The notes under the pieces were generated by a model that saw only the letters and a list, made by a program, of their open reading frames with translations, did not search any database and had not been told where the DNA came from. From contig JAUICM010000005.1 in assembly GCA_030427885.1 (NCBI GenBank), positions 186,001 through 250,000 on the forward strand: a DNA stretch of 64,000 bases, read 5' to 3'. The stretch is from Rhodothermia bacterium. GTDB lineage: Bacteria > Bacteroidota > Rhodothermia > Balneolales > Balneolaceae. Made by a program: the position numbers and the translations under genes. Position 1 is the first letter of the stretch; every line of letters starts with the position of its first letter. Below, one piece after another: positions 1 to 64,000 of this stretch.

Positions 1-1117
1 CGGCCTTCAGGTACTCATCCGCATCCTCGGCAATACCCAGCGATCCCGCATACTGCGCCAGATTCTTATCCAGGGTATCAGGATCGAAGCCCATGCGGCG
101 CTTGCTGCGGATCGTATCCACCCAGTTGGAATATTCGCCGGCATCCAGGCTGTTCAGTTTCTTCTTGTCATCCCGGCCAACACCCTTGCCCATTTTAGAG
201 CCCGTCACCGTATTACGCTCACTGATCTCCCGTTCAGCCCTTAGCACGGTACGGCAGGCGAAATGATAGCCGGGGATCTTAGCCCCGTTCGGCAGGTTTT
301 TGGTCTTGATCTGCGAGATCTGCTCCGCCTGGGGCCACGGCGCGATCTCCCGTATCTTTTCAGGGTCATCATTATCGATGATACGATTCATCTCTATAAC
401 AAGCTCACTCACTTTAATACGCCGCCCGTGCATATGGCGACACACTTCCGTAGTACGGTGATCCAGCTGAGCCTCCACAACCGCCCATTCAATTTCGGCA
501 CGCACCATTCCGTTGATGCTTCCAAACTCACGCGACCGGGTTACCACATGATCAGCATATCCTTCCCAGTAGCGGAAGCTCTGCACGTTGTACTTCTTGG
601 CAAACTCATCCATGAACAGCTTGCCCGCTTCCTCACGGTTCAGGCCGCCCTCAATGATCTGCTTTCCAAACTCCCTGATTTTATCCTGCAGCTGATCGTC
701 AAAATGGTGGAGTACCGGGTAGGTGGCATAGCGTTCCAGCGCAGCCAGGGCGCGGGTGTCCACAATGTTAAAGGTAGGTTTAAAAGCGAGAATGCCCTCC
801 ATTCCTGCCACATAACTGCTCGTCTGCAATTCCAGCATATCTGCAGCCACATCATTGGCAAAGGAAGGACCGAGCCGAACCCGCAGTTGTGCGATCATCT
901 GGTCCAGTGCTTCCTCTGTAAACGCCTCCCGGTTATTCACCGCCCGGATCACATCCCGTATCGCCTCCGTAGTCGCATCATTCCACGAACGGATCAGCAA
1001 ATCCTGCAACTCCGCCGAGATCCGGTCATACTCATCCTTCCTCACCAACGCCCATATCTTCCGCGCCTCAATGATCCCCTTCGTAACCAGATAATATTTC
1101 CTCAGATCCTGAAGCAT
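1..1117 (-). CDS. Phage head morphogenesis protein, MuF-like (3' end outside window)
   Basis: Reading the minus strand from the ATG at 1117, the frame stays open to the window edge (about 372 codons), so the C-terminus is missing. The protein begins MLQDLRKYYLVTKGI and is mostly helical. Around residues 220-250 it has the MuF signature region: a VVEAQLDHRTTEVCRHMHGR stretch with the typical D-x-R-T-x-x-C pattern, followed later by a FACRT segment. MuF (SPP1 gp7 family) proteins are minor capsid or injected proteins encoded just after the portal gene, and that is the order seen here. It starts 5 bp after the preceding small ORF ends. Codon use and GC match the other phage late genes. The family call is from motif and position; the exact subfamily is uncertain. 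Confidence 0.8.
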   Translation of the reverse strand, partial: MLQDLRKYYLVTKGIIEARKIWALVRKDEYDRISAELQDLLIRSWNDATTEAIRDVIRAVNNREAFTEEALDQMIAQLRVRLGPSFANDVAADMLELQTSSYVAGMEGILAFKPTFNIVDTRALAALERYATYPVLHHFDDQLQDKIREFGKQIIEGGLNREEAGKLFMDEFAKKYNVQSFRYWEGYADHVVTRSREFGSINGMVRAEIEWAVVEAQLDHRTTEVCRHMHGRRIKVSELVIEMNRIIDNDDPEKIREIAPWPQAEQISQIKTKNLPNGAKIPGYHFACRTVLRAEREISERNTVTGSKMGKGVGRDDKKKLNSLDAGEYSNWVDTIRSKRRMGFDPDTLDKNLAQYAGSLGIAEDADEYLKA

Positions 1118-1121
1118 TAGA

Positions 1122-1310
1122 TTAGGAGTCGTATTCGTGTGCCAGAAGGATTTTTATGTCTACAAAAAACGGATCTCCATGCTTATCGATAACAAATTCA
1201 GGAGCCATACCAGCAATTTTCATATTGGATTCTTTCTCAAACTCTATAAGAATTTTAGAAAGCTCTGATTCTGTCTTTGTTTTGAGTTCGCTTATTTTCG
1301 AAACATCCAT
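1122..1310 (-). CDS. Small hypothetical protein in the phage late module
   Basis: A 62-residue protein starting MDVSKISELKTKTESELSKI, between the portal gene and the MuF gene and on the same strand. It is charged, with a helical N-terminal half (residues 1-35), and has no signal peptide or membrane segment. Its base composition is more AT-rich than its neighbours, suggesting a recently acquired gene. It is preceded by AT-rich heptamer-type repeats that run up to its ATG. I do not recognise the family. It could be a small accessory head or regulatory protein, or a selfish insert unrelated to morphogenesis. Confidence 0.55.
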   Translation of the reverse strand: MDVSKISELKTKTESELSKILIEFEKESNMKIAGMAPEFVIDKHGDPFFVDIKILLAHEYDS

Positions 1311-1422
1311 AATTCAACATTTATAATTCATCATTTACAATTCCGGGCAAAGCTTGCCCGGCGCTTCGTTCATTTCCCGTTCATTTTTCGATTTCCCGCA
1401 CGCAAAACCAAAAAACGTCACA
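1311..1422 (-). repeat. AT-rich heptamer repeat leader and a small GC-rich palindrome
   Basis: The gap before the 62-residue gene contains about five degenerate 7-bp units (minus-strand pattern like aattata/aatgttg/aattatg) ending at its ATG at 1310. Further upstream, at about 1344-1362, a perfect inverted repeat (ccgggcaa, agc loop, ttgcccgg) is present without a T-run, so it is not a canonical terminator. Confidence 0.55.
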
Positions 1423-2832
1423 TTAATCGCGCGAAGCCGCCAAACGCTTTCTGAGCTGAATTAGCTCATTTACATTCTGTTCCAGATTCGCACTGCTTCC
1501 CAGCCGGCTCATAGCGTCCTCATCCAGAGCAGGATATCCAAGATCCTCACGGGCTTCCTCCGGAAGAATAACACCATGCTGCAAAAGAATACCCGCGATC
1601 GTGGCATCCACTTCCGGATCAGTGATATCCAGTCCAATAAATTCAATCTTCCATTTATGATCGCCAAAGGTGGGCAGGATCGTCCGGTTATAGAAATCAG
1701 CGATTCGGCTCCGTTTAGGTCCGGCCTCAATCTGCTCAAATAAAGAAAGCTGTTCTTTGGTCTCATTACCTCCGCCAAGCTGGCCGGCCGTAACCACGCC
1801 AGCCATACGCGGTGGCAATCCATGTGAGCTGATCACCATATCCCGCGCCTGCTCCCGGATCTTACCCATAAAATCATTCTTGGTACCAAAATCCATTTCC
1901 AGCTTCTCGATCTTCACCTTCACCTGTGGATCGTCCGTATCGAAGATCAGGGTACGCCCGGCGTTCTTTGTACCGGTGGCCTGACTGGCAAGGAAGCTGC
2001 GCAGGCTCTGCTTCGCTTCCGGAGAAAGCTTTCCACCCTCCACGATCACCGCAAACTTAGCCACCAGCTGATTGCGGAACAGGCTGATGTTGAACTCCAC
2101 TGCCGAACGGTCCAGCAACATATCCGCCAGGGCGGGCACCCATACCGGCATCCCGTAGAAATCACTGGCCGGGTCGTAGGTATAGTAGTGCAGGATCTCA
2201 TTCTCTTTGCCCTTCTTCATGCCGAACTTGGAAAACTCCACATTATCACCGGGCTGGTTCGGCTTTGGTACCTGGTAATACTTACGTCCATTCTTGCCCG
2301 AACGGAAATTAACCATGCGCTGATGATACAGGTTGCCGATCTCGGTACCTCCATAGGTACGCGCGACCTCATTCACAAAGTTACCCGACCATTCCAGATC
2401 CACGGCGCTCTTGTAAGCGATCTTATCAAAGGAGTCGACGGGGTCTTCATTAGGTTTATTCAGGAAATCCGTGATCTTTTTGTGCGCAGCGTCCGGTTCC
2501 TTGTTTTCATCATCAGTAACCAGCCGCCATCCGAGGCCAGTGATTACAGCCGCCTTCACGTAGATGGCACGACGGTGCCAGATATTCAGATCCATCCACG
2601 CCAGCAGGTCACTGAAGTTGAGGCGAGGCTCCACCCACGGCTTATAATTATTCTTGGTATCTACCTTCGCCTGAGAGCTCTTGCTCACCTGCGTCTGGCC
2701 GATATGCCCCGCCTTGGTTTCCAGATCAATGAACCAGCTCTCCGCCGCATCACCCTGGATCACTTCCGCATAGGCGTATTTCCTTAGCTCTTCACTTTGT
2801 GCCTCTGTTCCTGTGTGCCTTTCTTTTTCCAT
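1423..2832 (-). CDS. Phage portal protein (PBSX/HK97-like)
   Basis: A 469-residue protein, the usual length for a portal. Recognisable parts are the N-terminal wing (residues about 60-130), the central DPASDFYGMPVWVPAL segment (about 225-240) with the following LLDRSAVEFNISLFRNQ helix typical of PBSX-family portals, and a C-terminal stem/crown region rich in charged residues. The portal forms the ring at the capsid vertex through which DNA is packaged. The gene begins one base inside the large-terminase stop codon (TAATG), so the two are translationally coupled. Gene order terminase-portal-MuF is standard for Mu-like and other tailed phages. The assignment is from sequence pattern plus position. 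Confidence 0.88.
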   Translation of the reverse strand: MEKERHTGTEAQSEELRKYAYAEVIQGDAAESWFIDLETKAGHIGQTQVSKSSQAKVDTKNNYKPWVEPRLNFSDLLAWMDLNIWHRRAIYVKAAVITGLGWRLVTDDENKEPDAAHKKITDFLNKPNEDPVDSFDKIAYKSAVDLEWSGNFVNEVARTYGGTEIGNLYHQRMVNFRSGKNGRKYYQVPKPNQPGDNVEFSKFGMKKGKENEILHYYTYDPASDFYGMPVWVPALADMLLDRSAVEFNISLFRNQLVAKFAVIVEGGKLSPEAKQSLRSFLASQATGTKNAGRTLIFDTDDPQVKVKIEKLEMDFGTKNDFMGKIREQARDMVISSHGLPPRMAGVVTAGQLGGGNETKEQLSLFEQIEAGPKRSRIADFYNRTILPTFGDHKWKIEFIGLDITDPEVDATIAGILLQHGVILPEEAREDLGYPALDEDAMSRLGSSANLEQNVNELIQLRKRLAASRD

Positions 2833-4325
2833 TAGTAATATACCTCTGCGCTTACAGTTTGAATTTCTCCATTAAGTCGACGTATCGCCCGGTTGCCCAT
2901 TTCCATTGCATCAGGCCCATCATCGGTATTGTTTGTGACCGAGCTGTCAAAATTCAGGAACTGGGTTTTTAGCCGGTCCATGTCGCTGCCCTTCACAAAA
3001 CGGAAGAAGCCATTTTCGATACCGGCCTGCAGTCTCATGATCCTGGTATTCTTGGCAGCCTTATTCGTCATCATTAAAATGGAGCTGATAAAACCATATC
3101 CTTTTCCATTCTCCAATGCATAGAGCTGGAACTTGTCGCGCAGCAACACCTGGAAACCGTTGCCCTCAACCACCACCTTATGGGGCTGGTAGGTATCAAA
3201 TAAAGAAAACCCTGTACGGGTCATTTGGTTTATAGTGGTACGCCGAACCCATGCATGCATCACATCCACATGCTTGCCGTCATGAGTCAAACCCATCACC
3301 AGCCAGGGCTTGGTATCATGGCCCTCAGTCGATCCCACAGAAGGATCATTCACCATCACAGTATATTTATAGGAAGGCTCCGGGCGGTCGATCATGGCAA
3401 ACCAGTCCTCTTGGAAATCATCCTGCTCACTCGATATGATCGTGAGCAGATACTCCCGCGCATACTTTACCTGGCCGATCGTTTCTTTTATTTGGTTCAG
3501 CACTTTCTTCGGAAAACTTTTAGGGTGTGTAGCCCGGCCATTATCCTGCTCCGCTGAGATACTGATCGTATGCACCGCCTTATTGGCCAGAAGCCTTGCA
3601 TCAATATCATCCCTGGCCAGTTTGTTGGTTTCAACAATGAGCTGCCACCAGCCCTTCAGATCCAGGGCGTTCAGGATATCCCCGAACAAGGCATCCTCAC
3701 GCTTGTCTACATTCTTTTTGTTCTTCACACTGTCCAGGCTTTCAATATCCACCACCATGATGATCTTAGCCCTGTGCTGTAAATACTTTCGGCCACGCTT
3801 AAAGGAGCGCCATGAACCCGCTTCGGTCTTAACTCCGCCTTTAGTGACAAAAGAATCCTCAGACCACTCCAAACCTCTCTGCTCGCCGAAGTCAGCCTCG
3901 ATCCTCGGATTGCTTTCCAGTTCTGTTTTTATACTCAATAGCATAAGCACCGACTGATCATCGGTATCGCTTAGTACCGGCAGGTAGCGGGTGCGTTTAA
4001 AAAGAATAGACTGCAAGGCGTACGCCACGGAATTCCAGGTTGATTTCCCCAGCCCGCGATAGCCCCGTATCTGGATGGTTTTGTTTTTAACCCTCAGCAG
4101 ATCCTCGGCTATTTGCCTGTGTCCGGATTCCACCTCTCCCTCAAAGTGATGGGGCAGGTAGGTCTTAGCAAAGTATTCCAGATCGGTTTCTGCCCGTTTC
4201 CTGCGCTCCGCTTTCGCTCCCAGCGACACATCCATGAAGGGCTTAACATCCTGCTGAATACGCAGGAGCAGCTCTTCGGCCTGCTTCTGATAATCTTTAT
4301 CTGAGATCCAGCGATTATTGGCCAT
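2832..4325 (-). CDS. Phage terminase large subunit
   Basis: A 497-residue DNA-packaging motor. The ATPase half carries a Walker A (GYRGLGKS, residues 88-95) and a Walker B-like hydrophobic strand ending IIMVVDIES around residue 190. The C-terminal nuclease half shows the RNase-H-like acidic pattern: VNDPS near 330, VVVEGNG near 390, and a late DDGPDAME near 475. It is coupled to the portal gene (1-nt overlap) and overlaps the small-terminase gene by 11 nt. In transposable phages this enzyme performs headful packaging starting from integrated copies. There is no sign of truncation or frameshift. Confidence 0.92.
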   Translation of the reverse strand: MANNRWISDKDYQKQAEELLLRIQQDVKPFMDVSLGAKAERRKRAETDLEYFAKTYLPHHFEGEVESGHRQIAEDLLRVKNKTIQIRGYRGLGKSTWNSVAYALQSILFKRTRYLPVLSDTDDQSVLMLLSIKTELESNPRIEADFGEQRGLEWSEDSFVTKGGVKTEAGSWRSFKRGRKYLQHRAKIIMVVDIESLDSVKNKKNVDKREDALFGDILNALDLKGWWQLIVETNKLARDDIDARLLANKAVHTISISAEQDNGRATHPKSFPKKVLNQIKETIGQVKYAREYLLTIISSEQDDFQEDWFAMIDRPEPSYKYTVMVNDPSVGSTEGHDTKPWLVMGLTHDGKHVDVMHAWVRRTTINQMTRTGFSLFDTYQPHKVVVEGNGFQVLLRDKFQLYALENGKGYGFISSILMMTNKAAKNTRIMRLQAGIENGFFRFVKGSDMDRLKTQFLNFDSSVTNNTDDGPDAMEMGNRAIRRLNGEIQTVSAEVYY

Positions 4326-4767
4326 GATATTTCCTTCCCTGTGCGCTTATGAATTCAGGCAGCAGTTCATGAAACAGCTCAACATGTTCGGGATGCTCAT
4401 GCACCAGGAATTCATTCAGGTCACCCATGATGTCGATCGTTTGCTGGCGCCGATCCTGATGGGTATTCATTTTCTCCCGCATCAGTTGAAGTTTGAAAAG
4501 CCCATCCTCGAATCCTTTTGGGAGCTGATCAACTTCAGTGAATTCCACTTTGGCGAGTTTGTCACGGATGATCCGATCGAGGATATCAATACTTTTGCGG
4601 GCAGAAGCGGAATAGGCTTTTACCTTTTCATCCCACTTGAATTTTTTCTTCCAGTTCGAAATGGTCTGCTCAGACACACCTACGATACGCGCGATCTCGT
4701 TTTGATCGGTTTTGTTCTTATATAATTCGAACGCCTCTGGTTCGGAGAAATGTGCTTTGCCGGCCAT
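4315..4767 (-). CDS. Phage terminase small subunit-like HTH protein
   Basis: A 150-residue protein with an N-terminal helix-turn-helix (NEIARIVGVSEQTISNWKKK, about residues 22-42). It resembles the DNA-recognition domain of gpP/Mu-like small terminases. A long helical middle and a short C-terminal tail follow, which would oligomerise and contact the large subunit. It overlaps the large terminase by 11 nt. The function follows from position and architecture; similarity to one named small-terminase family is not certain. Confidence 0.75.
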   Translation of the reverse strand: MAGKAHFSEPEAFELYKNKTDQNEIARIVGVSEQTISNWKKKFKWDEKVKAYSASARKSIDILDRIIRDKLAKVEFTEVDQLPKGFEDGLFKLQLMREKMNTHQDRRQQTIDIMGDLNEFLVHEHPEHVELFHELLPEFISAQGRKYHGQ

Positions 4768-4846
4768 AATAGATATTGGGTCTGGTTCACCAGTCCCAAG
4801 TTACGGGTGGCAGGGGTGAGTCTTCACGTAGCAGGCGGCTACGGAA

Positions 4847-5164
4847 TCAGCGCTTTCGGTGCAGGCGTGGGTAGATGATCCAGTCCAGGTTGTCGTAGCT
4901 CAGATCATACTCGGCCATGATCTTTTCTGCTGCCTTCGTCCAGCTCGTTTCCGCCTTCAGGGTAAAGAACTCACGGCGGATCTGCTCGTTGCGCTTTTGA
5001 AGCTGGATCTGCTCTTCTAAGCGTTTAGCCGCATGTTGTAGCGCAGCCACTCCGGCAGGCCCGAGTTCCTCTTCCAGCACACTCAACACCGGGCCGGGCT
5101 TGCGCTGGCCGGGGAAAAGATCTGCCTGGGTATGCTCTCGGTATGAAGTAGATGTGCTCGACAT
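4847..5164 (-). CDS. Hypothetical phage protein upstream of the terminases
   Basis: I start this at the ATG at 5164 (MSSTSTSYREHTQADLFPGQ), giving 105 residues. The frame is open upstream to a TTG at 5221, but that extension is poorer and runs towards a repeat tract. The middle (about residues 35-75) is predicted to be a charged coiled-coil-like helix. The C-terminus has several aromatic residues (LSYDNLDWIIYPRLHRKR). No family recognised. It sits at the head of the minus-strand late cluster, so a packaging, lysis or late-regulation role is possible but unproven. Confidence 0.6.
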   Translation of the reverse strand: MSSTSTSYREHTQADLFPGQRKPGPVLSVLEEELGPAGVAALQHAAKRLEEQIQLQKRNEQIRREFFTLKAETSWTKAAEKIMAEYDLSYDNLDWIIYPRLHRKR

Positions 5165-5227
5165 TGCCTCCACCAATATAGCGAACGGCAATGCCTGTGT
5201 CAACGCCTCACCACCTTGCAAATTGAA

Positions 5228-5267
5228 CCTAACAGCTAACAGCTAACAGCTAACGGCTAACAGCCAA
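5228..5267 (+). repeat. Heptamer repeat tract, ctaacag type
   Basis: Five to six tandem units of ctaacag (with one cggctaa variant). It lies upstream of a minus-strand gene, yet the repeat is in the same plus orientation as the copies in the early operon. Confidence 0.85.
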
Positions 5268-5287
5268 CCCCACACCCCTATCAACTC

Positions 5288-5434
5288 TCACTCTATCTTT
5301 TTCTCTTGCTCCATAAGTTTTATCAATCTATCCAATCTATTACTAACCCCAATAATGAGGAATGGGATCATGATCCAGGCAACCAACAGTACAAAGCTCG
5401 CAAATATCAGTAGTGTAATTATCTCTTCATTCAT
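5288..5434 (-). CDS. Small single-pass membrane protein
   Basis: A 48-residue protein starting MNEEIITLLIFASFVLLVAW. Residues about 6-30 form one strong hydrophobic helix, followed by a short basic/charged tail (NRLDRLIKLMEQEKKIE). The start is supported by a textbook Shine-Dalgarno site (AGGAGG) six bases upstream, unusual in this window. Its position between the repressor and the late genes would fit a holin, holin regulator or superinfection-exclusion peptide, but nothing in the sequence decides between these. Topology and gene reality are well supported; function is unknown. Confidence 0.7.
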   Translation of the reverse strand: MNEEIITLLIFASFVLLVAWIMIPFLIIGVSNRLDRLIKLMEQEKKIE

Positions 5435-5441
5435 CTCGGAA

Positions 5442-5447
5442 CCTCCT
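5442..5447 (-). promoter_or_regulatory. Strong Shine-Dalgarno site
   Basis: The minus strand reads AGGAGG followed by a short spacer and the ATG at 5434. It decides the start of the 48-residue membrane protein. Most other genes in the window have A-rich, SD-less leaders. Confidence 0.7.
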
Positions 5448-5566
5448 TTTAATTTTTAACTATAGATAGTAAGACCACCTGATCAGCAGTTCCTTACAAA
5501 CTTTTTTTCATAGGGGTGACATGGTGTGTCATGTTCGCCTTTATCTTTAAAGAAAAAAGCTAGCCA

Positions 5567-6016
5567 TCATGAATCATTATTCTTCTTTTCGGGAATCTCT
5601 AAATGCTCTTCAACCTTACCCAGAGCTTTATTTGCTGCTTCAGAAAGTATTAGAAAAATATCATTCCTTACCTGCATCGGAACGTCAAGTCCTCCTAACC
5701 TTCTGGTTAACTCAGCTATCAGAGCATTTGCCTCAGAATAAGTGCTCCTATACTGATACTCTAACTGATCCTCGTTAAGTAGAGAGAGTTCTTTCTTAAA
5801 CACTGGCCCCTCTCCATTAAGAAGCCAGTTCTGATTTAATTCTTCACATTTTGTGATAATCAATTTCAGATCAATTGAATCCCTTTTTTTCCAATTGGCT
5901 ACCGTAGGCTGGCTTACTCCTAAGAATTCAGCTAACGCGAGATCAGTATGGAAGCCGTACGCTTCCTTTACGCGTTGTAATATTTTTTTGTCAGATTTAA
6001 AATTATCGCTTGACAC
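5567..6016 (-). CDS. Phage repressor, CI-type HTH protein
   Basis: A 149-residue protein starting at GTG 6016 (MSSDNFKSDKKILQRVKEAY). Residues 10-70 match the N-terminal domain of phage CI repressors: an HTH around LALAEFLGVSQPTVANWKKR and the characteristic NWLLNGEGPVF ending. The rest is helical; there is no S24 autopeptidase domain, so it is not a LexA-like self-cleaving repressor. It is transcribed away from the plus-strand early operon, with a 67-bp shared control region. It is distinctly AT-richer than the early genes. It probably maintains lysogeny by blocking the early promoter. Confidence 0.8.
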   Translation of the reverse strand: MSSDNFKSDKKILQRVKEAYGFHTDLALAEFLGVSQPTVANWKKRDSIDLKLIITKCEELNQNWLLNGEGPVFKKELSLLNEDQLEYQYRSTYSEANALIAELTRRLGGLDVPMQVRNDIFLILSEAANKALGKVEEHLEIPEKKNNDS

Positions 6017-6083
6017 TTATTTAGTTTTGTTATAGATTTATTTCAGAATGCAATCAACACAGCATTAATTTAATTCAAGGAAT
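6017..6083. promoter_or_regulatory. Divergent repressor / early operon control region
   Basis: A 67-bp AT-rich spacer between the repressor start (GTG 6016, minus) and the first early gene (ATG 6084, plus). It contains a TAGTTTTG element at 6022-6029 resembling a Bacteroidota -7 box and a weak inverted repeat (aatgc ... gcatt). Operators are expected here, but none can be defined with certainty. Confidence 0.45.
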
Positions 6084-6362
6084 ATGGCAAAAATTATTGA
6101 TATAAACACCGTATCACGCAGAGCGGTGGGCGACCTCTTACCGTACGGCGGTCAGAGAATTGTTAAAAAGCGACTCTCTAAAAAAGGGATCAACGTCTCC
6201 CTTCCAACCATCACCAGGGCATTCAATCCCGAATACCCGATGAACGACAACTACGAGGCTATTCTCACCGAAGCGATCGCTTACACCGAAGAGGTGAAAA
6301 AGCGCCGCAAAATTCAGGTCAGCGACGACACCTACCAGCAACTATCCAGAACAGGGAGTTGA
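6084..6362 (+). CDS. Small probable DNA-binding protein, Cro/Ner-position
   Basis: A 92-residue basic protein starting MAKIIDINTVSRRAVGDLLP. Residues 25-75 (RIVKKRLSKKG through the AILTEAI helix) look like a small helical DNA-binding fold, with LPTITRAFNPEYP as a possible recognition helix and turn. It is the first gene of the plus-strand operon and diverges from the repressor, the place held by ner/cro in Mu-like and lambdoid phages. A Cro/Ner-like role is inferred mostly from position. Confidence 0.6.
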   Translation: MAKIIDINTVSRRAVGDLLPYGGQRIVKKRLSKKGINVSLPTITRAFNPEYPMNDNYEAILTEAIAYTEEVKKRRKIQVSDDTYQQLSRTGS

Positions 6363-6364
6363 GT

Positions 6365-6724
6365 ATGAAAACGTTAAATATTTCATCCAAAGACATGTAC
6401 AGTATCGCCACTATTGAATTCAGTTCATGCGCGATTCACTACGATGAAGAGCCAATCAATGGCTGGGAAAAGGTTCTTATCGGTAAGCGAAAGAAGGGCA
6501 AGGCATATTTCTATAAACCTGAAAAACACCCAGAATACGTTGATGGAAAAAATTGGCCTGAGATATGTGATTACCCACCTGTAAATGGTAATGTTCTTTC
6601 CCATGAAGGAGAATACCGGCCAGTGTCAGAGATTGTTCAATGGGTGCATAAGTTTGGTGGTTACATAATGATTGCTATCGATCATGAACTTGAATCAGAA
6701 TACTTCGATCGAAAGGCAGCATGA
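6365..6724 (+). CDS. Hypothetical phage early protein
   Basis: The ATG at 6365 (MKTLNISSKDMYSIATIEFS) is chosen over an upstream in-frame TTG at 6359 that overlaps the preceding stop codon. The 119-residue soluble protein has a mixed alpha/beta composition and a GYIMIAIDHELE segment near the C-terminus. It is AT-richer than flanking genes and uses different codons, as if acquired separately. Its stop overlaps the next start (ATGA). No family recognised. Confidence 0.65.
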   Translation: MKTLNISSKDMYSIATIEFSSCAIHYDEEPINGWEKVLIGKRKKGKAYFYKPEKHPEYVDGKNWPEICDYPPVNGNVLSHEGEYRPVSEIVQWVHKFGGYIMIAIDHELESEYFDRKAA

Positions 6725-7020
6725 GCAACTCCCGCCTAAACCACCAACAAGTCCGCACCGCACGCAAACACGGCCTGAGTGTGAAGCTCATCGCCGAACG
6801 CCTGGGATGCAGCGAGCGGCAGATACGCAGGATCTGCGAAGACGTAACATTGAGTGCCACCTACGAATGCAGCTGGCTCGGAACCGAATTCGAATACGTG
6901 GTATGGATGGGTTACCGCAACAACGGGCACAGCTACCGCCAGATCGGGCACATCTTCTGCCTCTCCCACGAACACATCCGGCAAACCCTAAACTCAAAAC
7001 TAGAAAAGGACGCAGCATAA
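6721..7020 (+). CDS. Double helix-turn-helix protein
   Basis: A 99-residue protein with two HTH-like units. One is near residues 12-40 (KHGLSVKLIAERLGCSERQI) and the second near 65-92 (HSYRQIGHIFCLSHEHIRQT). Both have the pattern of recombinase/sigma-type tri-helical HTHs. It overlaps the previous gene by 4 nt (ATGA) and ends 1 nt before the next, so it is part of one operon. It could regulate early-operon expression or bind phage ends. The DNA-binding prediction is fairly secure; the role is not known. Confidence 0.72.
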   Translation: MSNSRLNHQQVRTARKHGLSVKLIAERLGCSERQIRRICEDVTLSATYECSWLGTEFEYVVWMGYRNNGHSYRQIGHIFCLSHEHIRQTLNSKLEKDAA

Positions 7021-7021
7021 C

Positions 7022-8365
7022 ATGGGGACATTTCAAAACAAACTTAAAAAGCTGGTAAAAGAGCACGGCATCAACGGAGACCAGCAATCATTCTTCGGGA
7101 AGAGATACAGCAATTCAGGCGAAGGATACCTCTTCGAATTCCATGACGAAGAAAACGCCCAGGCACTTTATGAGAACCTGATGGAAATAGGCGTGGAAGA
7201 AGCACTAAAATTCTACACCCTGATGCACAAAGAGTCGATCGCTGAATCCGAAACTGACAGCTCTTCCAACGAAACTCAACACTCAACACTCAACACTCAA
7301 AACTCCGAAAACGAAAATGAGGGCCCCAACTCTGCAGAAGCAGACCTTGCAGCTGACAACTCACAGCCTGCAACTAAAAACAAAGGCGGCGCAGTGGCGA
7401 CTGTTCCGGGCAACAGCCAGACCACGGCCGCACCCTCATTCCACCTGAAAGAAGTATACGACGCCGAACGCGGCGAGATCGTAGCCCGCACGCCGGAACA
7501 GCAATCAGCAGCACACAGCCTGTACAGCCTCATGAAGATGGCGGATCTGGCACAGGCGATATTGTTAAAGAAGTTCTTTGATGGTGAGCACCATTTAGAC
7601 ATGGGTTATAGTACTAAGGATGAATTTTGTACTGCAGAGCTTGGAGAAAGCAGGCGTAATATCAACAGGAAGTTAAAAGTAGCCGAGCGGCTTGAGGGAT
7701 TGATCCCGATATCAGACGGGACACCGGTGTCCCGCTCGCTATTGTCTGAAAATCAATCTGAGCATCTTGAAGCTCTAAACGGCATAGGCCTTTCCAAGCT
7801 CTACGAAGTAGCAAAGGTCGAAGACGCCAACTTCGAAGAAGTGCTCACCACCGGTGTGGTCCACTTCGCCGACGGGCGCGAGATGAGCCTGGAAGACATA
7901 CGTCACCGCACCCGCAACGAACTCAGTCGGGAGCTCAAAGGCGAGATCGACGGCTACAAAAACCGCAACGCCAACCTGCTCGACAAAAAGAGCGAACTGG
8001 AAGCCGAGCTCAAAGAAGCACAGAAAGAGATCAATGAGCTGAAGCAAAAACAGGAAACAGCCGAACGGCTCGACCTGATGCACGGCACCAAAGCCGCTAC
8101 CCTGGAAGGACAGGAAAGGCTGATCGAATACGCCCACGAGGCGGTTCGGTTAGCCAATAAATACTTAACCAGGATCAGCCTGCCTGAAGACGCCCCGAAA
8201 GACCTGCAGATGGAAGTAGTAACTCTGCACCGCACCGTCGACGGTGGCCGGCAGGTACTACTCAATAACAACATGGACGCCTTCGCCGGCATCGAAGAAA
8301 CCCGCCCGACCGCCCTCGGAGCAAGCGACAACTTCGACGAAGAAACCGGCGAGATCCTCAACTAA
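7022..8365 (+). CDS. Large coiled-coil phage protein with a DNA-binding-like middle
   Basis: A 447-residue protein. Residues 1-75 are a small globular domain. Residues 76-150 are a low-complexity Ser/Asn/Glu/Ala linker that includes an in-frame heptamer repeat (HSTLNTQNS). Residues 170-225 contain a GYSTKDEFCTAELGESRRNI segment like that in plasmid and phage DUF3102/ParB-associated proteins, where a helix-turn-helix follows. Residues 295-350 are a strong coiled coil (LLDKKSELEAELKEAQKEIN), and the rest is helical. It may be a nucleic-acid-binding early protein. I do not recognise a close family. Confidence 0.68.
   Translation: MGTFQNKLKKLVKEHGINGDQQSFFGKRYSNSGEGYLFEFHDEENAQALYENLMEIGVEEALKFYTLMHKESIAESETDSSSNETQHSTLNTQNSENENEGPNSAEADLAADNSQPATKNKGGAVATVPGNSQTTAAPSFHLKEVYDAERGEIVARTPEQQSAAHSLYSLMKMADLAQAILLKKFFDGEHHLDMGYSTKDEFCTAELGESRRNINRKLKVAERLEGLIPISDGTPVSRSLLSENQSEHLEALNGIGLSKLYEVAKVEDANFEEVLTTGVVHFADGREMSLEDIRHRTRNELSRELKGEIDGYKNRNANLLDKKSELEAELKEAQKEINELKQKQETAERLDLMHGTKAATLEGQERLIEYAHEAVRLANKYLTRISLPEDAPKDLQMEVVTLHRTVDGGRQVLLNNNMDAFAGIEETRPTALGASDNFDEETGEILN
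7273..7304 (+). repeat. Heptamer repeat inside coding sequence
   Basis: Four to five tandem actcaac/actcaaa units lie in frame inside the coiled-coil protein gene and encode part of its disordered linker. Confidence 0.8.
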
Positions 8366-8432
8366 ACACTCAAAACTCAACACTCAAAACTAGAATGTCC
8401 CACTCAAAACTAAAAACTCAACACTCAAAACT
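8361..8432 (+). repeat. Heptamer repeat tract, actcaaa type
   Basis: About nine degenerate units (actcaaa, actcaac, actaaaa) between the coiled-coil gene and the next small gene, on the coding strand. Confidence 0.85.
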
Positions 8433-8466
8433 TGCCACAGAGCGGAGCGAGGCCAACCATCCCGCA

Positions 8467-8601
8467 ATGGTCATCCTGCTCCCAGAAGTATGCCGCTTCA
8501 AATTCGTAAGCGAACCCATGACCATCACCGCCATCCAGTTCGCCGAAGCCATCGGCCAGGCGCACCGCATGAACAAGATCACCCAAAAGAAAGTAGCCTG
8601 A
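8467..8601 (+). CDS. Small hypothetical protein
   Basis: I start at ATG 8467 (MVILLPEVCRFKFVSEPMTI), giving 44 residues. An upstream in-frame ATG at 8395 would translate the repeat tract and is unlikely. The stop overlaps the next start (TGATG), supporting a real coupled gene. The N-terminus is mildly hydrophobic but too short and interrupted to be a clear membrane helix. No family recognised. Confidence 0.5.
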   Translation: MVILLPEVCRFKFVSEPMTITAIQFAEAIGQAHRMNKITQKKVA

Positions 8602-8846
8602 TGGAAGACGTTAAATGGGATACGGAAAACATGAGAAAGCGCCAGCTTAGCATGCATGAAGATACGCTCGAAAAAGCTGGGGAATTGCATGTGGGAGAGG
8701 CTTTCAGGGTGAAATCCAAATCCAGATATGACACTCAGAACATCAAACGTCACCTGAAAAAAAGATACAAGATGAAATGGTTTGAAGTCATGGGCCGCAC
8801 CGAAAAGGACGGCAACTTCTACACCTGGATAAGAAGAACAGACTAA
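8601..8846 (+). CDS. Small hypothetical basic protein
   Basis: An 81-residue protein starting MEDVKWDTENMRKRQLSMHE, coupled to the previous gene by a TGATG overlap. It is strongly basic in the middle (KRHLKKRYKMKWFEVMGR) and could bind nucleic acid. Its codon use is AT-richer than its neighbours. A heptamer tract follows its stop directly. No family recognised. Confidence 0.62.
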   Translation: MEDVKWDTENMRKRQLSMHEDTLEKAGELHVGEAFRVKSKSRYDTQNIKRHLKKRYKMKWFEVMGRTEKDGNFYTWIRRTD

Positions 8847-8898
8847 CCACTTGAAACTTGCAGCTAACAGCCAACAGCCAATAGCTAACAACTCAAAC
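8847..8898 (+). repeat. Heptamer repeat tract, cttgaaa/ctaacag mix
   Basis: Cttgaaa-like units pass into ctaacag/ccaacag units and end with an actcaaa unit three bases before the next ATG at 8901. Confidence 0.85.
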
Positions 8899-8900
8899 CC

Positions 8901-9194
8901 ATGAAACTCAAAAGCCTCGAACCCATAGCTGAACTCGATATCTGTCAGGTGATCTACTTCACCACACAGAAGCTGGTGACCTATAAGAAGTCACTCGACA
9001 AAAACGAGCAGGAAAACCTGCTGATCGCCAAATACAGCGACGGGAAAAGTTATGTGCTCCACAACTTCGGGAGCCAGGCACTACGGGCACGCAACGCAAA
9101 GAAACACCTGAGTAACCTGCTCAGCACCATCTGCGGGCTTCAGGGAAGATCTACAGTCGACGTCAGCAGCCAACACGAAACTAACAGCCAATAG
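8901..9194 (+). CDS. Hypothetical phage early protein
   Basis: A 97-residue protein starting MKLKSLEPIAELDICQVIYF. The first 75 residues look like a compact alpha/beta domain. The last residues (SSQHETNSQ) are encoded by the following heptamer repeat, so the reading frame runs into the repeat before stopping at TAG. This suggests the original C-terminus was replaced or extended by repeat DNA. No family recognised. Confidence 0.6.
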   Translation: MKLKSLEPIAELDICQVIYFTTQKLVTYKKSLDKNEQENLLIAKYSDGKSYVLHNFGSQALRARNAKKHLSNLLSTICGLQGRSTVDVSSQHETNSQ

Positions 9195-9256
9195 CTAACA
9201 GCTAAAAGCCAACCACCATGAGCAACTCAACACTCAAAACTCAACACTCAACACTC
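9178..9256 (+). repeat. Heptamer repeat tract spanning stop and start region
   Basis: Ctaacag/ccaatag units followed by actcaac/actcaaa units. An ATG at 9218 lies inside the tract, which is why I prefer the later ATG at 9275 for the following gene. Confidence 0.85.
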
Positions 9257-9274
9257 CGCAAAGCGGTAGTTGAC

Positions 9275-9793
9275 ATGTACCCATCCGGCAACAAGATCGA
9301 CCTGCTCAATCCAGATCCGGAACTCATCGAGATCGAAGACATCGCACACTGTCTGAGTATCCTGCCACGCTGGACCGGCAACAGCCGATTCCCGTACACG
9401 GTAGGCCAGCACTCGATCTGGTGCTATAAAAATGTGATTGGCCCGGAGCTGGGATTGCAGGCGCTGATGCACGACGCAACCGAAGCCTACGTGAATGACC
9501 TGGCAGCGCCCCTCAAAAAGCAGCTGCCAAGATATCAGACTATTGAAGGCGGGATCTGGTGGGCGATCGCTACAAAATATGATCTGCCTATGAACTTAGA
9601 TCTGCGGGTGAAGGATGTGGATGTAAAGGCACTTGTGCTGGAACGCCAGTATCTGAAATCGAACAAGCCGGGGCCGTTTCAATACCAGCATCATACCAAA
9701 ACAAAGAAGGAATTCCTCGACCTGTTCTATCGCCTGACCGATCCCGAATACGACAAAACCAAACCCGCACTCATAACCTGCAAAGTAAACTGA
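9275..9793 (+). CDS. HD-domain phosphohydrolase (YfbR/5'-nucleotidase-like)
   Basis: The 172-residue protein begins MYPSGNKIDLLNPDPELIEI, matching the N-terminus of phage and bacterial HD phosphohydrolases (DLLNP...EDIAH). The metal-binding residues are visible as the His of GQHS (about residue 47) and the HD pair of LMHDATEAYVNDLAAPLKKQ (about 66-85). These enzymes dephosphorylate nucleotides such as dNMPs. In phages they tune nucleotide pools or counter nucleotide-based defences. An upstream in-frame ATG at 9218 would add 19 residues of pure heptamer-repeat coding, so it is rejected. Family confidence is high, substrate unknown. Confidence 0.8.
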   Translation: MYPSGNKIDLLNPDPELIEIEDIAHCLSILPRWTGNSRFPYTVGQHSIWCYKNVIGPELGLQALMHDATEAYVNDLAAPLKKQLPRYQTIEGGIWWAIATKYDLPMNLDLRVKDVDVKALVLERQYLKSNKPGPFQYQHHTKTKKEFLDLFYRLTDPEYDKTKPALITCKVN

Positions 9794-9866
9794 TATGCAG
9801 GGAGGAAGACCTATTCACTTGAACGACTTGAAGCTTGACCCTAACAACTCAAACCTACCCAATCCA

Positions 9867-10199
9867 ATGGACATACTAGCCTGGCTGATACTCATAGCAA
9901 TGATCGCGATCGCGGCATACGCCACCTACTTAGTGATCAAAGACCAGAAACTCCAAAGCGAAGCCTTCGAGCTCGTCGACAAAACCTTCGCCGCCACCTG
10001 GGACGGTGACCGGTCCCTGGAATGGTATGCCTGGAACAAAACGCATTACAAGCTCGCTCATAAAAAAGACGAGCACATTCAGAAAGCCCTGGCAACCCGA
10101 ATCCGGGAATTCGAGCAGCGCAGAAAAAAGCCAAACCGCCCACGCGACAGGTACCCCAACGGCACCCTCGCCGTCATCAACCCCAAACCAACGATTTAA
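9867..10199 (+). CDS. Membrane-anchored hypothetical protein
   Basis: Starting at ATG 9867, the protein has 110 residues and begins directly with a membrane helix (MDILAWLILIAMIAIAAYAT, residues 1-26). A soluble basic domain follows, with EFEQRRKKPNRPRDRYPNGT towards the end. An earlier in-frame ATG at 9795 adds 24 residues encoded partly by heptamer-like sequence. Type II topology (N-in, or an uncleaved anchor) with a cytoplasmic tail is likely. It could be a spanin-like, Rz-like or accessory membrane protein. Not recognised. Confidence 0.6.
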   Translation: MDILAWLILIAMIAIAAYATYLVIKDQKLQSEAFELVDKTFAATWDGDRSLEWYAWNKTHYKLAHKKDEHIQKALATRIREFEQRRKKPNRPRDRYPNGTLAVINPKPTI

Positions 10200-10200
10200 C

Positions 10201-10243
10201 AAGTAACCGCTAATAGCCAACAGCTAACAGCCAAAACCTACCA
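10201..10243 (+). repeat. Heptamer repeat tract, ctaacag type
   Basis: About five units (ctaatag, ccaacag, ctaacag, ccaaaac) fill the whole gap up to the ATG at 10246. Confidence 0.85.
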
Positions 10244-10245
10244 AC

Positions 10246-10941
10246 ATGAAAAAAAGGACCATCGCACAACAAGCCGGAAGCATCCGAACCAAACTAAAAC
10301 GCCAGGGCATCGAGAAACTCAAATACCACGACGGCAGTGAGATCCCGTTGAGCATCATCCCGAATCACAAGCTGATCGAGCACTTCATTGTGATGGACCA
10401 CATGCAGCGCGCCAGACAGCTCAAAGCCCAGCTTGAGGAATTGAAATTTGATCTGCAGACACAAGGCGATGAGATCTACACCCAGTTGCTCAAAGAAGAA
10501 GGGCTCGACGCAGGTGACATCAAAAACTTCACCCTGTTCAGCCTGGATAAAAACGAGCGCATTGTATTCAAGCGCCCACCCGGCTACACCATCAACGAGG
10601 CCGAGCGTAAGATCTGCCTTGAATTCAAAAAGAAATGGCTCGACGATGTAGCAGAGAACCTAACCGATGAAGTGCGGTACCTGGTAGAGCTGGTCGACCA
10701 GATGCTGGAAACGCGCAACGGCGAGATCGATCCCGGATCAGTAGCCACCCTCAACCAATGGGTGCAAAAGATTCGAAATCCACACTTCCGGAAGATGGTA
10801 GATCACCTCAACAAAAGCCGGGAAGCCTACTACAAAAAGCGGTATGAGCAATTCATCGAAAAAGATGGACAGGGCGAAGACGAGACCATCGTGCTCACCT
10901 ACGCCAAAGTAAAACCCGTTCCCCTTGAACCTAACAGCTAA
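10246..10941 (+). CDS. DUF3164-like phage protein
   Basis: A 231-residue, mainly helical protein. The middle (KNERIVFKRPPGYTINEAER followed by KKKWLDDVAENL) and the helical C-terminal half recall the DUF3164 proteins found in the early regions of Mu-like transposable phages, whose function is unknown. Residues 55-85 form a coiled-coil-like helix. The last residues (VPLEPNS) run into a heptamer tract before the TAA/TAG region, another case of a gene end overlapped by repeats. The family assignment is tentative. Confidence 0.6.
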   Translation: MKKRTIAQQAGSIRTKLKRQGIEKLKYHDGSEIPLSIIPNHKLIEHFIVMDHMQRARQLKAQLEELKFDLQTQGDEIYTQLLKEEGLDAGDIKNFTLFSLDKNERIVFKRPPGYTINEAERKICLEFKKKWLDDVAENLTDEVRYLVELVDQMLETRNGEIDPGSVATLNQWVQKIRNPHFRKMVDHLNKSREAYYKKRYEQFIEKDGQGEDETIVLTYAKVKPVPLEPNS

Positions 10942-11064
10942 CAGCCAATAGCCAACAGCTAAGAATTTGCACAGACGACCCCGATAAATGATATCGCTCA
11001 GCCGGGAGTGACTCCCCGGCCGTTCCTTCACTCAAAACTAAGCACTCAAAACTCAAAACTAAAA
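10928..11064 (+). repeat. Two heptamer tracts around a small hairpin
   Basis: A ctaacag-type tract (about 10928-10963) and an actcaaa-type tract (about 11028-11062) flank an imperfect GC-rich hairpin at 11001-11020 (gccgggag, tga loop, ctccccggc). There is no T-run. No other gene is visible in this gap. Confidence 0.75.
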
Positions 11065-11069
11065 AAGCC

Positions 11070-11210
11070 ATGCCACCACTAGCCATAAATGGAATAATAC
11101 TGATCGCAGGGATACTCATCGGCTTCGGCCTGTGTTCAATCCTCGCCGCCGCCAGCGCCGCCGACGACCAAATGGAAGCCTGGGCAGATCACAGAAAGCA
11201 AAGCCAATAG
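11070..11210 (+). CDS. Small membrane protein
   Basis: A 46-residue protein starting MPPLAINGIILIAGILIGFG. Residues 5-32 form one hydrophobic, Gly/Ala-rich helix, followed by an acidic then polar tail (DDQMEAWADHRKQSQ). It follows an actcaaa repeat leader. The tail codons overlap the start of the next repeat tract. A holin-like or regulatory membrane peptide is possible; no family recognised. Confidence 0.55.
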   Translation: MPPLAINGIILIAGILIGFGLCSILAAASAADDQMEAWADHRKQSQ

Positions 11211-11388
11211 CTTGAAACTGACAGCTTGCCACTTGCACCTAAAAGCTAACAACTAACAGCTGGATACTGATTGTCGCTCTCTATGCCAAACAACAACGAC
11301 AAATCAACTATCCAAATCCATGAACAACTCAACACTGAGCACTCAAAACTCAAAACTCAAAACTGAGCACTCAAAACTAAAACCCACC
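11211..11388 (+). repeat. Long heptamer repeat region
   Basis: Cttgaaa/ctaacag units (11211-11262) and, after a short unique stretch, actcaaa units (about 11319-11385). A 27-codon frame from 11283 is not called because it runs mostly through repeats. Confidence 0.8.
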
Positions 11389-11391
11389 ACA

Positions 11392-11613
11392 ATGTCAACC
11401 ATCATCGATTCAACCCTGCACAGTCTCGCCGAGATCGTCGACAAAGTAGGCGACCTCAAGCCCGGCGACGGCTTCACCGTGCGGAGCCTCGAAGAAGCAG
11501 ACTGGCTGGATCTTCCGGCCATGATCAAAAGCGAATACCCGTGGAGCACCATACGCGCCACGCCAACGATGGACGACTTCAACCGCGTGGTGAAAGTAAA
11601 AATCGTACGATGA
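11392..11613 (+). CDS. Small hypothetical protein
   Basis: Starts at ATG 11392 (MSTIIDSTLHSLAEIVDKVG), 73 residues. An upstream ATG at 11320 would translate the heptamer tract and is rejected. The sequence around KPGDGFTVRSLEEADWLDLP and the C-terminal beta-rich VVKVKIVR suggest a small alpha/beta domain. The stop overlaps the next start (ATGA). No family recognised. Confidence 0.6.
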   Translation: MSTIIDSTLHSLAEIVDKVGDLKPGDGFTVRSLEEADWLDLPAMIKSEYPWSTIRATPTMDDFNRVVKVKIVR

Positions 11614-11708
11614 AACAAACTCAAAACCATACAGCAGGCAAGGTGTTCTATCAGTTCCTGATCCTCTTCCTGCTGCTATGGATCACCCAACAACTCATGC
11701 ACCCCTAA
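11610..11708 (+). CDS. Very small membrane peptide
   Basis: A 32-residue peptide (MKQTQNHTAGKVFYQFLILF and onward) with one hydrophobic helix at about residues 12-27. It is coupled by an ATGA overlap to the gene before. Reality is supported by the overlap and composition; function unknown. Confidence 0.45.
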   Translation: MKQTQNHTAGKVFYQFLILFLLLWITQQLMHP

Positions 11709-11764
11709 CAGCTAAAAGCTTGAAACTCGCAACTAAAAACTCAGCACTCAAAACTCAAAACTAA
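11709..11764 (+). repeat. Heptamer repeat tract
   Basis: Ctaaaag/cttgaaa units followed by actcaaa units ending one base before the ATG at 11766. Confidence 0.85.
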
Positions 11765-11765
11765 A

Positions 11766-12230
11766 ATGAGCGGATATCCAAGAATGAACGACTGGGAACG
11801 AAGCACCAAAGCAGGCCGCGAGCACATCGACCGCCAGCTGCTCAAAGACCACCCCGAATCCGAAGAACTCGTCAACCTCTACAAGATTCCCCTTACCGGA
11901 AAGGTAACAGAGCAACTTGTTGTCTTTGATACGTGCCGTATCTCAACAGATCTGTGGGCTGTAGGTTTGCTAAATATTGAAAACGGGAATTTCATCACGC
12001 GGGAATATGAATCTTTTTCAGTTACTGTTGATGATATATCAGCCTGGGCAATGCAAGAGATCTTAAAAATGCCGGGAAAAATAACCGTGATTTTAGATTG
12101 GAGTGAGCCGGTGTTGGAAGGCCTTCTCACGATGAGTGGTATTCAGGTGTTGAAATCAAGACCAGGTAACACCTCGCCCGCCTTTGCTGCGATCGAACGA
12201 AAATGGCAGGAACTAAAAACTTGCAACTAA
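11766..12230 (+). CDS. Hypothetical phage early protein
   Basis: A 154-residue soluble protein starting MSGYPRMNDWERSTKAGREH. The first 35 codons are GC-rich like the phage backbone, whereas from about residue 40 on the codons become AT-rich. This implies that a new domain was joined to an old N-terminus. The second part (VVFDTCRISTDLWAVGLLNI and KITVILDWSEPVLEGLLTMS) looks like an alternating beta/alpha fold. No family recognised. Confidence 0.62.
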   Translation: MSGYPRMNDWERSTKAGREHIDRQLLKDHPESEELVNLYKIPLTGKVTEQLVVFDTCRISTDLWAVGLLNIENGNFITREYESFSVTVDDISAWAMQEILKMPGKITVILDWSEPVLEGLLTMSGIQVLKSRPGNTSPAFAAIERKWQELKTCN

Positions 12231-12336
12231 AACCTAACAGCTAACAGCCAATTTTAAATCTTTCATTTTTCATTTTGAATTAAGATGAGCCACTCAAAAC
12301 TCAAAAACTTGCAACTAAAAGCTAACAGCTAACCAC
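12226..12336 (+). repeat. Heptamer repeats of three types in one gap
   Basis: Ctaacag units, then an AT-rich stretch of aatttt/catttt-type units, then actcaaa and ctaacag units. The tract ends at ATG 12338. An ATG at 12285 opens only a short frame into the repeats and is not called. Confidence 0.8.
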
Positions 12337-12337
12337 T

Positions 12338-12856
12338 ATGAGCGAAGCGAAATCCACATACCCCGCCCGACCGATCACCAAAGGAAGAATACAGACCCTT
12401 TTTGTCACCGCTAATAATGTGATCAAAGCCACCGGCCACTGGGCAGACACCAACGAGTTCAAGACACACTGGCTATACCCCGAATTCGGAGTGAAAAGCA
12501 CCAAAGAACTCACCGTAAAGCAAGCCGATCACGCCATCGCCACCCTGCAACGCATGCTCGGCGACGGCGTCGAACGCCTTAGTCACGGCCAGAAAGAAAA
12601 GATCAAAGCCCTGGCATTCCACCTGATGGACATGCAGCAGGAATCACTCTGGAATGTGATCCATCGCCAGACCGGCTACAACAAAGCCCTGAACATGCTC
12701 ACACCCGGCGAAGCCAGCAAAGTCATCGTCGGCCTGCAAAAGATCTACTGCATGGGCAACGACCAGGCATACCAAAAACTAAACACCGCCAGCGCCCGCT
12801 ACATCCGCAGCGAAACCGGCAAAAAAGAACTAGAGGAACTACGCCATGCAAGTTGA
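12338..12856 (+). CDS. GemA-like (DUF1018) phage protein
   Basis: A 172-residue helical protein. The second half (GQKEKIKALAFHLMDMQQES then NVIHRQTGYNKALNMLTPGE and KVIVGLQKIY) follows the pattern of the C-terminal part of Mu GemA/gp16-family proteins, early regulators in transposable phages that affect host gene expression and DNA topology. The first half is shorter and less similar. Its position in the early operon agrees. It overlaps the next gene by 11 nt. The similarity is by eye and moderate. Confidence 0.55.
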   Translation: MSEAKSTYPARPITKGRIQTLFVTANNVIKATGHWADTNEFKTHWLYPEFGVKSTKELTVKQADHAIATLQRMLGDGVERLSHGQKEKIKALAFHLMDMQQESLWNVIHRQTGYNKALNMLTPGEASKVIVGLQKIYCMGNDQAYQKLNTASARYIRSETGKKELEELRHAS

Positions 12857-13133
12857 AAAAGAACTACCGGAAGATTATGCAGAACGCAAGCAGGCCGCGC
12901 TCGATAAGGCAAACGCAGACATGAAGCGCGAACACGAACGAAGCCTGAAAGCCCGGCATCGGGCAATGACTATCAACAGATCTGAGGTCGCCGAGATCCA
13001 GGGCGATGATATCAAAGAGCTCAGCTTTCAGGAATTCAAAAAACGCTGGGGACGCACCACGGGCAAAGTCTACGAGCGGGCAGAAATGCGCCGCCTATAC
13101 CGCCAATACAAAAAAGCCCGAAAACGCAACTGA
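12846..13133 (+). CDS. Small basic hypothetical protein
   Basis: A 95-residue, highly charged protein starting MQVEKELPEDYAERKQAALD. It has a long basic helix (residues 15-45) and a basic C-terminus (MRRLYRQYKKARKRN). It overlaps the GemA-like gene by 11 nt and probably acts with it. Nucleic-acid binding is plausible from charge; no family recognised. Confidence 0.62.
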   Translation: MQVEKELPEDYAERKQAALDKANADMKREHERSLKARHRAMTINRSEVAEIQGDDIKELSFQEFKKRWGRTTGKVYERAEMRRLYRQYKKARKRN

Positions 13134-13178
13134 CAGCTGTCAGCTTAAAGCTTGAATCTTACAACTAACAGCCAACCA
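13134..13178 (+). repeat. Heptamer repeat tract
   Basis: Cttaaag/cttgaat/ctaacag-like units between two genes, ending before ATG 13181. Confidence 0.8.
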
Positions 13179-13180
13179 CC

Positions 13181-13414
13181 ATGAGAACAAAAGTAATCGT
13201 CAAATGCATCTTTCAGGAAAAGCTTTCACTCGCTCATTTACAGGCCCGCGGCTTTGCTCACGCACGGCTTGAAGAGCACGTCAGTTTAATTGAATACTAT
13301 GATAACGCTTACTCAGAAGAGGATGTGGTTGATAATTTTATCCAGGATATCAAACTGATCAACAATGATAAAATTCTGTTCGATTACGAAGTCATCCACT
13401 TCGAAAAAGGTTAA
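13181..13414 (+). CDS. Small hypothetical protein
   Basis: A 77-residue acidic protein starting MRTKVIVKCIFQEKLSLAHL. It has a beta-alpha-beta-like pattern, with a Tyr/Asp-rich middle (SLIEYYDNAYSEEDVVDNFI). It is AT-rich and unlike the flanking genes in codon use, as expected for a mosaic insert. Acidic small proteins in early phage operons are sometimes DNA mimics or anti-defence factors, but nothing here proves that. Confidence 0.6.
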   Translation: MRTKVIVKCIFQEKLSLAHLQARGFAHARLEEHVSLIEYYDNAYSEEDVVDNFIQDIKLINNDKILFDYEVIHFEKG

Positions 13415-13490
13415 CCCCTTGAAACTTGAAACTAATACCTAACCACTAACAGCTGACAACTCAAAACTCAACACTCAAAACTCAACACTA
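13415..13490 (+). repeat. Heptamer repeat tract
   Basis: About ten units: cttgaaa, ctaatac, ctaacag, then actcaaa/actcaac, running to three bases before ATG 13493. Confidence 0.85.
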
Positions 13491-13492
13491 CA

Positions 13493-13678
13493 ATGACCGA
13501 CTCCACCCGCCACCAGATCATCCAACAAAAAACAAAAGAGATCCTCGACCTGCTCGCAGACGACGAATACCTCACCACCGGAGGCATGGACGAACACGCA
13601 CTCACCCTGCGCAAACGCACTGGCGAAGACACCAGCAACGAAACCCTCGTCATCAAAGACCACCGCTTCAAATGGTAA
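13493..13678 (+). CDS. Small hypothetical protein
   Basis: A 61-residue protein starting MTDSTRHQIIQQKTKEILDL, acidic/polar with no membrane segment. It lies between two long heptamer tracts and uses the GC-rich, C-ending codons of the phage backbone. No family recognised. Confidence 0.5.
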   Translation: MTDSTRHQIIQQKTKEILDLLADDEYLTTGGMDEHALTLRKRTGEDTSNETLVIKDHRFKW

Positions 13679-13738
13679 CCACTTGCAACTAACAGCTAAC
13701 AGCTAATCACTAACAGCTAACAGCTAACAACCAACCGC
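13679..13738 (+). repeat. Heptamer repeat tract, ctaacag type
   Basis: Seven to eight ctaacag/ctaatca/ccaaccg units, the cleanest long run of this type, ending just before ATG 13740. Confidence 0.88.
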
Positions 13739-13739
13739 T

Positions 13740-13877
13740 ATGCAACTCAGTAAAACCACCATCACACCCGTAACGCTGCAGGCCACCAACCACCAAGCCT
13801 GGGCAATACTCCACGAACTATACACCACCGCCGGAAACCACTACACCACCACCGGCACAATCATCATTTTTAATTAA
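13740..13877 (+). CDS. Small hypothetical Thr-rich protein
   Basis: A 45-residue protein starting MQLSKTTITPVTLQATNHQA, rich in Thr and with several aromatic residues. Backbone-like GC-rich codons for most of its length and an AT-rich end (IIIFN). Stops 7 bp before the next gene. Modest support; no function can be given. Confidence 0.4.
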   Translation: MQLSKTTITPVTLQATNHQAWAILHELYTTAGNHYTTTGTIIIFN

Positions 13878-13884
13878 GAGAATT

Positions 13885-14403
13885 ATGACTAAGAAAGTAT
13901 CAAAGGCGCAAAGGGACAGAGCAGAATTAAAAGACATTGTATCTGGTCTGAAGCAAATCCAGGAAGACTGTACAGAGCCGTGCCTGGTAGATGTTGGTAA
14001 ACACCTGATCTTTACGAATGGAGGGGCTAAAATGGTAGCACTGGAAAAGCTTCCGGTGGAAGGTCATGGTAGATTAGTCACCTTTATTAATGAATATCCA
14101 GATGATCAGGAATTAGATCCAGAAGATTATGCCATTGTTGAATTCTGTGACAACAGGGTGCTTACTAAAATTAGATTATCTGATGAAGCATTGGCTTCCC
14201 TGGGCATATTGATTGTAAAGACTGAACTGAAAACAGATCTAATAGAAAACGATTTACAGGATCAACAAAAGAAAAGCGAAGCCAGCGAATTCGGGCTGGA
14301 TTACGATGGTGCTATTTCTGCAGGTCCTGATGGTTGGCAGTGTGATGATTGTCAAAACTGGAACCGTTCTTCTGATATACAATGCCGGTTCTGCACTGAA
14401 TAA
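13885..14403 (+). CDS. Hypothetical protein with C-terminal RanBP2-type zinc finger
   Basis: A 172-residue protein starting MTKKVSKAQRDRAELKDIVS. Residues 1-125 are an unrecognised mixed domain. The C-terminus has WQCDDCQNWNRSSDIQCRFC, which fits W-x-C-x2-C-x-N-x(n)-C-x2-C, the RanBP2/zinc-ribbon pattern used for RNA or protein binding. The gene is AT-rich and stands out from the GC-rich operon, so it was probably acquired as cargo. It could bind host protein or RNA; its role is unknown. Confidence 0.68.
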   Translation: MTKKVSKAQRDRAELKDIVSGLKQIQEDCTEPCLVDVGKHLIFTNGGAKMVALEKLPVEGHGRLVTFINEYPDDQELDPEDYAIVEFCDNRVLTKIRLSDEALASLGILIVKTELKTDLIENDLQDQQKKSEASEFGLDYDGAISAGPDGWQCDDCQNWNRSSDIQCRFCTE

Positions 14404-14455
14404 TCCATAATTCCTAATTCCTAACTCTCAATTTTTCATTTTTAATTTTTAATCC
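14404..14455 (+). repeat. AT-rich heptamer repeat tract
   Basis: Units of aattcct/aactctc/aattttt type at 7-bp period, followed by a GC-rich spacer and the transposase start. Confidence 0.75.
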
Positions 14456-14489
14456 CGCGCAAGCGGCTCCGGGCGCAACCAACTCAACT

Positions 14490-16259
14490 ATGCCAACCAA
14501 CAGCCAACAGCTAAAAGCCAAAAAACCAGCCATCAAAAAACGCTGGACTGAAGTGCCCGTAAACTGGCGCGAGATCAAAGACGAGATCGACAATGCGCCA
14601 CATGGAATGAAAACCGCCGTCAAAGAACAGATCTCTGAGCGCCTCGGCCTCAGCCTCGACCAGATCCACAGCGCCATCCGAGACACCTTCGGCCCCGCCA
14701 AAACCATCAAAAAAAGAAAGTTCAAAAAGAAAGAAGACCGCGAAGCCTACGAGCGCAACCGACGCATCGCCTACCTGGCAGCCGAGCAAAAACAAAAGAT
14801 GAAAGCCGCCGGCGAAGGCGAGAGAGAAATGGCAACCTGGCGAATACTCAAACTCTTCCGGGAATGGGAAATCGAAGGTGTGGAAGAATGCAACGAAAGC
14901 ACCATCAACCGCATCATGGCCGAAGAAATGGGCTTCCGCGAAAAGACACCACGCACCCGGCACGAGCCCGCCTACGCGCTGCAGGAAGTACAAGTCGATT
15001 TCTCCTTCAGCAAATACTTCACCGTAACCCACTACGACAAAGACCAGGGCGACTACATCCTGCAGGCTTCCCGCAAAGTGCTGCGCTACAAAGAAGGCGA
15101 CAAACGAATGAGGCCCATGCTCGGCGTCATCATGGATTCCTACTCGCGCCTGCGCTACCACAAAGCCATCATCACCAGTGGTGAGAGTGGAAGCAACACC
15201 ACCGCCTTCATGATATCCTTCTTCAACCGCGACGAAGACGAGCTCGTCTTCCGCCATGTACCGTGGATGTTCAAGATGGACAACGGGCCACTCGCCAAAA
15301 GCCAGGAAGGCCAGAGCTTCTTCAAAAGCATCCGGCGTGAGGTCCAGACCTCAACCCCATACGAAAAGACCGGTATCGGGAAAGCCGAGCGAGGCTGGCA
15401 GCTCATCTGGCAATGGGAAATGGAAATAGCCAGCCGTGTAGGCGATCGGGGCATGATCACCCTTAACGACTATAACAGCGCGCTGCTCGCCGAATGCGTA
15501 CGCCAGCAATACGAAAATCACCCATTCTATTCCGATCGCACCCGCATAGATATGTATCAACAAAGTATCCTTGCACAAGATCCGCGGCCGGAAGTGGTAG
15601 GCAATGATCTGCGCGACAGCGTATACACCGTACTGGAACGCACCGTCGGGCAGGACCAGATCATCAAGATCGCAAACAAACCCTTTCAGGTTCCGGTCTA
15701 CGCCGGGGACCACCACACCACCGGGCGCAGGATCAGGGTACTCATCCATCGCGATGGCCGCATGAAAGGCGAGCTCATCGATCGCAATGCAGATCTGTTC
15801 GATATCGACGAATTCATCCCAACCCAAACCGGAACCTTCAACACCCATGCCAAAACCTTCCCGCAACAACTCGACAAACACATCAAAAACGGCGAAGCCA
15901 TCACCGACCAACTCCGCAAGCTCGCAACAACTCAAAACTCAACACTCAACACTCAAAACTTAACCGGCCCAAAACGCCTCATGCCCGCATCCGACGAACT
16001 CACAGTCGATAGTCCGTTCTCCCCTGGGGGGGAGTCCGCCGAAGGCGGGAGGGGGGTCGTACAGGCTGAGACATGTCGAAACAAATTCGAAGCCCTCAGC
16101 ATCGTAGCCGAGATCCTCAAACGCGAAGGCCACGAAATGAGCGAAGAAGTCAGAATCTACTTCGAAACCTACGCCATCGACAATGCCCTCAACAAAACCG
16201 CGATCATGAATGAAGCCCACCGCCTCATCCAGATCCTCAACGAACAAACCGGAACGTGA
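14490..16259 (+). CDS. MuA-like DDE transposase
   Basis: A 589-residue protein. The N-terminal 150 residues are helical and basic, with DNA-binding segments. The catalytic core is an RNase-H-fold rve domain with D170 (EVQVDFS), D264 (KMDNGP) and E300 (GIGKAER), a DD35E spacing. D216 lies in the conserved MDSYSR strand. A beta-barrel-like region (about 385-450) follows, as in Mu transposase, and then a helical C-terminal domain (about 530-589) that would contact the MuB-like ATPase. Residues about 479-530 are a linker encoded by two different repeat types. The first codons (NSQQLKAK) also coincide with a heptamer repeat. It performs replicative transposition of the phage. No frameshift seen. 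Confidence 0.92.
   Translation: MPTNSQQLKAKKPAIKKRWTEVPVNWREIKDEIDNAPHGMKTAVKEQISERLGLSLDQIHSAIRDTFGPAKTIKKRKFKKKEDREAYERNRRIAYLAAEQKQKMKAAGEGEREMATWRILKLFREWEIEGVEECNESTINRIMAEEMGFREKTPRTRHEPAYALQEVQVDFSFSKYFTVTHYDKDQGDYILQASRKVLRYKEGDKRMRPMLGVIMDSYSRLRYHKAIITSGESGSNTTAFMISFFNRDEDELVFRHVPWMFKMDNGPLAKSQEGQSFFKSIRREVQTSTPYEKTGIGKAERGWQLIWQWEMEIASRVGDRGMITLNDYNSALLAECVRQQYENHPFYSDRTRIDMYQQSILAQDPRPEVVGNDLRDSVYTVLERTVGQDQIIKIANKPFQVPVYAGDHHTTGRRIRVLIHRDGRMKGELIDRNADLFDIDEFIPTQTGTFNTHAKTFPQQLDKHIKNGEAITDQLRKLATTQNSTLNTQNLTGPKRLMPASDELTVDSPFSPGGESAEGGRGVVQAETCRNKFEALSIVAEILKREGHEMSEEVRIYFETYAIDNALNKTAIMNEAHRLIQILNEQTGT
15927..15961 (+). repeat. Heptamer repeat inside the transposase gene
   Basis: Five in-frame actcaaa/actcaac units, encoding the TTQNSTLNTQN part of the transposase linker. 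Confidence 0.85.
16018..16058 (+). repeat. GC-rich palindromic repeat inside the transposase gene
   Basis: Two nested palindromes (ctcccc...ggggag and tccgcc-gaa-ggcgga) form an in-frame Pro/Gly/Glu-rich insert in the transposase linker. It resembles the C/G-run inverted repeat at 39505-39607. Confidence 0.7.
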
Positions 16260-16260
16260 T

Positions 16261-16593
16261 ATGTGTAAACACAATCCTTGCAGTCACCCAGATTGCGAAG
16301 AAAAATTAGCTTGGGAAGACTTGGATTTCTGTCCTGATTGTGGCGCACCTACTTGCGGTAAACATGATAATTGCTGGCTCTGTGATGGCCTAGAAGATAT
16401 TCCCGCCACATGTGAAAACTGCGGTAGAGTATGTAATAGTTGGGATGAGCTTGAAATGCCTTACTGTGCCGCACATTACGGTGAGTGTGACGACCGCTAT
16501 CAATGTGAAGAGTGCCGAGAAAAATGGACTTGTCCTGGTGGCGGCCAATATGAACTAGCACTGGATTATTCGGACGGTAGTCTGCCTTTTTAA
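16261..16593 (+). CDS. Cysteine-rich multi-zinc-ribbon protein
   Basis: A 110-residue protein starting MCKHNPCSHPDCEEK with about sixteen cysteines in CxxC pairs (FCPDCGAPTC, NCWLCDG, TCENCGRVC, QCEECREKWTC) plus several histidines. This predicts three or more zinc-binding knuckles. It begins one base after the transposase stop and is AT-rich relative to it. It may be a small nucleic-acid- or protein-binding adaptor. No defined family recognised. Confidence 0.68.
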   Translation: MCKHNPCSHPDCEEKLAWEDLDFCPDCGAPTCGKHDNCWLCDGLEDIPATCENCGRVCNSWDELEMPYCAAHYGECDDRYQCEECREKWTCPGGGQYELALDYSDGSLPF

Positions 16594-16619
16594 TTCATAA
16601 TTCAAAATCCAAAATTGCA
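16594..16619 (+). repeat. AT-rich heptamer repeat leader
   Basis: About four units (ttcataa, ttcaaaa, tccaaaa, ttgcaa) fill the 26-bp gap up to ATG 16620. Confidence 0.75.
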
Positions 16620-17009
16620 ATGATTCTATCCTTCAAAGCCCAATTCAAAGAGCCGATTTTAAACGGCACCAAGATCCACACCATCCGGGAAGACAAGCCA
16701 GACCGCTGGAAGCCTGGTATGAAGATCCACGCCGCCACCGGCGTGAGAACCCCCAATTACGACTGCTTCTTTGAAAGCAAGTGCGTAAGCACCCAGGAGA
16801 TTTGGATCTGTAGGTACCCTTCATATAAGGATATAAAGATAGACGGGCGGCATGTTACTGAAATCATATTCGATGATAGGAGCACTACCCAGCTCGCAAA
16901 AAACGATGGATTCGAAGATATCAATGATCTCTTTGAATTTTTCTTTCCTAAAGATGGATATGGGATGTTTAAAGGAAAAATCATCCACTGGACCGACTTC
17001 AAATATTGA
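16620..17009 (+). CDS. ASCH/PUA-like domain protein
   Basis: A 129-residue protein whose start (MILSFKAQFKEPILNGTKIH followed by TIRED) and later KPGMKIHAATGVRT and AKNDGFEDINDLFEFF segments follow the ASCH-like pattern (beta-barrel RNA/nucleotide-binding fold). ASCH proteins bind RNA or modified nucleosides, and some hydrolyse modified cytidines. In a phage early operon it could deal with modified bases or RNA. It lies between the transposase and ATPase genes. The fold call is fairly good, the function open. Confidence 0.65.
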   Translation: MILSFKAQFKEPILNGTKIHTIREDKPDRWKPGMKIHAATGVRTPNYDCFFESKCVSTQEIWICRYPSYKDIKIDGRHVTEIIFDDRSTTQLAKNDGFEDINDLFEFFFPKDGYGMFKGKIIHWTDFKY

Positions 17010-17017
17010 GCCTTCAA

Positions 17018-17037
17018 CCTATAAAGAGCTTTATAGG
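17018..17037 (+). promoter_or_regulatory. Perfect 8-bp stem hairpin ahead of the MuB-like gene
   Basis: Cctataaa, gagc loop, tttatagg. It lies between the ASCH-like gene and the ATPase gene. No T-run follows, so an RNA processing or operator site is as likely as a terminator. Confidence 0.45.
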
Positions 17038-17073
17038 CCAATTAACCAATAACGATTTAACAGCAACCAAACC

Positions 17074-18042
17074 ATGAAAAAAACAAGCATCATCCGACAA
17101 AGCACGCTCAACCACTTCGGCCTCAAAGAAGCCGGCACCTACGAGAGCAAGCTGCACCAAACCCTCATCGACGATATCAAAGACGGGATCAATAACCAGT
17201 ACATGATGGCGATCGTGGGCGAATTTGGCTCCGGAAAGAGCCAGCTGCAGCACATGCTCGAAGCTGCATTCCTCGGCCAGAACGACCGGCCGGTTTTCGT
17301 GCATATCGTATCACCAGACAAAAAGAAACTCAATATCGGTGCCGTGGTTGACGCTTTTATCGACCGCCTGGGAGTAAAAGATCCGGGAAGATCTGTAAAC
17401 GCCAAAACCACTAACCTGATCCCTGCACTAGGCGAATCACTGATCGGGGCACAACGCAATATCTGTCTGGTAATAGACAACGCCCACCGCTGCGATCTGG
17501 AACTGTTCAGCGAGATCCGGGATCTCAGAGAGCAGCACTATAATGGAATATTCCCGCTGTTCAGTGTGCTGCTCATCGGTCAGCCCGGTATGGAATCTAA
17601 GCTCATGAAACGTAAAGAGGTCGGATGGCGAACTCAGTTTTATCACCTGAATGAAAAGAATGGCTGGTGGACCTTCGAACACCGCATCAAATACCTGCAG
17701 GCCGTGTACAATGGAGCCATCACTCCACAGGCGCAGATCAATATCGCCAGCAGAACCACCGTTCCCCTGGTTATGGATCAGCTCGTCAAAGACAGTATGG
17801 AAGCAGCCCGCGCCGTCCGCCTCGATGTAGTCAACGAAGAAGTGGTCCCCGCCTCAGACAAAGAGATCCTTTCCGGGCTCGGCCTCAGCTACGCAGACGT
17901 GGCAGAAGCCGCCGGCGTTGGAAAGACAACAGTGAACAACTACATCAACGGTGAGCAGGTTGGAAAAGACTCCGCCGATAAGATCTCATCCGCCATTGAG
18001 AAACTAAAAGGCGAAAAAACCCAGTTCAAAAATGCGGTGTGA
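17074..18042 (+). CDS. MuB-like transposition ATPase with C-terminal HTH
   Basis: A 322-residue AAA+ protein. Walker A is GEFGSGKS (49-56) and Walker B ICLVIDNAH with D135. A sensor-1-like FSVLLIGQPG lies near 163-172. This matches the MuB/TniB/ExeA-like group that binds target DNA and activates the transposase. At the C-terminus (about 270-295) is an XRE-like helix-turn-helix (LSYADVAEAAGVGKTTVNNY), followed by a helix to the end. In Mu B the HTH-like domain is N-terminal, so the order is swapped here. It sits two genes after the transposase. Confidence 0.87.
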   Translation: MKKTSIIRQSTLNHFGLKEAGTYESKLHQTLIDDIKDGINNQYMMAIVGEFGSGKSQLQHMLEAAFLGQNDRPVFVHIVSPDKKKLNIGAVVDAFIDRLGVKDPGRSVNAKTTNLIPALGESLIGAQRNICLVIDNAHRCDLELFSEIRDLREQHYNGIFPLFSVLLIGQPGMESKLMKRKEVGWRTQFYHLNEKNGWWTFEHRIKYLQAVYNGAITPQAQINIASRTTVPLVMDQLVKDSMEAARAVRLDVVNEEVVPASDKEILSGLGLSYADVAEAAGVGKTTVNNYINGEQVGKDSADKISSAIEKLKGEKTQFKNAV

Positions 18043-18389
18043 CTTCCTTAGATTCACATATCCGGAAACTCATAAACCACTTTCGCATGGCGTCGCTTAA
18101 CGATCTGCTTCGGGAAGCCCACAAAGAGGCAAAGAGAAAAGCCGCTTCGAACAAAGAAGAGGGCACTTATCGCAAAGCCTTCAACAGTTACCTGGTCCCA
18201 AAGATCCAGGAGCTGTTCGAGGTAGATCTGCGCCAGCGCGAAATGGACCGTTTTGAAAAGGGTTTATGGAGCACCATCGAATTGTGGCGCGGGTCGCAGG
18301 GCTTCAAAAATACCGGCGAGTTTCTCGGCGTCGTTTACCGTTTTACAGAGAAGTTCATGAAAGAAAAGAAAGCCGGCCAGCCAGATTAA
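18039..18389 (+). CDS. Hypothetical protein, last gene of the phage early operon
   Basis: A 116-residue basic helical protein starting at GTG 18039, which overlaps the ATPase stop as GTGA; an internal ATG at 18087 is an alternative start. The sequence (LREAHKEAKRKAASNKEEGT and KIQELFEVDLRQREMDRFEK) looks like a small all-helical fold. Being coupled to the MuB-like gene and last before the presumed phage end, it may assist transposition or control it. No family recognised. Confidence 0.62.
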   Translation: MTSLDSHIRKLINHFRMASLNDLLREAHKEAKRKAASNKEEGTYRKAFNSYLVPKIQELFEVDLRQREMDRFEKGLWSTIELWRGSQGFKNTGEFLGVVYRFTEKFMKEKKAGQPD

Positions 18390-18540
18390 TTCCTTTTTAA
18401 AAATTTGGCGTTTTTGGAATCGCTGTTCAACTTCCCACCTATTGACTTTTAAAGTGCCTTCAATTAGTTTAAAGCCAGATCATTCACCAACAAATGTCCG
18501 CAAGCCCTTCTGTTTTAAACCTTTATTTGTTGTAGTTTCT
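18390..18540. other. Probable phage-host junction (transposase end sites)
   Basis: A 150-bp AT-rich non-coding stretch between the last phage gene and the first host gene. Composition and gene style change here. It contains three similar ttttaaa(g/c)c-type motifs at about 18447, 18467 and 18511, which could be transposase-binding end repeats. The exact terminal CA and target duplication cannot be fixed without the other end. A promoter for the host gene may also lie here. Confidence 0.5.
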
Positions 18541-18577
18541 ATGAATGAATCTTATACCCCCCTACTCAAAACGATTC

Positions 18578-20128
18578 ATGCAGAAAGAATTACAATTAAG
18601 AGTTAGTCCTGAGGTAGCTGGAGAGCCGGATCTTCTGAGAGCTCATATTTCAGCATCTACGGGAATCAGTGAAAAGGAAATAAGACACATTGAGATCCTG
18701 AAGCGATCGATCGATGCCCGCCAGAAAGCGATCAAGGTAAATCTCAAAGTTCAGGTATATATCAACGAAGATTTTGAGGAAACAAGGATACAATTGCCTG
18801 ATTATCCCGATGTAAGCAAGGCAGAGGAAGTATTGGTGATAGGAGCCGGGCCGGCTGGTTTGTTCGCTGCACTACGGCTTATTGAAGCAGGTAAGAAGCC
18901 GGTTATTCTTGAACGGGGTAAGGATGTAAGGGAAAGGATCAAAGACCTCAAAGGGATCAATGTGGATCATATTGTGAATGAGGATTCGAACTATTGTTTT
19001 GGGGAAGGCGGAGCCGGAACGTATTCGGATGGTAAGTTATACACCCGTTCCAAGAAAAGAGGAGATGTGAACCGAATTCTGGAGTTGCTGGTTGGTTTTG
19101 GGGCGGTTAAGGAGATTATGGTGGAGGCTCATCCACATATTGGAACAAACAAACTGCCGAAGATCATTGCCGGCATCAGGGAAAAGATCAAAGAGCAGGG
19201 TGGGGAAATCCATTTCAACACCAGGGTAACCGACTTTATGCTAAACGGGGATCAAGTCACCGGGGTGAAAACAGCTTCTGGTGAAGTATTTAAAGCATCC
19301 AGTGTGATCCTGGCAACCGGACATTCCGCCCGTGATATTTTTGAACTATTGTATCGTAAGGGAATTGAAATCGAGCTGAAGCCACTGGCGATAGGTGTTC
19401 GTGTGGAACATGCACAATCTCTGATCGATTCGATACAATACAGCTGTGATGTGAGAGGACCCTATTTGCCTCCATCACCCTACAGCATAGTGAAACAGGT
19501 AGGAGGGAGAGGTGTGTATTCCTTTTGTATGTGTCCGGGAGGAGTGATCGCTCCCTGTGCCACCAGTCCGGGCGAGATCGTTACAAATGGCTGGTCATCC
19601 TCCCGAAGAGCCCGTTCAACAGCAAATTCAGGAATTGTGGTGGAATTAAGAGAAAAGGATTTCAAACCCTTTGAGAAGTTTGGGCCACTGGCTGCCATGG
19701 AATTTCAGAGATCTGTGGAACAAAAGGCATGGCTTGCAGGTGGTAAAACCCAAACTGCTCCGGCGCAGCGATTAGTTGATTTTGTGAACGGAAAAGTCTC
19801 ATCAGACCTTCCTGACACTTCTTATGCTCCGGGAATCACACCGGTTGAGTTGGGGGAAGTGCTTCCCGATTTCATTCATCAAAACCTACAGAGGGGGTTT
19901 AGAGCCTTTGAGGAAAGTATGAAAGGATACTTAACCAACGAAGCGGTCGTTCATGCACCTGAAACCCGGACTTCATCACCGGTTCGTATTCCAAGACACA
20001 GAGATACTTTTGAGCACATTCAGATCAAAGGGCTCTTTCCTTGTGGAGAAGGAGCGGGTTTTGCCGGAGGTATCATCTCTGCAGCCATTGATGGAGAGAA
20101 AGTAGCTGAAGCAGTAACAAGAAAGTAA
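18578..20128 (+). CDS. FAD-dependent oxidoreductase (COG2509 family)
   Basis: I start at ATG 18578 (MQKELQLRVSPEVAGEPDLL), which matches the usual N-terminus; an ATG at 18545 adds 11 residues. The 516-residue protein has an N-terminal small domain ending in RSIDARQKAIKVNLKV and then an FAD Rossmann motif (VLVIGAGPAGLFAALRL). The family-typical NYCFGEGGAGTYSDGKLYTR and a late GEGAGFAGGIISAAIDG FAD contact are also present. This is a widespread uncharacterised flavoprotein dehydrogenase family. It is the first gene on the host side of the prophage and abuts the next gene without a gap. Confidence 0.85.
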   Translation: MQKELQLRVSPEVAGEPDLLRAHISASTGISEKEIRHIEILKRSIDARQKAIKVNLKVQVYINEDFEETRIQLPDYPDVSKAEEVLVIGAGPAGLFAALRLIEAGKKPVILERGKDVRERIKDLKGINVDHIVNEDSNYCFGEGGAGTYSDGKLYTRSKKRGDVNRILELLVGFGAVKEIMVEAHPHIGTNKLPKIIAGIREKIKEQGGEIHFNTRVTDFMLNGDQVTGVKTASGEVFKASSVILATGHSARDIFELLYRKGIEIELKPLAIGVRVEHAQSLIDSIQYSCDVRGPYLPPSPYSIVKQVGGRGVYSFCMCPGGVIAPCATSPGEIVTNGWSSSRRARSTANSGIVVELREKDFKPFEKFGPLAAMEFQRSVEQKAWLAGGKTQTAPAQRLVDFVNGKVSSDLPDTSYAPGITPVELGEVLPDFIHQNLQRGFRAFEESMKGYLTNEAVVHAPETRTSSPVRIPRHRDTFEHIQIKGLFPCGEGAGFAGGIISAAIDGEKVAEAVTRK

Positions 20129-20899
20129 ATGGTATCAAAAAGATCACTGTTATTGATCCCCTTGCTATGCATGTTATGGGAAGTACCACTTCGTGCCCAG
20201 TTCTATATTGGCTGGGATATGGGGGGCATTAGCATTGATTTGCGGGACGAGTACCTTTCACGAAACCGGTACGAAGGAATTACACCGGGGCTGTTAAATG
20301 CAGTACTTAGTTATTCGAATGAAAAGAATATCCTGAATGCCAGATTCGGGAAGCAGTCGACGGATCTCAAGCTTAGCAATAACGCTGATTATTATTTCAA
20401 TTCCAATTACATGGAGATCAATAATTTTGAGCTGGATGTAGAGTATTTGAGAAAAGTTAAAGGATGGGATTCAAATCTGAATCTGTTTCTTGGGATAGCT
20501 CACAATGGCCACTTCAGCTATTATAAACGATATATTGAGTCAAGGTATGTGAATGATGCCCAGAACTCTCATGAAATGGGAATGCTGAATTTCTCGGCTA
20601 TCGGAATGCTTCAGTACCACCATAAATATGGTACACTTCAGTTTAAGTCAGGGATCAGTATATATAATTATGGATCCCGGCCCGTAGAACCACGATATGG
20701 TGGAGACTTTAATTACCGGGGGATGTGGATGAATGATTATTTCCAACTCCAAAACAGTCTTGTTGGTATTATTCCGCTGAATGATCAGTTCCAATTTAAA
20801 GCAGAGTACAGGCTCAGATATTACACTTTCCAGGATCCTCAGCAGCTTAAAATGCTTAAACAATCATTCCTTATAGGGCTGGGTGTGAAACTATGGTGA
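20129..20899 (+). CDS. Predicted outer-membrane beta-barrel-like protein (copy 1)
   Basis: A 256-residue protein with a signal peptide (MVSKRSLLLIPLLCMLWEVP, cleavage near LRA-Q). The mature part is rich in alternating Tyr/Phe/Gly/Asn strands and ends in a hydrophobic GLGVKLW, as in outer-membrane barrels. The next gene, an S41 lipoprotein, overlaps it by 7 nt. The same pair recurs at 21984-23779, so the two proteins probably work together at the outer membrane. No named family recognised. Confidence 0.65.
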   Translation: MVSKRSLLLIPLLCMLWEVPLRAQFYIGWDMGGISIDLRDEYLSRNRYEGITPGLLNAVLSYSNEKNILNARFGKQSTDLKLSNNADYYFNSNYMEINNFELDVEYLRKVKGWDSNLNLFLGIAHNGHFSYYKRYIESRYVNDAQNSHEMGMLNFSAIGMLQYHHKYGTLQFKSGISIYNYGSRPVEPRYGGDFNYRGMWMNDYFQLQNSLVGIIPLNDQFQFKAEYRLRYYTFQDPQQLKMLKQSFLIGLGVKLW

Positions 20900-21906
20900 G
20901 GAAGGTAGTACCCATATTGATACTGATAGTGCTCGCGGGTTGTGATAATCTGTTCTTCGATGATGATGATATTGCGGCTCCGCTGGAAGTGTATGACTCA
21001 TTTTATAAAGAACTGGACGAATACTTTTCGTTCTTTCCATATCTCACACAGGATTTTGATTCTGCATTTCAGGCAAATAGAATTCCGATTGTACAAAACC
21101 AGGATTCAGATGAGTTGATCAACTCGATGAATGAGATGATTCAATTTCTGAAAGACGGACATACCAATGTGTTCATCGGGAATAATGCCTTGAGTTACAC
21201 AGGTTGGTTCGATCAGTATCCGGCAAATGAGCTTCCGGATATATCAGGATATCTCGCCTCCAATACCGTTTTGAATGATGCTCTTTCCTTTGGGCGGATT
21301 TCAGGTGAGAATTTGGGTTATATCAGGATCTCAACCTTTACCGGGAATCTGCCCATCTCACATTATGAAGTGATTGATAACATTCTGGAGCAGTTAAAGG
21401 AAATGGATGGAATTATCATTGATGTACGGTCTAATGGCGGTGGAAATTCAAATAATGCAGACCTTATAGTCTCTCGATTTAATGATGAACCACGATTTAT
21501 GTTTCGCCGCCGGACCAGATTAGCTTCAGGTAGAAATGATTTTACCGAGTGGTTCGACTATCACACTGAGGTGCATGAAGGGTTCAGGTTTTCCAAACCA
21601 GTAGCAGTACTAACAAACAGACGTAGTTTCAGCTCCACAGAGTGGTTCGTTTCAGGGATGCGTACAATTCCGTATGTAACGGTTGTTGGAGACACTACAG
21701 GAGGAGGCAGCGGAAACCCGATCCACAGAGTTCTGCCTAACGGCTGGAGCATGAGAATATCAAATACTCAGAAACAGTTGCCCGAAGGCTATGATTTTCA
21801 ATATATTGGAATTCCACCGGATGTTCCTGTATGGATATCAAATGCTGATTCCATTTCAGGAATTGACAGCATCTTAGAAAAAGCAATTCAAATACTGAAC
21901 GAATGA
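20893..21906 (+). CDS. S41-family protease lipoprotein
   Basis: A 337-residue protein with a lipoprotein signal (lipobox LAGC, Cys17). The protease features are FLKDGHTNV with H90, a typical S41 position, IIIDVRSNGGGNSNNAD (about 174-190), and the nucleophile region RRSFSSTEWF with S247 three residues before E250. GDTTGGGSGNP follows, the GGG form seen in S41B/tricorn-type enzymes where CtpA-type proteases have a lysine. It should act in the periplasm or on the cell surface. Its ATG lies inside the end of the barrel-like gene, so synthesis is coupled. Confidence 0.82.
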   Translation: MVRKVVPILILIVLAGCDNLFFDDDDIAAPLEVYDSFYKELDEYFSFFPYLTQDFDSAFQANRIPIVQNQDSDELINSMNEMIQFLKDGHTNVFIGNNALSYTGWFDQYPANELPDISGYLASNTVLNDALSFGRISGENLGYIRISTFTGNLPISHYEVIDNILEQLKEMDGIIIDVRSNGGGNSNNADLIVSRFNDEPRFMFRRRTRLASGRNDFTEWFDYHTEVHEGFRFSKPVAVLTNRRSFSSTEWFVSGMRTIPYVTVVGDTTGGGSGNPIHRVLPNGWSMRISNTQKQLPEGYDFQYIGIPPDVPVWISNADSISGIDSILEKAIQILNE

Positions 21907-21983
21907 AATAAAGAGTTACGATTTGTTGGTCAGTTAAAAGACCAACGGAGTACAGGTTATTAATTTAAACATTAGCTGGTACC

Positions 21984-22739
21984 GTGAAGTTAACTCTTAT
22001 AGCCCTCTTCCTGATTTCATTCAATCTGGTGTCTGTATCGTCTGCACAGGTTTTCATTAACTATGACATAGGTGTGGCAAAAACGGCATTTCAGGATTTC
22101 GAATTAAGCGACAACTATCATCATGGCTTTTCTCCTTCCCTTTCGAATATTGGATTTAAATATGTGAAAAACGAGACGAAGCTGGAACTAAGATTCAGTC
22201 ACCTGTATGATAAGCTGACCCCGGCGATTCAGGAGATAAATTATTTTGAAACCAACATCCTTGAATTCAGAAGTAATAAGTTTCAATTAAGATATTTGAA
22301 GAACATAAAATCAGTTTCTGATAGAATAAGTTTTTTCTTGGGGTATGAGATTCTAACCAAATTTTTGAGATATGAACTAGATCAAGAGTCAGGTTTCCTA
22401 ACCCGAAGGTCTGATGAGACTAGAACTATGTATGTAAACTTGTCACTAATTGGAGGTATTAAATATACTAAAGAAGATTTTGAGATCGAATGTAGTTTGG
22501 GTTTCGGGGCTATACGATATATTAAAAAAACAGAATACAATGATTACTCAATAGACTATGGAATGGGCTTGTTTCTATTTAGGCTTCTACAGAGTGACTT
22601 TAGTGTTTCTTTTTGGCTGAATGAAAGAATTGCTGTTAAGCCGGTATATTCTTTCAGGTATGAAAGTGAAAATATCTATTATGGATCAAAACAGTTTGAA
22701 CACTCAGTTCTGGTTGGAGGAGTTTTCAAACTATGGTAA
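21984..22739 (+). CDS. Predicted outer-membrane beta-barrel-like protein (copy 2)
   Basis: A 251-residue paralogue of the protein at 20129, starting at GTG 21984 with a signal peptide ending near SSAQ. It shares the YIGWDMG/FINYDIG-type mature start, the same length and spacing of beta strands, and the C-terminal GGVFKLW. The gene is clearly more AT-rich than copy 1, suggesting relaxed or older divergence. It overlaps the following S41-like gene by 7 nt exactly as in copy 1. Confidence 0.65.
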   Translation: MKLTLIALFLISFNLVSVSSAQVFINYDIGVAKTAFQDFELSDNYHHGFSPSLSNIGFKYVKNETKLELRFSHLYDKLTPAIQEINYFETNILEFRSNKFQLRYLKNIKSVSDRISFFLGYEILTKFLRYELDQESGFLTRRSDETRTMYVNLSLIGGIKYTKEDFEIECSLGFGAIRYIKKTEYNDYSIDYGMGLFLFRLLQSDFSVSFWLNERIAVKPVYSFRYESENIYYGSKQFEHSVLVGGVFKLW

Positions 22740-23779
22740 GACGAGCTTTGATCGTAATTCTTTTGATACCCTCATTAAGTTGTGAAGGTCTTTTTTTCGA
22801 TACGCCAGATGAATCTGATCCACTAGAAATATATGATAAGTTTATTTCTAAGATAGAAGAGCATTCTCCACAATTCCCTTATTTCAACATCGACATAGAT
22901 TCTGTTTTTGAAATCAACAGGAACAGGATTATTAGCAATCCAACAGGTAGGGAATTGACAGCGTCTTTTCAGGAAATATTGAACGTATTTGAAGATGCAA
23001 ATATGAAGCTTATTACATCATCAGATCATCAAAGAATTGAAATCTACTACTCCGATTGGTTAACAAAAAAACCACTAAACACCCTTCTGGATATATCTAA
23101 TTATTTTGAGACTTATACTGCCCCTAATCGTTTGATAGAGTACGGGATGATCTCTGGTGTCAATCTGGGCTATATCAAAATAAATACCTTTAATTTAGGT
23201 TGGCAGGTAGATAGTCTGGAAGCAGTGCTGAGGTACAATTTTAAAGATACGAATGGCCTTGTAATTGATATCCGGTCAACGTACACAGAGTACGCATCGT
23301 CATCAGGTAACCGTGAAGCCGAGGAATTGAGTTCATTTTTCAGTACCGAGAGAAAGGTTTTTCTTTACCAGAGATATAAATTTCCTTCCGGACGAATGGA
23401 CTTTTCAGAATGGGAGCCATTGTATACTATTTCAAAACCGAATAATTCAAATGTGGCTTATTCAAGACCAGTGGTTGTTTTAACTAATAATCAGACCAAA
23501 GACAGAGCAGAATACTTCGCGGCGGCAATGAGAACTATATCCGATGTTCAGTTTGTTGGCGATACCACGGCAGGTTATCTGCTCGGTTATTGGTTTGATC
23601 ACGTAAAGGGAAACTGGTATATGGAGGGAAGTAACAGAGATTTCAGACTTCCTGATGAAGACAACTCAAATGGATTTTCAGGAATCCCTCCGGATGTCCC
23701 GGTTTCGATCTCAACGGCTGATTCCATGGCTGGCAGGGATACCATTTTAGAAAAAGCGATAGAAATATTGAATCAATAA
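22733..23779 (+). CDS. Degenerate S41-like lipoprotein (pseudo-protease)
   Basis: A 348-residue paralogue of the S41 lipoprotein at 20893. The overall alignment is good at both ends (GLFFDTPDESDPLEIYDKF; GIPPDVPVSIS and the final KAIEILNQ), but the catalytic positions are lost. DGHT becomes DANM (H90 to N90), the GGG loop becomes DIRSTYTEYASSSG, and the nucleophile SSTE becomes DRAE (S to D257). The lipobox (SLSC) is also imperfect. The frame is intact, so it looks like a protein kept for binding rather than proteolysis. Confidence 0.78.
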   Translation: MVRRALIVILLIPSLSCEGLFFDTPDESDPLEIYDKFISKIEEHSPQFPYFNIDIDSVFEINRNRIISNPTGRELTASFQEILNVFEDANMKLITSSDHQRIEIYYSDWLTKKPLNTLLDISNYFETYTAPNRLIEYGMISGVNLGYIKINTFNLGWQVDSLEAVLRYNFKDTNGLVIDIRSTYTEYASSSGNREAEELSSFFSTERKVFLYQRYKFPSGRMDFSEWEPLYTISKPNNSNVAYSRPVVVLTNNQTKDRAEYFAAAMRTISDVQFVGDTTAGYLLGYWFDHVKGNWYMEGSNRDFRLPDEDNSNGFSGIPPDVPVSISTADSMAGRDTILEKAIEILNQ

Positions 23780-23821
23780 AAGGATGAGTCTTGCGATTAA
23801 TAACTTAAACTCGTTTCCTGA

Positions 23822-24280
23822 ATGATCATGAACTCAAAGACTCACAAAGCAACTCTTAACGATCTGGATGAATTAAATCATCTCTTTGATGCCTACCGTG
23901 TTTTTTATAAACAGGGAACTGATAAGGAACAGAGTAGGGCTTTCCTTCAGGAGAGGCTGGAGAAACAGGAATCCGTGATTTTCATCAGTAGAAACGATTC
24001 TAGTACTGCAACAGGATTTACACAATTATATCCTCTTTTCTCATCCACCAGAATGAAAAGAGTGTGGCTGCTGAACGATCTGTTTGTGAAGCAGGAATAT
24101 CGTGGCCAGGGTTTTTCAAAAGCATTGATAGAACGGGCAAAGAAACTGTGCAGAGAAACAAATGCCGTTGGAATGATGCTGGAAACGGATAAAAGCAATT
24201 CCATCGGAAACCGCCTTTATTCTAAAACAGGCTGGACGCTGGATAAGAAACATAATTTCTATCACTGGGAAGTTGACTAA
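23822..24280 (+). CDS. GNAT family N-acetyltransferase
   Basis: A 152-residue protein with the GNAT core: an N-terminal helix region (LNDLDELNHLFDAYRVFYKQ), strand 4 (RVWLLNDLFV) and motif A EYRGQGFSKALIERAKKL, which binds acetyl-CoA. A C-terminal NRLYSKTGWTLDKKHNFYHW follows. It transfers an acetyl group from acetyl-CoA to an unknown amine. Its end overlaps the next gene by 8 nt. Start could be ATG 23822 or the Met two codons later. Confidence 0.85.
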   Translation: MIMNSKTHKATLNDLDELNHLFDAYRVFYKQGTDKEQSRAFLQERLEKQESVIFISRNDSSTATGFTQLYPLFSSTRMKRVWLLNDLFVKQEYRGQGFSKALIERAKKLCRETNAVGMMLETDKSNSIGNRLYSKTGWTLDKKHNFYHWEVD

Positions 24281-25385
24281 AAAGACGATTGTACTTCTTG
24301 AACCCTTCTATTCCGGCTCCCATAAACAATGGGCAGAAGGACTGAAGAAGCATTCTTCTCATAATATCAGAATTCTGAGTTTGCCCGGAAGACACTGGAA
24401 ATGGAGGATGCACGGCGGGGCAGTGGAACTGGCTAAACAGTTCAATGACCTAAAGCAAAAACCGGATCTTGTCCTTGCTACATCCATGCTGGACCTGACG
24501 ACCTTTCTGGCACTCACCCGTGAGAAATCAGCCGGTATTCCAACAGCGATCTATTTCCATGAGAATCAGCTTACCTATCCGTGGTCTCCTCAGGACCGGG
24601 ATGTAAAGAAGAAAAGGAATAATCATTATTCCTTTATCAATTATGTGTCAGCTCTGGCTGCGGATAAAGTGTTTTTCAATTCGGAGTATCACAGGACTTC
24701 CTTTCTGGAAGCACTGCCCAAATTTCTGAAGCAGTTTCCAGATAAACGCGGTCATCCAAATATTGATCTCATTAAACAGAAAAGTGAGGTACTTCATCTG
24801 GGAATGGACCTTTCTTCTTTTGAAGCATTCCGGGACTCTGAAAAAGAAAAGGAATCCGAACCGGTGATATTGTGGAATCACCGCTGGGAATACGATAAAC
24901 GACCCAAAGCCTTTTTCAAATCATTGTTTCGGTTAAAGGAGCGAGGTTTGAAATTCAAACTGGTGGTGCTGGGGGAACAGAACGATGTGACCCCACCCAT
25001 TTTTGAAGAAGCAAGAGAGAAACTCTCGAACGAGGTCCTTCATTGGGGATACACCGAAGATCAGGAAGCGTATGCCCGATGGTTGTGGAGAGCCGATATT
25101 CTGCCTGTGACATCCAATCAGGATTTCTTTGGGGGAAGTGTGGTGGAAGCCATGTACTGTGATTGTCACCCGATACTGCCCAACAGATTGGCATATCCGG
25201 AACATATCCCCAAAAAGATCCATCGGGATTTTTTGTATGAAGAAGGTGAGCTTGATTTGAGGATAGAAACAGCGATACAAAATGTAATGGCTATTCGTCG
25301 GGTGGATTACCAATCAATGGTAAAGCAGTATGATTGGCAGGAATTGATCGGGAAGTATGACTCGAAGCTGGAGGAAATAAGTTGA
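24273..25385 (+). CDS. tRNA-queuosine alpha-mannosyltransferase-like protein (DUF3524/GT4)
   Basis: A 370-residue glycosyltransferase starting at TTG 24273 (MTKKTIVLLEPFYSGSHKQW). The N-terminal DUF3524 domain is well marked: EPFYSGSHKQWAEGL, LPGRHWKWRMHGGAV, IYFHENQLTYPW and FNSEYHRTSFL. The C-terminal GT-B half has LWNHRWEYDKRP and NQDFFGGSVVEAMYC. The family includes vertebrate GTDC1/QTMAN, which mannosylates queuosine in tRNA-Asp; bacterial members are common but less studied. It overlaps both the acetyltransferase and the following hydrolase gene by a few bases. Confidence 0.8.
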   Translation: MTKKTIVLLEPFYSGSHKQWAEGLKKHSSHNIRILSLPGRHWKWRMHGGAVELAKQFNDLKQKPDLVLATSMLDLTTFLALTREKSAGIPTAIYFHENQLTYPWSPQDRDVKKKRNNHYSFINYVSALAADKVFFNSEYHRTSFLEALPKFLKQFPDKRGHPNIDLIKQKSEVLHLGMDLSSFEAFRDSEKEKESEPVILWNHRWEYDKRPKAFFKSLFRLKERGLKFKLVVLGEQNDVTPPIFEEAREKLSNEVLHWGYTEDQEAYARWLWRADILPVTSNQDFFGGSVVEAMYCDCHPILPNRLAYPEHIPKKIHRDFLYEEGELDLRIETAIQNVMAIRRVDYQSMVKQYDWQELIGKYDSKLEEIS

Positions 25386-26305
25386 CCAAAGTATTTAGGA
25401 TTCTAATTGGCCTGATCCTGCTTCCATTAATATTGGGATTCCTTGGAAGATTCAACTGGTTCTTCGATGTGTTTTCCCATTTCAGGTTGTATTACCTGAT
25501 AGCACTGATACTTGGATGCTTTGCCGCTTTATTTTTTAAGAAGTGGATCGAAGCAGGTATTTCGGGAGTAATCGCTTTGCTGCTGATCTTTAGTATTCTG
25601 AAGTTTTATCAACCCGTTGAACGAACAGATGAATTATCAACCCTGAAAATCATATCCATTAACCTGCTGTCTTCGAATTCAGAGTATCAGACGGTGATCG
25701 ATTTTGTTATGGAAGAGGAACCGGATGTGGTCATTTTCCAGGAGTTGAGTCCAAAGTGGTTTACAGAGCTTGATGCGCTTAAGGAAATGTATCCTATTCA
25801 AAAAATGATCCCCAGGATGGATAATTTTGGGATCGGTATGATGAGCCGAATTCCTTTAGATCGTATCGAAGAATTCGATTTCTCTACCGTTGGTGTTCCT
25901 TCGTTATTGATATCAACTCTTTTTGAAGGGGAGGAGCTTTCAATTCTTGCGACTCATCCATTACCACCTATTTGGGGCAGATATTTTAAAGCCAGAAATG
26001 ATCAATTTGATAGTCTTAGTTCTTTTATTGAAACATTTGATAATGAAATACTGTTGATCGGAGACCTCAATTCCACAAACTTCTCTCCAAATTTTAGCAG
26101 GTTGATGAAGAACGGTAAACTAAGAGACAGCCGGCTGGGTTTCGGCTTGCTTCCAACCTGGCATGCCGGGAATCCTTTGATCTCGGTAACCCTGGATCAT
26201 GCATTAGTTACAGATGGACTGATCGTTTCAGACCGAAGAACCGGGCCTTATATCGGGTCCGATCATTTGCCGGTTGTCGTCGAGGTTAGTCCAAAAAAAT
26301 ATTAA
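25382..26305 (+). CDS. Membrane-anchored EEP-family phosphatase/nuclease
   Basis: A 307-residue protein starting at TTG 25382. Residues 1-78 hold three membrane helices. The C-terminal domain has the endonuclease/exonuclease/phosphatase signatures: KIISINLL (Asn), VVIFQELSP (Glu), LIGDLNSTN (Asp-Asn) and IGSDHLPVVVE (Asp-His). Members hydrolyse phosphodiesters in nucleic acids or lipids at the membrane. The start overlaps the mannosyltransferase stop (TTGA). The substrate cannot be told from sequence. Confidence 0.83.
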   Translation: MTKVFRILIGLILLPLILGFLGRFNWFFDVFSHFRLYYLIALILGCFAALFFKKWIEAGISGVIALLLIFSILKFYQPVERTDELSTLKIISINLLSSNSEYQTVIDFVMEEEPDVVIFQELSPKWFTELDALKEMYPIQKMIPRMDNFGIGMMSRIPLDRIEEFDFSTVGVPSLLISTLFEGEELSILATHPLPPIWGRYFKARNDQFDSLSSFIETFDNEILLIGDLNSTNFSPNFSRLMKNGKLRDSRLGFGLLPTWHAGNPLISVTLDHALVTDGLIVSDRRTGPYIGSDHLPVVVEVSPKKY

Positions 26306-26309
26306 GAAG

Positions 26310-26540
26310 TCACTCCGGCTTCTCCCAGATCACATCTATCCACAGGTCTTCCACTTCCTTTCTTGCCCATTCGTGCCGGCGCAGGAATTTGAGGCTCGAT
26401 TTAACAGAGGGATTGCTCTTAAAGCAGTTAATATCCACGTGATAGCTGAGCTGCTCCCAGCCATAGTACTCATAGAGATCCTCAACAACCTGTTTCAGTT
26501 TAATGCCGTGCAGGGGGTTGTTTGGTTGCTCCCGGCTCAC
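26310..26540 (-). CDS. VF530 family DNA-binding protein (DUF2132)
   Basis: I start at GTG 26540 ([20 protein letters not shown]), which overlaps the upstream gene's stop as GTGA and gives 76 residues, the usual family length; an ATG at 26585 adds 15 residues inside the upstream gene. The family pattern is clear: [15 protein letters not shown], then [26 protein letters not shown]-like residues. VF530 from Vibrio is a small helical DNA-binding fold. It converges with the EEP gene, separated by 4 bp. Confidence 0.87.
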   Translation of the reverse strand: [76 protein letters not shown]

Positions 26541-26977
26541 CCTTTCTCCGCTGTTTCCTTCAATTTTGGGAGAGCTACTTTCCACCCCTTTTGAGTATCT
26601 ATATAACGTTGCAGGCCGTTTTCGACGTATTTGAATCCCTTTTGTGTGATCGTGAGTTCCGTTTCTCCATCGTTCTCTTCCAGTTCATAGAGGATCACAA
26701 TGTAATTCTCGAGGGTATCTTCGATCCCGGAACCTGCAGGAAATAAGGTATGTTCGAGCAGCTTTCCGGGTTCACTCCGAATCACTTCCCCCTTAACGAT
26801 AGTAATTTCCTCCTCATCCTGAGTGATATAGAAGTTGGTTTTGCTGCCTGGTTTCCAGTCACTGTTGCATCTGGAACCAAACATATATTTCTCGATCTTG
26901 TCAGGATTTGTAAGTGCGTTCCATACCTGATCTTTATCTGCTGAAATAGTTGTATTCAATACAATAGTATTTTCCAT
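26537..26977 (-). CDS. AHSA1/SRPBCC domain protein
   Basis: A 146-residue START-like protein starting MENTIVLNTTISADKDQVWN. Typical features are the VWNALTNPDKIEKYMFG helix, WKPGSKTNFYI, and a C-terminal long helix with GWKVALPKLKE. Members of this Hsp90-activator-homology family bind small hydrophobic ligands; many bacterial ones are uncharacterised. It is in one operon with VF530, YwbE and DUF1801 genes. Confidence 0.85.
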   Translation of the reverse strand: MENTIVLNTTISADKDQVWNALTNPDKIEKYMFGSRCNSDWKPGSKTNFYITQDEEEITIVKGEVIRSEPGKLLEHTLFPAGSGIEDTLENYIVILYELEENDGETELTITQKGFKYVENGLQRYIDTQKGWKVALPKLKETAEKG

Positions 26978-26986
26978 TCCTGGTAC

Positions 26987-27178
26987 TTATTTGATTTCTT
27001 TAACTCTTCCAATTTGTCCGTTGGTTAAACGAACTTTTATTCCATGAGGGTGAGTGGGACTGTTAGTGAGTATATCTTTCACGGTACCATAGGTTATCAC
27101 ACCAGTTCTCTGATCTTTTTTGAGCACTATGCCAACTTCCGTCCCTGTAGTGATATTACTTCTAAGCGTTCCCTGCAT
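26987..27178 (-). CDS. YwbE family protein
   Basis: A 63-residue protein matching the YwbE (DUF2196) family nearly throughout: NITTGTEVGIVLKKDQRTG, then VKDILTNSPTHPHGIKVRL and GQIGRVKEI. A small beta-rich conserved protein of unknown function in Firmicutes and Bacteroidota. Ten bases separate it from the AHSA1 gene. Confidence 0.88.
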   Translation of the reverse strand: MQGTLRSNITTGTEVGIVLKKDQRTGVITYGTVKDILTNSPTHPHGIKVRLTNGQIGRVKEIK

Positions 27179-27182
27179 TGTA

Positions 27183-27608
27183 TTAATCGACGATCGTATA
27201 TTTTTCTTCCACCGCTTTTACCGACTGAGAAATTAAGTCAGAAAGTACATTAATATCTATATCGGAGAGCCTTTTTATGTAGAGGCATGATTTTCCGGTT
27301 TTGTACTTTCCAAGCTTGTTCATGAGTTCATCATATCGTTTGAATCCGTTCATTATGTACAGAGTTATAGCTTGTTTTCGATTCGAGAAACCCGTGGTAA
27401 GCATGATACCTTCCCGGCCTGAGTCGTATTTATACTCATAAGTTCCAAAACCAACAATAGAAGAACCCCACATTTTAGGTTCTTTTCCTGTTATGGAACT
27501 CATCAGATCACAGATCTGTGAACAATCATTCTTTCTTTGCGGTTGATCGATTGCTGAAAGATAGTCCTGAACACGTTTCTCAGTAGGAATGGTTTTATTC
27601 TCTGACAT
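27183..27608 (-). CDS. DUF1801 family protein
   Basis: A 141-residue protein with the DUF1801 pattern: an N-terminal VQDYLSAIDQPQRKNDCSQI, PKMWGSSIVGFGTYEYKYDS in the middle, then TLYIMNGFKRYDELMNKLG and GKSCLYIKRLSDID. The fold is YdhG/YjbR-like and the function is unknown. It is the first gene of the four-gene minus-strand run. A 150-bp divergent promoter region lies between it and the histidine kinase. Confidence 0.83.
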   Translation of the reverse strand: MSENKTIPTEKRVQDYLSAIDQPQRKNDCSQICDLMSSITGKEPKMWGSSIVGFGTYEYKYDSGREGIMLTTGFSNRKQAITLYIMNGFKRYDELMNKLGKYKTGKSCLYIKRLSDIDINVLSDLISQSVKAVEEKYTIVD

Positions 27609-27758
27609 CCGTTGGTAAAAGGATTAAAAATAGCTTAAGGTCAGTTATTGCTAAATATTGGCTTTTAGATTGATAAAAAAAAATGTGGTTTTTTCTTAGG
27701 AAGATGATAGAATATTTGTATAGTTAATTGTTGTAAAAAACCATGTACAACTGATGCA

Positions 27759-29834
27759 GTGAACGGCCAGGAAGATTATACAACGAATACTAAAAGGCAT
27801 CTGGGGATCGCACTTCTGGTGGCCCTGATAACCAGTGCTGTGAGTTTTACGGTATGGAGGCTCAATTCCACTAAGCTGATCAGCTCGAAACAAGAGAGTA
27901 TAAATATTACAGGGCAGTATCTGGCCAGTCAGTTCAGATCAATATTAGAGTTGAATGTTCAGGCTCTGGATAACCTGAAAGGACGGCTGGAGGAGACTGA
28001 AGGTGAATATTTCGAATTCTGGGAATACGATGCTGAATTGATGAGAAAACAGCATGATGCTATCCTGTTCGTGGAATGGATCGATTCGAATATGATCATT
28101 CAGAGAGCGAATCCCTATGAAGAGAATAAAAATGCGATCGGTCTTAATATTGGAACTCTGGATTACCGGAAGTATGATTGGCTAAAGGCTGTGGCTGATT
28201 CAACCATCAATATTACTCATTGGTTAAAATTAGTGCAGGGGCCTTATGCTTTTCTTGTTGATGATCCTGTCTACTATGATACAGAATTTCAGGGCACCAT
28301 AACTGCCGGAATGGATTTCACCAATGACTTTATTAAAGTAGTGAGTGGAAATACTGAATTATTTGTAAAAATACAGGATGAACAAGGGAATGTATTTTTT
28401 ACGCATGGTGATAGCTCAGGAGCAGCAAGTACCCGTTTTGAGCCATACAGAGAAAAGATCCCGCTTTATAGTAAAGATGATCATTGGGAAGTTAGCGTAT
28501 ATCCAAACACACAAATGCTGGAGGGTTGGTTTTTCAAAAATGGCGGGATAGGTCTGTTGCTGGGCTTACTATTTTCGTTCCTGCTATCGGTATCAGTGTA
28601 CTATATCGATCAGTCTAAAAGTATTGCTGCAAGTTTGGAAAAACTCATCGGTCACCAGAAAAAATTGTATACAGATCTGGAGGTGGAAAAGGAACGAGCC
28701 GAAGAAGCATCAAAAGCTAAATCGGAATTTCTATCAAATATGAGCCATGAAGTTCGTACCCCGCTTAGTGGAATTATTGGTGTTGTTGAATTAATGAAAC
28801 TTCAGGAATTGAGTGAACCACTGAATAAATTTTTGTCAATGCTGGAAATCTCTTCCAGAAATCTGGTAAGTCTGGTAAATGATGTGTTGGATCTTGATAA
28901 GATCGAGTCAGGGAATCTGGAACTCCAGGAAAATGAATTCAGCCCCAAGAAAGAGATAGAGAATATTGTAGACCTGTTCAAACCGAGTTTTGAAGAGAAA
29001 GGGCTTGAGCTGGATCTTAAATTAGACGGATTCATGGACTGGATGGTAACGGGAGATAAGATCAAATTCTCACAGGTTATGAGTAACCTGATTCGGAATG
29101 CGTTCAAGTTTACTGAGGCCGGCGGACTTAGCATAAAAGCAAGGTCAACGGTGATCAATCAGCACCTTGAAGTTAAAATGGAATTCAGGGATACCGGTAT
29201 CGGAATTCCAAAGGAAAAATGGGAGTATATATTTGAACGCTTCACCCAGATCGATTCAAATCTAAGCAGAGAATACGAGGGCACGGGATTAGGCCTATCG
29301 ATCTCAAAGAAAATACTGGAATTGATGGGGGGAAGTATTGACCTGGATAGTGAGCCGGGTAAAGGAACGATCTTTTTTGTTGAGGTCCGGTTCCCCATGA
29401 TAGAAACAACCAGGAAAACCATACCAAACGAACCAGATCATTCTTCGGATATTGATTTCTCCAATTTCAAAGCCCTTATCGTGGATGATATAGAGATCAA
29501 TCAGATCGTTCTGGAAAAAGTTTTGGAACGATACCGAATTGATGTTGATGTGGCAGAAAACGGAGAAACAGGCGTTGATAAGGCAAGCAGAAACAACTAT
29601 GATATCATTTTCATGGATCTGCATATGCCCAAAAAAGATGGATTTCAGGCGATTAAAGAATTGAGAGAGCTCGGAGTGAAAACTCCCATTATTACTCTTA
29701 CAGCAAATGTAACACAGGAAGCTATGAACAGATCAAGGGAGCTTGGCTCGGAAGAATATATCACGAAACCCTACTCAAGCTGGAGGATCTATTCAGTTCT
29801 GCAGAAATACCTTAAGAATAGTGGAAAGTCGTGA
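27759..29834 (+). CDS. Hybrid sensor histidine kinase with response-regulator domain
   Basis: A 691-residue protein starting at GTG 27759. TM1 is near residues 13-33. A CHASE-like periplasmic sensor (about 40-255, with ILFVEWIDSNMIIQRANP) follows, then TM2 near 262-285. The HisKA domain has phospho-acceptor H330 (NMSHEVRTPL). The HATPase has NLIRNAFKFT, DTGIGIP and GTGLGLSI. The C-terminal receiver domain has D620 (FMDLHMPKKDG) and the late Lys of ITKP. The stop overlaps the pxpA start (GTGA), an odd coupling of signalling to 5-oxoproline metabolism. Confidence 0.9.
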   Translation: MNGQEDYTTNTKRHLGIALLVALITSAVSFTVWRLNSTKLISSKQESINITGQYLASQFRSILELNVQALDNLKGRLEETEGEYFEFWEYDAELMRKQHDAILFVEWIDSNMIIQRANPYEENKNAIGLNIGTLDYRKYDWLKAVADSTINITHWLKLVQGPYAFLVDDPVYYDTEFQGTITAGMDFTNDFIKVVSGNTELFVKIQDEQGNVFFTHGDSSGAASTRFEPYREKIPLYSKDDHWEVSVYPNTQMLEGWFFKNGGIGLLLGLLFSFLLSVSVYYIDQSKSIAASLEKLIGHQKKLYTDLEVEKERAEEASKAKSEFLSNMSHEVRTPLSGIIGVVELMKLQELSEPLNKFLSMLEISSRNLVSLVNDVLDLDKIESGNLELQENEFSPKKEIENIVDLFKPSFEEKGLELDLKLDGFMDWMVTGDKIKFSQVMSNLIRNAFKFTEAGGLSIKARSTVINQHLEVKMEFRDTGIGIPKEKWEYIFERFTQIDSNLSREYEGTGLGLSISKKILELMGGSIDLDSEPGKGTIFFVEVRFPMIETTRKTIPNEPDHSSDIDFSNFKALIVDDIEINQIVLEKVLERYRIDVDVAENGETGVDKASRNNYDIIFMDLHMPKKDGFQAIKELRELGVKTPIITLTANVTQEAMNRSRELGSEEYITKPYSSWRIYSVLQKYLKNSGKS

Positions 29835-30586
29835 AGACAACAGACCTTAACTGTGACCTTGGAGAATGGAAAAACAGTGAAAGCAGAAAGTATGATGAAC
29901 AGATCATGCCTTTTATTTCATCCTGCAATATTGCGTGTGGGGGACATATTGGTGATGAAGATTCAGTGAAAAGGACTCTGGAACTTGCTATAAATAATGA
30001 GGTTGCTGTTGGGGTTCATCCGTCCTATCCGGACAGGAATAATTTTGGACGGGTCGTTCCGGATATTTCTTACGATCAATTGTCCGACTCTCTGCATGAA
30101 CAGCTCTGCTTTTTCAAAAAAATGATAGCAGTAGCTGGAACCGAATTGCATCATATAAAACCTCATGGGGCATTGTATAATCACATGAGTAATGATCCTG
30201 TCACGGTTGATGTGGTTTTGAAAGTTATGAACGAGGTTTTTCCGGGAACCATGGTCTACCTTGCGTCAGGATCAAATGCCATGAAGAGTGCGGTTTCAAA
30301 AGGAATACCTGTAATTGCTGAAGTATTTGCCGACAGGGTGTATGAAGAGGATCTGAGCTTGAGAAGCCGGGACCTAAATGATGCTATGTTAACAGAAGCA
30401 GAAGATGTGATATCTCAGATAAGACATTTTATATTATCAGATTCAGTACTTACACATTCGGGAGCTGTTAAATCAATAAAAGCCGATTCCATTTGCCTGC
30501 ACAGCGATACCCCCGGTGCTTCAAAATTAGCGAAAGCAATAAACAAATTTTTAAAGGAGCATGGAATTACAATCACTGCTCCTTAA
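29831..30586 (+). CDS. pxpA: 5-oxoprolinase subunit A (LamB/YcsF family)
   Basis: A 251-residue LamB/YcsF protein starting at GTG 29831 (MKTTDLNCDLGEW). It has the family motifs DLNCDLGE, SCNIACGGHIGD, GVHPSYPDRNNFGR, HIKPHGALYNHM, and CLHSDTPGA at the end. PxpABC together hydrolyse 5-oxoproline to glutamate with ATP. Length and order A-B-C are as in the standard operon. Start overlaps the kinase stop and its end overlaps pxpB by 26 nt. Confidence 0.93.
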   Translation: MKTTDLNCDLGEWKNSESRKYDEQIMPFISSCNIACGGHIGDEDSVKRTLELAINNEVAVGVHPSYPDRNNFGRVVPDISYDQLSDSLHEQLCFFKKMIAVAGTELHHIKPHGALYNHMSNDPVTVDVVLKVMNEVFPGTMVYLASGSNAMKSAVSKGIPVIAEVFADRVYEEDLSLRSRDLNDAMLTEAEDVISQIRHFILSDSVLTHSGAVKSIKADSICLHSDTPGASKLAKAINKFLKEHGITITAP

Positions 30587-31268
30587 TAACAAGTCCTGGC
30601 ACGTACGGACTTTGGGCGAGAAAGCTTGGCTTCTTGAGCCGGAATTTGATGGGGAAGTATTAGCGGAGATTCACAAACTTCATGCTCTGTTTGAAAAGCA
30701 TGAAATTCCTGAAATATCTGAAACGGTTCCGGCATACAGGAGCATTGCTATTATTTTTAAAGAGGAGCTCAAAGACTTTGGATATGTTGCAGAATTGCTT
30801 GAAAAGCAGATAAAACCATCAGAAAATGTAGAAGTAATGAGCAGGGTTATTGAGGTTCCTGTATGTTATGATCTTGGACTGGATTGGGAGGAAGTGAGTT
30901 CGCATACCGGACTCCAAAAGCAGAAGCTCATCAAAGCTTTTGAATCTGCTGAATATCCTGTGGCTATGATGGGATTTTTGCCCGGTTTCATATTTCTGGA
31001 TGGTTTGGATGCTTCGCTATCTGTTCCAAGAAGAAGTTCTCCCAGAACAAAGATTTCGTCCGGTTCTGTTGGAATTGGTGGCTCCCAAACGGGGATATAT
31101 TCCATTGAAAGTCCTGGTGGGTGGAATATTATCGGGAGAACCCCGCACAGCTTTTTCGATCTGCAAAGCGAACCACCTATGAAACTGAATCCGGGTGACC
31201 GGTTGCAGTTTAAAGGTATTAGTAAAGATGAATTCTTTAAGCTGAGCGGGGAATCCGGGGATGGGTAG
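30561..31268 (+). CDS. pxpB: 5-oxoprolinase subunit B (KipI family)
   Basis: A 235-residue protein. The C-terminal domain carries the hallmark MMGFLPGFIFLDGL, PRRSSPRTKISSGSVGIGG and IESPGGWNIIGRTP. These allophanate-hydrolase-subunit-1-like proteins form the B part of 5-oxoprolinase. It overlaps pxpA by 26 nt and pxpC by 8 nt, so all three are made from one message. Confidence 0.93.
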   Translation: MELQSLLLNNKSWHVRTLGEKAWLLEPEFDGEVLAEIHKLHALFEKHEIPEISETVPAYRSIAIIFKEELKDFGYVAELLEKQIKPSENVEVMSRVIEVPVCYDLGLDWEEVSSHTGLQKQKLIKAFESAEYPVAMMGFLPGFIFLDGLDASLSVPRRSSPRTKISSGSVGIGGSQTGIYSIESPGGWNIIGRTPHSFFDLQSEPPMKLNPGDRLQFKGISKDEFFKLSGESGDG

Positions 31269-32136
31269 TTTAAAGATCATCGACGCAGGTTTGTTCACAA
31301 GTATTCAGGATGCCGGGAGAACCGGCTACCGAAAATATGGGATCCCATACTCCGGAGCGGCTGATCCGAAGGCGTACGAAGAAGCAAATCGATTGGTCGG
31401 AAACCAGGCAGGAAGTCCCGTAATCGAGTTTACCTTACAGGGAGGAAGGATACGGTTCAATTCAAGAGCAGTAATAGCTTTGACCGGTGCTGATATGAGC
31501 CCGGTACTGAATGGATCTGCTGTTATTATGTATGGTAGTTTTTTGGTGAAAGAAGGTGATGAATTAAAGCTTCAATTCGCTAAAAGAGGGTGCAGAACTT
31601 ATCTGGCGATAGCAGGAGAGCTTAAGGCAGACAAAGTATTCGGCTCCTATTCAACATTCGGGAAAGCAGGGTTTGGTGGTTATAAAGGAAGGAATTTAAA
31701 AGCAGGAGATGAATTAAGCTGGACGGAAACGACAAAGCAATTTTCCGAACTGAAAACCCCGGTTGAAGAGATTCCATATTATTCATCAAAACTAAAGCTT
31801 AAACTTATGAAAGGCCCTGAATGGAATTGGTTGTCTGAAGAAGGAGGTAGACAGTTCCTGGATCAGGAGTTTAAGGTAAGCTCAAGCAGTGACAGGATGG
31901 GGGTCAGATTAGAAGGAACAAAGGTAAAGGCGCTGGAAAGGCAAATGATCTCTTCACCGGTAATACCGGGAATCATTCAGTTGCCGGGTAATGGAGAGCC
32001 TATCATACTCATGAATGACGGACAAACAATAGGGGGATATCCCAGGATCGCCAAAGTTTATGATTCAGAACTTTGGCGAGTGGGACAGGTAAAACCCGGT
32101 GATACGATCAGATTTGAAATGAAAGAATCTACTTAA
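31261..32136 (+). CDS. pxpC: 5-oxoprolinase subunit C (KipA family)
   Basis: A 291-residue protein starting MGSLKIIDAGLFTSIQDAGR. It has the family's GIPYSGAADPKAYEEANRLV, VIALTGADMSPVLNG and, later, SDRMGVRLEG and QTIGGYPRIAKV. It is the C subunit of 5-oxoprolinase (biotin-independent carboxyltransferase-like cyclophilin fold). It overlaps the convergent membrane-protein gene by 8 bp at its 3' end. Confidence 0.93.
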   Translation: MGSLKIIDAGLFTSIQDAGRTGYRKYGIPYSGAADPKAYEEANRLVGNQAGSPVIEFTLQGGRIRFNSRAVIALTGADMSPVLNGSAVIMYGSFLVKEGDELKLQFAKRGCRTYLAIAGELKADKVFGSYSTFGKAGFGGYKGRNLKAGDELSWTETTKQFSELKTPVEEIPYYSSKLKLKLMKGPEWNWLSEEGGRQFLDQEFKVSSSSDRMGVRLEGTKVKALERQMISSPVIPGIIQLPGNGEPIILMNDGQTIGGYPRIAKVYDSELWRVGQVKPGDTIRFEMKEST

Positions 32137-32572
32137 GCCAGCCTTTTTTAGTGAGGTCATTGGTGTACCAGATCATTCCACCTCCGATGAGAAGCACCAT
32201 GATGGGCATAACCAGGCCACCAGGGCCGTAAACTTCGATAGAATGTGCAATGAAAATGGAATGATACATTTGCACTAAAACCCCCACAAAAGAAAGTATG
32301 AAAAAATAAAACGATACTTTCTTTTTGAGTAGCAGTAACACACTTGCCAGGGCTCCACCCCAAACGGCAATGGCAAACGCAGAAGTTGCCCACGCCGGAG
32401 TGTTTTCAATGAGCGTTCGTTCTGCTTCTGATAATGTTTCTAACATCTCAGGTGTCATCATCATCTGAGCGATATAAGCAAAAACGCCTAATAAGTTCCA
32501 GATGAGAACGAAAATGGCGATGCCTAAAAACCATTTTGGTTTACTTGAAGTGGTGTTGGTTTCTTCAGACAT
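32129..32572 (-). CDS. Four-TM membrane protein of unknown function
   Basis: A 147-residue integral membrane protein with four predicted helices: about 15-38 (FLGIAIFVLIWNLLGVFAYI), 62-82, 87-108 and 117-135. Conserved-looking features are a YIAQMMMTPE stretch after TM1 and an acidic loop before TM2 (LSEAERTLIENTPAW). This small family is common in Bacteroidota and has sometimes been annotated as a sugar-transporter relative, without proof. It is monocistronic and convergent with pxpC. Confidence 0.75.
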   Translation of the reverse strand: MSEETNTTSSKPKWFLGIAIFVLIWNLLGVFAYIAQMMMTPEMLETLSEAERTLIENTPAWATSAFAIAVWGGALASVLLLLKKKVSFYFFILSFVGVLVQMYHSIFIAHSIEVYGPGGLVMPIMVLLIGGGMIWYTNDLTKKGWLK

Positions 32573-32684
32573 AGTTTTGTTGGTTGGTTAATATATTGAT
32601 ACCTCAAATACTCGAATCCCGTTGATGAGTTTTTGGATAGTACCAAATTCTGGTCTGAGTTAGAAATAGTTCTGTTTGCAGAAC

Positions 32685-33779
32685 TTATTCAATTTCAATT
32701 CCTTCCATGTCAGTGAATGCTGCTTTTACACCCCATCCGCCGAAATTCTCACCAATTACGAACAGGATCTCATTTTCACCTTTTTTCAGATGCGCATATA
32801 CGGCATCAAAAAAGCCAATAGTGCCCAGATAGCGATAGTCGCGCGACATGAATGTATTTTCCCCACCGTACATCAGTACTCCATTCACATAAACCCAGAC
32901 AAAATCACTGTATCCAAATACCAGTTGTCTGATAGATGCTTCATCTGCTTTAACAGTAAACTTGGCAAGTACAGTTGCCCGACCTTCTTCAGCGATTGAA
33001 AATTTTGCGAGATTGATTGTACCGGAAGATTCCGTCACCCGTTTTGTCCAGCGAAGGTTTTTGGTGTTAATAACCGGTTTATCTCTGAAATCAGCATCAC
33101 TAACGACATTCGAAACCTGATAACTGGTGATCAATCCTTCAGGAAGCTTGTCGTCAGATGGCTCTCTTTCCACCAGTGTTGGTTTTTTCTTCGAGTATTT
33201 GAGCCCGGCAAAATGAACAGGCACCCCGGCACTAAAACCCATACCACCGGATCGGGTGTCATGTTTCAGATCGGTTACTTTGATCAACGGAGTTTCCATA
33301 TCATCAAAAAAGATATCGGCCTCGTCACCCAGAATATTGATCCTGATATGATGCCAGGTATCAGGTTCCAGAACTACCGCAGTTCCATATCCTTGCCCAT
33401 GATAAAGTTGCCATCCTGCGAATCCGTTAAATATCGGAGTATACTGGGTAGCATCGGGGTTCCCTGATTGATGAGGACGGACATAGAACGACTCATAGTT
33501 GTTTTCATCATGAACACGAAACAGGAAAGAGGGAAAGAACCTGGCTTCCGGGAAATTGATATCCACTTCAATGGTTCCATCCTGAAGATCAATATCTTTG
33601 GTAAATACATATCCGGTTTCAAGAAGCATGCTCTCTTTTCCCATATAGGTTTCATACGTAACAGTCGCATTGTTTGTGTTTAGTGATGTATTGTTCATTG
33701 GCACTGTTACAGCCTCTTGCGCCGAAGAATGAGATGCAAGAAACAGAACTAAAGCCAGTGTTAGTAAAATGTGTTTCAT
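32685..33779 (-). CDS. Secreted LamG/DUF1080-like protein with a C-terminal beta-sandwich
   Basis: A 364-residue exported protein (signal peptide MKHILLTLALVLFLASHSSA, cleaved before QEA). Residues about 50-195 form a concanavalin-like jelly roll (FFPSFLFRVHDENNYESFYV, then WHHIRINILGDEADIFFDD) as in 3-keto-disaccharide hydrolase/DUF1080 and LamG proteins. Residues 215-364 look like a galactose-binding-type beta-sandwich (VWVYVNGVLMYGGEN). It faces a divergent membrane regulator gene whose sensor part has a similar fold. A glycan or glycoside target is likely; enzyme activity is not proven. Confidence 0.72.
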   Translation of the reverse strand: MKHILLTLALVLFLASHSSAQEAVTVPMNNTSLNTNNATVTYETYMGKESMLLETGYVFTKDIDLQDGTIEVDINFPEARFFPSFLFRVHDENNYESFYVRPHQSGNPDATQYTPIFNGFAGWQLYHGQGYGTAVVLEPDTWHHIRINILGDEADIFFDDMETPLIKVTDLKHDTRSGGMGFSAGVPVHFAGLKYSKKKPTLVEREPSDDKLPEGLITSYQVSNVVSDADFRDKPVINTKNLRWTKRVTESSGTINLAKFSIAEEGRATVLAKFTVKADEASIRQLVFGYSDFVWVYVNGVLMYGGENTFMSRDYRYLGTIGFFDAVYAHLKKGENEILFVIGENFGGWGVKAAFTDMEGIEIE

Positions 33780-33918
33780 TGGTCTGTATTTGGTTAAAAT
33801 TGAACGAATCTATTTTCCCGAAAAAGGGTATCAGGCCAAAATCATACACCGGTTATTTAGCGTTCAAATGCCGTTTTTTTAAACTTGAACCACGTTTGGA
33901 TAAAGAGTACTCTCAAAT

Positions 33919-35202
33919 ATGGAATTGTCGGAAGAATATTATCACAGCCTTTGCAAAAAGAGGATCGAAGAAAAGTATCATCTGGGAAATGGTGATCATA
34001 AGATCCGTCAGCGTGATTTTGAATATTTGATAGATATCATCGAGGAGCAATCAGGAATCAGGCTTAGTATATCAACCCTAAAGCGATTCTGGAAGGAAGA
34101 AGGTCCACAGAATCCACATCCAAGCACTCTGGATGGATTGGTCTCTGTACTCGGATATAAAGACTGGCTGGAGTTTAAAGTTCAGAATAATGAAACAAAG
34201 GAGGGGGTGGGGAAAGAGTCAGGAAATCACTTCCTGAAGAAGCCGGTTATTGTTGCTTCGGTTTCAGGAGCTTTGATTCTGGTGACAGCCTTGTTAATGA
34301 TCAGTTTCATCAGGCATGATGAAAGTTATTTTCCCGATCCTGATCAGGTACTGTTTACAGCTAATAAAACCGTTTCTCTGGGAGTTCCGAGTACTGTTAT
34401 ATTCAATTATGATGTTTCAGGTATTGAAGCGGATAGTTTCTTTATTCAGCAGGACTGGAACCCTAATCATCGTGACAGGATTAAGCCGGATGGCAATCAC
34501 TTCTCAAGCATGTATTACATGCCGGGGTATCATAAAACAAAATTGATTGCCAATGAAACTATACTGAAGATCATTCCGGTTCATATTCAGACGGACGGGT
34601 GGATGTCGGCTGCTATGTATAATTATGACGAACGTCCGGTTTATATCCGGAAGGACGAGGATAGCAATGGCGTTCTTTCTGCTGAGTCGGATGACATTCT
34701 GAACAGCAGCATGGATATCGAACGATTCAGTTTGTTGAGTTTTGTGAATATCAGAGAGTACGGAGGGTTGAGCGGACACAATTTTGAATATGAAACCAGA
34801 CTCAGATATAAAAGCTTTCTTAACGACCCATGTCCTGCAATAATGTCTACAATCCATACTGAAGTACATATTTACTACATCCCGCTTACCCTCACAGGAT
34901 GTGAAAGCAATATTGAGCTGAAACTGGGAGAAGTGTATAAGTCAGGGAAGGAAAATGATTTATCAATGTTCGGAACCGATGTTTACCAATGGCAGACCTT
35001 GCAATTGAAAGTGATTGATAAAAAAGCGGAAGTATTTCTGAATGGGACAAAGGTATATGAACAGGTTTTTGAAGATAACTTCGGAAGGATAGTAGGACTG
35101 GATTACCGTTTCTCCGGACTTGGTGAGATCGATTATGTTCGCCTGAAAGAAGCTGGCGGAGAGCTTGTCTATGAAGATAGTTTTGAAGAGCCCGGGCAAT
35201 AG
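33919..35202 (+). CDS. Membrane-spanning HTH regulator with extracytoplasmic LamG-like sensor
   Basis: A 427-residue protein. Residues 1-90 are a cytoplasmic helical domain common in Bacteroidota membrane regulators (LIDIIEEQSGIRLSISTLKR, then TLDGLVSVLGYKDWLEF). One membrane helix follows at about 109-131. The outside part has a PKD-like beta domain (about 138-245) and a LamG/DUF1080-like jelly roll (about 275-427; LQLKVIDKKAEVFLNGTKVY). There is no signal peptide; the TM helix is the anchor. It is probably a one-component regulator sensing a sugar or the neighbouring secreted protein and controlling this gene cluster. Confidence 0.7.
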   Translation: MELSEEYYHSLCKKRIEEKYHLGNGDHKIRQRDFEYLIDIIEEQSGIRLSISTLKRFWKEEGPQNPHPSTLDGLVSVLGYKDWLEFKVQNNETKEGVGKESGNHFLKKPVIVASVSGALILVTALLMISFIRHDESYFPDPDQVLFTANKTVSLGVPSTVIFNYDVSGIEADSFFIQQDWNPNHRDRIKPDGNHFSSMYYMPGYHKTKLIANETILKIIPVHIQTDGWMSAAMYNYDERPVYIRKDEDSNGVLSAESDDILNSSMDIERFSLLSFVNIREYGGLSGHNFEYETRLRYKSFLNDPCPAIMSTIHTEVHIYYIPLTLTGCESNIELKLGEVYKSGKENDLSMFGTDVYQWQTLQLKVIDKKAEVFLNGTKVYEQVFEDNFGRIVGLDYRFSGLGEIDYVRLKEAGGELVYEDSFEEPGQ

Positions 35203-35234
35203 AAGAACTCTCTGGAAAGAACCTGTATTGAGGA

Positions 35235-36101
35235 TCAGTACGTCAGGCTTTTCAGGTATTCAATACTTTTCGGAACCTGGTACAATGGATCAGAACTCTC
35301 GTCCTCGATGAACATGTATTTGATGCCTAGTTTATTGGCTTCTTTTAGTATACCCGGAATATTGATCTCTCCTGTTCCAAGTATCACATCATTATCGCCG
35401 GAAGTCAGTCCGGTATGATCTTTTAAGGTTCCTTTTTTTAGATCTTTGAGGTGAAGCGACACCCAACGGTGACCGTATTTTTTGAGCAGGTATTCCGGAT
35501 TACCTCCACCAAACTGAATCCATAAAACGTCCATTTGATAAGATACATATTCAGGGTTTGTGTTTTCGATCATGTAATCAAGCAGGGTTCCATCACTGTG
35601 TGGCACGAGCTCATACCCATGCGCATGATACATGAAAGTCAGCCCGTTCTCTTTAAATACTTTTCCGGCTTTATTGAACACCTCAACGGCCTCACTTGCA
35701 TTCAGAAAGTTGAAATTTCCGGTCTCGTGATTTATCCAGGCGCACATCACATATTTTACACCCAGCGCGTTCGCGTAATCTGCCACGACCTGTGGATCAT
35801 CTTTCAACTGCTGAAATCCGGTTCCGGTTGAAGGTATACTTAAACCACGGTCGGAAAGCATTTTTAGGTATTCATTCGCTTCCATTCCCTGGGGTAATCC
35901 ACCTTCAATGTATTTAATACCCATTTCTGAAATTATATCCAGTGTTTCCTCAAATCCTTTTTCAGGAACTACATTTCTGAAAGTATACATCTGCACACCA
36001 AGTTCTGCTGTGTATAACGGATCACCGGGTTGCTGAGCAAAAACTTCAGAGTTGGGAAGCAGCAGCACGAGAAGTAGTATTGTGAACGTGAGTTTTTTCA
36101 T
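35235..36101 (-). CDS. Secreted sugar isomerase/epimerase-like TIM-barrel protein
   Basis: A 288-residue protein with a signal peptide (MKKLTFTILLLVLLLPNSEV, cleaved near FAQ). The mature part is an AP_endonuc_2/xylose-isomerase-like TIM barrel: LGVQMYTFRNVVPEKGFEET, TFMYHAHGYELVP, YQMDVLWIQFGGGNP and KYMFIEDESSDP supply the usual His, Asp and Glu metal ligands. Exported members of this family beside GMC oxidoreductases act on 3-keto sugars (epimerase or eliminase). It is on the same strand as the oxidoreductase pair upstream. Confidence 0.83.
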   Translation of the reverse strand: MKKLTFTILLLVLLLPNSEVFAQQPGDPLYTAELGVQMYTFRNVVPEKGFEETLDIISEMGIKYIEGGLPQGMEANEYLKMLSDRGLSIPSTGTGFQQLKDDPQVVADYANALGVKYVMCAWINHETGNFNFLNASEAVEVFNKAGKVFKENGLTFMYHAHGYELVPHSDGTLLDYMIENTNPEYVSYQMDVLWIQFGGGNPEYLLKKYGHRWVSLHLKDLKKGTLKDHTGLTSGDNDVILGTGEINIPGILKEANKLGIKYMFIEDESSDPLYQVPKSIEYLKSLTY

Positions 36102-36210
36102 GAAACTAGTATTAATGTATTTTGCAGTCTACCACACTGAATCTCTTCTTCCAGGGAGGTGGGGTTTTCAGTTGCTGAAAAAGCGGTGGGTGTTGAGTGA
36201 GCTCAACTTA

Positions 36211-37920
36211 TTATAAGTTTCCTTTCTTCAGTTCCTCCACTGCATGATTAGCAGCCCGCGCGGTCAAAGCCATAAAATGCAGCGTTGGGTTTTGTGTTCC
36301 CGTTGAGGTCATACAAGCCCCATCAGTTACAAACACATTCTTGCACTCATGCAATTGGTTCCACTTGTTGAGAAGCGAAGTTTTAGGGTCTTTACCCATC
36401 CTTACTCCACCCATTTCGTGGATGTCTGAACCAGGATCGGTATCCCGGTTCACAGCACTTATGTTCTTAAATCCGGCTTTCTCGAACATCTCAGTACATT
36501 GCTCTACATAATCATCCGCTTGTTTGATATCGTTTTCCTTCCATTCGCAGGAAAGAACGATCTGAGGGATTCCGTATTTATCAGTCAGATCTTCATGCAG
36601 ACGAACATGGTTATCTTCATACGGCACACATTCGCCCATCATCCAGGTACTGATATGCCAGTTATCGTTCAGCTTTGGTTTAAGGATGTTATCGCGTAGC
36701 TCATCCCCGATCATATCGGTATTACTGTTAGAACCACGTCCCGCTGAAACGCCGATCGCATAGCCTCTGAGGAAATCAGTTTCCTGCTTTTTAACATTCC
36801 TGAAACGAGGGATATAGGCATTGGTGGGTCTTTGCCCTGATTCCTTTTTATCCAGGAAGCCTTCAACCTGTGCACTGGCATGACCCCGGTAATTATGCCA
36901 GGAAAGAAATTTCCCCATCAGGCCATTATCATTTCCAAGGCCATTTGGAAATCGGTCTGACCTTGAATTTAAGAGAATGGCATTGGTATTGATGGTGGAA
37001 GCATTCACAAAAATGATATCTGCGTAATACTCCATGGGCTCTTTAGTAAGGCGATCTATGATGCGTACACCCGTCGCTTTTCCCTTTTCTTTATCATAAA
37101 TGATCGATTCCACCACGGCATCTGGTCTCATGGTGAGGTTCCCGGATTTCAGTGCCCAGGGAATGGTTGAAGAATTGGCACTGAAATAACCTCCCAATAC
37201 ACATCCACGGTTGCACATATTCTGATGCATACATTTTGCACGTCCCTGCTGAATATGAATCTCCTGTGGATCGGTTATATGTGCGCATCGTCCGTAGATC
37301 AAATGTCGTGTATCACCATAATGCTTTTTGAGAACATCTTTGAAGTACTTTTCAACAACATTCAGTTCTATCGATGGAAGAAATTTTCCATCAGGTAATA
37401 CATCCAATCCATCATTATCGCCGGATATTCCTGCAAAAGTCTCAACATGATCATACCAAGGCTCCAGATCTTTATACCGGATAGGCCAGTCTACAGCAAA
37501 ACCATCCCGGTCAGGTCCTTCAAAATCATAATTACTCCATCGCTGGGTTTGTCGGGCCCAAAGCAGAGATTTTCCGCCAACATGATATCCTCTGAACCAT
37601 CGGAAAGGTTTTTCATACACCACAGGTTGCTCGTCTTCCGACATCGCCCATTGTAATCTGGATTCATTCATCCATCGGCCTCCAGCGAGTCCGGATCTTT
37701 TTTCAAGCGGAACAGTACCTCTGAATTCAAATTCCCATGGCGCTTTCGAAGCGGCAGGGTAGTCTTCGATGTGACGGATATTTTTTCCTCGTTCCAGTAC
37801 GATGGTTTTTAATCCTTTGTCACACAGTTCTTTAGCGGCCCACCCGCCACTGGCTCCTGAGCCAATAACGATGGCATCATAGGTGCGTTTTTGTTTTGAA
37901 TCGATATTCAGATTTGCCAT
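36211..37920 (-). CDS. GMC-family oxidoreductase
   Basis: A 569-residue flavoprotein: FAD motif DAIVIGSGASGGWAAKEL near residue 15, GMC signature residues, a CMHQNMCNRGC cysteine cluster around 230-240, and the C-terminal GTQNPTLHFMALTARAANHA with the catalytic Asn/His region. Bacteroidota GMC proteins with a gluconate-2-dehydrogenase subunit-3 partner oxidise sugars or glycosides outside the cytoplasm. The partner is the next gene upstream, only 3 bp away. No signal peptide is seen here, so co-export with the small Tat-type partner is likely. Confidence 0.88.
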   Translation of the reverse strand: MANLNIDSKQKRTYDAIVIGSGASGGWAAKELCDKGLKTIVLERGKNIRHIEDYPAASKAPWEFEFRGTVPLEKRSGLAGGRWMNESRLQWAMSEDEQPVVYEKPFRWFRGYHVGGKSLLWARQTQRWSNYDFEGPDRDGFAVDWPIRYKDLEPWYDHVETFAGISGDNDGLDVLPDGKFLPSIELNVVEKYFKDVLKKHYGDTRHLIYGRCAHITDPQEIHIQQGRAKCMHQNMCNRGCVLGGYFSANSSTIPWALKSGNLTMRPDAVVESIIYDKEKGKATGVRIIDRLTKEPMEYYADIIFVNASTINTNAILLNSRSDRFPNGLGNDNGLMGKFLSWHNYRGHASAQVEGFLDKKESGQRPTNAYIPRFRNVKKQETDFLRGYAIGVSAGRGSNSNTDMIGDELRDNILKPKLNDNWHISTWMMGECVPYEDNHVRLHEDLTDKYGIPQIVLSCEWKENDIKQADDYVEQCTEMFEKAGFKNISAVNRDTDPGSDIHEMGGVRMGKDPKTSLLNKWNQLHECKNVFVTDGACMTSTGTQNPTLHFMALTARAANHAVEELKKGNL

Positions 37921-37923
37921 TTC

Positions 37924-38445
37924 TTAAGCCTCCACATCAACATTTCCATCATAGTAACCAGGCATTAGTACCCACCCATGATAATTAACCATTACCTCTT
38001 CAGAAGTCTCAAATCCACGTATGGTCTGACTTTTCATGAAATTGAAGAAGCTTTCATCATTGTCATCACCGTTTTTTGACATGGCAAGGAAAAGCTTTGC
38101 TTGCTGATCCTTATCACAATCCACAAACTTTTTACTGTGCTTTTGCTCTGCAGAATAATCCAGTTCCCGGAGGTTGTTTTTTATATCGCCCCGAAATTCT
38201 TCTTCGTAACAACGGCTGATCAATCCAATTAGGAATTTATCCACTCCAACTGATAACCCGCCGATTTCTCCATTTGAAGGGATGATTACATCTACGATGG
38301 AAGAGATGATATCGATCTCGTATTCAGTAAATGTAGTGTTGTAACCAGCCATTTCATCCGGTTTCCATCCCATTGCCCAGGATGGTATTGCCAGAACTCC
38401 ACCGGAAGCCATCATTAAGGCTTTGATTGCATCGCGTCGTTTCAT
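37924..38445 (-). CDS. Gluconate 2-dehydrogenase subunit 3-like small subunit
   Basis: A 173-residue protein with a twin-arginine-like start (MKRRDAIKALMMASGGVLAI, cleavage near PSWA). The mature part is helical, with the family's IIPSNGEIGGLSVGVDKFL and YHGWVLMPGYYDGNVDVEA near the end. These small subunits pair with GMC flavoproteins and carry them across the membrane. It is the first gene of the three-gene minus-strand group. Confidence 0.85.
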   Translation of the reverse strand: MKRRDAIKALMMASGGVLAIPSWAMGWKPDEMAGYNTTFTEYEIDIISSIVDVIIPSNGEIGGLSVGVDKFLIGLISRCYEEEFRGDIKNNLRELDYSAEQKHSKKFVDCDKDQQAKLFLAMSKNGDDNDESFFNFMKSQTIRGFETSEEVMVNYHGWVLMPGYYDGNVDVEA

Positions 38446-38632
38446 GTTATTCCTTACTTAATTAGAAGCGCTTTCATGGAACTTACGTTATTTGAATTAA
38501 ATCACAAGAATGAGAAAAATTATCTCGTAAAAATATTTTATCAATTAAGAGCTGATTAGAATTGGCAAGTAGTATCAGCAGGATTTTTTAATTATTCTCT
38601 TAAGGACTGCCAACCAATATTTCCTGATAAAT

Positions 38633-39499
38633 ATGCTTAAACGTAGTATACCGGCCTTTTTTATTATCCTATTTTCAATGCAATTGTATGCTCAGGCTCC
38701 CCCAAAGCTTATTGTAAGAGGAGACGACATGGGGTATTCCCATTCCGGAAATCTTGCACTCATAAAATCGTATCAGGAAGGAATACAAACCTCCATTGAA
38801 GTGATCGTACCCTCACCATGGTTCCCTGAAGCTGTTAAAATGCTTGCTGAAAATCCGGGTTCTGATGTTGGGATACACCTGGCCCTTACCAGTGAGTGGG
38901 ACAATGTAAAATGGCGTCCATTAACTCAGGTTCCAAGTTTAACTGACCAGGACGGGTATTTCTTACCAATGAGTTTTCCAAACCCTAATTATCCCGGCCT
39001 TTCCATTCACGAAGCTGATTGGAAGATCAGCGATATTGAACAGGAGTTAAGAGCACAGATCGAGATGGCCAAAAAGTATATCCCTCAATTGAGCCACGTT
39101 TCTTCTCATATGGGATTCACCCGGATCGATCCCGAGATCAACGAATTGGTAAAAAAACTGGCGAAGGAATACGAAATCGATATTGATCCGGGAGAATACG
39201 AAGTCCGGTCAGCATCTTACGAAGGACTCAACTGGCCAGCTACCACTAAGGCAGGTTTTAAGGAAAAAGAGAAAGCATTCATTGCTATGCTTAGGAAGCT
39301 GGAGAAAGGAAAAGCCTACTTGTTTGTGGATCATCCGGGATTGGATAATGAAGAACTCAAAGCCATTTCACATATCGGATACGAAACTGTGGCAATGGAT
39401 CGGCAGGGGGTGACGGATGTATTTACCAGTAAGAAAGTAAAAGCAGTTATCAAAGAACTGGGGATTGAGTTGATCGGGTACAAAGATCTGAAGAAATGA
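38633..39499 (+). CDS. Secreted YdjC/ChbG-like carbohydrate deacetylase
   Basis: A 288-residue exported protein (signal peptide ending QLYAQ). It has the YdjC signature metal ligands RGDDMGYSHSGNLALIKSY (Asp-Asp), DVGIHLALTSEW (His) and SHVSSHMGFTRIDPEIN (His). ChbG deacetylates chito-oligosaccharides; secreted Bacteroidota members act on acetylated sugars of unknown type. It is divergent from the GMC cluster with a 187-bp shared promoter region. Confidence 0.85.
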   Translation: MLKRSIPAFFIILFSMQLYAQAPPKLIVRGDDMGYSHSGNLALIKSYQEGIQTSIEVIVPSPWFPEAVKMLAENPGSDVGIHLALTSEWDNVKWRPLTQVPSLTDQDGYFLPMSFPNPNYPGLSIHEADWKISDIEQELRAQIEMAKKYIPQLSHVSSHMGFTRIDPEINELVKKLAKEYEIDIDPGEYEVRSASYEGLNWPATTKAGFKEKEKAFIAMLRKLEKGKAYLFVDHPGLDNEELKAISHIGYETVAMDRQGVTDVFTSKKVKAVIKELGIELIGYKDLKK

Positions 39500-39504
39500 G
39501 TTTC

Positions 39505-39607
39505 GCCCCCCCTCTGTCTCCCCCTGCATCAGGGGGAGGACTCGTTGATATAGTATCCGGTTTATTTAGAACGTACCCCTCCTGATGCAGGAGGGGACAG
39601 GGGAGGT
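39505..39607. repeat. C/G-run inverted repeat pair
   Basis: Two arms of about 33 bp (39505-39541 and 39575-39607) are inverted copies of each other around a 34-bp AT-rich centre. Each arm also folds into a small hairpin (for example cccctcct, gatgc, aggagggg). This looks like a short non-autonomous REP/MITE-type element. Confidence 0.7.
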
Positions 39608-39637
39608 CAGTAAAGCTTAGAAAATTGAGCAGAGCAC

Positions 39638-39666
39638 AAAAAAAGCCCTGCTCAAAGAACAGGGCT
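39638..39666 (-). terminator. Rho-independent terminator of the M28 peptidase gene
   Basis: On the minus strand a 7-bp stem (agccctg / cagggct) with a 9-nt loop is followed by seven T. It lies about 60 bp after the stop codon at 39725. Confidence 0.8.
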
Positions 39667-39724
39667 AAAATCTGAATAACGAACATTCGTCAATCGTAAA
39701 TCAACATTAGAGGTTGGTTATTCT

Positions 39725-41272
39725 CTAGTTTCCGCCGTCACGTTCTACGTTACGTGGAGTAGGCCATGTCATTTCCTGACCATTCCATGGATTCACACCT
39801 AATTCAGCTTGTTCACGGGAAGCACGTTCCGGATCTTCGCTGGCCATATAGGTCAGAATCGCGGTGAGGATGGCGTTATTGCGAACATCATCGAACACGA
39901 TTTTATCATAGGTATCCAGATTGGTATGCCAGGTGTAGGTTCCATAATCCCAGCTGATAGAGCTGAGCCCAAAGGCAGGAACACCACGAGCCACAAAAGA
40001 AGCATAGTCAGAACCACCACTACCAGGACGTCCCGGGAAAGTAGTTTCGATCTGTCCGCGTATCTCTCTGGGGACAGCCTGAAGCCATCGACCAAGGTAG
40101 TCGTAAGCATGAAGGAAGCCTTGTCCGGCGATACGGGTTACTCTACCGGTACCATTATCCTGATTGAATACAGTCTGGATATTTTCAACAATCTCCGGAT
40201 GATCTGCGGCATAGGCTCCGGATCCGTTCAGACCTTGCTCTTCACTTCCCCAAAGGCCAACAATGATGGTTCTCTTTGGATTAGGATATACAGTTTTAAG
40301 GATACGGGCTGCCTCCATCATGGTGATTGTTCCGGTACCGTTATCGGTAGCACCAGTTCCACCATCCCAGGAATCAAAGTGAGCAGACAGGATGATATAT
40401 TCATTCGGTTTTTCGGTACCAGGGATAGTCGCAATAGTATTGAAGGTAGGTACTTTACCAAGATCTTTGGATTCAGTTACTACTTTGATTTTTGGTTGAT
40501 CACCATACTCAGCAAGTCTCCAAAGCAAACCATAATCTTCTAAAGAAACATCAACCATTGGGATCTTCTCAGTTCTGGCACTGAATATCTTGTTAGCACC
40601 AAAACCACGAGACCAGTATGACTGAACGATACCAACCGCTCCTGCTTTTTCGAGTTCAGGAATAAGTGTTCTGCTATTGAAACCTGTTTTCTCAATATTC
40701 GCATTCCAGGCTTCACCCGCAGCACGGCGCTCTTCTTTCATTTTTTCAAATGACTCTTCCGTAGCCCATTCTTCCCAGTTATAATCGGGACGTCCGGTGA
40801 TCTGTGGTTGTGAAACCAGTACGATCTTACCTTTTACAGAAGGAAGCCAAGCCTTGAATGCAGCTTCATCATCAAACATAGGAATGTGTACTACTTCTGC
40901 AGTAACCCCACCTTTCCTGGTACTTGGACTCCATGCAAGTTGTTGTCCGCTAAGGGTTACCACTCGTGGTGAAACAAGATCGATGTGTGTGATGCCACGT
41001 TCCCATCCCCGCCACTGGCCCCATTGCTGGTTTTCAGCTTCTATGCCCCATTCTCCGAAAGTTTCAACAGCCCAGTCATGAGCATTTTTCATTTGTGTGG
41101 TACCTACCAGACGAGGACCAACAACGTCGAGGAGTTCGTGGGCAAGTACTTCAAGTTGGGAATTATCGGTAGCCTCCGACACGATCTTTTCCACCATTTC
41201 ATCGGTAGATTGAGCATGCACCAGGTTTACCAACAGAAAAGCACTGATAAATAGTGTAGTTAGCTTTTTCAA
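39725..41272 (-). CDS. Secreted M28 zinc aminopeptidase
   Basis: A 515-residue exported protein starting at TTG 41272, signal peptide ending LVHA-Q. A protease-associated-like insert lies at about 110-290. The M28 zinc site is H298 and D310 (SAHFDSWDGGTGATDNGTGT), with catalytic/ligand Glu 344-345 in GLWGSEEQGLNGSG. Further ligands lie in the FNQDNGTGR and WHTNLDTYDKI segments. It removes N-terminal residues from peptides outside the cytoplasm. It ends with its own terminator. Confidence 0.9.
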   Translation of the reverse strand: MKKLTTLFISAFLLVNLVHAQSTDEMVEKIVSEATDNSQLEVLAHELLDVVGPRLVGTTQMKNAHDWAVETFGEWGIEAENQQWGQWRGWERGITHIDLVSPRVVTLSGQQLAWSPSTRKGGVTAEVVHIPMFDDEAAFKAWLPSVKGKIVLVSQPQITGRPDYNWEEWATEESFEKMKEERRAAGEAWNANIEKTGFNSRTLIPELEKAGAVGIVQSYWSRGFGANKIFSARTEKIPMVDVSLEDYGLLWRLAEYGDQPKIKVVTESKDLGKVPTFNTIATIPGTEKPNEYIILSAHFDSWDGGTGATDNGTGTITMMEAARILKTVYPNPKRTIIVGLWGSEEQGLNGSGAYAADHPEIVENIQTVFNQDNGTGRVTRIAGQGFLHAYDYLGRWLQAVPREIRGQIETTFPGRPGSGGSDYASFVARGVPAFGLSSISWDYGTYTWHTNLDTYDKIVFDDVRNNAILTAILTYMASEDPERASREQAELGVNPWNGQEMTWPTPRNVERDGGN

Positions 41273-41364
41273 GGTATTAGAATTTGATTAAAGGTTAATG
41301 AGCCGAATATATCATCGTTTCTAATAAAAGAATGACTGCGTAACGTCTTTTAACGAATGCATGA

Positions 41365-41394
41365 TTGGATTGGATCCAAATTCGAGTAGTTTTG
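41365..41394 (+). promoter_or_regulatory. Bacteroidota-type promoter of the GH3 gene
   Basis: TTG at 41365-41367, a 19-nt spacer, and TAGTTTTG at 41387-41394 match the TTTG/TAnnTTTG consensus. The predicted start site lies about 75 nt before ATG 41476. Confidence 0.55.
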
Positions 41395-41475
41395 CGAAAG
41401 TTCAATTAAATACTTAATTGGTATCAGAGATTTTGGAATACTCTTCTTTATAAACGGGATATATACTTAACTAAA

Positions 41476-44088
41476 ATGAATTGGAATAAATACATCTTCA
41501 GTATGGCTATCGCTGTACTGTTACACTTACCCATACTTGTAAAAGCACAAGACTATTTAAACACAGACCTGCCAGTTGAAGACAGGGTAGAGGCATTGAT
41601 CAGTCAAATGACTCTGGAAGAAAAAGCACAGCAGATGCTGGACCGTGCCCCGGCTATCGATCGATTGGGAGTTCCGGAGTACAACTGGTGGAACGAAGCA
41701 CTGCACGGAGTGGCGAGAGCAGGGCTTGCAACTTCCTATCCGCAAGCAATTGGATTTGCATCAACGTGGAATGAAGATCTCATTTTCAGGATGGCCACTG
41801 CTATTTCAGATGAAGCACGGGCAAAGCACCACGAATTTGCACGAAACGGAACACGTCTCAGATATCAGGGGCTCACCATATGGTCTCCGAACATCAACAT
41901 ATTCAGAGATCCACGGTGGGGAAGAGGACAGGAAACCTACGGGGAAGATCCCTTTCTTACCGGAAGGATAGCAGTGAATTTCATAAAAGGCCTTCAGGGA
42001 GATGACCCGGATTACTTAAAAACCATTGCTACGGTAAAGCATTTTGCGGTGCACAGCGGACCAGAACCTGAACGCCATACTTTTGACGCGATAGCAACAG
42101 AACGGGACATGCGGGAGACATACTACCCCATGTTTAAAACTGGAATACTTGAGGGTGGTGCTTATTCTCTGATGTGTGCCTATAACAGGGTGAATGGAGA
42201 TGCAGCCTGTGCCAGTGATCCCTTATTAAAAGACATGCTTCGGGGAGAGTGGGATTTTGATGGGTATGTGGTTTCTGATTGCTGGGCTTTAGATGATATC
42301 TACCGAAACCATAAACTGGTGGAAACAGCAGCCGAAGCTGCTGCCGCTGCTCTTAAGTCAGGAACTGATCTCGATTGTGGGACACAAGTCTACCCTTATC
42401 TGGTCGAAGCAGTTGAAAAAGGATACATCACTGAAGACGATATTGATGTTTCATTGAGGAGATTGTTTACCGCCCGGTTCAAACTTGGGATGTTTGATCC
42501 GCCAGAAAAAGTGAAGTACCAGAACATTCCATACGATGTGGTTGACAGTGAAGAACATAAAGAACTGGCCCTTGAAGTGACAAGGGAATCAATGGTACTG
42601 CTTAAGAATGATGGAGTGCTGCCATTAAAGAAAGACCTCAATAAAATTGCGGTAATTGGCCCGAATTCTAATCAATGGGACGTATTACTGGGAAATTACA
42701 ATGGTTTTCCATCTGAGATCATTACCCCTTTGAAAGGGATTGAACAGGCAGTTGGCGAAGGGACTGAAGTTCTTTTTACAGAAGGGACACCACATGCGGA
42801 TGGTTTCCCAATATTCAGAATTGTGCCATCTAATGTCTTTTTTACTGAAGAGGGACAAAGAGGATTGAAAGCTGAATACTTTGGAGACAGAGAACTTGAA
42901 TCAGAAGCTCTGTACACTGAAATGGTTTCAGATCTGGATGCAGACTGGAAAGAAAAAGCCCCAAGAGAAGACATGAATGGAGATGATTTCGGGGTTCGGT
43001 GGACCGGGTTTATCAAACCGGAAGTAAGTGGGGAATACCAGCTTGGGATGTGGTCAACCATGAGGTATGAGATCTATTTTGAGGATAGCTTGTTATCCCG
43101 TTCCAGATATAATTACCGTGATGAATTTGGCGATCCCCGTATGATACCTGCTCCAAAATTAGAATTGGAAGCCGGAAAGGAATATAAGATCAGGATTGAA
43201 GGACATGAGTCGTATGCTGATGCTCAACTGCAAATGGTTTGGGCAGGGCCGACAGAGCATCTCGAAGATGAAGCAATATCGATTGCCAGAGAAGCTGATG
43301 CAGTAATCATGTTTATGGGACTCACACCCAGACTGGAAGGAGAAGAAATGAGAGTGGAAATCGATGGCTTCAGTGGGGGAGACCGAACTGACATTGATCT
43401 TCCGGATGCTCAGAAAGAGCTGATCAAAAAGATAACAGAACTGGGAAAGCCAACCGTTCTTGTACTGTTAAATGGAAGTGCACTTGCGGTGAACTGGGCT
43501 GACAAGAATGTACCGGCGATTTTGGAAGCCTGGTATCCGGGTCAGGCTGGTGGAACAGCTATTGCAGATGTTTTATTTGGAGATTATAACCCGGCAGGAC
43601 GGCTCCCAGTTACCTTTTATAAAAGTGTGGACGATCTTCCTCCTTTCGGAGATTATAACATGGAAAACAGAACTTACCGCTACTTCAGGGATGATGTACT
43701 ATATTCATTTGGGCATGGACTCAGCTACACAACTTTTAGATATTTAAAACCTTCTATCAGCGCAAACTATATTCAGGAGGAAGGTCAGGTGACTGTTAGT
43801 GTGGATATCACTAATTCCGGAGAAAGAGCAGGGGACGAGGTAGTTCAGTTGTATGTGGGTTATCCCGGTTCAAAAGTAAGCCGCCCAATCAAGGATCTCA
43901 GGGGATTTCACAGGATCCATCTGGAGAAAGGAGAAACCAAAACAGTTGAATTCGTCTTGAAGGCCGAAGATCTGAGATACTGGGATCCGGAAAGTGATAA
44001 ATGGGTATTAGAAAAAACCCCTGTCAAAATAATGATAGGGGCTTCATCTTCAGATATTCGGCAGGAACTGGTTCTGAATGTTAAGTAG
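41476..44088 (+). CDS. GH3 glycoside hydrolase with PA14 insert
   Basis: An 870-residue secreted enzyme (signal peptide ending LVKAQ). The N-terminal GH3 barrel has the PNINIFRDPRWGRGQETYGE substrate region, KHFAVHSGPEPERH, and the nucleophile Asp in GYVVSDCWAL. The SDC form is common in beta-xylosidases. Between the two halves of the C-terminal alpha/beta domain is a PA14 domain (about 455-585, AEYFGDRELESEALYTEM). A fibronectin-III-like domain closes the protein. It should release xylose or glucose from short glycosides. It follows a well-formed promoter. Confidence 0.92.
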   Translation: MNWNKYIFSMAIAVLLHLPILVKAQDYLNTDLPVEDRVEALISQMTLEEKAQQMLDRAPAIDRLGVPEYNWWNEALHGVARAGLATSYPQAIGFASTWNEDLIFRMATAISDEARAKHHEFARNGTRLRYQGLTIWSPNINIFRDPRWGRGQETYGEDPFLTGRIAVNFIKGLQGDDPDYLKTIATVKHFAVHSGPEPERHTFDAIATERDMRETYYPMFKTGILEGGAYSLMCAYNRVNGDAACASDPLLKDMLRGEWDFDGYVVSDCWALDDIYRNHKLVETAAEAAAAALKSGTDLDCGTQVYPYLVEAVEKGYITEDDIDVSLRRLFTARFKLGMFDPPEKVKYQNIPYDVVDSEEHKELALEVTRESMVLLKNDGVLPLKKDLNKIAVIGPNSNQWDVLLGNYNGFPSEIITPLKGIEQAVGEGTEVLFTEGTPHADGFPIFRIVPSNVFFTEEGQRGLKAEYFGDRELESEALYTEMVSDLDADWKEKAPREDMNGDDFGVRWTGFIKPEVSGEYQLGMWSTMRYEIYFEDSLLSRSRYNYRDEFGDPRMIPAPKLELEAGKEYKIRIEGHESYADAQLQMVWAGPTEHLEDEAISIAREADAVIMFMGLTPRLEGEEMRVEIDGFSGGDRTDIDLPDAQKELIKKITELGKPTVLVLLNGSALAVNWADKNVPAILEAWYPGQAGGTAIADVLFGDYNPAGRLPVTFYKSVDDLPPFGDYNMENRTYRYFRDDVLYSFGHGLSYTTFRYLKPSISANYIQEEGQVTVSVDITNSGERAGDEVVQLYVGYPGSKVSRPIKDLRGFHRIHLEKGETKTVEFVLKAEDLRYWDPESDKWVLEKTPVKIMIGASSSDIRQELVLNVK

Positions 44089-44095
44089 AGTAGTC

Positions 44096-46426
44096 CTACT
44101 TGAGCAGCATCATCTGTTTGGTTTGTAAGAAATCACCGGCACGTAACTGGTAATAGTAAATTCCGGAGGACATACCCACTGCATTCCAGTTCACCGAATG
44201 TTGTCCGGAGTTCATCCTGGTATTCAGCAGGGTTGAGATTTCCTGACCAAGTGTGTTGAATACTTTCAGGCTCACATTACTTGCTTCCGGTAAGCTGAAA
44301 TTGATGGTAGTGCTTGGGTTGAATGGATTTGGGTAATTCTGATCGAGAACAAATTTGTTTGGGGATGAGTCTATGTCGTCTTCATTGCTGTTGATCAGAG
44401 CAACTCCGTAAACAATACGGTTCCAGACTCCATTTTGACCTTGTGTATCGGTATCATCGAACATTGGCACAAAAGTATTTGGACCGGTTAGAATATTAGT
44501 TACCCCCTGATCACCGGTTCCATCATCCAGACGTAACGGGATAGAATTTTGATCCGGGTCAACGGAGGCTACTTCAGTTTCATACACAACATGAAAAGTT
44601 TGACCGGAGGAAACATTGACATCGAGGTCTTTGATATTAAATGATTGCCAGCCGGAACCCAGATCTCCAAAATCAACTTCGGTTGATGCAATTTCTGAAC
44701 CCGGTTTCCCGCTGTTATCATCATAAATTGAAATATTAAGCGTACCGGAACCTTTAACCTGAATAGGATTTCCGGATCCGGCATCTGTTCCGGAAACGAT
44801 GAAGAGTTCAAGAGTATGGATCAACGCATTTTTAGGGGCGGTGAATTTATTAGAAAAACCAAGTCTGCCCTCGCCTGTACTATTCACATATGGAATTGAC
44901 CAATAGAATTTAGGGGTATTACTGTAGGTACTGTCTTTGGAAAGGGTATACACGGCTTCACCACTTGCTGATACCGTAAAATCAAGTGTAGAAACTTCAC
45001 TGTCTTCGTTAGCACTCGGTTCGGTATTTACCAGCATGATATAGGCCTGGTCATAACTGTCAGAGGACGGAGCAGTAAAAGTCTGTCCATTTGTTAGGAT
45101 CTCGATATTCTTATTTATCCCCTGAACGGTAAAAAGGCGAGCCTGGCCAAGACTTCCTGACCATGATACCGTGGCATTCAAATTCCCTACCTGTCCTAAT
45201 CCGATGTAAGAAATAGCTCCTCGTTTTACCCCAACCGTTTTACCACTAAAGGTTGTGCCTGAAGAATAATCTATATCTGATACTTTAAGTCCTTTTAGAA
45301 AGGGATGAGTATAGCCGTAGGAATTGGCGGGATCATTCACAAGATTTGCAATTCCCCATGCTACCAATAATTCAGGGAAATCCATGTCGGAGCCACTGGC
45401 TGATAATGCATTATTGATCGCTGATACTCCGCTTGTGGAGGTTCGGGTAAGATTTCCGGCTTTCTCATAACCAAGATGATCCCACATAAAACTAAAGAAT
45501 GAAGCCGAACGACCATAGTCTTCCAGTGTATTATTGATATTGGCTCTGTCCCAGCGGAAGATTGGAATATTTGTATCTGCCAGATAGTTATAAATACTGT
45601 AGTGTGGGAAGTAACCAACCAGCAATGAAGCAAAATTAGACTGCCCTTCATTGATAAAAGTAAACTCTGGGTTCTGGCTGTTATACCTGAAATGGATCAG
45701 GTGCTGATATTCGTGAGCCAGGGTACTTAATGGAGCAAGAGGATCAGCTTCACTTTCATCCGGATCATAGATTCCGGGATAAGAGTCAATATACAGTATA
45801 TCCCGCTCGTTCGATTCGACATTTCCACCTCCTAATTGCGCTTTGGTATACTGATCGCCGCTGAAGAAGAAACCGGCAGTGTATCCACCTCGGTCGGTTG
45901 GATTCCAGTCATCTTTTATATCAGTAACCAGGAAGTCTACATAATTATCGCCGTCATAATTAGGAGGGTTTCCAAATACATCATTTTCAAGCTTTACAAT
46001 ACCAATACTTGGGTCAAAAGAGAATTGATTTGAGCTGGTCTCAAGATATTTCATCATGCTATCAGCTACGGAAGGATTCAGATGTCCGTTATTGATCTCA
46101 TTCACTTCGAACCAGATCTGACTTACATCCCCTTTTACCATGAGCTGAAACTGCTTACTTTCGTATACCGTGGTCTGGAAGTTTTGAACATAAAAATTTC
46201 TTTTATCCCCCACATCATCCGTTGAAGATTTACTTCTGCTCCGGGTATTGGAAGGGTACTTTTCAGCCAGGTTCCGGAAGAATTCAGTGTTGTTCAGTCT
46301 ATCAGTAACATGAATGGGGTACGATTTTTTTGAAATCTGTTGCTCCCCTTCATCGAAGCGAACCTGTTGTGCTTTCAGCGATACCGAGAAAGCGAATAGT
46401 AGTAGAAGGATAAGTGATCTTTTCAT
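44096..46426 (-). CDS. Secreted HExxH metalloprotease with T9SS-type tail
   Basis: A 776-residue exported protein (signal peptide ending LKAQ). The zinc motif HEYQH is at residues 238-242, followed by NEGQSNFASLLVGYF with the likely third ligand, as in Bacteroidota M6/neutral-protease-like families. Residues 500-690 form beta-sandwich domains. The last 90 residues are a NYPNPFNPSTTINFSL...GQEISTLL tail, the type-IX-secretion sorting domain. It should be exported to the cell surface. Its start overlaps the upstream lipoprotein stop (ATGA), so the two are co-translated. Confidence 0.85.
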   Translation of the reverse strand: MKRSLILLLLFAFSVSLKAQQVRFDEGEQQISKKSYPIHVTDRLNNTEFFRNLAEKYPSNTRSRSKSSTDDVGDKRNFYVQNFQTTVYESKQFQLMVKGDVSQIWFEVNEINNGHLNPSVADSMMKYLETSSNQFSFDPSIGIVKLENDVFGNPPNYDGDNYVDFLVTDIKDDWNPTDRGGYTAGFFFSGDQYTKAQLGGGNVESNERDILYIDSYPGIYDPDESEADPLAPLSTLAHEYQHLIHFRYNSQNPEFTFINEGQSNFASLLVGYFPHYSIYNYLADTNIPIFRWDRANINNTLEDYGRSASFFSFMWDHLGYEKAGNLTRTSTSGVSAINNALSASGSDMDFPELLVAWGIANLVNDPANSYGYTHPFLKGLKVSDIDYSSGTTFSGKTVGVKRGAISYIGLGQVGNLNATVSWSGSLGQARLFTVQGINKNIEILTNGQTFTAPSSDSYDQAYIMLVNTEPSANEDSEVSTLDFTVSASGEAVYTLSKDSTYSNTPKFYWSIPYVNSTGEGRLGFSNKFTAPKNALIHTLELFIVSGTDAGSGNPIQVKGSGTLNISIYDDNSGKPGSEIASTEVDFGDLGSGWQSFNIKDLDVNVSSGQTFHVVYETEVASVDPDQNSIPLRLDDGTGDQGVTNILTGPNTFVPMFDDTDTQGQNGVWNRIVYGVALINSNEDDIDSSPNKFVLDQNYPNPFNPSTTINFSLPEASNVSLKVFNTLGQEISTLLNTRMNSGQHSVNWNAVGMSSGIYYYQLRAGDFLQTKQMMLLK

Positions 46427-46815
46427 TTCTGAACCTCTTTGATCTCATAGAAATGTACTTCGAAAAACTGCATAGAACTTCTTTTGATGAGTTCTCCATA
46501 CAGGGAAGCATAGTTTCCGTTTAATGATGAATATTTTTCTTTTAAGAACTCTTCGTCAGCTTCTAACCGGTACGCAACACTATCTGAAACAAAGATAGTG
46601 GGAACAGCAAAGGGTTCATTACCTGAATAATTTAACATTCCCGATACTTTAGTCAACCCGGATACGTCACTTGAAGAAGTGAAAGGTTGAGCTGGATCCT
46701 TAGATGTTTGAGCTGTTGAACTTTTTTGTTCAGTTTGATCGGCCTTCTCTTTTGAAGAAGTACATGAACAAACCAGCAGGAGAATAATTAGTGGGGTTAC
46801 AAGCCTGGTTTTCAA
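46423..46815 (-). CDS. Lipoprotein coupled to the HExxH protease
   Basis: A 130-residue protein starting at TTG 46815 with a lipoprotein signal (LLLVCSC, lipidated Cys about 18). A Ser/Thr/Lys-rich linker and a small alpha/beta domain (about 45-130) follow, with SVAYRLEADEEFLKEKYSSL. It overlaps the protease start by 4 nt. It could be an inhibitor, chaperone or surface anchor for the protease. No family recognised. Confidence 0.72.
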   Translation of the reverse strand: MKTRLVTPLIILLLVCSCTSSKEKADQTEQKSSTAQTSKDPAQPFTSSSDVSGLTKVSGMLNYSGNEPFAVPTIFVSDSVAYRLEADEEFLKEKYSSLNGNYASLYGELIKRSSMQFFEVHFYEIKEVQK

Positions 46816-47040
46816 AATTTGGTACCTGGTTTAGATAAATAGTATTTCAGAGCACGATAAATAATTTTATGAACCTATAAAACTTAAACTAAGCCATGAA
46901 ACTAATTATTGTTTCAGATAATTCGATATTTAGCTCATGATCTCTTACTGACTTTTTTATAGTAGATCCTAAACCCATGTGTTTGTTGCAAATGACTGTT
47001 TAATTTAGTTTACTTCGTTGAAATAACGGAGAGTTCGGTG

Positions 47041-48597
47041 ATGGTAAAAAAGTCGGTTGTTTTAAGTAAAGGATTGTTCCTGGGTGTATGTGTTCTCATT
47101 CTCATATCTGGGTGCGTGTTTTTCATCAGCAGAGTAGAAGTGGAAACAGAGGCTGCTACCTCGCAGGTGACAACTCCGGTTAAAGTACACCTCAAAGACG
47201 GTCAGACTGCTTTATTCAAGAACGGGGCTACTTTCAGCCCGGATTCGATCCATGGATTTGGATACCTGTATTCTGTTAATCTTGACAGGGCAAGGGCAAT
47301 TTCAGTGTTATCCAGAGAGGATGTTGCAGCGTACGAAGTCTTTACATCCAAAGTGCAGGTTGGGGAATCGCTTGGGTTATCACTTTTTGCATCAGGAGTT
47401 GCTGCAGTTACAACTCCATATCTTCTCGTTGCTATTTTTGGATCCTGCCCAACAGTCTATTATGGTACTGACTCGACCATGGTCCTCGAATCTGAACTTT
47501 TCTCAAACAGTATTGCCCCAATTTTAGAAACCCGTGATGTAGCCGTTACAAATATTCCAACAAGTACATCCGGCGTGATAGATATGGAACTTCGCAATGA
47601 AGCGCTGGAGACACATTACATCAACCAGATCGAATTATTGGAAGTAATGCATCTTCCAAATGAAAAAGTGGTCTCAACACGGCAGGGAACACCATTATCA
47701 CTTAGAGGATTTTCAGGATTAATATCAGCAAAGGCGGCATCAGGCAAAGATATAACAAATGAACTTAGTGGAAGAGATGGTCGCTCCTACGAGTATGACA
47801 TCCCGGTAAATAGCGATCCTGATGGGGTTGAATGGGATCATATTGATCTGGTTTATCCACCAGTTGAACAAAAAACGGGTGCATTGTACATGAGGGTTCG
47901 AAACAGTCTGTTCAGCACTATTCTACTTTACGATCATATTTTATCCGCTCAGGGAACCGGGGCAATGGATTGGATCGGTAGAGACATGGAAAATGTAAGT
48001 GAGGCCGTGGCAATTGGTGATTTCTTCCACAAGTATACCGGTATTCGTGTGGACCTTTTTGTTGATAGCGAATATGAAGAAGTTATCAGGATAGCTAATA
48101 CCGGACCAATTGCATGGAGGGATATTGCACTGCCATTGTTTAATATTCCAACCGGAGATTCTGTTCGGGTTAGATTGCGTTTTCTTGCAGATTCCTGGAG
48201 AATAGATGAAGTGGATCTTGCCACTGAATTCAGTATGCCGGAAGTAAAAGCAATACCTGTTGCTAAGATCCGGAATACCAGTGGAAGAGGCTCATCCGTT
48301 GAGGATCTGAAAAAGCTCAGGGAAGGGGATGATAGCTACCTGATCACTTACCCTGGAGATAGTTATACCATAAGTTTTAATACCAGCGTGGTAACTGAGG
48401 GAATGGAGGCGAGCTATCTGCTAGCCGGACAGGGATTTTATATTGAATGGATCAGGGATAAATGGATAGAAGAAGTAAAAGAACCAAAGCCTCTGGAGTA
48501 TTCGCCCGGTATGATTCATAAGGCGCAGCAGGAATGGCAAATGCGTAAGGCTGATTTTGAGAAGGAGTTTTTTGAATCTAAAGTAGCAACACAATGA
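47041..48597 (+). CDS. Lipoprotein of unknown function, first of a three-gene operon
   Basis: A 518-residue protein starting at ATG 47041 (MVKKSVVLSKGLFLGVCVLI), with lipobox ISGC. Residues about 45-90 resemble a beta-rich repeat (KVHLKDGQTALFKNGATFSP), and a second hydrophobic stretch lies near 115-140 (LSLFASGVAAVTTPYLLVAI). The rest is a long beta-rich extracytoplasmic region. The next two genes (48594, 49031) overlap head to tail (ATGA, TAATG). No family recognised; probably an outer-membrane or periplasmic complex. Confidence 0.65.
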   Translation: MVKKSVVLSKGLFLGVCVLILISGCVFFISRVEVETEAATSQVTTPVKVHLKDGQTALFKNGATFSPDSIHGFGYLYSVNLDRARAISVLSREDVAAYEVFTSKVQVGESLGLSLFASGVAAVTTPYLLVAIFGSCPTVYYGTDSTMVLESELFSNSIAPILETRDVAVTNIPTSTSGVIDMELRNEALETHYINQIELLEVMHLPNEKVVSTRQGTPLSLRGFSGLISAKAASGKDITNELSGRDGRSYEYDIPVNSDPDGVEWDHIDLVYPPVEQKTGALYMRVRNSLFSTILLYDHILSAQGTGAMDWIGRDMENVSEAVAIGDFFHKYTGIRVDLFVDSEYEEVIRIANTGPIAWRDIALPLFNIPTGDSVRVRLRFLADSWRIDEVDLATEFSMPEVKAIPVAKIRNTSGRGSSVEDLKKLREGDDSYLITYPGDSYTISFNTSVVTEGMEASYLLAGQGFYIEWIRDKWIEEVKEPKPLEYSPGMIHKAQQEWQMRKADFEKEFFESKVATQ

Positions 48598-49031
48598 AAG
48601 CTTTGATCGGATCGATTTTGGTGCTGATACTTTCAGCCGGGTGCAGATTTGGAGGCAAGATCACGCAAGTGTATGTAGCCAACAATCCGGAGGGGACTCC
48701 CATTGAGTTTACAACAATCAATAATGATGAATTTTCTGGTGAGTACCTGGGATTCAAGGGAGATACACTGATATTCTATTCTGCAAAGATCAGAATTGAA
48801 AATGAAGTAGCGGTATACGGGGTTTCCGGAGTGGAAGAAAGAGATATCCAAAAGTTAAATTTCCAGAACAACAGAAAACTGATCATTGATAAAAGTCATA
48901 ACAGGCACAATCTGGATAAAACACCAGTGTACAGCAGGTACCCGCAGGGAATAAATGATTCACTATTAAAAACTATTTTGGAAGCATATAAACAGGATTC
49001 ACTGGTCTTTATCAATGGGAGGAAGCAGTAA
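48594..49031 (+). CDS. Small lipoprotein, second of a three-gene operon
   Basis: A 145-residue protein with lipobox LSAGC. The mature domain is beta-rich (VYVANNPEGTPIEFTTINND, LGFKGDTLIFYSAKIRIENE) and ends with charged residues. It overlaps the previous gene by 4 nt and the next by 1 nt, so all three are translated together. It may be a partner of the larger lipoprotein. Not recognised. Confidence 0.65.
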   Translation: MKALIGSILVLILSAGCRFGGKITQVYVANNPEGTPIEFTTINNDEFSGEYLGFKGDTLIFYSAKIRIENEVAVYGVSGVEERDIQKLNFQNNRKLIIDKSHNRHNLDKTPVYSRYPQGINDSLLKTILEAYKQDSLVFINGRKQ

Positions 49032-49903
49032 TGAGAAGCAGGAATCTTGTACTGATATTGATTCTGCTCATTATGTATTCCGGATCCATTAGGGCACAGG
49101 AAAATCCTGAGAGTGATGTGATCAGTGAGATACGAGCAGCTACAAAAATATTCAAAGATCAGAAAATGGCAGAGCTGTATGGCTACCGTAAATTTGGCCC
49201 TGATATGCCAAATATGGGCACGCACTGGCTCTATCTGACGGCAGCAGTAGACCGTAATTTTGATCTGAGCCGACCTTCAACTCTTACCTACTTGACGATT
49301 GATGGGGAACCTGTCTTAACCGGGGTGGCTTATACCTACCCGGTGCAACCAGGGGAAACTCCTCCATCATTACCTCTCAAAGAAATGAAATGGCATTACC
49401 ATTCAGGTAATCTGGAAGAAGAGGCGTTTGGCCTTCATCCAAAAATGAAGCAATCAAATGAAAAAGATATTGCGAACCTTGCTATGCTTCATGCCTGGGT
49501 TTGGAAGGACAACCCGGAGGGGATGTTTGCGGCTGATAACTGGGCACTTTCATTTATCCGGAATGGAATCGCGGCCCCGGACAAACCTGTAATAGAAGCT
49601 TCAAAAGCATTATTTATGCTTAACGGTGGAATCAGTTACTATCTTAAATTTATTGAGCTTTCAGTTGGGGATGCAGTTTATGATAAAGAGGAGGTCAGGT
49701 CGATCATGAAAAAGTACACCTCCGGGATCGAAGAAAAGGCTCTACAGCTTAGGGCCAATAAAGAGATAAACGAGGAAGATCAGGCTGAATTAAAAAGACT
49801 ATGGCTTGAAATGTGGAGCAGCATTCGGAATGAAATGACTGAAAATATCTGGGCAGCTATTGAGGTCCATCTTTATTCTGATGATAGTATGCATCATAAA
49901 TAA
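49031..49903 (+). CDS. Exported protein of unknown function, third of a three-gene operon
   Basis: A 290-residue protein with a signal peptide (MRSRNLVLILILLIMYSGSI, cleaved near RAQ). It is helical and Trp-rich (KEMKWHYHSGNLEEEAFGLH, MLHAWVWKDNPEGMFAADNW) with a charged helical C-terminus. It ends directly in the hairpin that serves as terminator on the opposite strand. No family recognised. Confidence 0.65.
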   Translation: MRSRNLVLILILLIMYSGSIRAQENPESDVISEIRAATKIFKDQKMAELYGYRKFGPDMPNMGTHWLYLTAAVDRNFDLSRPSTLTYLTIDGEPVLTGVAYTYPVQPGETPPSLPLKEMKWHYHSGNLEEEAFGLHPKMKQSNEKDIANLAMLHAWVWKDNPEGMFAADNWALSFIRNGIAAPDKPVIEASKALFMLNGGISYYLKFIELSVGDAVYDKEEVRSIMKKYTSGIEEKALQLRANKEINEEDQAELKRLWLEMWSSIRNEMTENIWAAIEVHLYSDDSMHHK

Positions 49904-49935
49904 AAAAGCCTGTTCCAAAAAAGTGGAACAGGCTT
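49902..49935 (-). terminator. Terminator after tRNA-Leu, shared with the convergent operon
   Basis: A 12-bp perfect stem (aagcctgttcca / tggaacaggctt) with a 6-nt loop, followed on the minus strand by a T-run. It starts within the stop codon of the plus-strand gene and may also stop or stabilise that transcript. Confidence 0.8.
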
Positions 49936-49942
49936 CTGAAAG

Positions 49943-50026
49943 TGCCCGAAAAAGGAGTCGAACCTTCACGCCATTGCTGGCATACGTCCCTGAAACGCAC
50001 GCGTCTACCAATTCCGCCATTCGGGC
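49943..50026 (-). tRNA. tRNA-Leu (anticodon CAG)
   Basis: The minus strand folds as a type-II tRNA: acceptor GCCCGAA paired with TTCGGGC, D arm with AATTGGTAGA, anticodon stem TGCGT/ACGTA with loop TTCAGGG (CAG anticodon), a long variable arm (TGCCAGCAATGGCG) and a T arm with TTCGACT. CCA is not encoded. It reads leucine CUG codons. Confidence 0.92.
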
Positions 50027-50075
50027 TTCAAAGAATCGTAAAATTACCGCTTGTTTAGCTTCGATTCAATAGTTT

Positions 50076-50882
50076 TTAGAGATTATTTAATATCTGCGTC
50101 AATCGCTCCCAGGATTTATTTCGGGCTACTTTATTGGGGTTATCCATCGCAGCGTCCGGGTCATCTCCGCTTCTCATAAAAGCATGGCCAGCTCCTTCAT
50201 AGATCTCATATTCATAGATCTTGTCATATTTATTCATAGCCGCTTCTGAGGCCTCGATCGTAGAATTAACGCGATTATCGTTGCCACCATAAAATCCATA
50301 AACCGGAACTTTAATTTGGGCGTATTCAGCATCATTACCCGGACCGGTACCATAAAATACTAACGCTGCTTTGATTGCATCACCGGAATTGGTGGCAAAA
50401 CGAAACGATTGGGACCCTCCCCAGCAAAATCCGGCTACTGCAATGGTTCCATTTCCAGCTTCAATATTCTGAGCATAAGCCAGAACCGCTTTAAGATCAG
50501 CAGTTACATTATCGGGGTCTAACCCATAAATGGCAGAGCGGGCATCATCCGAAGAAGGAAAATCTGTGGTTTTTTCATATCCATTAACAGTATTGGATAT
50601 GAGATCGGGAGCTATGGCGATGAAACCTTGTCCGGCAAGCTGATCAGCAAAACTTCGGGCCCAGTCATTTAGCCCCCGGTTTTCATGGATAACGATCACA
50701 ACGATAGCATCATCCGCAACCTCAGGATATACGACAAAATTGTGCATGGTTCTGCCACTGGATTCAATGGTTACCCATTCATGGTGTCGGGGTGAATTCT
50801 CAAGCTGTTCCAGTGCGTAATCCTGCGCAGTAGTAACACTGCTAAACAAGACGAAGAATAAAAGGGTGGTAATAGTTCTCAT
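50076..50882 (-). CDS. Secreted dienelactone hydrolase family protein
   Basis: I start at ATG 50882 (MRTITTLLFFVLFSSVTTAQ), which gives a clean signal peptide; the frame continues upstream to 50966 without one. The mature alpha/beta hydrolase has IVIHENRGLNDWARSFADQL, the nucleophile Cys of VAGFCWGGSQSFRF, an Asp near FYGGNDNRVN and a His in GAGHAFMRSG, the DLH triad. It probably opens lactones or esters in the periplasm. It is convergent with the tRNA gene and divergent from the OsmC gene. Confidence 0.88.
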   Translation of the reverse strand: MRTITTLLFFVLFSSVTTAQDYALEQLENSPRHHEWVTIESSGRTMHNFVVYPEVADDAIVVIVIHENRGLNDWARSFADQLAGQGFIAIAPDLISNTVNGYEKTTDFPSSDDARSAIYGLDPDNVTADLKAVLAYAQNIEAGNGTIAVAGFCWGGSQSFRFATNSGDAIKAALVFYGTGPGNDAEYAQIKVPVYGFYGGNDNRVNSTIEASEAAMNKYDKIYEYEIYEGAGHAFMRSGDDPDAAMDNPNKVARNKSWERLTQILNNL

Positions 50883-51001
50883 AGATATAGGGGTTAATGA
50901 ACATATAAAATACTCTAAACACGAAAGATTGCAATCCTTTGAATAGCTTCTTACAAATTCGATCAATAGGCTTATATTCCGCTCTCAATAACATAGAGGC
51001 T

Positions 51002-51436
51002 ATGCAAATTAAAATACAACGTCAGAATAAAGCAGTTCACCTGAAAGCAACCAATGAACAGGGACATGAAGTTAATCTCGACGGATCTGAAGCAATTGGA
51101 GGTCAGAATCTTGGTTTTCGACCAATGCAGATGCTATTGGTTGCTCTGGGCTCCTGCGCATCCATGGATGTGATTTCCATACTACAAAAGCAGAAGCAGC
51201 CCATTGATGACTATTCGGTGGTGGTAGATGGAGAGCGAGACCAGGATCAGGTTCCTTCTCTCTTCAGAGAGATCCATGTCAGGTTCCAGTTTAAAGGGAA
51301 TCTGGATCCGGCAAAGGTAAAACGCGCTATTAAGCTTTCGATGGAAAAGTATTGCTCAGTAACTAAAACCTTAGAGGAAACAGCATTGATCACTTCCTCT
51401 TTTAGAATTAATGATGATGAAGAACAAAGAATTTGA
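51002..51436 (+). CDS. OsmC/Ohr family protein
   Basis: A 144-residue protein starting at ATG 51002 (MQIKIQRQNKAVHLKATNEQ). The OsmC fold is shown by the FRPMQMLLVALGSCASMDVI helix with its conserved Cys and the second KYCSVTKTLEETA helix with its Cys. These Cys pairs in Ohr/OsmC proteins reduce organic hydroperoxides. The 3' end overlaps the sulfhydrylase gene by 26 nt, so the two are co-expressed. Confidence 0.88.
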   Translation: MQIKIQRQNKAVHLKATNEQGHEVNLDGSEAIGGQNLGFRPMQMLLVALGSCASMDVISILQKQKQPIDDYSVVVDGERDQDQVPSLFREIHVRFQFKGNLDPAKVKRAIKLSMEKYCSVTKTLEETALITSSFRINDDEEQRI

Positions 51437-52595
51437 AACGAAAGCTATTCGCCACCAGGTTGCCCGGTCTGACCAAAGAGAGCATTCTGTACCCATTTTT
51501 GCGACATCAAGCTATATGTTTGATAGTGCCGAGCATGCCCGGGCTTTGTTTGCAAAGGAACTGGACGGGAATGTGTATTCAAGGTATTCAAATCCGAACA
51601 ACGATGAGTTTGTTCAGAAGCTTTGTCTTCTGGAAGGGGCTGAGTCTGGTATTTCTACAGCTTCAGGAATGGCAGCGATGTTTGTTAGTATTGCATCGTT
51701 TCTGAATCAAGGGGATCACATTGTTGCATGCCGATCAGTATTTGGATCCACACACCAGATCCTAACTCAGCTTCTGCCTCGCTGGGGGATCACTCACAGT
51801 TACGTAGATGTTCATGATCTTGAAGGATGGGAGAAAGCAATCACCCCGAATACAAAAATGTTCTTTTTTGAAACTCCTTCGAACCCGGCACTGGATCTTA
51901 TAGACATTGAAAAAGTAGTAGCCATAGCAAAAGCGCATAACATTCTGGTTAATGTCGACAATTGCTTTGCCACACCATACCTGCAAAATCCGATCAAACT
52001 GGGTGTGGATATTGTGACACATTCTGCTACTAAATTTATAGACGGACAGGGCAGAACCCTGGGTGGAGCGATACTCGGAAGTGAAAAGGTTATAGAGGAA
52101 GTGATGTTTATGGGAAGGCACACAGGGCCAGCGATGTCACCATTCAATGGATGGATACTTTCAAAAAGCCTTGAAACACTGGCTGTTCGTATGGACCGGC
52201 ATTGCGAAAACGCTACAGAGCTGGCTAATTTCCTTTCAGATCATGCTCAGGTCAGGCTCGTTAAATACCCGCATTTAAGGTCACATCCACAGTATGAACT
52301 GGCGATGAAGCAAATGAGTAAGGGTGGGGGCATTGTTACATTTGAAGTAAAAGGGGGACTGGAACAGGGACGTAAATTCCTGGATGCTCTTGAAATGATG
52401 TCTCTGTCAGCAAATCTGGGTGATACAAGAAGTATTGCTACACATCCGGCCTCTACAACTCATTCAAAGCTGTCTGAGGAAGAACGACAAACGGTTGGAA
52501 TAACTCCCGGATTGGTTCGAATATCGACTGGCCTGGAAAACATCAAAGATATCATCAGTGATATTGATCAGGCATTGAACAGATCTAAGTCTTAG
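51411..52595 (+). CDS. metZ: Trans-sulfuration enzyme, O-succinylhomoserine sulfhydrylase-like
   Basis: A 394-residue PLP enzyme. The PLP lysine is in THSATKFIDGQGRTLGGAI, and other hallmarks are TASGMAAMFVSIASF, FFETPSNPALDLIDIEKVV, VDNCFATPYL and RHTGPAMSPFNGWILSKSLE, the last typical of MetZ. It makes homocysteine from succinylhomoserine and sulfide. A cystathionine gamma-synthase role cannot be fully excluded. It starts inside the OsmC gene and ends 4 nt into the convergent M28 gene. Confidence 0.83.
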   Translation: MMMKNKEFETKAIRHQVARSDQREHSVPIFATSSYMFDSAEHARALFAKELDGNVYSRYSNPNNDEFVQKLCLLEGAESGISTASGMAAMFVSIASFLNQGDHIVACRSVFGSTHQILTQLLPRWGITHSYVDVHDLEGWEKAITPNTKMFFFETPSNPALDLIDIEKVVAIAKAHNILVNVDNCFATPYLQNPIKLGVDIVTHSATKFIDGQGRTLGGAILGSEKVIEEVMFMGRHTGPAMSPFNGWILSKSLETLAVRMDRHCENATELANFLSDHAQVRLVKYPHLRSHPQYELAMKQMSKGGGIVTFEVKGGLEQGRKFLDALEMMSLSANLGDTRSIATHPASTTHSKLSEEERQTVGITPGLVRISTGLENIKDIISDIDQALNRSKS

Positions 52596-53890
52596 TCAAC
52601 TAAGGCTGCGTCTACTCTGGTTGGGGTTTTATATCCACCCACAATCTCATCTGCAGCATTGGCTATCGCTTTGATGGTGTTGGTCATGTGAGGTATATCG
52701 ATCGTTTCGAACTCATCACTGACCTTATGGTAGTCCTGATCCACATCAATGGGTGTTGTACTGATAGAATGAGCCGGAACACCTAAACGAGCAAGAGTGG
52801 CGTTATCAGAGCGATAGAAGAGATTCTGAGATGGGTATGGGTCCGCATAGAAGCGAAATACAGAATCCGGAGTGCTCTCGGTAAGGATCTCTCCAAAGCT
52901 GGAACGGTCATAACCGGTGATCCACGCAGTATTTGGTCCGGATACTGCTGGCTTACCGATCATCTCAATATTGAACATAGCCACGATCTCATCAGGATCA
53001 AGCTGTTTCGAAAAGTATTGTGATCCATACCCTCCAACTTCCTCAGCAGTAAACGCCACAAACATAATGGTTCGTTGGGGTTTTGGTTTGCCCTGGAAGT
53101 GTTTTGCAAGCTCTATAACGGCTGTTACACCTGAGGCATCATCATTAGCTCCATTAGCGATAGAATCACCTTCAACTGCATTTCTGATTCCAATATGATC
53201 ATAGTGTGCAGAGAAGAGTACGATCTCATGTGCTCGTTTACCTTCAATAACACCGGCTACATTTGCAAGTTCGATGCTATCGTTTTTTGTGGTGATTTCG
53301 AAAGAGAAATTATCAGATTCGTTATGAAGAACGAACAGAACATTTGCTTTCCCTTCAATAGAGATAGCCCGAACTGGTCTGGAATAATATCGGTGAAGAG
53401 CAGTGAATGTAGAAGAGTGCGCTTCATCTACAAAAACGATCAGGTCTGAATCTGAAGAACTAAGTTCCCGTTGCTTTGCCCGGAAATTATCAGTTGCAGA
53501 TATCGTGGCCGTTTCAACAGAACCTGGGGTCCAGGACAGCTGATCTGAATAGATCGACCCAAAGTATTTATCGGAACCCAGTTGAGTCCCATCGATTTGA
53601 ATATCAGCATTAGCAATACTGATAACATTCAGGTTGAAGCTCTGAAGGTAGCTGTCTTCTCCGGGCAAATAATCCAGTTCAGCAGCAGTGAATTCATTGG
53701 AAATATAGTCTGCTGCTCTCTTGATGTCCTCACTGAAAGCCTGGCGTCCGCGCATATCATCAGAACTAAGAGTCTTCAGGACTTCGGACACGGAATTTTC
53801 AGTGATCTCATACGGGACTTTTTTCTCACACTGAGTGAATACAATTGTTATTAAAATCAGGGCCAAAGAAACAGGATGTACGCGCAACAT
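52592..53890 (-). CDS. M28 aminopeptidase lipoprotein
   Basis: A 432-residue protein with a lipoprotein-type signal (ALILITIVFTQC, a relaxed lipobox). The M28 site is LFSAHYDHIGIRNAVEGDSI (His), GANDDASGVTAVIELAKHF (Asp) and FVAFTAEEVGGYGSQYF (Glu-Glu), with further ligands near FNIEMIGKP and DYHKVSDEFETID. It acts at the outer side of the inner membrane or on the cell surface. The 3' end overlaps the convergent sulfhydrylase gene. Confidence 0.88.
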   Translation of the reverse strand: MLRVHPVSLALILITIVFTQCEKKVPYEITENSVSEVLKTLSSDDMRGRQAFSEDIKRAADYISNEFTAAELDYLPGEDSYLQSFNLNVISIANADIQIDGTQLGSDKYFGSIYSDQLSWTPGSVETATISATDNFRAKQRELSSSDSDLIVFVDEAHSSTFTALHRYYSRPVRAISIEGKANVLFVLHNESDNFSFEITTKNDSIELANVAGVIEGKRAHEIVLFSAHYDHIGIRNAVEGDSIANGANDDASGVTAVIELAKHFQGKPKPQRTIMFVAFTAEEVGGYGSQYFSKQLDPDEIVAMFNIEMIGKPAVSGPNTAWITGYDRSSFGEILTESTPDSVFRFYADPYPSQNLFYRSDNATLARLGVPAHSISTTPIDVDQDYHKVSDEFETIDIPHMTNTIKAIANAADEIVGGYKTPTRVDAALVD

Positions 53891-53966
53891 ATTTTTAGTT
53901 TGTTAGATTGAAACAGAAAGATACACAACTTGAGAAGGGGAGTCAGTAAAAAATTACAACGCGGTT

Positions 53967-56345
53967 TTATACTTTATTAAGCGGGAACCATTTAAGTAAA
54001 ACGGCTTCAGTAGTAGCCAGAGTAATAGGCTTTGCGATGAAATCCTGCATGCCAGCCTCGAAGCAGCGTGCTTTGTCTTCAGTAGTGGCGTTGGCGGTCA
54101 TAGCAACAATAACAGGGAAATCATCTATGGTCTTCAGCGTTTTGATGCGGATAGTCGCTTCAATGCCATCCATTTCAGGCATTTCCATATCCATGAAAAC
54201 GAGGTCATAGTTTTTTTGCTGTACCATTTCTACAGCCTCAAAACCATTATTGGCTATATCAGTACTAAAGCCAATGCGCTCGAGTACTTTGATCACAACT
54301 TTTTGGTTGATCAGATTATCCTCAACCACCAGGATTGAAATATTAGTGTTGAGTTTATTCTCATCTGATTCCTTTTGTTTTTCCAGAAGATCGATCTGGG
54401 GCTGGGAAACCGGATTTGACTCGATAGTAAAGTAGAAAGTGGTCCCTGCTCCCAGTTTACTTTGAACCCAGATCCTTCCACCCATTCCTTCAATAAGTCT
54501 TTTACTGATAGCGAGTCCCAGGCCAGTGCCTCCATACCTTCTGTTTCGGTCGGCATCAAGCTGAGAAAACCGATCGAAGAGCAGCCCCATTTTTTCTTCA
54601 GGGATACCGATACCGGAATCTTTAACAATAAAAAGGATCTGTCCCTTTTCAGAAATGGATTCTGTTGTTGTGACCTGAATCGAGATCTCACCTTCATCGG
54701 TAAACTTAATGGCGTTACCAATCAGATTAATAAGTATCTGGCGCAGGCGAACTGAATCTGTTTCGATATAGTCAGAAAGACTGTCATCAAAGCGGAAACT
54801 CAATTTCACTTTAGTCGGGTCGGTAAGTGTACCCAGCATCTTGATAGTATCGGCAAGAAGAGTAGGAATATGGGTAGGGTGATATTCAAGCTGGATGTCA
54901 TCAGATTCGATCTTAGTGAAATCCAGGATGTTATTGATGATACCCAACAGACTTTCACCACTCTTTTTGATGGTCTTGGCGAACTGTGTTTTCTCTTTTT
55001 CTGATTTACTGTCGAGAAGGAGTTCAGAGAGGCCAATAACTGCATTCAGGGGTGTTCTGAGTTCGTGCCCCATGGTAGAAAGAAAGTGCGTTTTAGCAAC
55101 CGAAGCTGCCTCAGCATTTTCCTTAGCCAGATTTAATGTATTTGAGAAGCGATTGGATAAAGTAAGAGACTGCAGAAAGAAGAAAGTCACATAGCCTATA
55201 AAGTTGACGAGAAGATTCTCATCTATCAGCACATAATATTCAAGCAGGTCGTAGATGAAAACAATAAAGATCACGAGTATACTGGCAACGGCGAATCCGG
55301 AGCCAACCCGCCTGTGAACACGGGCTAATATGAGTACATAACAAGAGTAAACAATATATATCGCCAACGATAGAAAGAAGAAATTGATCAGAGAAGTAAA
55401 GTAGTACGGAGGAAATACAAGCGATACAAAAGCAAAGCCAAAGAAGGTGTAATTAAACCCATTCATGATGTACTTATTATTCTCATCCGGGTACAGGTTT
55501 TTAAGAAATAAACCGAATAAAGCAGCCGACAGATACAGAGAAATGTACTCGAGTTTTACTGAAATGATCCAGGACAAACCGGGTAACAGAAGGTGCAGAG
55601 GGTATAGTTCGGTTCCGATAAGTCGGTAGCTGTACGAAAAACAGAATAGTGCAAAATAAAGAATGGGCACTTCTGAACGGCCAAAGAAGTAAAGGCCGAT
55701 AAAGAATAAACCACCCATGATCAAACTCCCGGTTAATACAAAAGTATAACCCAGTTCAACTTCACGTTCCTGTTGAAGAACTTCTTCTGAGCCTATCACA
55801 ATAGGTAACCTGATACCGCCTTTACTGTGATCGAAGTTTGAGATTTGAAGCGTTATATCCAGCGAGTTTTCTTCATATCTGTCTAAGGGGACGGTTTGGG
55901 GTACCCATTTGGGCCGGTAATTTGCCTCTGAAGTAGCAACAATACCATTCCGGGCAACCAACTGATCATTCACAAAAAGACTGTAAGCGGAGTACATGTC
56001 AGGGATTGTGAAGGCAAGTTTCGGATAATTTGGTGGGAGGATCAATTTCAGTTTATAAGTGGCATATCCGTACGATCCGAGTTCATCGTACTCGTTCCAC
56101 AAATGAGGAAGAGAGACTAATTCAGGCATTTTCCGGATGGGGTCGGTTGGGTCGATCAGCTGTTCCCAGTAGAATTGCCATTCTCCATTCAATTCTATTG
56201 ACCCGGAGTTTTCGAAATTATAATTACTCAGATCCAGTATGCCCCGTTGGGCTTTGGGCTGTGCCAATCCCATTGATACCTGAAGGAAGGTAAAGGCAAA
56301 TAACCCAACAACCCCGACTAATAATTTCCTGATACTGATGGTCAA
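53967..56345 (-). CDS. 7TM-type hybrid histidine kinase with receiver domain
   Basis: I start at TTG 56345 (MTISIRKLLVGVVGLFAFTF), which yields a clean signal peptide; an earlier TTG at 56396 lies in the T-run of the upstream terminator. The 792-residue protein has an exported galactose-binding-like sensor (7TMR-DISMED, about 30-190) and seven membrane helices (about 200-410). HisKA has H427 (TMGHELRTPL), HATPase has GNAIKFTDEG, DSGIGIPE and GTGLGLAIS, and the receiver has D719 (VFMDMEMPEMDG). It senses an external ligand, probably a sugar, and signals by phosphorelay. Confidence 0.9.
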   Translation of the reverse strand: MTISIRKLLVGVVGLFAFTFLQVSMGLAQPKAQRGILDLSNYNFENSGSIELNGEWQFYWEQLIDPTDPIRKMPELVSLPHLWNEYDELGSYGYATYKLKLILPPNYPKLAFTIPDMYSAYSLFVNDQLVARNGIVATSEANYRPKWVPQTVPLDRYEENSLDITLQISNFDHSKGGIRLPIVIGSEEVLQQEREVELGYTFVLTGSLIMGGLFFIGLYFFGRSEVPILYFALFCFSYSYRLIGTELYPLHLLLPGLSWIISVKLEYISLYLSAALFGLFLKNLYPDENNKYIMNGFNYTFFGFAFVSLVFPPYYFTSLINFFFLSLAIYIVYSCYVLILARVHRRVGSGFAVASILVIFIVFIYDLLEYYVLIDENLLVNFIGYVTFFFLQSLTLSNRFSNTLNLAKENAEAASVAKTHFLSTMGHELRTPLNAVIGLSELLLDSKSEKEKTQFAKTIKKSGESLLGIINNILDFTKIESDDIQLEYHPTHIPTLLADTIKMLGTLTDPTKVKLSFRFDDSLSDYIETDSVRLRQILINLIGNAIKFTDEGEISIQVTTTESISEKGQILFIVKDSGIGIPEEKMGLLFDRFSQLDADRNRRYGGTGLGLAISKRLIEGMGGRIWVQSKLGAGTTFYFTIESNPVSQPQIDLLEKQKESDENKLNTNISILVVEDNLINQKVVIKVLERIGFSTDIANNGFEAVEMVQQKNYDLVFMDMEMPEMDGIEATIRIKTLKTIDDFPVIVAMTANATTEDKARCFEAGMQDFIAKPITLATTEAVLLKWFPLNKV

Positions 56346-56392
56346 AACTCTTCTGAATAAATTGAAAGAGAAAACAAGGTATATAAAAACAA

Positions 56393-56419
56393 ACAAAAAA
56401 GGCTCCTTCAGGAACCTTT
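56393..56419 (-). terminator. Rho-independent terminator of the desaturase gene
   Basis: Minus strand: a stem of about 8-9 bp with a tgaa loop (ggttcc / ggagcc core), then TTTTTTGTTTG, immediately after the desaturase stop and before the hybrid kinase gene. Confidence 0.75.
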
Positions 56420-56433
56420 GTTAGAAAATTTTA

Positions 56434-57537
56434 TCAAGTAGTTGAGGGAGACCATTTGAACTCGGGATCGCCAAATTTTTTCAGTGTCCTGTAATGTGAA
56501 GCAACAGCTTCTGTGAATGTCTCATGACAATTATATGGTACACCAAACTCTTTAGCTGTTTGTTCTACAATGGGGCTTATTGCAGGGTAATGGATACTGC
56601 ACACCTTGGGAAATAAGTGGTGCTCGATCTGGAAATTCAAACCACCTACATACCAACAAAGAGCTTTATTGCTTCTTGCGAAGTTATTGGTAGTAAGCAT
56701 TTCATGAATCACCCAATGATTTTCGATCATATTCTCTTCATTCGGGATTGGATGGGTTGTGGATTCAACCACATGAGCCAGCTGAAAAATAATGCCTAAA
56801 ATAAGTCCTGCTGTTAAATGAAGGGTCGTAAAGCCGATCAACAGCTGCCACCAGGTAATATCAAGTATCATCAGGGGCAGAACGATCATATATGTGTAAT
56901 AAATAGCTTTTGTAATGATAAGCTTGACCCACTCTTTGAAAGGGTGCTTTTTATTTTCATATGGGCCTAAAGGAGATTTGAAGAAATACCAGTAGTCTTT
57001 AACAAATACCCAGAAGAATGTTGCAAATGAATAGGCCGGGAAGGCTAAAAAATGTTGCAGTCGATGAACAGGCTTATACTCTGAGTGGGGGGAGAGGCGT
57101 ATAAACTCAGCGACCTCAAGGTCTTCATCATGACCATGAATATTGGTATAGGTATGATGAATGATATTATGAGTGATCTTCCATATATATCCATTAGCCC
57201 CCACGAGATCAAACATAGTACCCAGAGTATTATTGACAGCATTGCTGGAAGAATAGGCACCGTGGAGTGCATCATGAGTAATTGAAAAGCCAATCCCAGC
57301 CATTCCAATACCCATTAAGAAAGTGAGGAACCACATCCAGCCAAGTGAAAACTGACCAGTCATGATCAAGGCATAGCTGACCCAATAAGTGGCCAGAATC
57401 ACAAAAGTCTTGAAATACATTGCGAAATTCGCATGTTTCGAAAGAGATCGTTCCTCGAAATATTCGTTCACGCGCTGTTTAACAGCACGGCTGAACTCCT
57501 TATCAATTTTGTTATTGAAAGTTACGAGTGATGGCAT
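56434..57537 (-). CDS. Acyl-lipid/acyl-CoA fatty acid desaturase
   Basis: I start at ATG 57537 (MPSLVTFNNKIDKEFSRAVK), giving 367 residues; an upstream ATG at 57600 would add a poor extension. Three histidine boxes are present: HDALHG (GFSITHDALHGAYS), HNIIHHTYTN and QIEHHLFPKV, with four membrane helices between them. This is the front-end/delta-6-like or linoleoyl-type desaturase family, using a di-iron centre to add a double bond to membrane fatty acids. It is monocistronic with its own terminator. Confidence 0.9.
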   Translation of the reverse strand: MPSLVTFNNKIDKEFSRAVKQRVNEYFEERSLSKHANFAMYFKTFVILATYWVSYALIMTGQFSLGWMWFLTFLMGIGMAGIGFSITHDALHGAYSSSNAVNNTLGTMFDLVGANGYIWKITHNIIHHTYTNIHGHDEDLEVAEFIRLSPHSEYKPVHRLQHFLAFPAYSFATFFWVFVKDYWYFFKSPLGPYENKKHPFKEWVKLIITKAIYYTYMIVLPLMILDITWWQLLIGFTTLHLTAGLILGIIFQLAHVVESTTHPIPNEENMIENHWVIHEMLTTNNFARSNKALCWYVGGLNFQIEHHLFPKVCSIHYPAISPIVEQTAKEFGVPYNCHETFTEAVASHYRTLKKFGDPEFKWSPSTT

Positions 57538-57666
57538 GAGACGTATTGTGTTTGAAGATGTTAGTACCCATTGTAATTTATCACGAAGTAAATATACCAT
57601 TTACAGGGCAAAAATAGGCATAGATAATGTTGATTATATCAATTGTGTAACAGGAAAGTAGTGAAG

Positions 57667-58380
57667 TCAGTTACTTTCGGGATCCCTGGATTTCAAACTT
57701 TTGTTTCTGTTGTATCTCATCTGAAGCAGTTCAACCATCAGAGCAAAGCCCATTGGAAGATAGATGTATGCTTTTGGGACGTCTTTGTGTAATCCTTCCA
57801 TGAATATGGTGATCCCGATAGTGATAAGGAATGAAAGAGCAAGGATCTTAAGAGCTGGATTATTGAGGATAAATTCTCCAATTGGCTTGGCAAAAAATAA
57901 CAGAGCGGCAAAAGAGACGATCACTGCTGTGATAATAACCCAGATATGGTCGGTAAGACCAATTGCTGTGATGACCGAATCAATAGAAAAGACAATATCA
58001 AGCAAAACGATCTGAGTGATAATAGCCGGGAAAGTGTTTTTTGTAGTGGTTTCCTCATCAATCTCTTCATCAGTAAGTTCTACGGTATGATGAATTTCTT
58101 TGACGGCTTTGTACAGCAGAAAGAGCCCACCGGCAATCAGGATCAGATCACGGACAGAGAAATGCCAAACAACGGGTTCAGTGAGGCCGGTAAGTTTAAT
58201 CAGGAGAAACAATAAGGCGATCCTTGCCACCATCGCAAGAGCAAGTCCAATCACTCTTGCCCGCTGCTGCAAGTCTTTTTTAAGTCGGCTTACGAATATG
58301 GTGATGACCAGAATGTTATCTACACCCAAAACCAGTTCTAATCCAATCAAAAGAGCGAGTGTTGCAAGTAAATCAGCCAT
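57667..58380 (-). CDS. TerC family integral membrane protein
   Basis: A 237-residue protein with about seven membrane helices. The TerC motifs GLELVLGVDNILVITIF and TQIVLLDIVFSIDSVITAIG are present with their conserved Asp residues in the membrane. TerC/Alx/YkoY proteins export metals, notably manganese, or act in tellurite resistance. It lies 6 bp after the oxidoreductase gene. Confidence 0.9.
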   Translation of the reverse strand: MADLLATLALLIGLELVLGVDNILVITIFVSRLKKDLQQRARVIGLALAMVARIALLFLLIKLTGLTEPVVWHFSVRDLILIAGGLFLLYKAVKEIHHTVELTDEEIDEETTTKNTFPAIITQIVLLDIVFSIDSVITAIGLTDHIWVIITAVIVSFAALLFFAKPIGEFILNNPALKILALSFLITIGITIFMEGLHKDVPKAYIYLPMGFALMVELLQMRYNRNKSLKSRDPESN

Positions 58381-58386
58381 TTTTGA

Positions 58387-59355
58387 TTACTTTGATTGTT
58401 CAAATATTTGATCAATTACCTTCATGTTCGCGATCGCATCAGTTATCGGAGCCGGTACATCTGTATTATCAATAATTGCTCTGGAAAATGCATCTCCCTG
58501 TAAAGAATACTGGTCGCAGGTATCAAAAATAATGGTTTCAGTACGATCGTCTTTATGGATCCAGAGTTTACGGGTGAGCTCATTAGGAGCATTGAACGGA
58601 ATATTAAGTTCCAGATATCCTTTGGTACCATAGATGGTTGCCCGTTGATGGTGTTCGACCTGAGTGGAACAAAAGAAATTGGCCACACCTTGTTCAAACT
58701 CCAGAATTCCGGAAGCGATCCTGTCAGTTTTAAAGTTGGGATCGTAATCTATGGAAGATTTTACTTTTACAGGTTCACTTTCATACAAGAAGCGGGAGAG
58801 GTTGATGCAATAACAACCGATGTCAAGGATTCCGCCACCGCCGATATCTGCTTTGTTTCTCACATTCTCAGGATCAGTATTGTGATAGGTAAATACTGAA
58901 TTGATGGCATGTATATGTCCGATCTCGCCACGGTGGATGATTTCTTTTACTTTCTCCCATTGAGGATGAAACCGGTACATGAAGGCTTCCATAACTTTGA
59001 GCTCTGGATATTTCTGAATTGCTTCAAGTAATAAAGAGGCCTCTTCAGCGGTGATAGCGATCGGCTTTTCGCAAAGTACATGTTTGCCTGCTTCCAAAGC
59101 TTTAATGGTCCAGGGAACGTGCAAATGATTGGGAAGGGGATTATAAACCGCTTCAACTTCAGGATCAGCCAGAAGCTCTTCATAAGAGCCGTAAAAAGTA
59201 TCGATCTCCAGTTCCTCCGCGGCGGCCTTAGCGGAATCAAGCGAACGGGAGGAAATGGCATACATATCACAAAGTTCACTTTTCTGCATAGATGGGATCA
59301 CATGCTTCACTCCAATATTGGCAGTACTCAGGATTCCCCATTTAACTTTTCTCAT
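58387..59355 (-). CDS. Gfo/Idh/MocA family oxidoreductase
   Basis: A 322-residue NAD(P)-dependent dehydrogenase. The Rossmann start is VKWGILSTANIGVKHVIPSM, followed by YNPLPNHLHVPWTIKALEAG and the catalytic-lysine motif KHVLCEKPIAITAEEA. GGGILDIGCYCINLSRFLYE continues in the C-terminal domain. These enzymes oxidise or reduce sugars and inositols. It is the first gene of a pair with TerC, 6 bp apart; there is no obvious metabolic link. Confidence 0.88.
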   Translation of the reverse strand: MRKVKWGILSTANIGVKHVIPSMQKSELCDMYAISSRSLDSAKAAAEELEIDTFYGSYEELLADPEVEAVYNPLPNHLHVPWTIKALEAGKHVLCEKPIAITAEEASLLLEAIQKYPELKVMEAFMYRFHPQWEKVKEIIHRGEIGHIHAINSVFTYHNTDPENVRNKADIGGGGILDIGCYCINLSRFLYESEPVKVKSSIDYDPNFKTDRIASGILEFEQGVANFFCSTQVEHHQRATIYGTKGYLELNIPFNAPNELTRKLWIHKDDRTETIIFDTCDQYSLQGDAFSRAIIDNTDVPAPITDAIANMKVIDQIFEQSK

Positions 59356-59436
59356 GTCACAATTTGATTAGAAATCTTAGTAAAACTCCGAGAGTAAATA
59401 CTAAGATTTCCGGCCAGTCGCTAATTGATTTATTGG

Positions 59437-60105
59437 CTAATTCGATCCCGAGAAACTAACCTGATTGATATACACCCTGCTATGAGGAACCAAAGGTGCA
59501 TCATCTGAAGTCGCATTACGGTCCGGACTGTAATAAGCAGTTTCCCAATATTTGATACCGGAAGATGTATCAAGAATAAATTTCAGATCTATAACGGGGT
59601 TCAGTTCGAATCCTCCGCTTTTGGTGTATCTGTATACATACTCAAACTGATCTGTATCAGTAGTTTCAGAAATATAATTGATAGTATATTTAGTTCTGTC
59701 AGTAGAATATTCTGAAAGTGGTGTTTGAAATCCCGGGTTAGGGATGTACAAAACATTTGAATGATCTTCTTCATGAAGATTGCGGATTCGATGGACTCCA
59801 TCTTGTTGATTGGAAAAAAAACCAGTGAGGCAACTTTCAATGGCATCATTCAATTTTCCACTGTTTTTTATTTCGAACCATTTGATACCACTAATTACTG
59901 TGTCTGAAACCACTGTTAATGTTACTTCTTGAACACTTGATGTGTCAGTAGTTCCTTCTTTTACAGAGTAATACTCAAAGCTCCATGAATTGCCGATTTT
60001 AAGAGGAAGAGTAGCGACTGGGTCTGAAAGGTCTGGCTCGTTAGTGGCGCAACCAGGAAAAAGTATAACAACGGTTAATGTGAAGATTAAAAGATAGGAT
60101 TTCAT
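59437..60105 (-). CDS. Lipoprotein of unknown function
   Basis: A 222-residue protein with a lipoprotein signal (VVILFPGC). The mature part is beta-rich (PLKIGNSWSFEYYSVKEGTT) with alternating strands like those of many Bacteroidota surface lipoproteins. No family recognised. It stands alone between the oxidoreductase and the propeller lipoprotein gene. Confidence 0.65.
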   Translation of the reverse strand: MKSYLLIFTLTVVILFPGCATNEPDLSDPVATLPLKIGNSWSFEYYSVKEGTTDTSSVQEVTLTVVSDTVISGIKWFEIKNSGKLNDAIESCLTGFFSNQQDGVHRIRNLHEEDHSNVLYIPNPGFQTPLSEYSTDRTKYTINYISETTDTDQFEYVYRYTKSGGFELNPVIDLKFILDTSSGIKYWETAYYSPDRNATSDDAPLVPHSRVYINQVSFSGSN

Positions 60106-60229
60106 AGCTCGTGGATTTAGATTTCAGGGGGTGAATTAAATCGTAGCTATTTATTTTATATCAGTTTGGTTCGTTAATCTTCGCGGTTAATTTGATTAAG
60201 AGAATTCAAAAATGCAAATATTTGAATAA

Positions 60230-61138
60230 TTAATCTTCCATTAACTTCCAGAAATCAACACGATTCAATGCGACATAGGGTACCGCAACGATGCCACGAT
60301 TAGGGTCAATAGCTATGTCAGCGGGTTTACCGGGCAACTTTATGAAAAGCTCATCCATACCGTCAATCATAAGATGAAGACTGGAATCGAATTGGGTTGA
60401 AGTGATCAGTCCATTCTGAAAATATTCGATCCCGTCATAATTATCACTGCCGGCAACCTGACCGAAAACACTCAGCATATGGGTTTCGGTATTGTATTGA
60501 TAGATATCAGGAGATCCTTGCCAGGGAGCAAGAGCCAGTTCTCCGGAAGGGAGAGTAGTAATTCCATTAGGCATCACAGGCAGTTCATTCATGACTAGTT
60601 CAGCTTTCAGGTCTTTGATCCGGTATATAGCTCTTCCACCGGTATCTGTAACATAAAGATATCCATCAGGACCCTGGGTGATATCATTGATGAAGCCGTT
60701 CTCGAATTCTGAAAAATCTACAAAACCGATATGATCACCGGATCTCTTATTGAAGTAATGAACTCCGCTATGATCTGCGACCCAGAGGGTATCTCCTGTA
60801 ATATACATTCCGCGTCCGGCATCAAATGGATACTCATCTGTCCCTGTCATGAATTTCAGTTCAAGAATTTTACCATCGGAGGACACTTTAGATATATACC
60901 CATTTGCATCTCCGGAAGTCGCTCCAACAAAACAGGAGACAAAAAATACATCCAGCTCTTCATCATACCGTACAGCTTCAGGACCCTCAAATCCCTCTAC
61001 AGAAAAGTGAACCGAATTGAAATCCTGTCCTTTTTTCCAGGTTTTAGAAGCTTCGGGTTCTTTTTCAGAACTGCACCCGCTGATAATAATTGCTATGGTC
61101 AGAATTAATAAGCCTGGAATAAAAGGAGTATGTTTCAT
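60230..61138 (-). CDS. SMP-30/NHL-like beta-propeller lipoprotein
   Basis: A 302-residue protein with a lipobox (IISGC). Repeated strands such as GYISKVSSDGKILELKFMTG, INDITQGPDGYLYVTDTGGR and PNGITTLPSGELALAPWQGS form the blades of a six-bladed SMP-30/NHL-type propeller. It may be a lactonase or a binding protein. It is 24 bp from the nuclease gene. Confidence 0.78.
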   Translation of the reverse strand: MKHTPFIPGLLILTIAIIISGCSSEKEPEASKTWKKGQDFNSVHFSVEGFEGPEAVRYDEELDVFFVSCFVGATSGDANGYISKVSSDGKILELKFMTGTDEYPFDAGRGMYITGDTLWVADHSGVHYFNKRSGDHIGFVDFSEFENGFINDITQGPDGYLYVTDTGGRAIYRIKDLKAELVMNELPVMPNGITTLPSGELALAPWQGSPDIYQYNTETHMLSVFGQVAGSDNYDGIEYFQNGLITSTQFDSSLHLMIDGMDELFIKLPGKPADIAIDPNRGIVAVPYVALNRVDFWKLMED

Positions 61139-61162
61139 AACTGTTTGGTGTTTTTCAGTTTA

Positions 61163-61945
61163 TTACTCAGAATAGATATCGTTGAATACACCTGCAAGTC
61201 TTACCCCAGCTTTGAGAAGGCGTAATTCAACTTTATCCCAGTTATAAAAAGAATACTCATAACCCAGCCTTCCACTTTCCGGATAATCATATACTTCAGG
61301 TAGTAATGCTTGTGATTCATAGGCCCATTCAAGTACGCTGGTTGATTGCCATTTATTGATCGTCTCGTCATCCAGTTGGTCATCGATGAAGTCGGCTAGT
61401 TCTGTAAAGCTCAGTTGCTTGCCATCTATCATCTCACTGTCCCACACGCGGTGCAGATTTGAATTCTGACCAAACCAGGTCACACGGGCATCATTACCAC
61501 CACGATCAGTGCCGTTACCAACATGCAGAGGCTGATGCAGATCACCAATCAAATGAACCAGCACTTTTACATTGATTTCTTCCTGTTCAGGAGAAAGCCC
61601 GCCTTCTTTTAATTCAGCTATGGATTTATTGATCGCCCAGATCACATCGCCTTCTTCCGGTGTTCCGGCTTCTTCATAGGTTTTACCCGCTGGAATAGTC
61701 GCATAATGCCATGGGCTCATATACCGGAAGGTGTTGTCAGATTTTATTTCATCCATCCACGTACTTACCTCAGCCAATGAATTACCATGCAGTATCGCTT
61801 TAAGGTGAACTTTGGCTTCATCAGAAAGTAATTGAGTCGCAATATGGCCAACGGTACGATGACCGGTCTGGCCCCACCGTGGAGGCTCTGGATTATTTGT
61901 GTTCGAGAATAATAAAGTTGCTACGAGAAGAATAGTTTTTGTCAT
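61163..61945 (-). CDS. S1/P1 nuclease
   Basis: A 260-residue exported protein, signal peptide near residues 1-15. The zinc ligands are visible: Trp of PPRWGQTGHRTVGHIATQ, HWYATIP-like SPWHYATIPAG, and HLIGDLHQPLHVGNGTDRGG with ND following. S1/P1 enzymes cleave single-stranded DNA and RNA and remove 3'-phosphates in the periplasm. The N-terminal processing would expose Trp as in P1 nuclease. It lies beside the repeat array. Confidence 0.88.
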   Translation of the reverse strand: MTKTILLVATLLFSNTNNPEPPRWGQTGHRTVGHIATQLLSDEAKVHLKAILHGNSLAEVSTWMDEIKSDNTFRYMSPWHYATIPAGKTYEEAGTPEEGDVIWAINKSIAELKEGGLSPEQEEINVKVLVHLIGDLHQPLHVGNGTDRGGNDARVTWFGQNSNLHRVWDSEMIDGKQLSFTELADFIDDQLDDETINKWQSTSVLEWAYESQALLPEVYDYPESGRLGYEYSFYNWDKVELRLLKAGVRLAGVFNDIYSE

Positions 61946-62032
61946 AATACCAGTGTTTCAATTTTGATGAATTCTACCCATTCAAACGGAAAAAACATAA
62001 TAGCATTTTGTAAAGACTTTGGTGATATACCT

Positions 62033-62506
62033 TTGCGAGGATGAGCGAATGCGAGTGACGAAGCAATCTCGAGCGTGGAGAGAAGGAATACTGAGACTGC
62101 TTCGCGGTGCTCGCAGATGGATGTTTTAGTAAGTGTGGGAAATAATATCTTAATGAGACCTTTTGCGAGGATGAGCGAATGCGAGTGACGAAGCAATCTC
62201 GAATTTGGGGAGAAGGAACACTGGGACTGCTTCGCGGTGCTCGCAGATGGATGTTTTAGTAAGTGTGGGAAATAATATCTTAATGAGACCTTTTGCGAGG
62301 AGTGAACGAATGTGAAAGACGAAGCAATCTCAAAGTGAGGGAAATGGAATGCAGAGACTGCTTCGCTTAGCTCGCAGATGGATGTTTTAAAAAGAGAGAA
62401 CTAATATCGTAATGACACATTTGCGAGGATGAACGAATGTGAAAGACGAAGCAATCTCGAGCGTGGGGAGAAGGAATACTGGGACTGCTTCGCGCGGCTC
62501 GCAGAT
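62033..62506 (+). repeat. Hairpin repeat array, left block (4 units)
   Basis: Four units of 86-87 bp start at 62033, 62163, 62293 and 62421 (period 128-130). Each has a left arm (ttgcgagg ... cgaagcaatctc) and a right arm (gagactgcttcgc ... ctcgcagat) that pair as a long imperfect hairpin around a variable loop. The roughly 44-bp spacers (gatgttttagtaagtgtggg-like) are also conserved. All units are in the same orientation. Confidence 0.88.
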
Positions 62507-62518
62507 GAGGGTTATTAA

Positions 62519-62818
62519 TTAAAATTCAAAACTTTCAGACAAATCTTTCCATTCAGGATTAATCGATTCAATTAGTTCAATTTTTTTTCTCCTAGAACCT
62601 GATTTTATCTGTTTTTCTCTCAAGGAGGCATCTTCATTACTGGCACAAGTTTCGAAATAAACAAGCTTTGTGATGTTGTATCTTTTAGTGAATCCTTCCA
62701 CAACTTTGTTTTTGTGTTCCCAAACCCTGTATAACAGATCAGAAGATTTACCGGTATACAACACCGTATTTCTTCTATTAGTCATAATATAAACATGATG
62801 AGTACCTGTTAACTCCAT
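62519..62818 (-). CDS. GIY-YIG nuclease (UPF0213-like)
   Basis: A 99-residue protein starting MELTGTHHVYIMTNRRNTVL. It has the GIY-YIG core: HVYIMT, VLYTGKSSDLLYRVWEHKNK with the catalytic Arg, KLVYFETC, and REKQIKSGSRRKKIELIESI with the catalytic Glu, ending NPEWKDLSE as in short Bacteroidota family members. The usual YIG is YTG here. It occupies the break in an otherwise 130-bp-period hairpin array, four units on each side. The gene has no other partner. Confidence 0.85.
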   Translation of the reverse strand: MELTGTHHVYIMTNRRNTVLYTGKSSDLLYRVWEHKNKVVEGFTKRYNITKLVYFETCASNEDASLREKQIKSGSRRKKIELIESINPEWKDLSESFEF

Positions 62819-62845
62819 TCAGTAAAATAAAATAAATAACCACAT

Positions 62846-63323
62846 TTGCGAGGAGCGAGCGAATGTGAGTGACGAAGCAATCTCGAATTTGGGGAGAAGG
62901 AATACTGGGACTGCCTCGCGTAGCTCGCAGATGGATGTTTTAAAAAGAGAGAACTAATATAGTAACGAGACCTTTTGCGAGGAGCGAGCGAATGCGAGTA
63001 ACGAAGCAATCTCAAGGTGTGGGAAATGGAATACTGAGACTGCTTCGCGTAGCTCGCAGATGGATGTTTTAGTAAGTGTGGGAAATAATATCTTAATGAG
63101 ACCTTTTGCGAGGAGTGAGCGAATGTGAGTGACGAAGCAATCTCGAGCGTGGGGAGAAGGAATATGAGACTGCTTCGCGTAGCTCGCAGATGGATGTTTT
63201 AAAAAAGGAGTTGGTAATAATGTCGTAATGAGACCTTTTGCGAGGATGAGCGAATGCGAGTGACGAAGCAATCTCGAATTTGGGGAGAAGGAATACTGGG
63301 ACTGCCTCACGTAGCTCGCAGAT
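62846..63323 (+). repeat. Hairpin repeat array, right block (4 units)
   Basis: Four further units start at 62846, 62975, 63106 and 63238 (period 129-132), same orientation and consensus as the left block. The last unit ends 10 bp before the stop codon of the VOC gene at 63334. Units differ by a few bases in the ggatgagc/ggagtgag segment and in the loop. Confidence 0.88.
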
Positions 63324-63333
63324 GGTATCAATA

Positions 63334-63825
63334 TTATTCTAACTCAGAAAGCAGGTCTCTCAGATCCAATGACCGGGTATACATGGTAATGGAACCATCT
63401 TCTTCTCTGGGCCATTGCTCCTTCGGTCGGTCCCAATACAACTCAACTCCGTTTTCATCAGGATCATCCAGATAAAGTGCCTCTGAAACCCCATGATCGG
63501 AATAACCAGTAAATGGATAACCTGCTTCGTATACCCGTTTAAATATTTCAGCAAGGTCCTTTCTGGTGGGGTAGAGAATGGCAGTGTGAAACAATCCGGG
63601 AATTCGCTTTGGAGCAGGCGGGGCTCCTTCACTTTGCCAGGTATTCAATCCTATGTGATGGTGATATCCCCCTGCAGATATGAATGCAGCCTGATCACCA
63701 TACATGGTAATTAACTCAAAACCCAACAGACCACAATAGAAATCGAGGGAACGTTGAATATCAGAAACTTTTAAGTGAACATGACCGATCCTGGTTTGAG
63801 AAGGTACTTTATAATCAGAACTCAT
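63334..63825 (-). CDS. VOC-family (glyoxalase/dioxygenase-like) protein
   Basis: A 163-residue protein with the vicinal-oxygen-chelate fold: RIGHVHLKVSDIQRSLDFYC (metal His), GYHHHIGLNTWQSEGAPPAP, FHTAILYPTRKDLAEIF (second His) and LDDPDENGVELYWDRPKEQW (Glu). The sequence is of the CatE-like type. It could act on catechol-like or alpha-keto substrates; the substrate is unknown. Its stop is directly beside the hairpin array. Confidence 0.87.
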   Translation of the reverse strand: MSSDYKVPSQTRIGHVHLKVSDIQRSLDFYCGLLGFELITMYGDQAAFISAGGYHHHIGLNTWQSEGAPPAPKRIPGLFHTAILYPTRKDLAEIFKRVYEAGYPFTGYSDHGVSEALYLDDPDENGVELYWDRPKEQWPREEDGSITMYTRSLDLRDLLSELE

Positions 63826-63837
63826 TGATTTTGAGTA

Positions 63838-64000
63838 TTATTTGGGAGTGTATTTCATTTTCATATACACGTCTCCGCGTTCAAGTTCACTAAGCATCTG
63901 GTCCAGTCTTTTCTGGCGGGTACTTTCACGCTTGGCCCGTGTTATCCATCCAATATAATCGTTTTGCTGATATGGAGGGCGGGATTTATAGGCTATTTTC
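63838..64000 (-). CDS. YdeI/OmpD-associated-like protein, C-terminal part
   Basis: The minus strand reads into the window and stops at 63838; only the C-terminal 53 or so residues are present. PPYQQNDYIGWITRAKREST followed by RQKRLDQMLSELERGDVYMK matches the C-terminus of the YdeI/OmpdA family (bacteriocin-protection-like domain). The rest lies beyond the right edge. 12 bp separate it from the VOC gene start. Confidence 0.6.
   Translation of the reverse strand, partial: KIAYKSRPPYQQNDYIGWITRAKRESTRQKRLDQMLSELERGDVYMKMKYTPK

Follow-up and report, generated by a model that had tools for sequence, protein, structure and literature searches.

By analogy, the closest known parallel of the catalytically dead S41 protein described here is vertebrate retinol-binding protein 3 (RBP3, IRBP), which is secreted, consists of four tandem modules and is not known to have a barrel partner. 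Published accounts describe RBP3 as derived from a bacterial S41 peptidase and as a non-enzymatic carrier of retinoids and fatty acids, and they give 4L8K as the first DALI match named for it (PMC10450429; PMC11750400). For CPAF, a peptidase of the same fold, the catalytic triad is given as His105-Ser499-Glu558 (PMC8787135). The peptidase core PF03572 is common to C-terminal processing peptidases, CPAF and both S41 proteins of the present locus. CspC and CspA of C. difficile, which are subtilisin-like and of a fold unrelated to S41, are described as another case in which a protease fold of bacteria lost catalysis and was retained to sense signals; they differ from the dead S41 protein in being soluble and in acting in spore germination.

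The locus lies at positions 20129 to 23779 of the window, the stretch of 64,000 nucleotides analyzed here, and comprises two successive units in which a predicted barrel gene is followed by the gene of a putative S41 lipoprotein. The positions of the open reading frames confirm that both units are present and that each contains the 7-nt overlap reported in the initial annotation of this DNA. The window genome, of family f1, is designated G000, and its active-type and dead S41 proteins are designated W_act and W_dead. The features are as follows.

20129..20899, + strand: bar1, likely outer-membrane barrel, 256 aa; upstream partner of the active-type S41 protein
20893..21906, + strand: active-type S41 lipoprotein, 337 aa, assigned by PF03572 match, catalytic columns and lipobox-like Cys17
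20893..20899, + strand: 7 nt shared by bar1 with the active-type S41 gene that follows
21160..21162, + strand: His90 codon, active type, from the alignment column
21436..21444, + strand: Gly182-184 codons of the oxyanion loop, active type, from the alignment columns
21631..21633, + strand: codon of nucleophile Ser247, active type, from the alignment column
21799..21801, + strand: Gln303 codon, active type, at the acid position (Glu in 28 of 30 other rows)
21984..22739, + strand: bar2, likely outer-membrane barrel, 251 aa; upstream partner of the dead S41 protein
22733..23779, + strand: dead S41 lipoprotein (pseudoprotease), 348 aa, PF03572 match, catalytic residues lost
22733..22739, + strand: 7 nt shared by bar2 with the dead S41 gene that follows
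23000..23002, + strand: Asn90 codon, dead type, where the catalytic His was
23279..23317, + strand: approximate loop of residues 183-195, dead type, longer, replacing the glycine oxyanion loop
23501..23503, + strand: Asp257 codon, dead type, where the nucleophile Ser was

Over 350 aligned positions the two S41 proteins share 37% identity (BLAST, E 1e-70), and bar1 and bar2, which both end in K-L-W, are 25% identical (E 9e-17), indicating that the duplication is real and does not reflect chance resemblance. Both S41 proteins score above the Pfam cut-off of 24 for PF03572 (102 bits for the active type and 50.3 bits for the dead type), so that the dead protein still belongs to the fold family. 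Both window S41 proteins have 4L8K among their two closest relatives of solved structure. Of the two Bacteroidota structures matched over the full length, 4L8K matches the dead profile (E 2e-38) and 8VCB the active-type profile (E 8e-64); unlike the dead protein, both structures retain Ser and His. The dead S41 protein also matches the RBP3 structure 9frx (PDB, E 1.7e-14). A scan for promoters and terminators gave no more than shuffled sequence.

Catalytic residues were compared in an alignment of 38 S41 rows, which includes G023 of the family and 19 proteins fetched from 44 matching genomes outside the family, mainly the best scoring, and omits L084 (other architecture) and L085 (cut by a contig end). 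The alignment agrees with the losses initially reported for the second copy, in which DGHT became DANM, SNGGG gave way to a longer STYTEY... loop, and SSTE became DRAE. The nucleophile Ser is present in 34 of the 38 rows and is lost only in four, all of the dead type, which have D, D, D and G at this position (Asp257 in the window copy). Catalytic His is found in 36 of 38 rows and is replaced by Asn in the window dead copy (Asn90) and in its counterpart from genome G033, whereas the dead-type proteins of G073 and G075 still have it. All 30 of the other rows have both Gly183 and Gly184; none of the four dead rows has the two together, although the G075 protein retains one of them. In a residue count omitting G023, and with the alignment near this position gapped in some rows, the acid position is Glu in 28 of the 30 other rows; the three active-type proteins (window, G005 and G080) all carry Gln there, and the four dead ones carry Gly or Arg. 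Of the features that mark an active S41 peptidase, the dead protein thus lacks the nucleophile Ser, the catalytic His and the glycine loop.

The first copy had been taken as the active member of the duplicated pair, and this stands insofar as His90, the glycines at 182-184 and Ser247 are all retained. Its catalytic activity, as judged from the residues present, is likely but unproven, because Gln303 already occupies the position of the usual Glu; the invariant Asp301, two residues before Gln303, might act as a substitute acid. By order and spacing, the CPAF triad as given in the source maps to His90-Ser247-Gln303 of this copy, the distance from Ser to the acid position being 59 in CPAF and 56 here. 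The window proteins differ from CPAF and the C-terminal processing peptidases in showing no match to a PDZ domain in Pfam, in their arrangement as lipoproteins paired with a barrel, and in the broken triad of the dead clade. Read from the tree, the catalytic loss seems to have been stepwise, with the acid lost first, then Ser and the glycine loop, and then His. Conservation within the dead clade is higher around the lost Ser (0.64 vs 0.44, p 0.02), lower than in the rest of the protein in the segment of the glycine loop (0.33 vs 0.45), and marginal over the whole cleft (p 0.046); the pattern is compatible with a remodelled binding cleft, although it is no proof of one.

The dead type was sought in 92 genomes of the family and 244 genomes of the class, and was found in 4 of the 244 class genomes, representing three genera (G000, G033, G073 and G075). 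Identity to the window copy is 56% for G033, 40% for G073 and 39% for G075, and the frames are open and free of stops in all four genomes, at 345-352 aa. In the class-genome search these matches score E 1e-178 or better, and the next matches are of the active type, beginning with the copy in G000 itself (E 3e-85) and followed by G080 (5e-82) and G005 (4e-78). No further dead type at the same level was found in a sample of 394 phylum genomes, and a search of genome contigs with the dead S41 protein returned only two distant relatives of 401-430 aa. A tree built without the catalytic columns (34 rows, omitting G023, G260, G410 and G352) groups the dead type at 100/100 and the active type at 95/95, and joins the two at 100/99. 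The inactive copies therefore form one stable clade, a point that the initial annotation had proposed to check, although the clade comprises four sequences only. The dead type has an old single origin; judged from the tree, the dead pair is not a recent local duplication, and both types are older than the split of the genera. So small a number of carriers also indicates that the dead type is dispensable.

Neighbors of the FAD-dependent gene were surveyed in the 30 best of 51 genomes with a match to this gene, among 89. Between it and an acetyltransferase gene lies a slot that is occupied by both pairs in G000, by the dead pair in G033 and by the active pair in G080, and that is without a pair in G023 and G010; the active pair of G005 directly follows the acetyltransferase. 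G005, G033 and G023 belong to one genus. The dead pairs of G073 and G075 lie elsewhere, beside an open reading frame that resembles an aminotransferase (named by eye). Differential loss and exchange of whole pairs both fit this pattern.

A barrel gene lies directly upstream of the S41 gene and overlaps it in 4 of 4 dead-type and 3 of 3 active-type cases, by 7 nt in both window pairs and in G033, by 4 nt in G073, G075 and G080, and, if the listed start is taken, by 13 nt in G005. The barrels have diverged together with their S41 partners: the barrel tree has the same split as the S41 tree, the barrels of the dead-type pairs group at 100/100, and distances in the two trees correlate at 0.80, with 20 of 5040 relabelings as high. 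The barrels are the less conserved partners, with identities of 36% vs 56% for S41 between the window and G033, and of 31% vs 63% between the window and G005.

The identity of the upstream proteins as outer-membrane barrels is likely, given their size, signal-like start, C-terminal ends, hydrophobic alternation and a poor structural model. The label used in the initial annotation is thus kept as a prediction, while Pfam and the PDB provide no match to strengthen it. In bar1 the N-terminal signal-like stretch ends in AQ and the family motif reads G..D..LS..Y.G, which in the form G..D..[LM]S..Y.G is found in many of 28 upstream proteins. Beta-type alternation of hydrophobic residues is pronounced in bar1 (z 2.6) and ranges from z 1.2 to 2.9 in seven barrels, compared with -1.7 to 0.4 in five S41 controls. 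AlphaFold2 models based on a two-row alignment of the window proteins have a mean pLDDT of 40.5 for bar2, with about ten strands, and 39.5 for the dead S41 protein; at pLDDT of about 40, no pocket, partner contact or barrel fold is shown by them. Searching the PDB with the barrel profile returned nothing beyond chance-level matches, the window barrels have no family in Pfam or PHROGs, and not one of the 28 upstream proteins has a family in NCBIfam. When profiles were compared, the window barrel profile aligned with two other S41-adjacent barrel groups over almost the full length (94.6% and 96.5%), compared with 0.7% for the unrelated control A1. DUF3316 (PF11777) is matched by 5 of the 28 upstream proteins; the window barrels have no Pfam match to it and only a weak profile similarity (14%).

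We consider it slightly more probable than not that the second pair has been retained as a pseudoprotease module in which the dead S41 protein serves as a non-cutting binding or structural subunit of its own barrel. An S41-fold lipoprotein unable to cut peptides would be produced together with its own small outer-membrane barrel, and its probable place of action would be the outer membrane or its vicinity, where it would be a subunit of that barrel without catalysis. The location is suggested by the barrel-like partner and by the lipobox-like Cys17, which is invariant in the dead and active-type clades and present in most other S41 rows too; on this reading the dead protein may also contact its barrel physically and may hold a ligand in what was once the substrate cleft. 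The active-type pair would probably represent the earlier condition, that of an S41 protease coupled to a barrel. As partner of the dead protein, the barrel is more likely than the active-type sister because it is present in all four dead-type genomes, whereas three of the four have no active-type sister. The proposal that the dead copy is under selection for a non-enzymatic role gains support from the stable clade, the open frames, the presence of its own barrel each time and an omega of about 0.08. Weighing against the module reading are the few carriers and the small number of four sequences, the rough omega values, the weakly conserved glycine-loop segment, the marginal conservation of the cleft, the low pLDDT of the models and the low G+C content of the pair.

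An improbable alternative is that the dead S41 protein is mainly a plug or an assembly factor, required for the folding or closure of its barrel, and has no ligand of its own. The constant pairing, the gene overlap, the mirrored trees and the faster variation of the barrels relative to their S41 partners would all fit such a factor. Nothing direct speaks against it, but the conserved segment around the lost Ser would be unneeded by a mere plug.

Slightly less probable still is that the dead protein regulates its active sister, for example through mixed dimers or by competition for substrate or for the barrel. The adjacent pairs in G000 could be co-expressed, and known bacterial pseudoproteases, including CspC and CspA as they have been described, work in partnership. 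The distribution of the two types, however, argues against this role: G033 (a single contig, 99% complete), G073 and G075 have no active-type sister, the active type occurs alone in G005 and G080 (the latter just 82% complete), and the two occur together in one of the six genomes having either type, which is one of the four dead-type genomes. The dead type is thus independent of its sister, and the suggestion that it regulates the active copy fails as a general role. A required regulator is unlikely with three genomes lacking the sister, and an obligate one was rejected on the same ground; regulation could be a late, local role in G000 alone.

That the dead pair is a functionless duplicate, either decaying or selfish and accessory, is quite unlikely, although its patchy occurrence, its low G+C content and the FAD-gene slots without a pair in G023 and G010 would be expected of one. 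The initial annotation had named absence or breakage in all close relatives as the mark of a decaying duplicate; the copy is absent from most of them and intact in three. It is under purifying selection, as estimates of dN/dS indicate, with an omega for dead S41 of 0.082 between the window and G033 (2dlnL 155 against omega 1) and 0.080 between G073 and G075 (2dlnL 170), and for the barrels of 0.091 (bar2 and its G033 counterpart, 2dlnL 58) and 0.077 (G073 and G075, 2dlnL 89); dS in these pairs is 4 to 7, at or near saturation, so that the omega values are rough. Omega of the active-type clade is not comparable with that of the dead clade, as dS there ran to about 80. Between members of g1 and g6, path lengths are 0.79 from W_dead to G033 and 0.72 from W_act to G005, and the path from W_act to G080 is 0.79, indicating from the sequences that the dead clade evolves about as fast as the active-type clade, with no clear speeding up. 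Identity between the window and G033 is lowest among the neighboring genes for the exo-endonuclease gene (50%) and highest for the FAD-dependent gene (84%), a range in which the 56% of the dead S41 protein is not unusual. The frames are open in all four genomes, and pairing and overlap are kept. A decaying duplicate was rejected on the purifying selection and the intact copies in relatives. Least likely of all is that the dead protein remains an enzyme using residues other than the S41 set: Ser has become Asp in three of the four members, and the acidic E260, three positions past the lost nucleophile, is invariant among the four, but the remaining member carries Gly in place of the nucleophile, two of the four no longer have His, every one has a replaced glycine loop, and the Glu position is Gly or Arg.

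Pairs of a putative barrel and an S41 lipoprotein recur across the phylum, as judged from gene order. In a wider set, 16 of 20 loci have an open reading frame of 256-328 aa ending -31 to +33 nt from the S41 start, and in another set of 18 loci a full upstream frame is found in 14, a partial one in two and none in one, with one unjudgeable at a contig end. Searches of the open-licence literature for a barrel-paired S41 pseudoprotease, an inactive S41 peptidase or DUF3316 found no paper on the module. The recurrence points to a phylum-wide, uncharacterised module of barrel and S41 lipoprotein, and the locus offers a natural series from protease to pseudoprotease within one bacterial gene pair, with the partner barrel traceable alongside. 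Bacteria could thus serve to ask how an S41 protease turns into a binding protein, the step thought to underlie RBP3 in the vertebrate eye. The dead S41 protein resembles RBP3 in having an S41 fold that was retained after loss of the catalytic residues, and by analogy may bind a ligand; it differs in being a single module of 348 aa, whereas RBP3 has tandem modules. That it is a bacterial counterpart of RBP3, a barrel-coupled pseudoprotease lipoprotein that carries or senses a lipid or peptide through the old cleft at the surface and can replace the protease type in the same slot of related species, is a speculative and doubtful extension.

The dead pair is also distinct in base composition. 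Its G+C content is 36.8%, compared with a mean of 44.2% for the window, and it includes the 1-kb segment that is richest in A+T of the whole window, with 34.9% G+C at position 22001. Such a composition would also suit an accessory gene that is mobile or little used. In all four dead-type genomes, GC3 of the dead pair is lower than that of the listed neighbors.

The upstream barrel-size ORF and the S41 lipoprotein gene that follows it form an uncharacterised two-gene module, in which DUF3316 is the partner upstream of the S41 gene in 5 of the 28 upstream proteins. Among loci L121-L139 and L068-L083, a barrel-size ORF directly 5' of the S41 lipoprotein gene is a recurrent arrangement, and it extends phylum-wide. 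Three relatives belonging to one genus differ near the same FAD-dependent gene, the neighbour bordering the chromosomal slot of the pairs: G033 carries the dead pair (L068), G005 the active pair (L071) and G023 no pair (L144). The surroundings of the two pairs in the window include the following features.

14490-18389, transposase-like ORF (identified by eye, 589 aa), then an AAA protein; just upstream of the FAD-dependent gene
21907-21983, intergenic gap between the pairs, 77 nt
24273-25385, glycosyltransferase adjoining the pairs

The glycosyltransferase matches PF12038, the N-terminal domain of tRNA-queuosine alpha-mannosyltransferase, at 217 bits; this gene is likewise found close to the pairs of G033 and G005. 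The AAA protein matches phrog_296, a phage DNA transposition protein family (E 2.4e-19), and the 589-aa ORF returned no family match in domain family and PHROGs searches; the region is perhaps a Mu-type element just 5' of the FAD-dependent gene. Upstream of the FAD-dependent gene of G033, these transposase-like and AAA genes were not seen. Within the gap, the inverted repeat GTTGGTC ... GACCAAC is not accompanied by a T run, and the terminator scan gave no terminator call there.

In the S41 alignment, the likely triad acid position is Glu in 28 of the 30 other rows, whereas it is Gln in the active-type S41 protein (20893-21906) and in G005 and G080. This residue, Gln303 (codon 21799-21801), is common to the active-type protein and its orthologs in those two genomes. 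Two residues N-terminal to Gln303 there is an invariant Asp.
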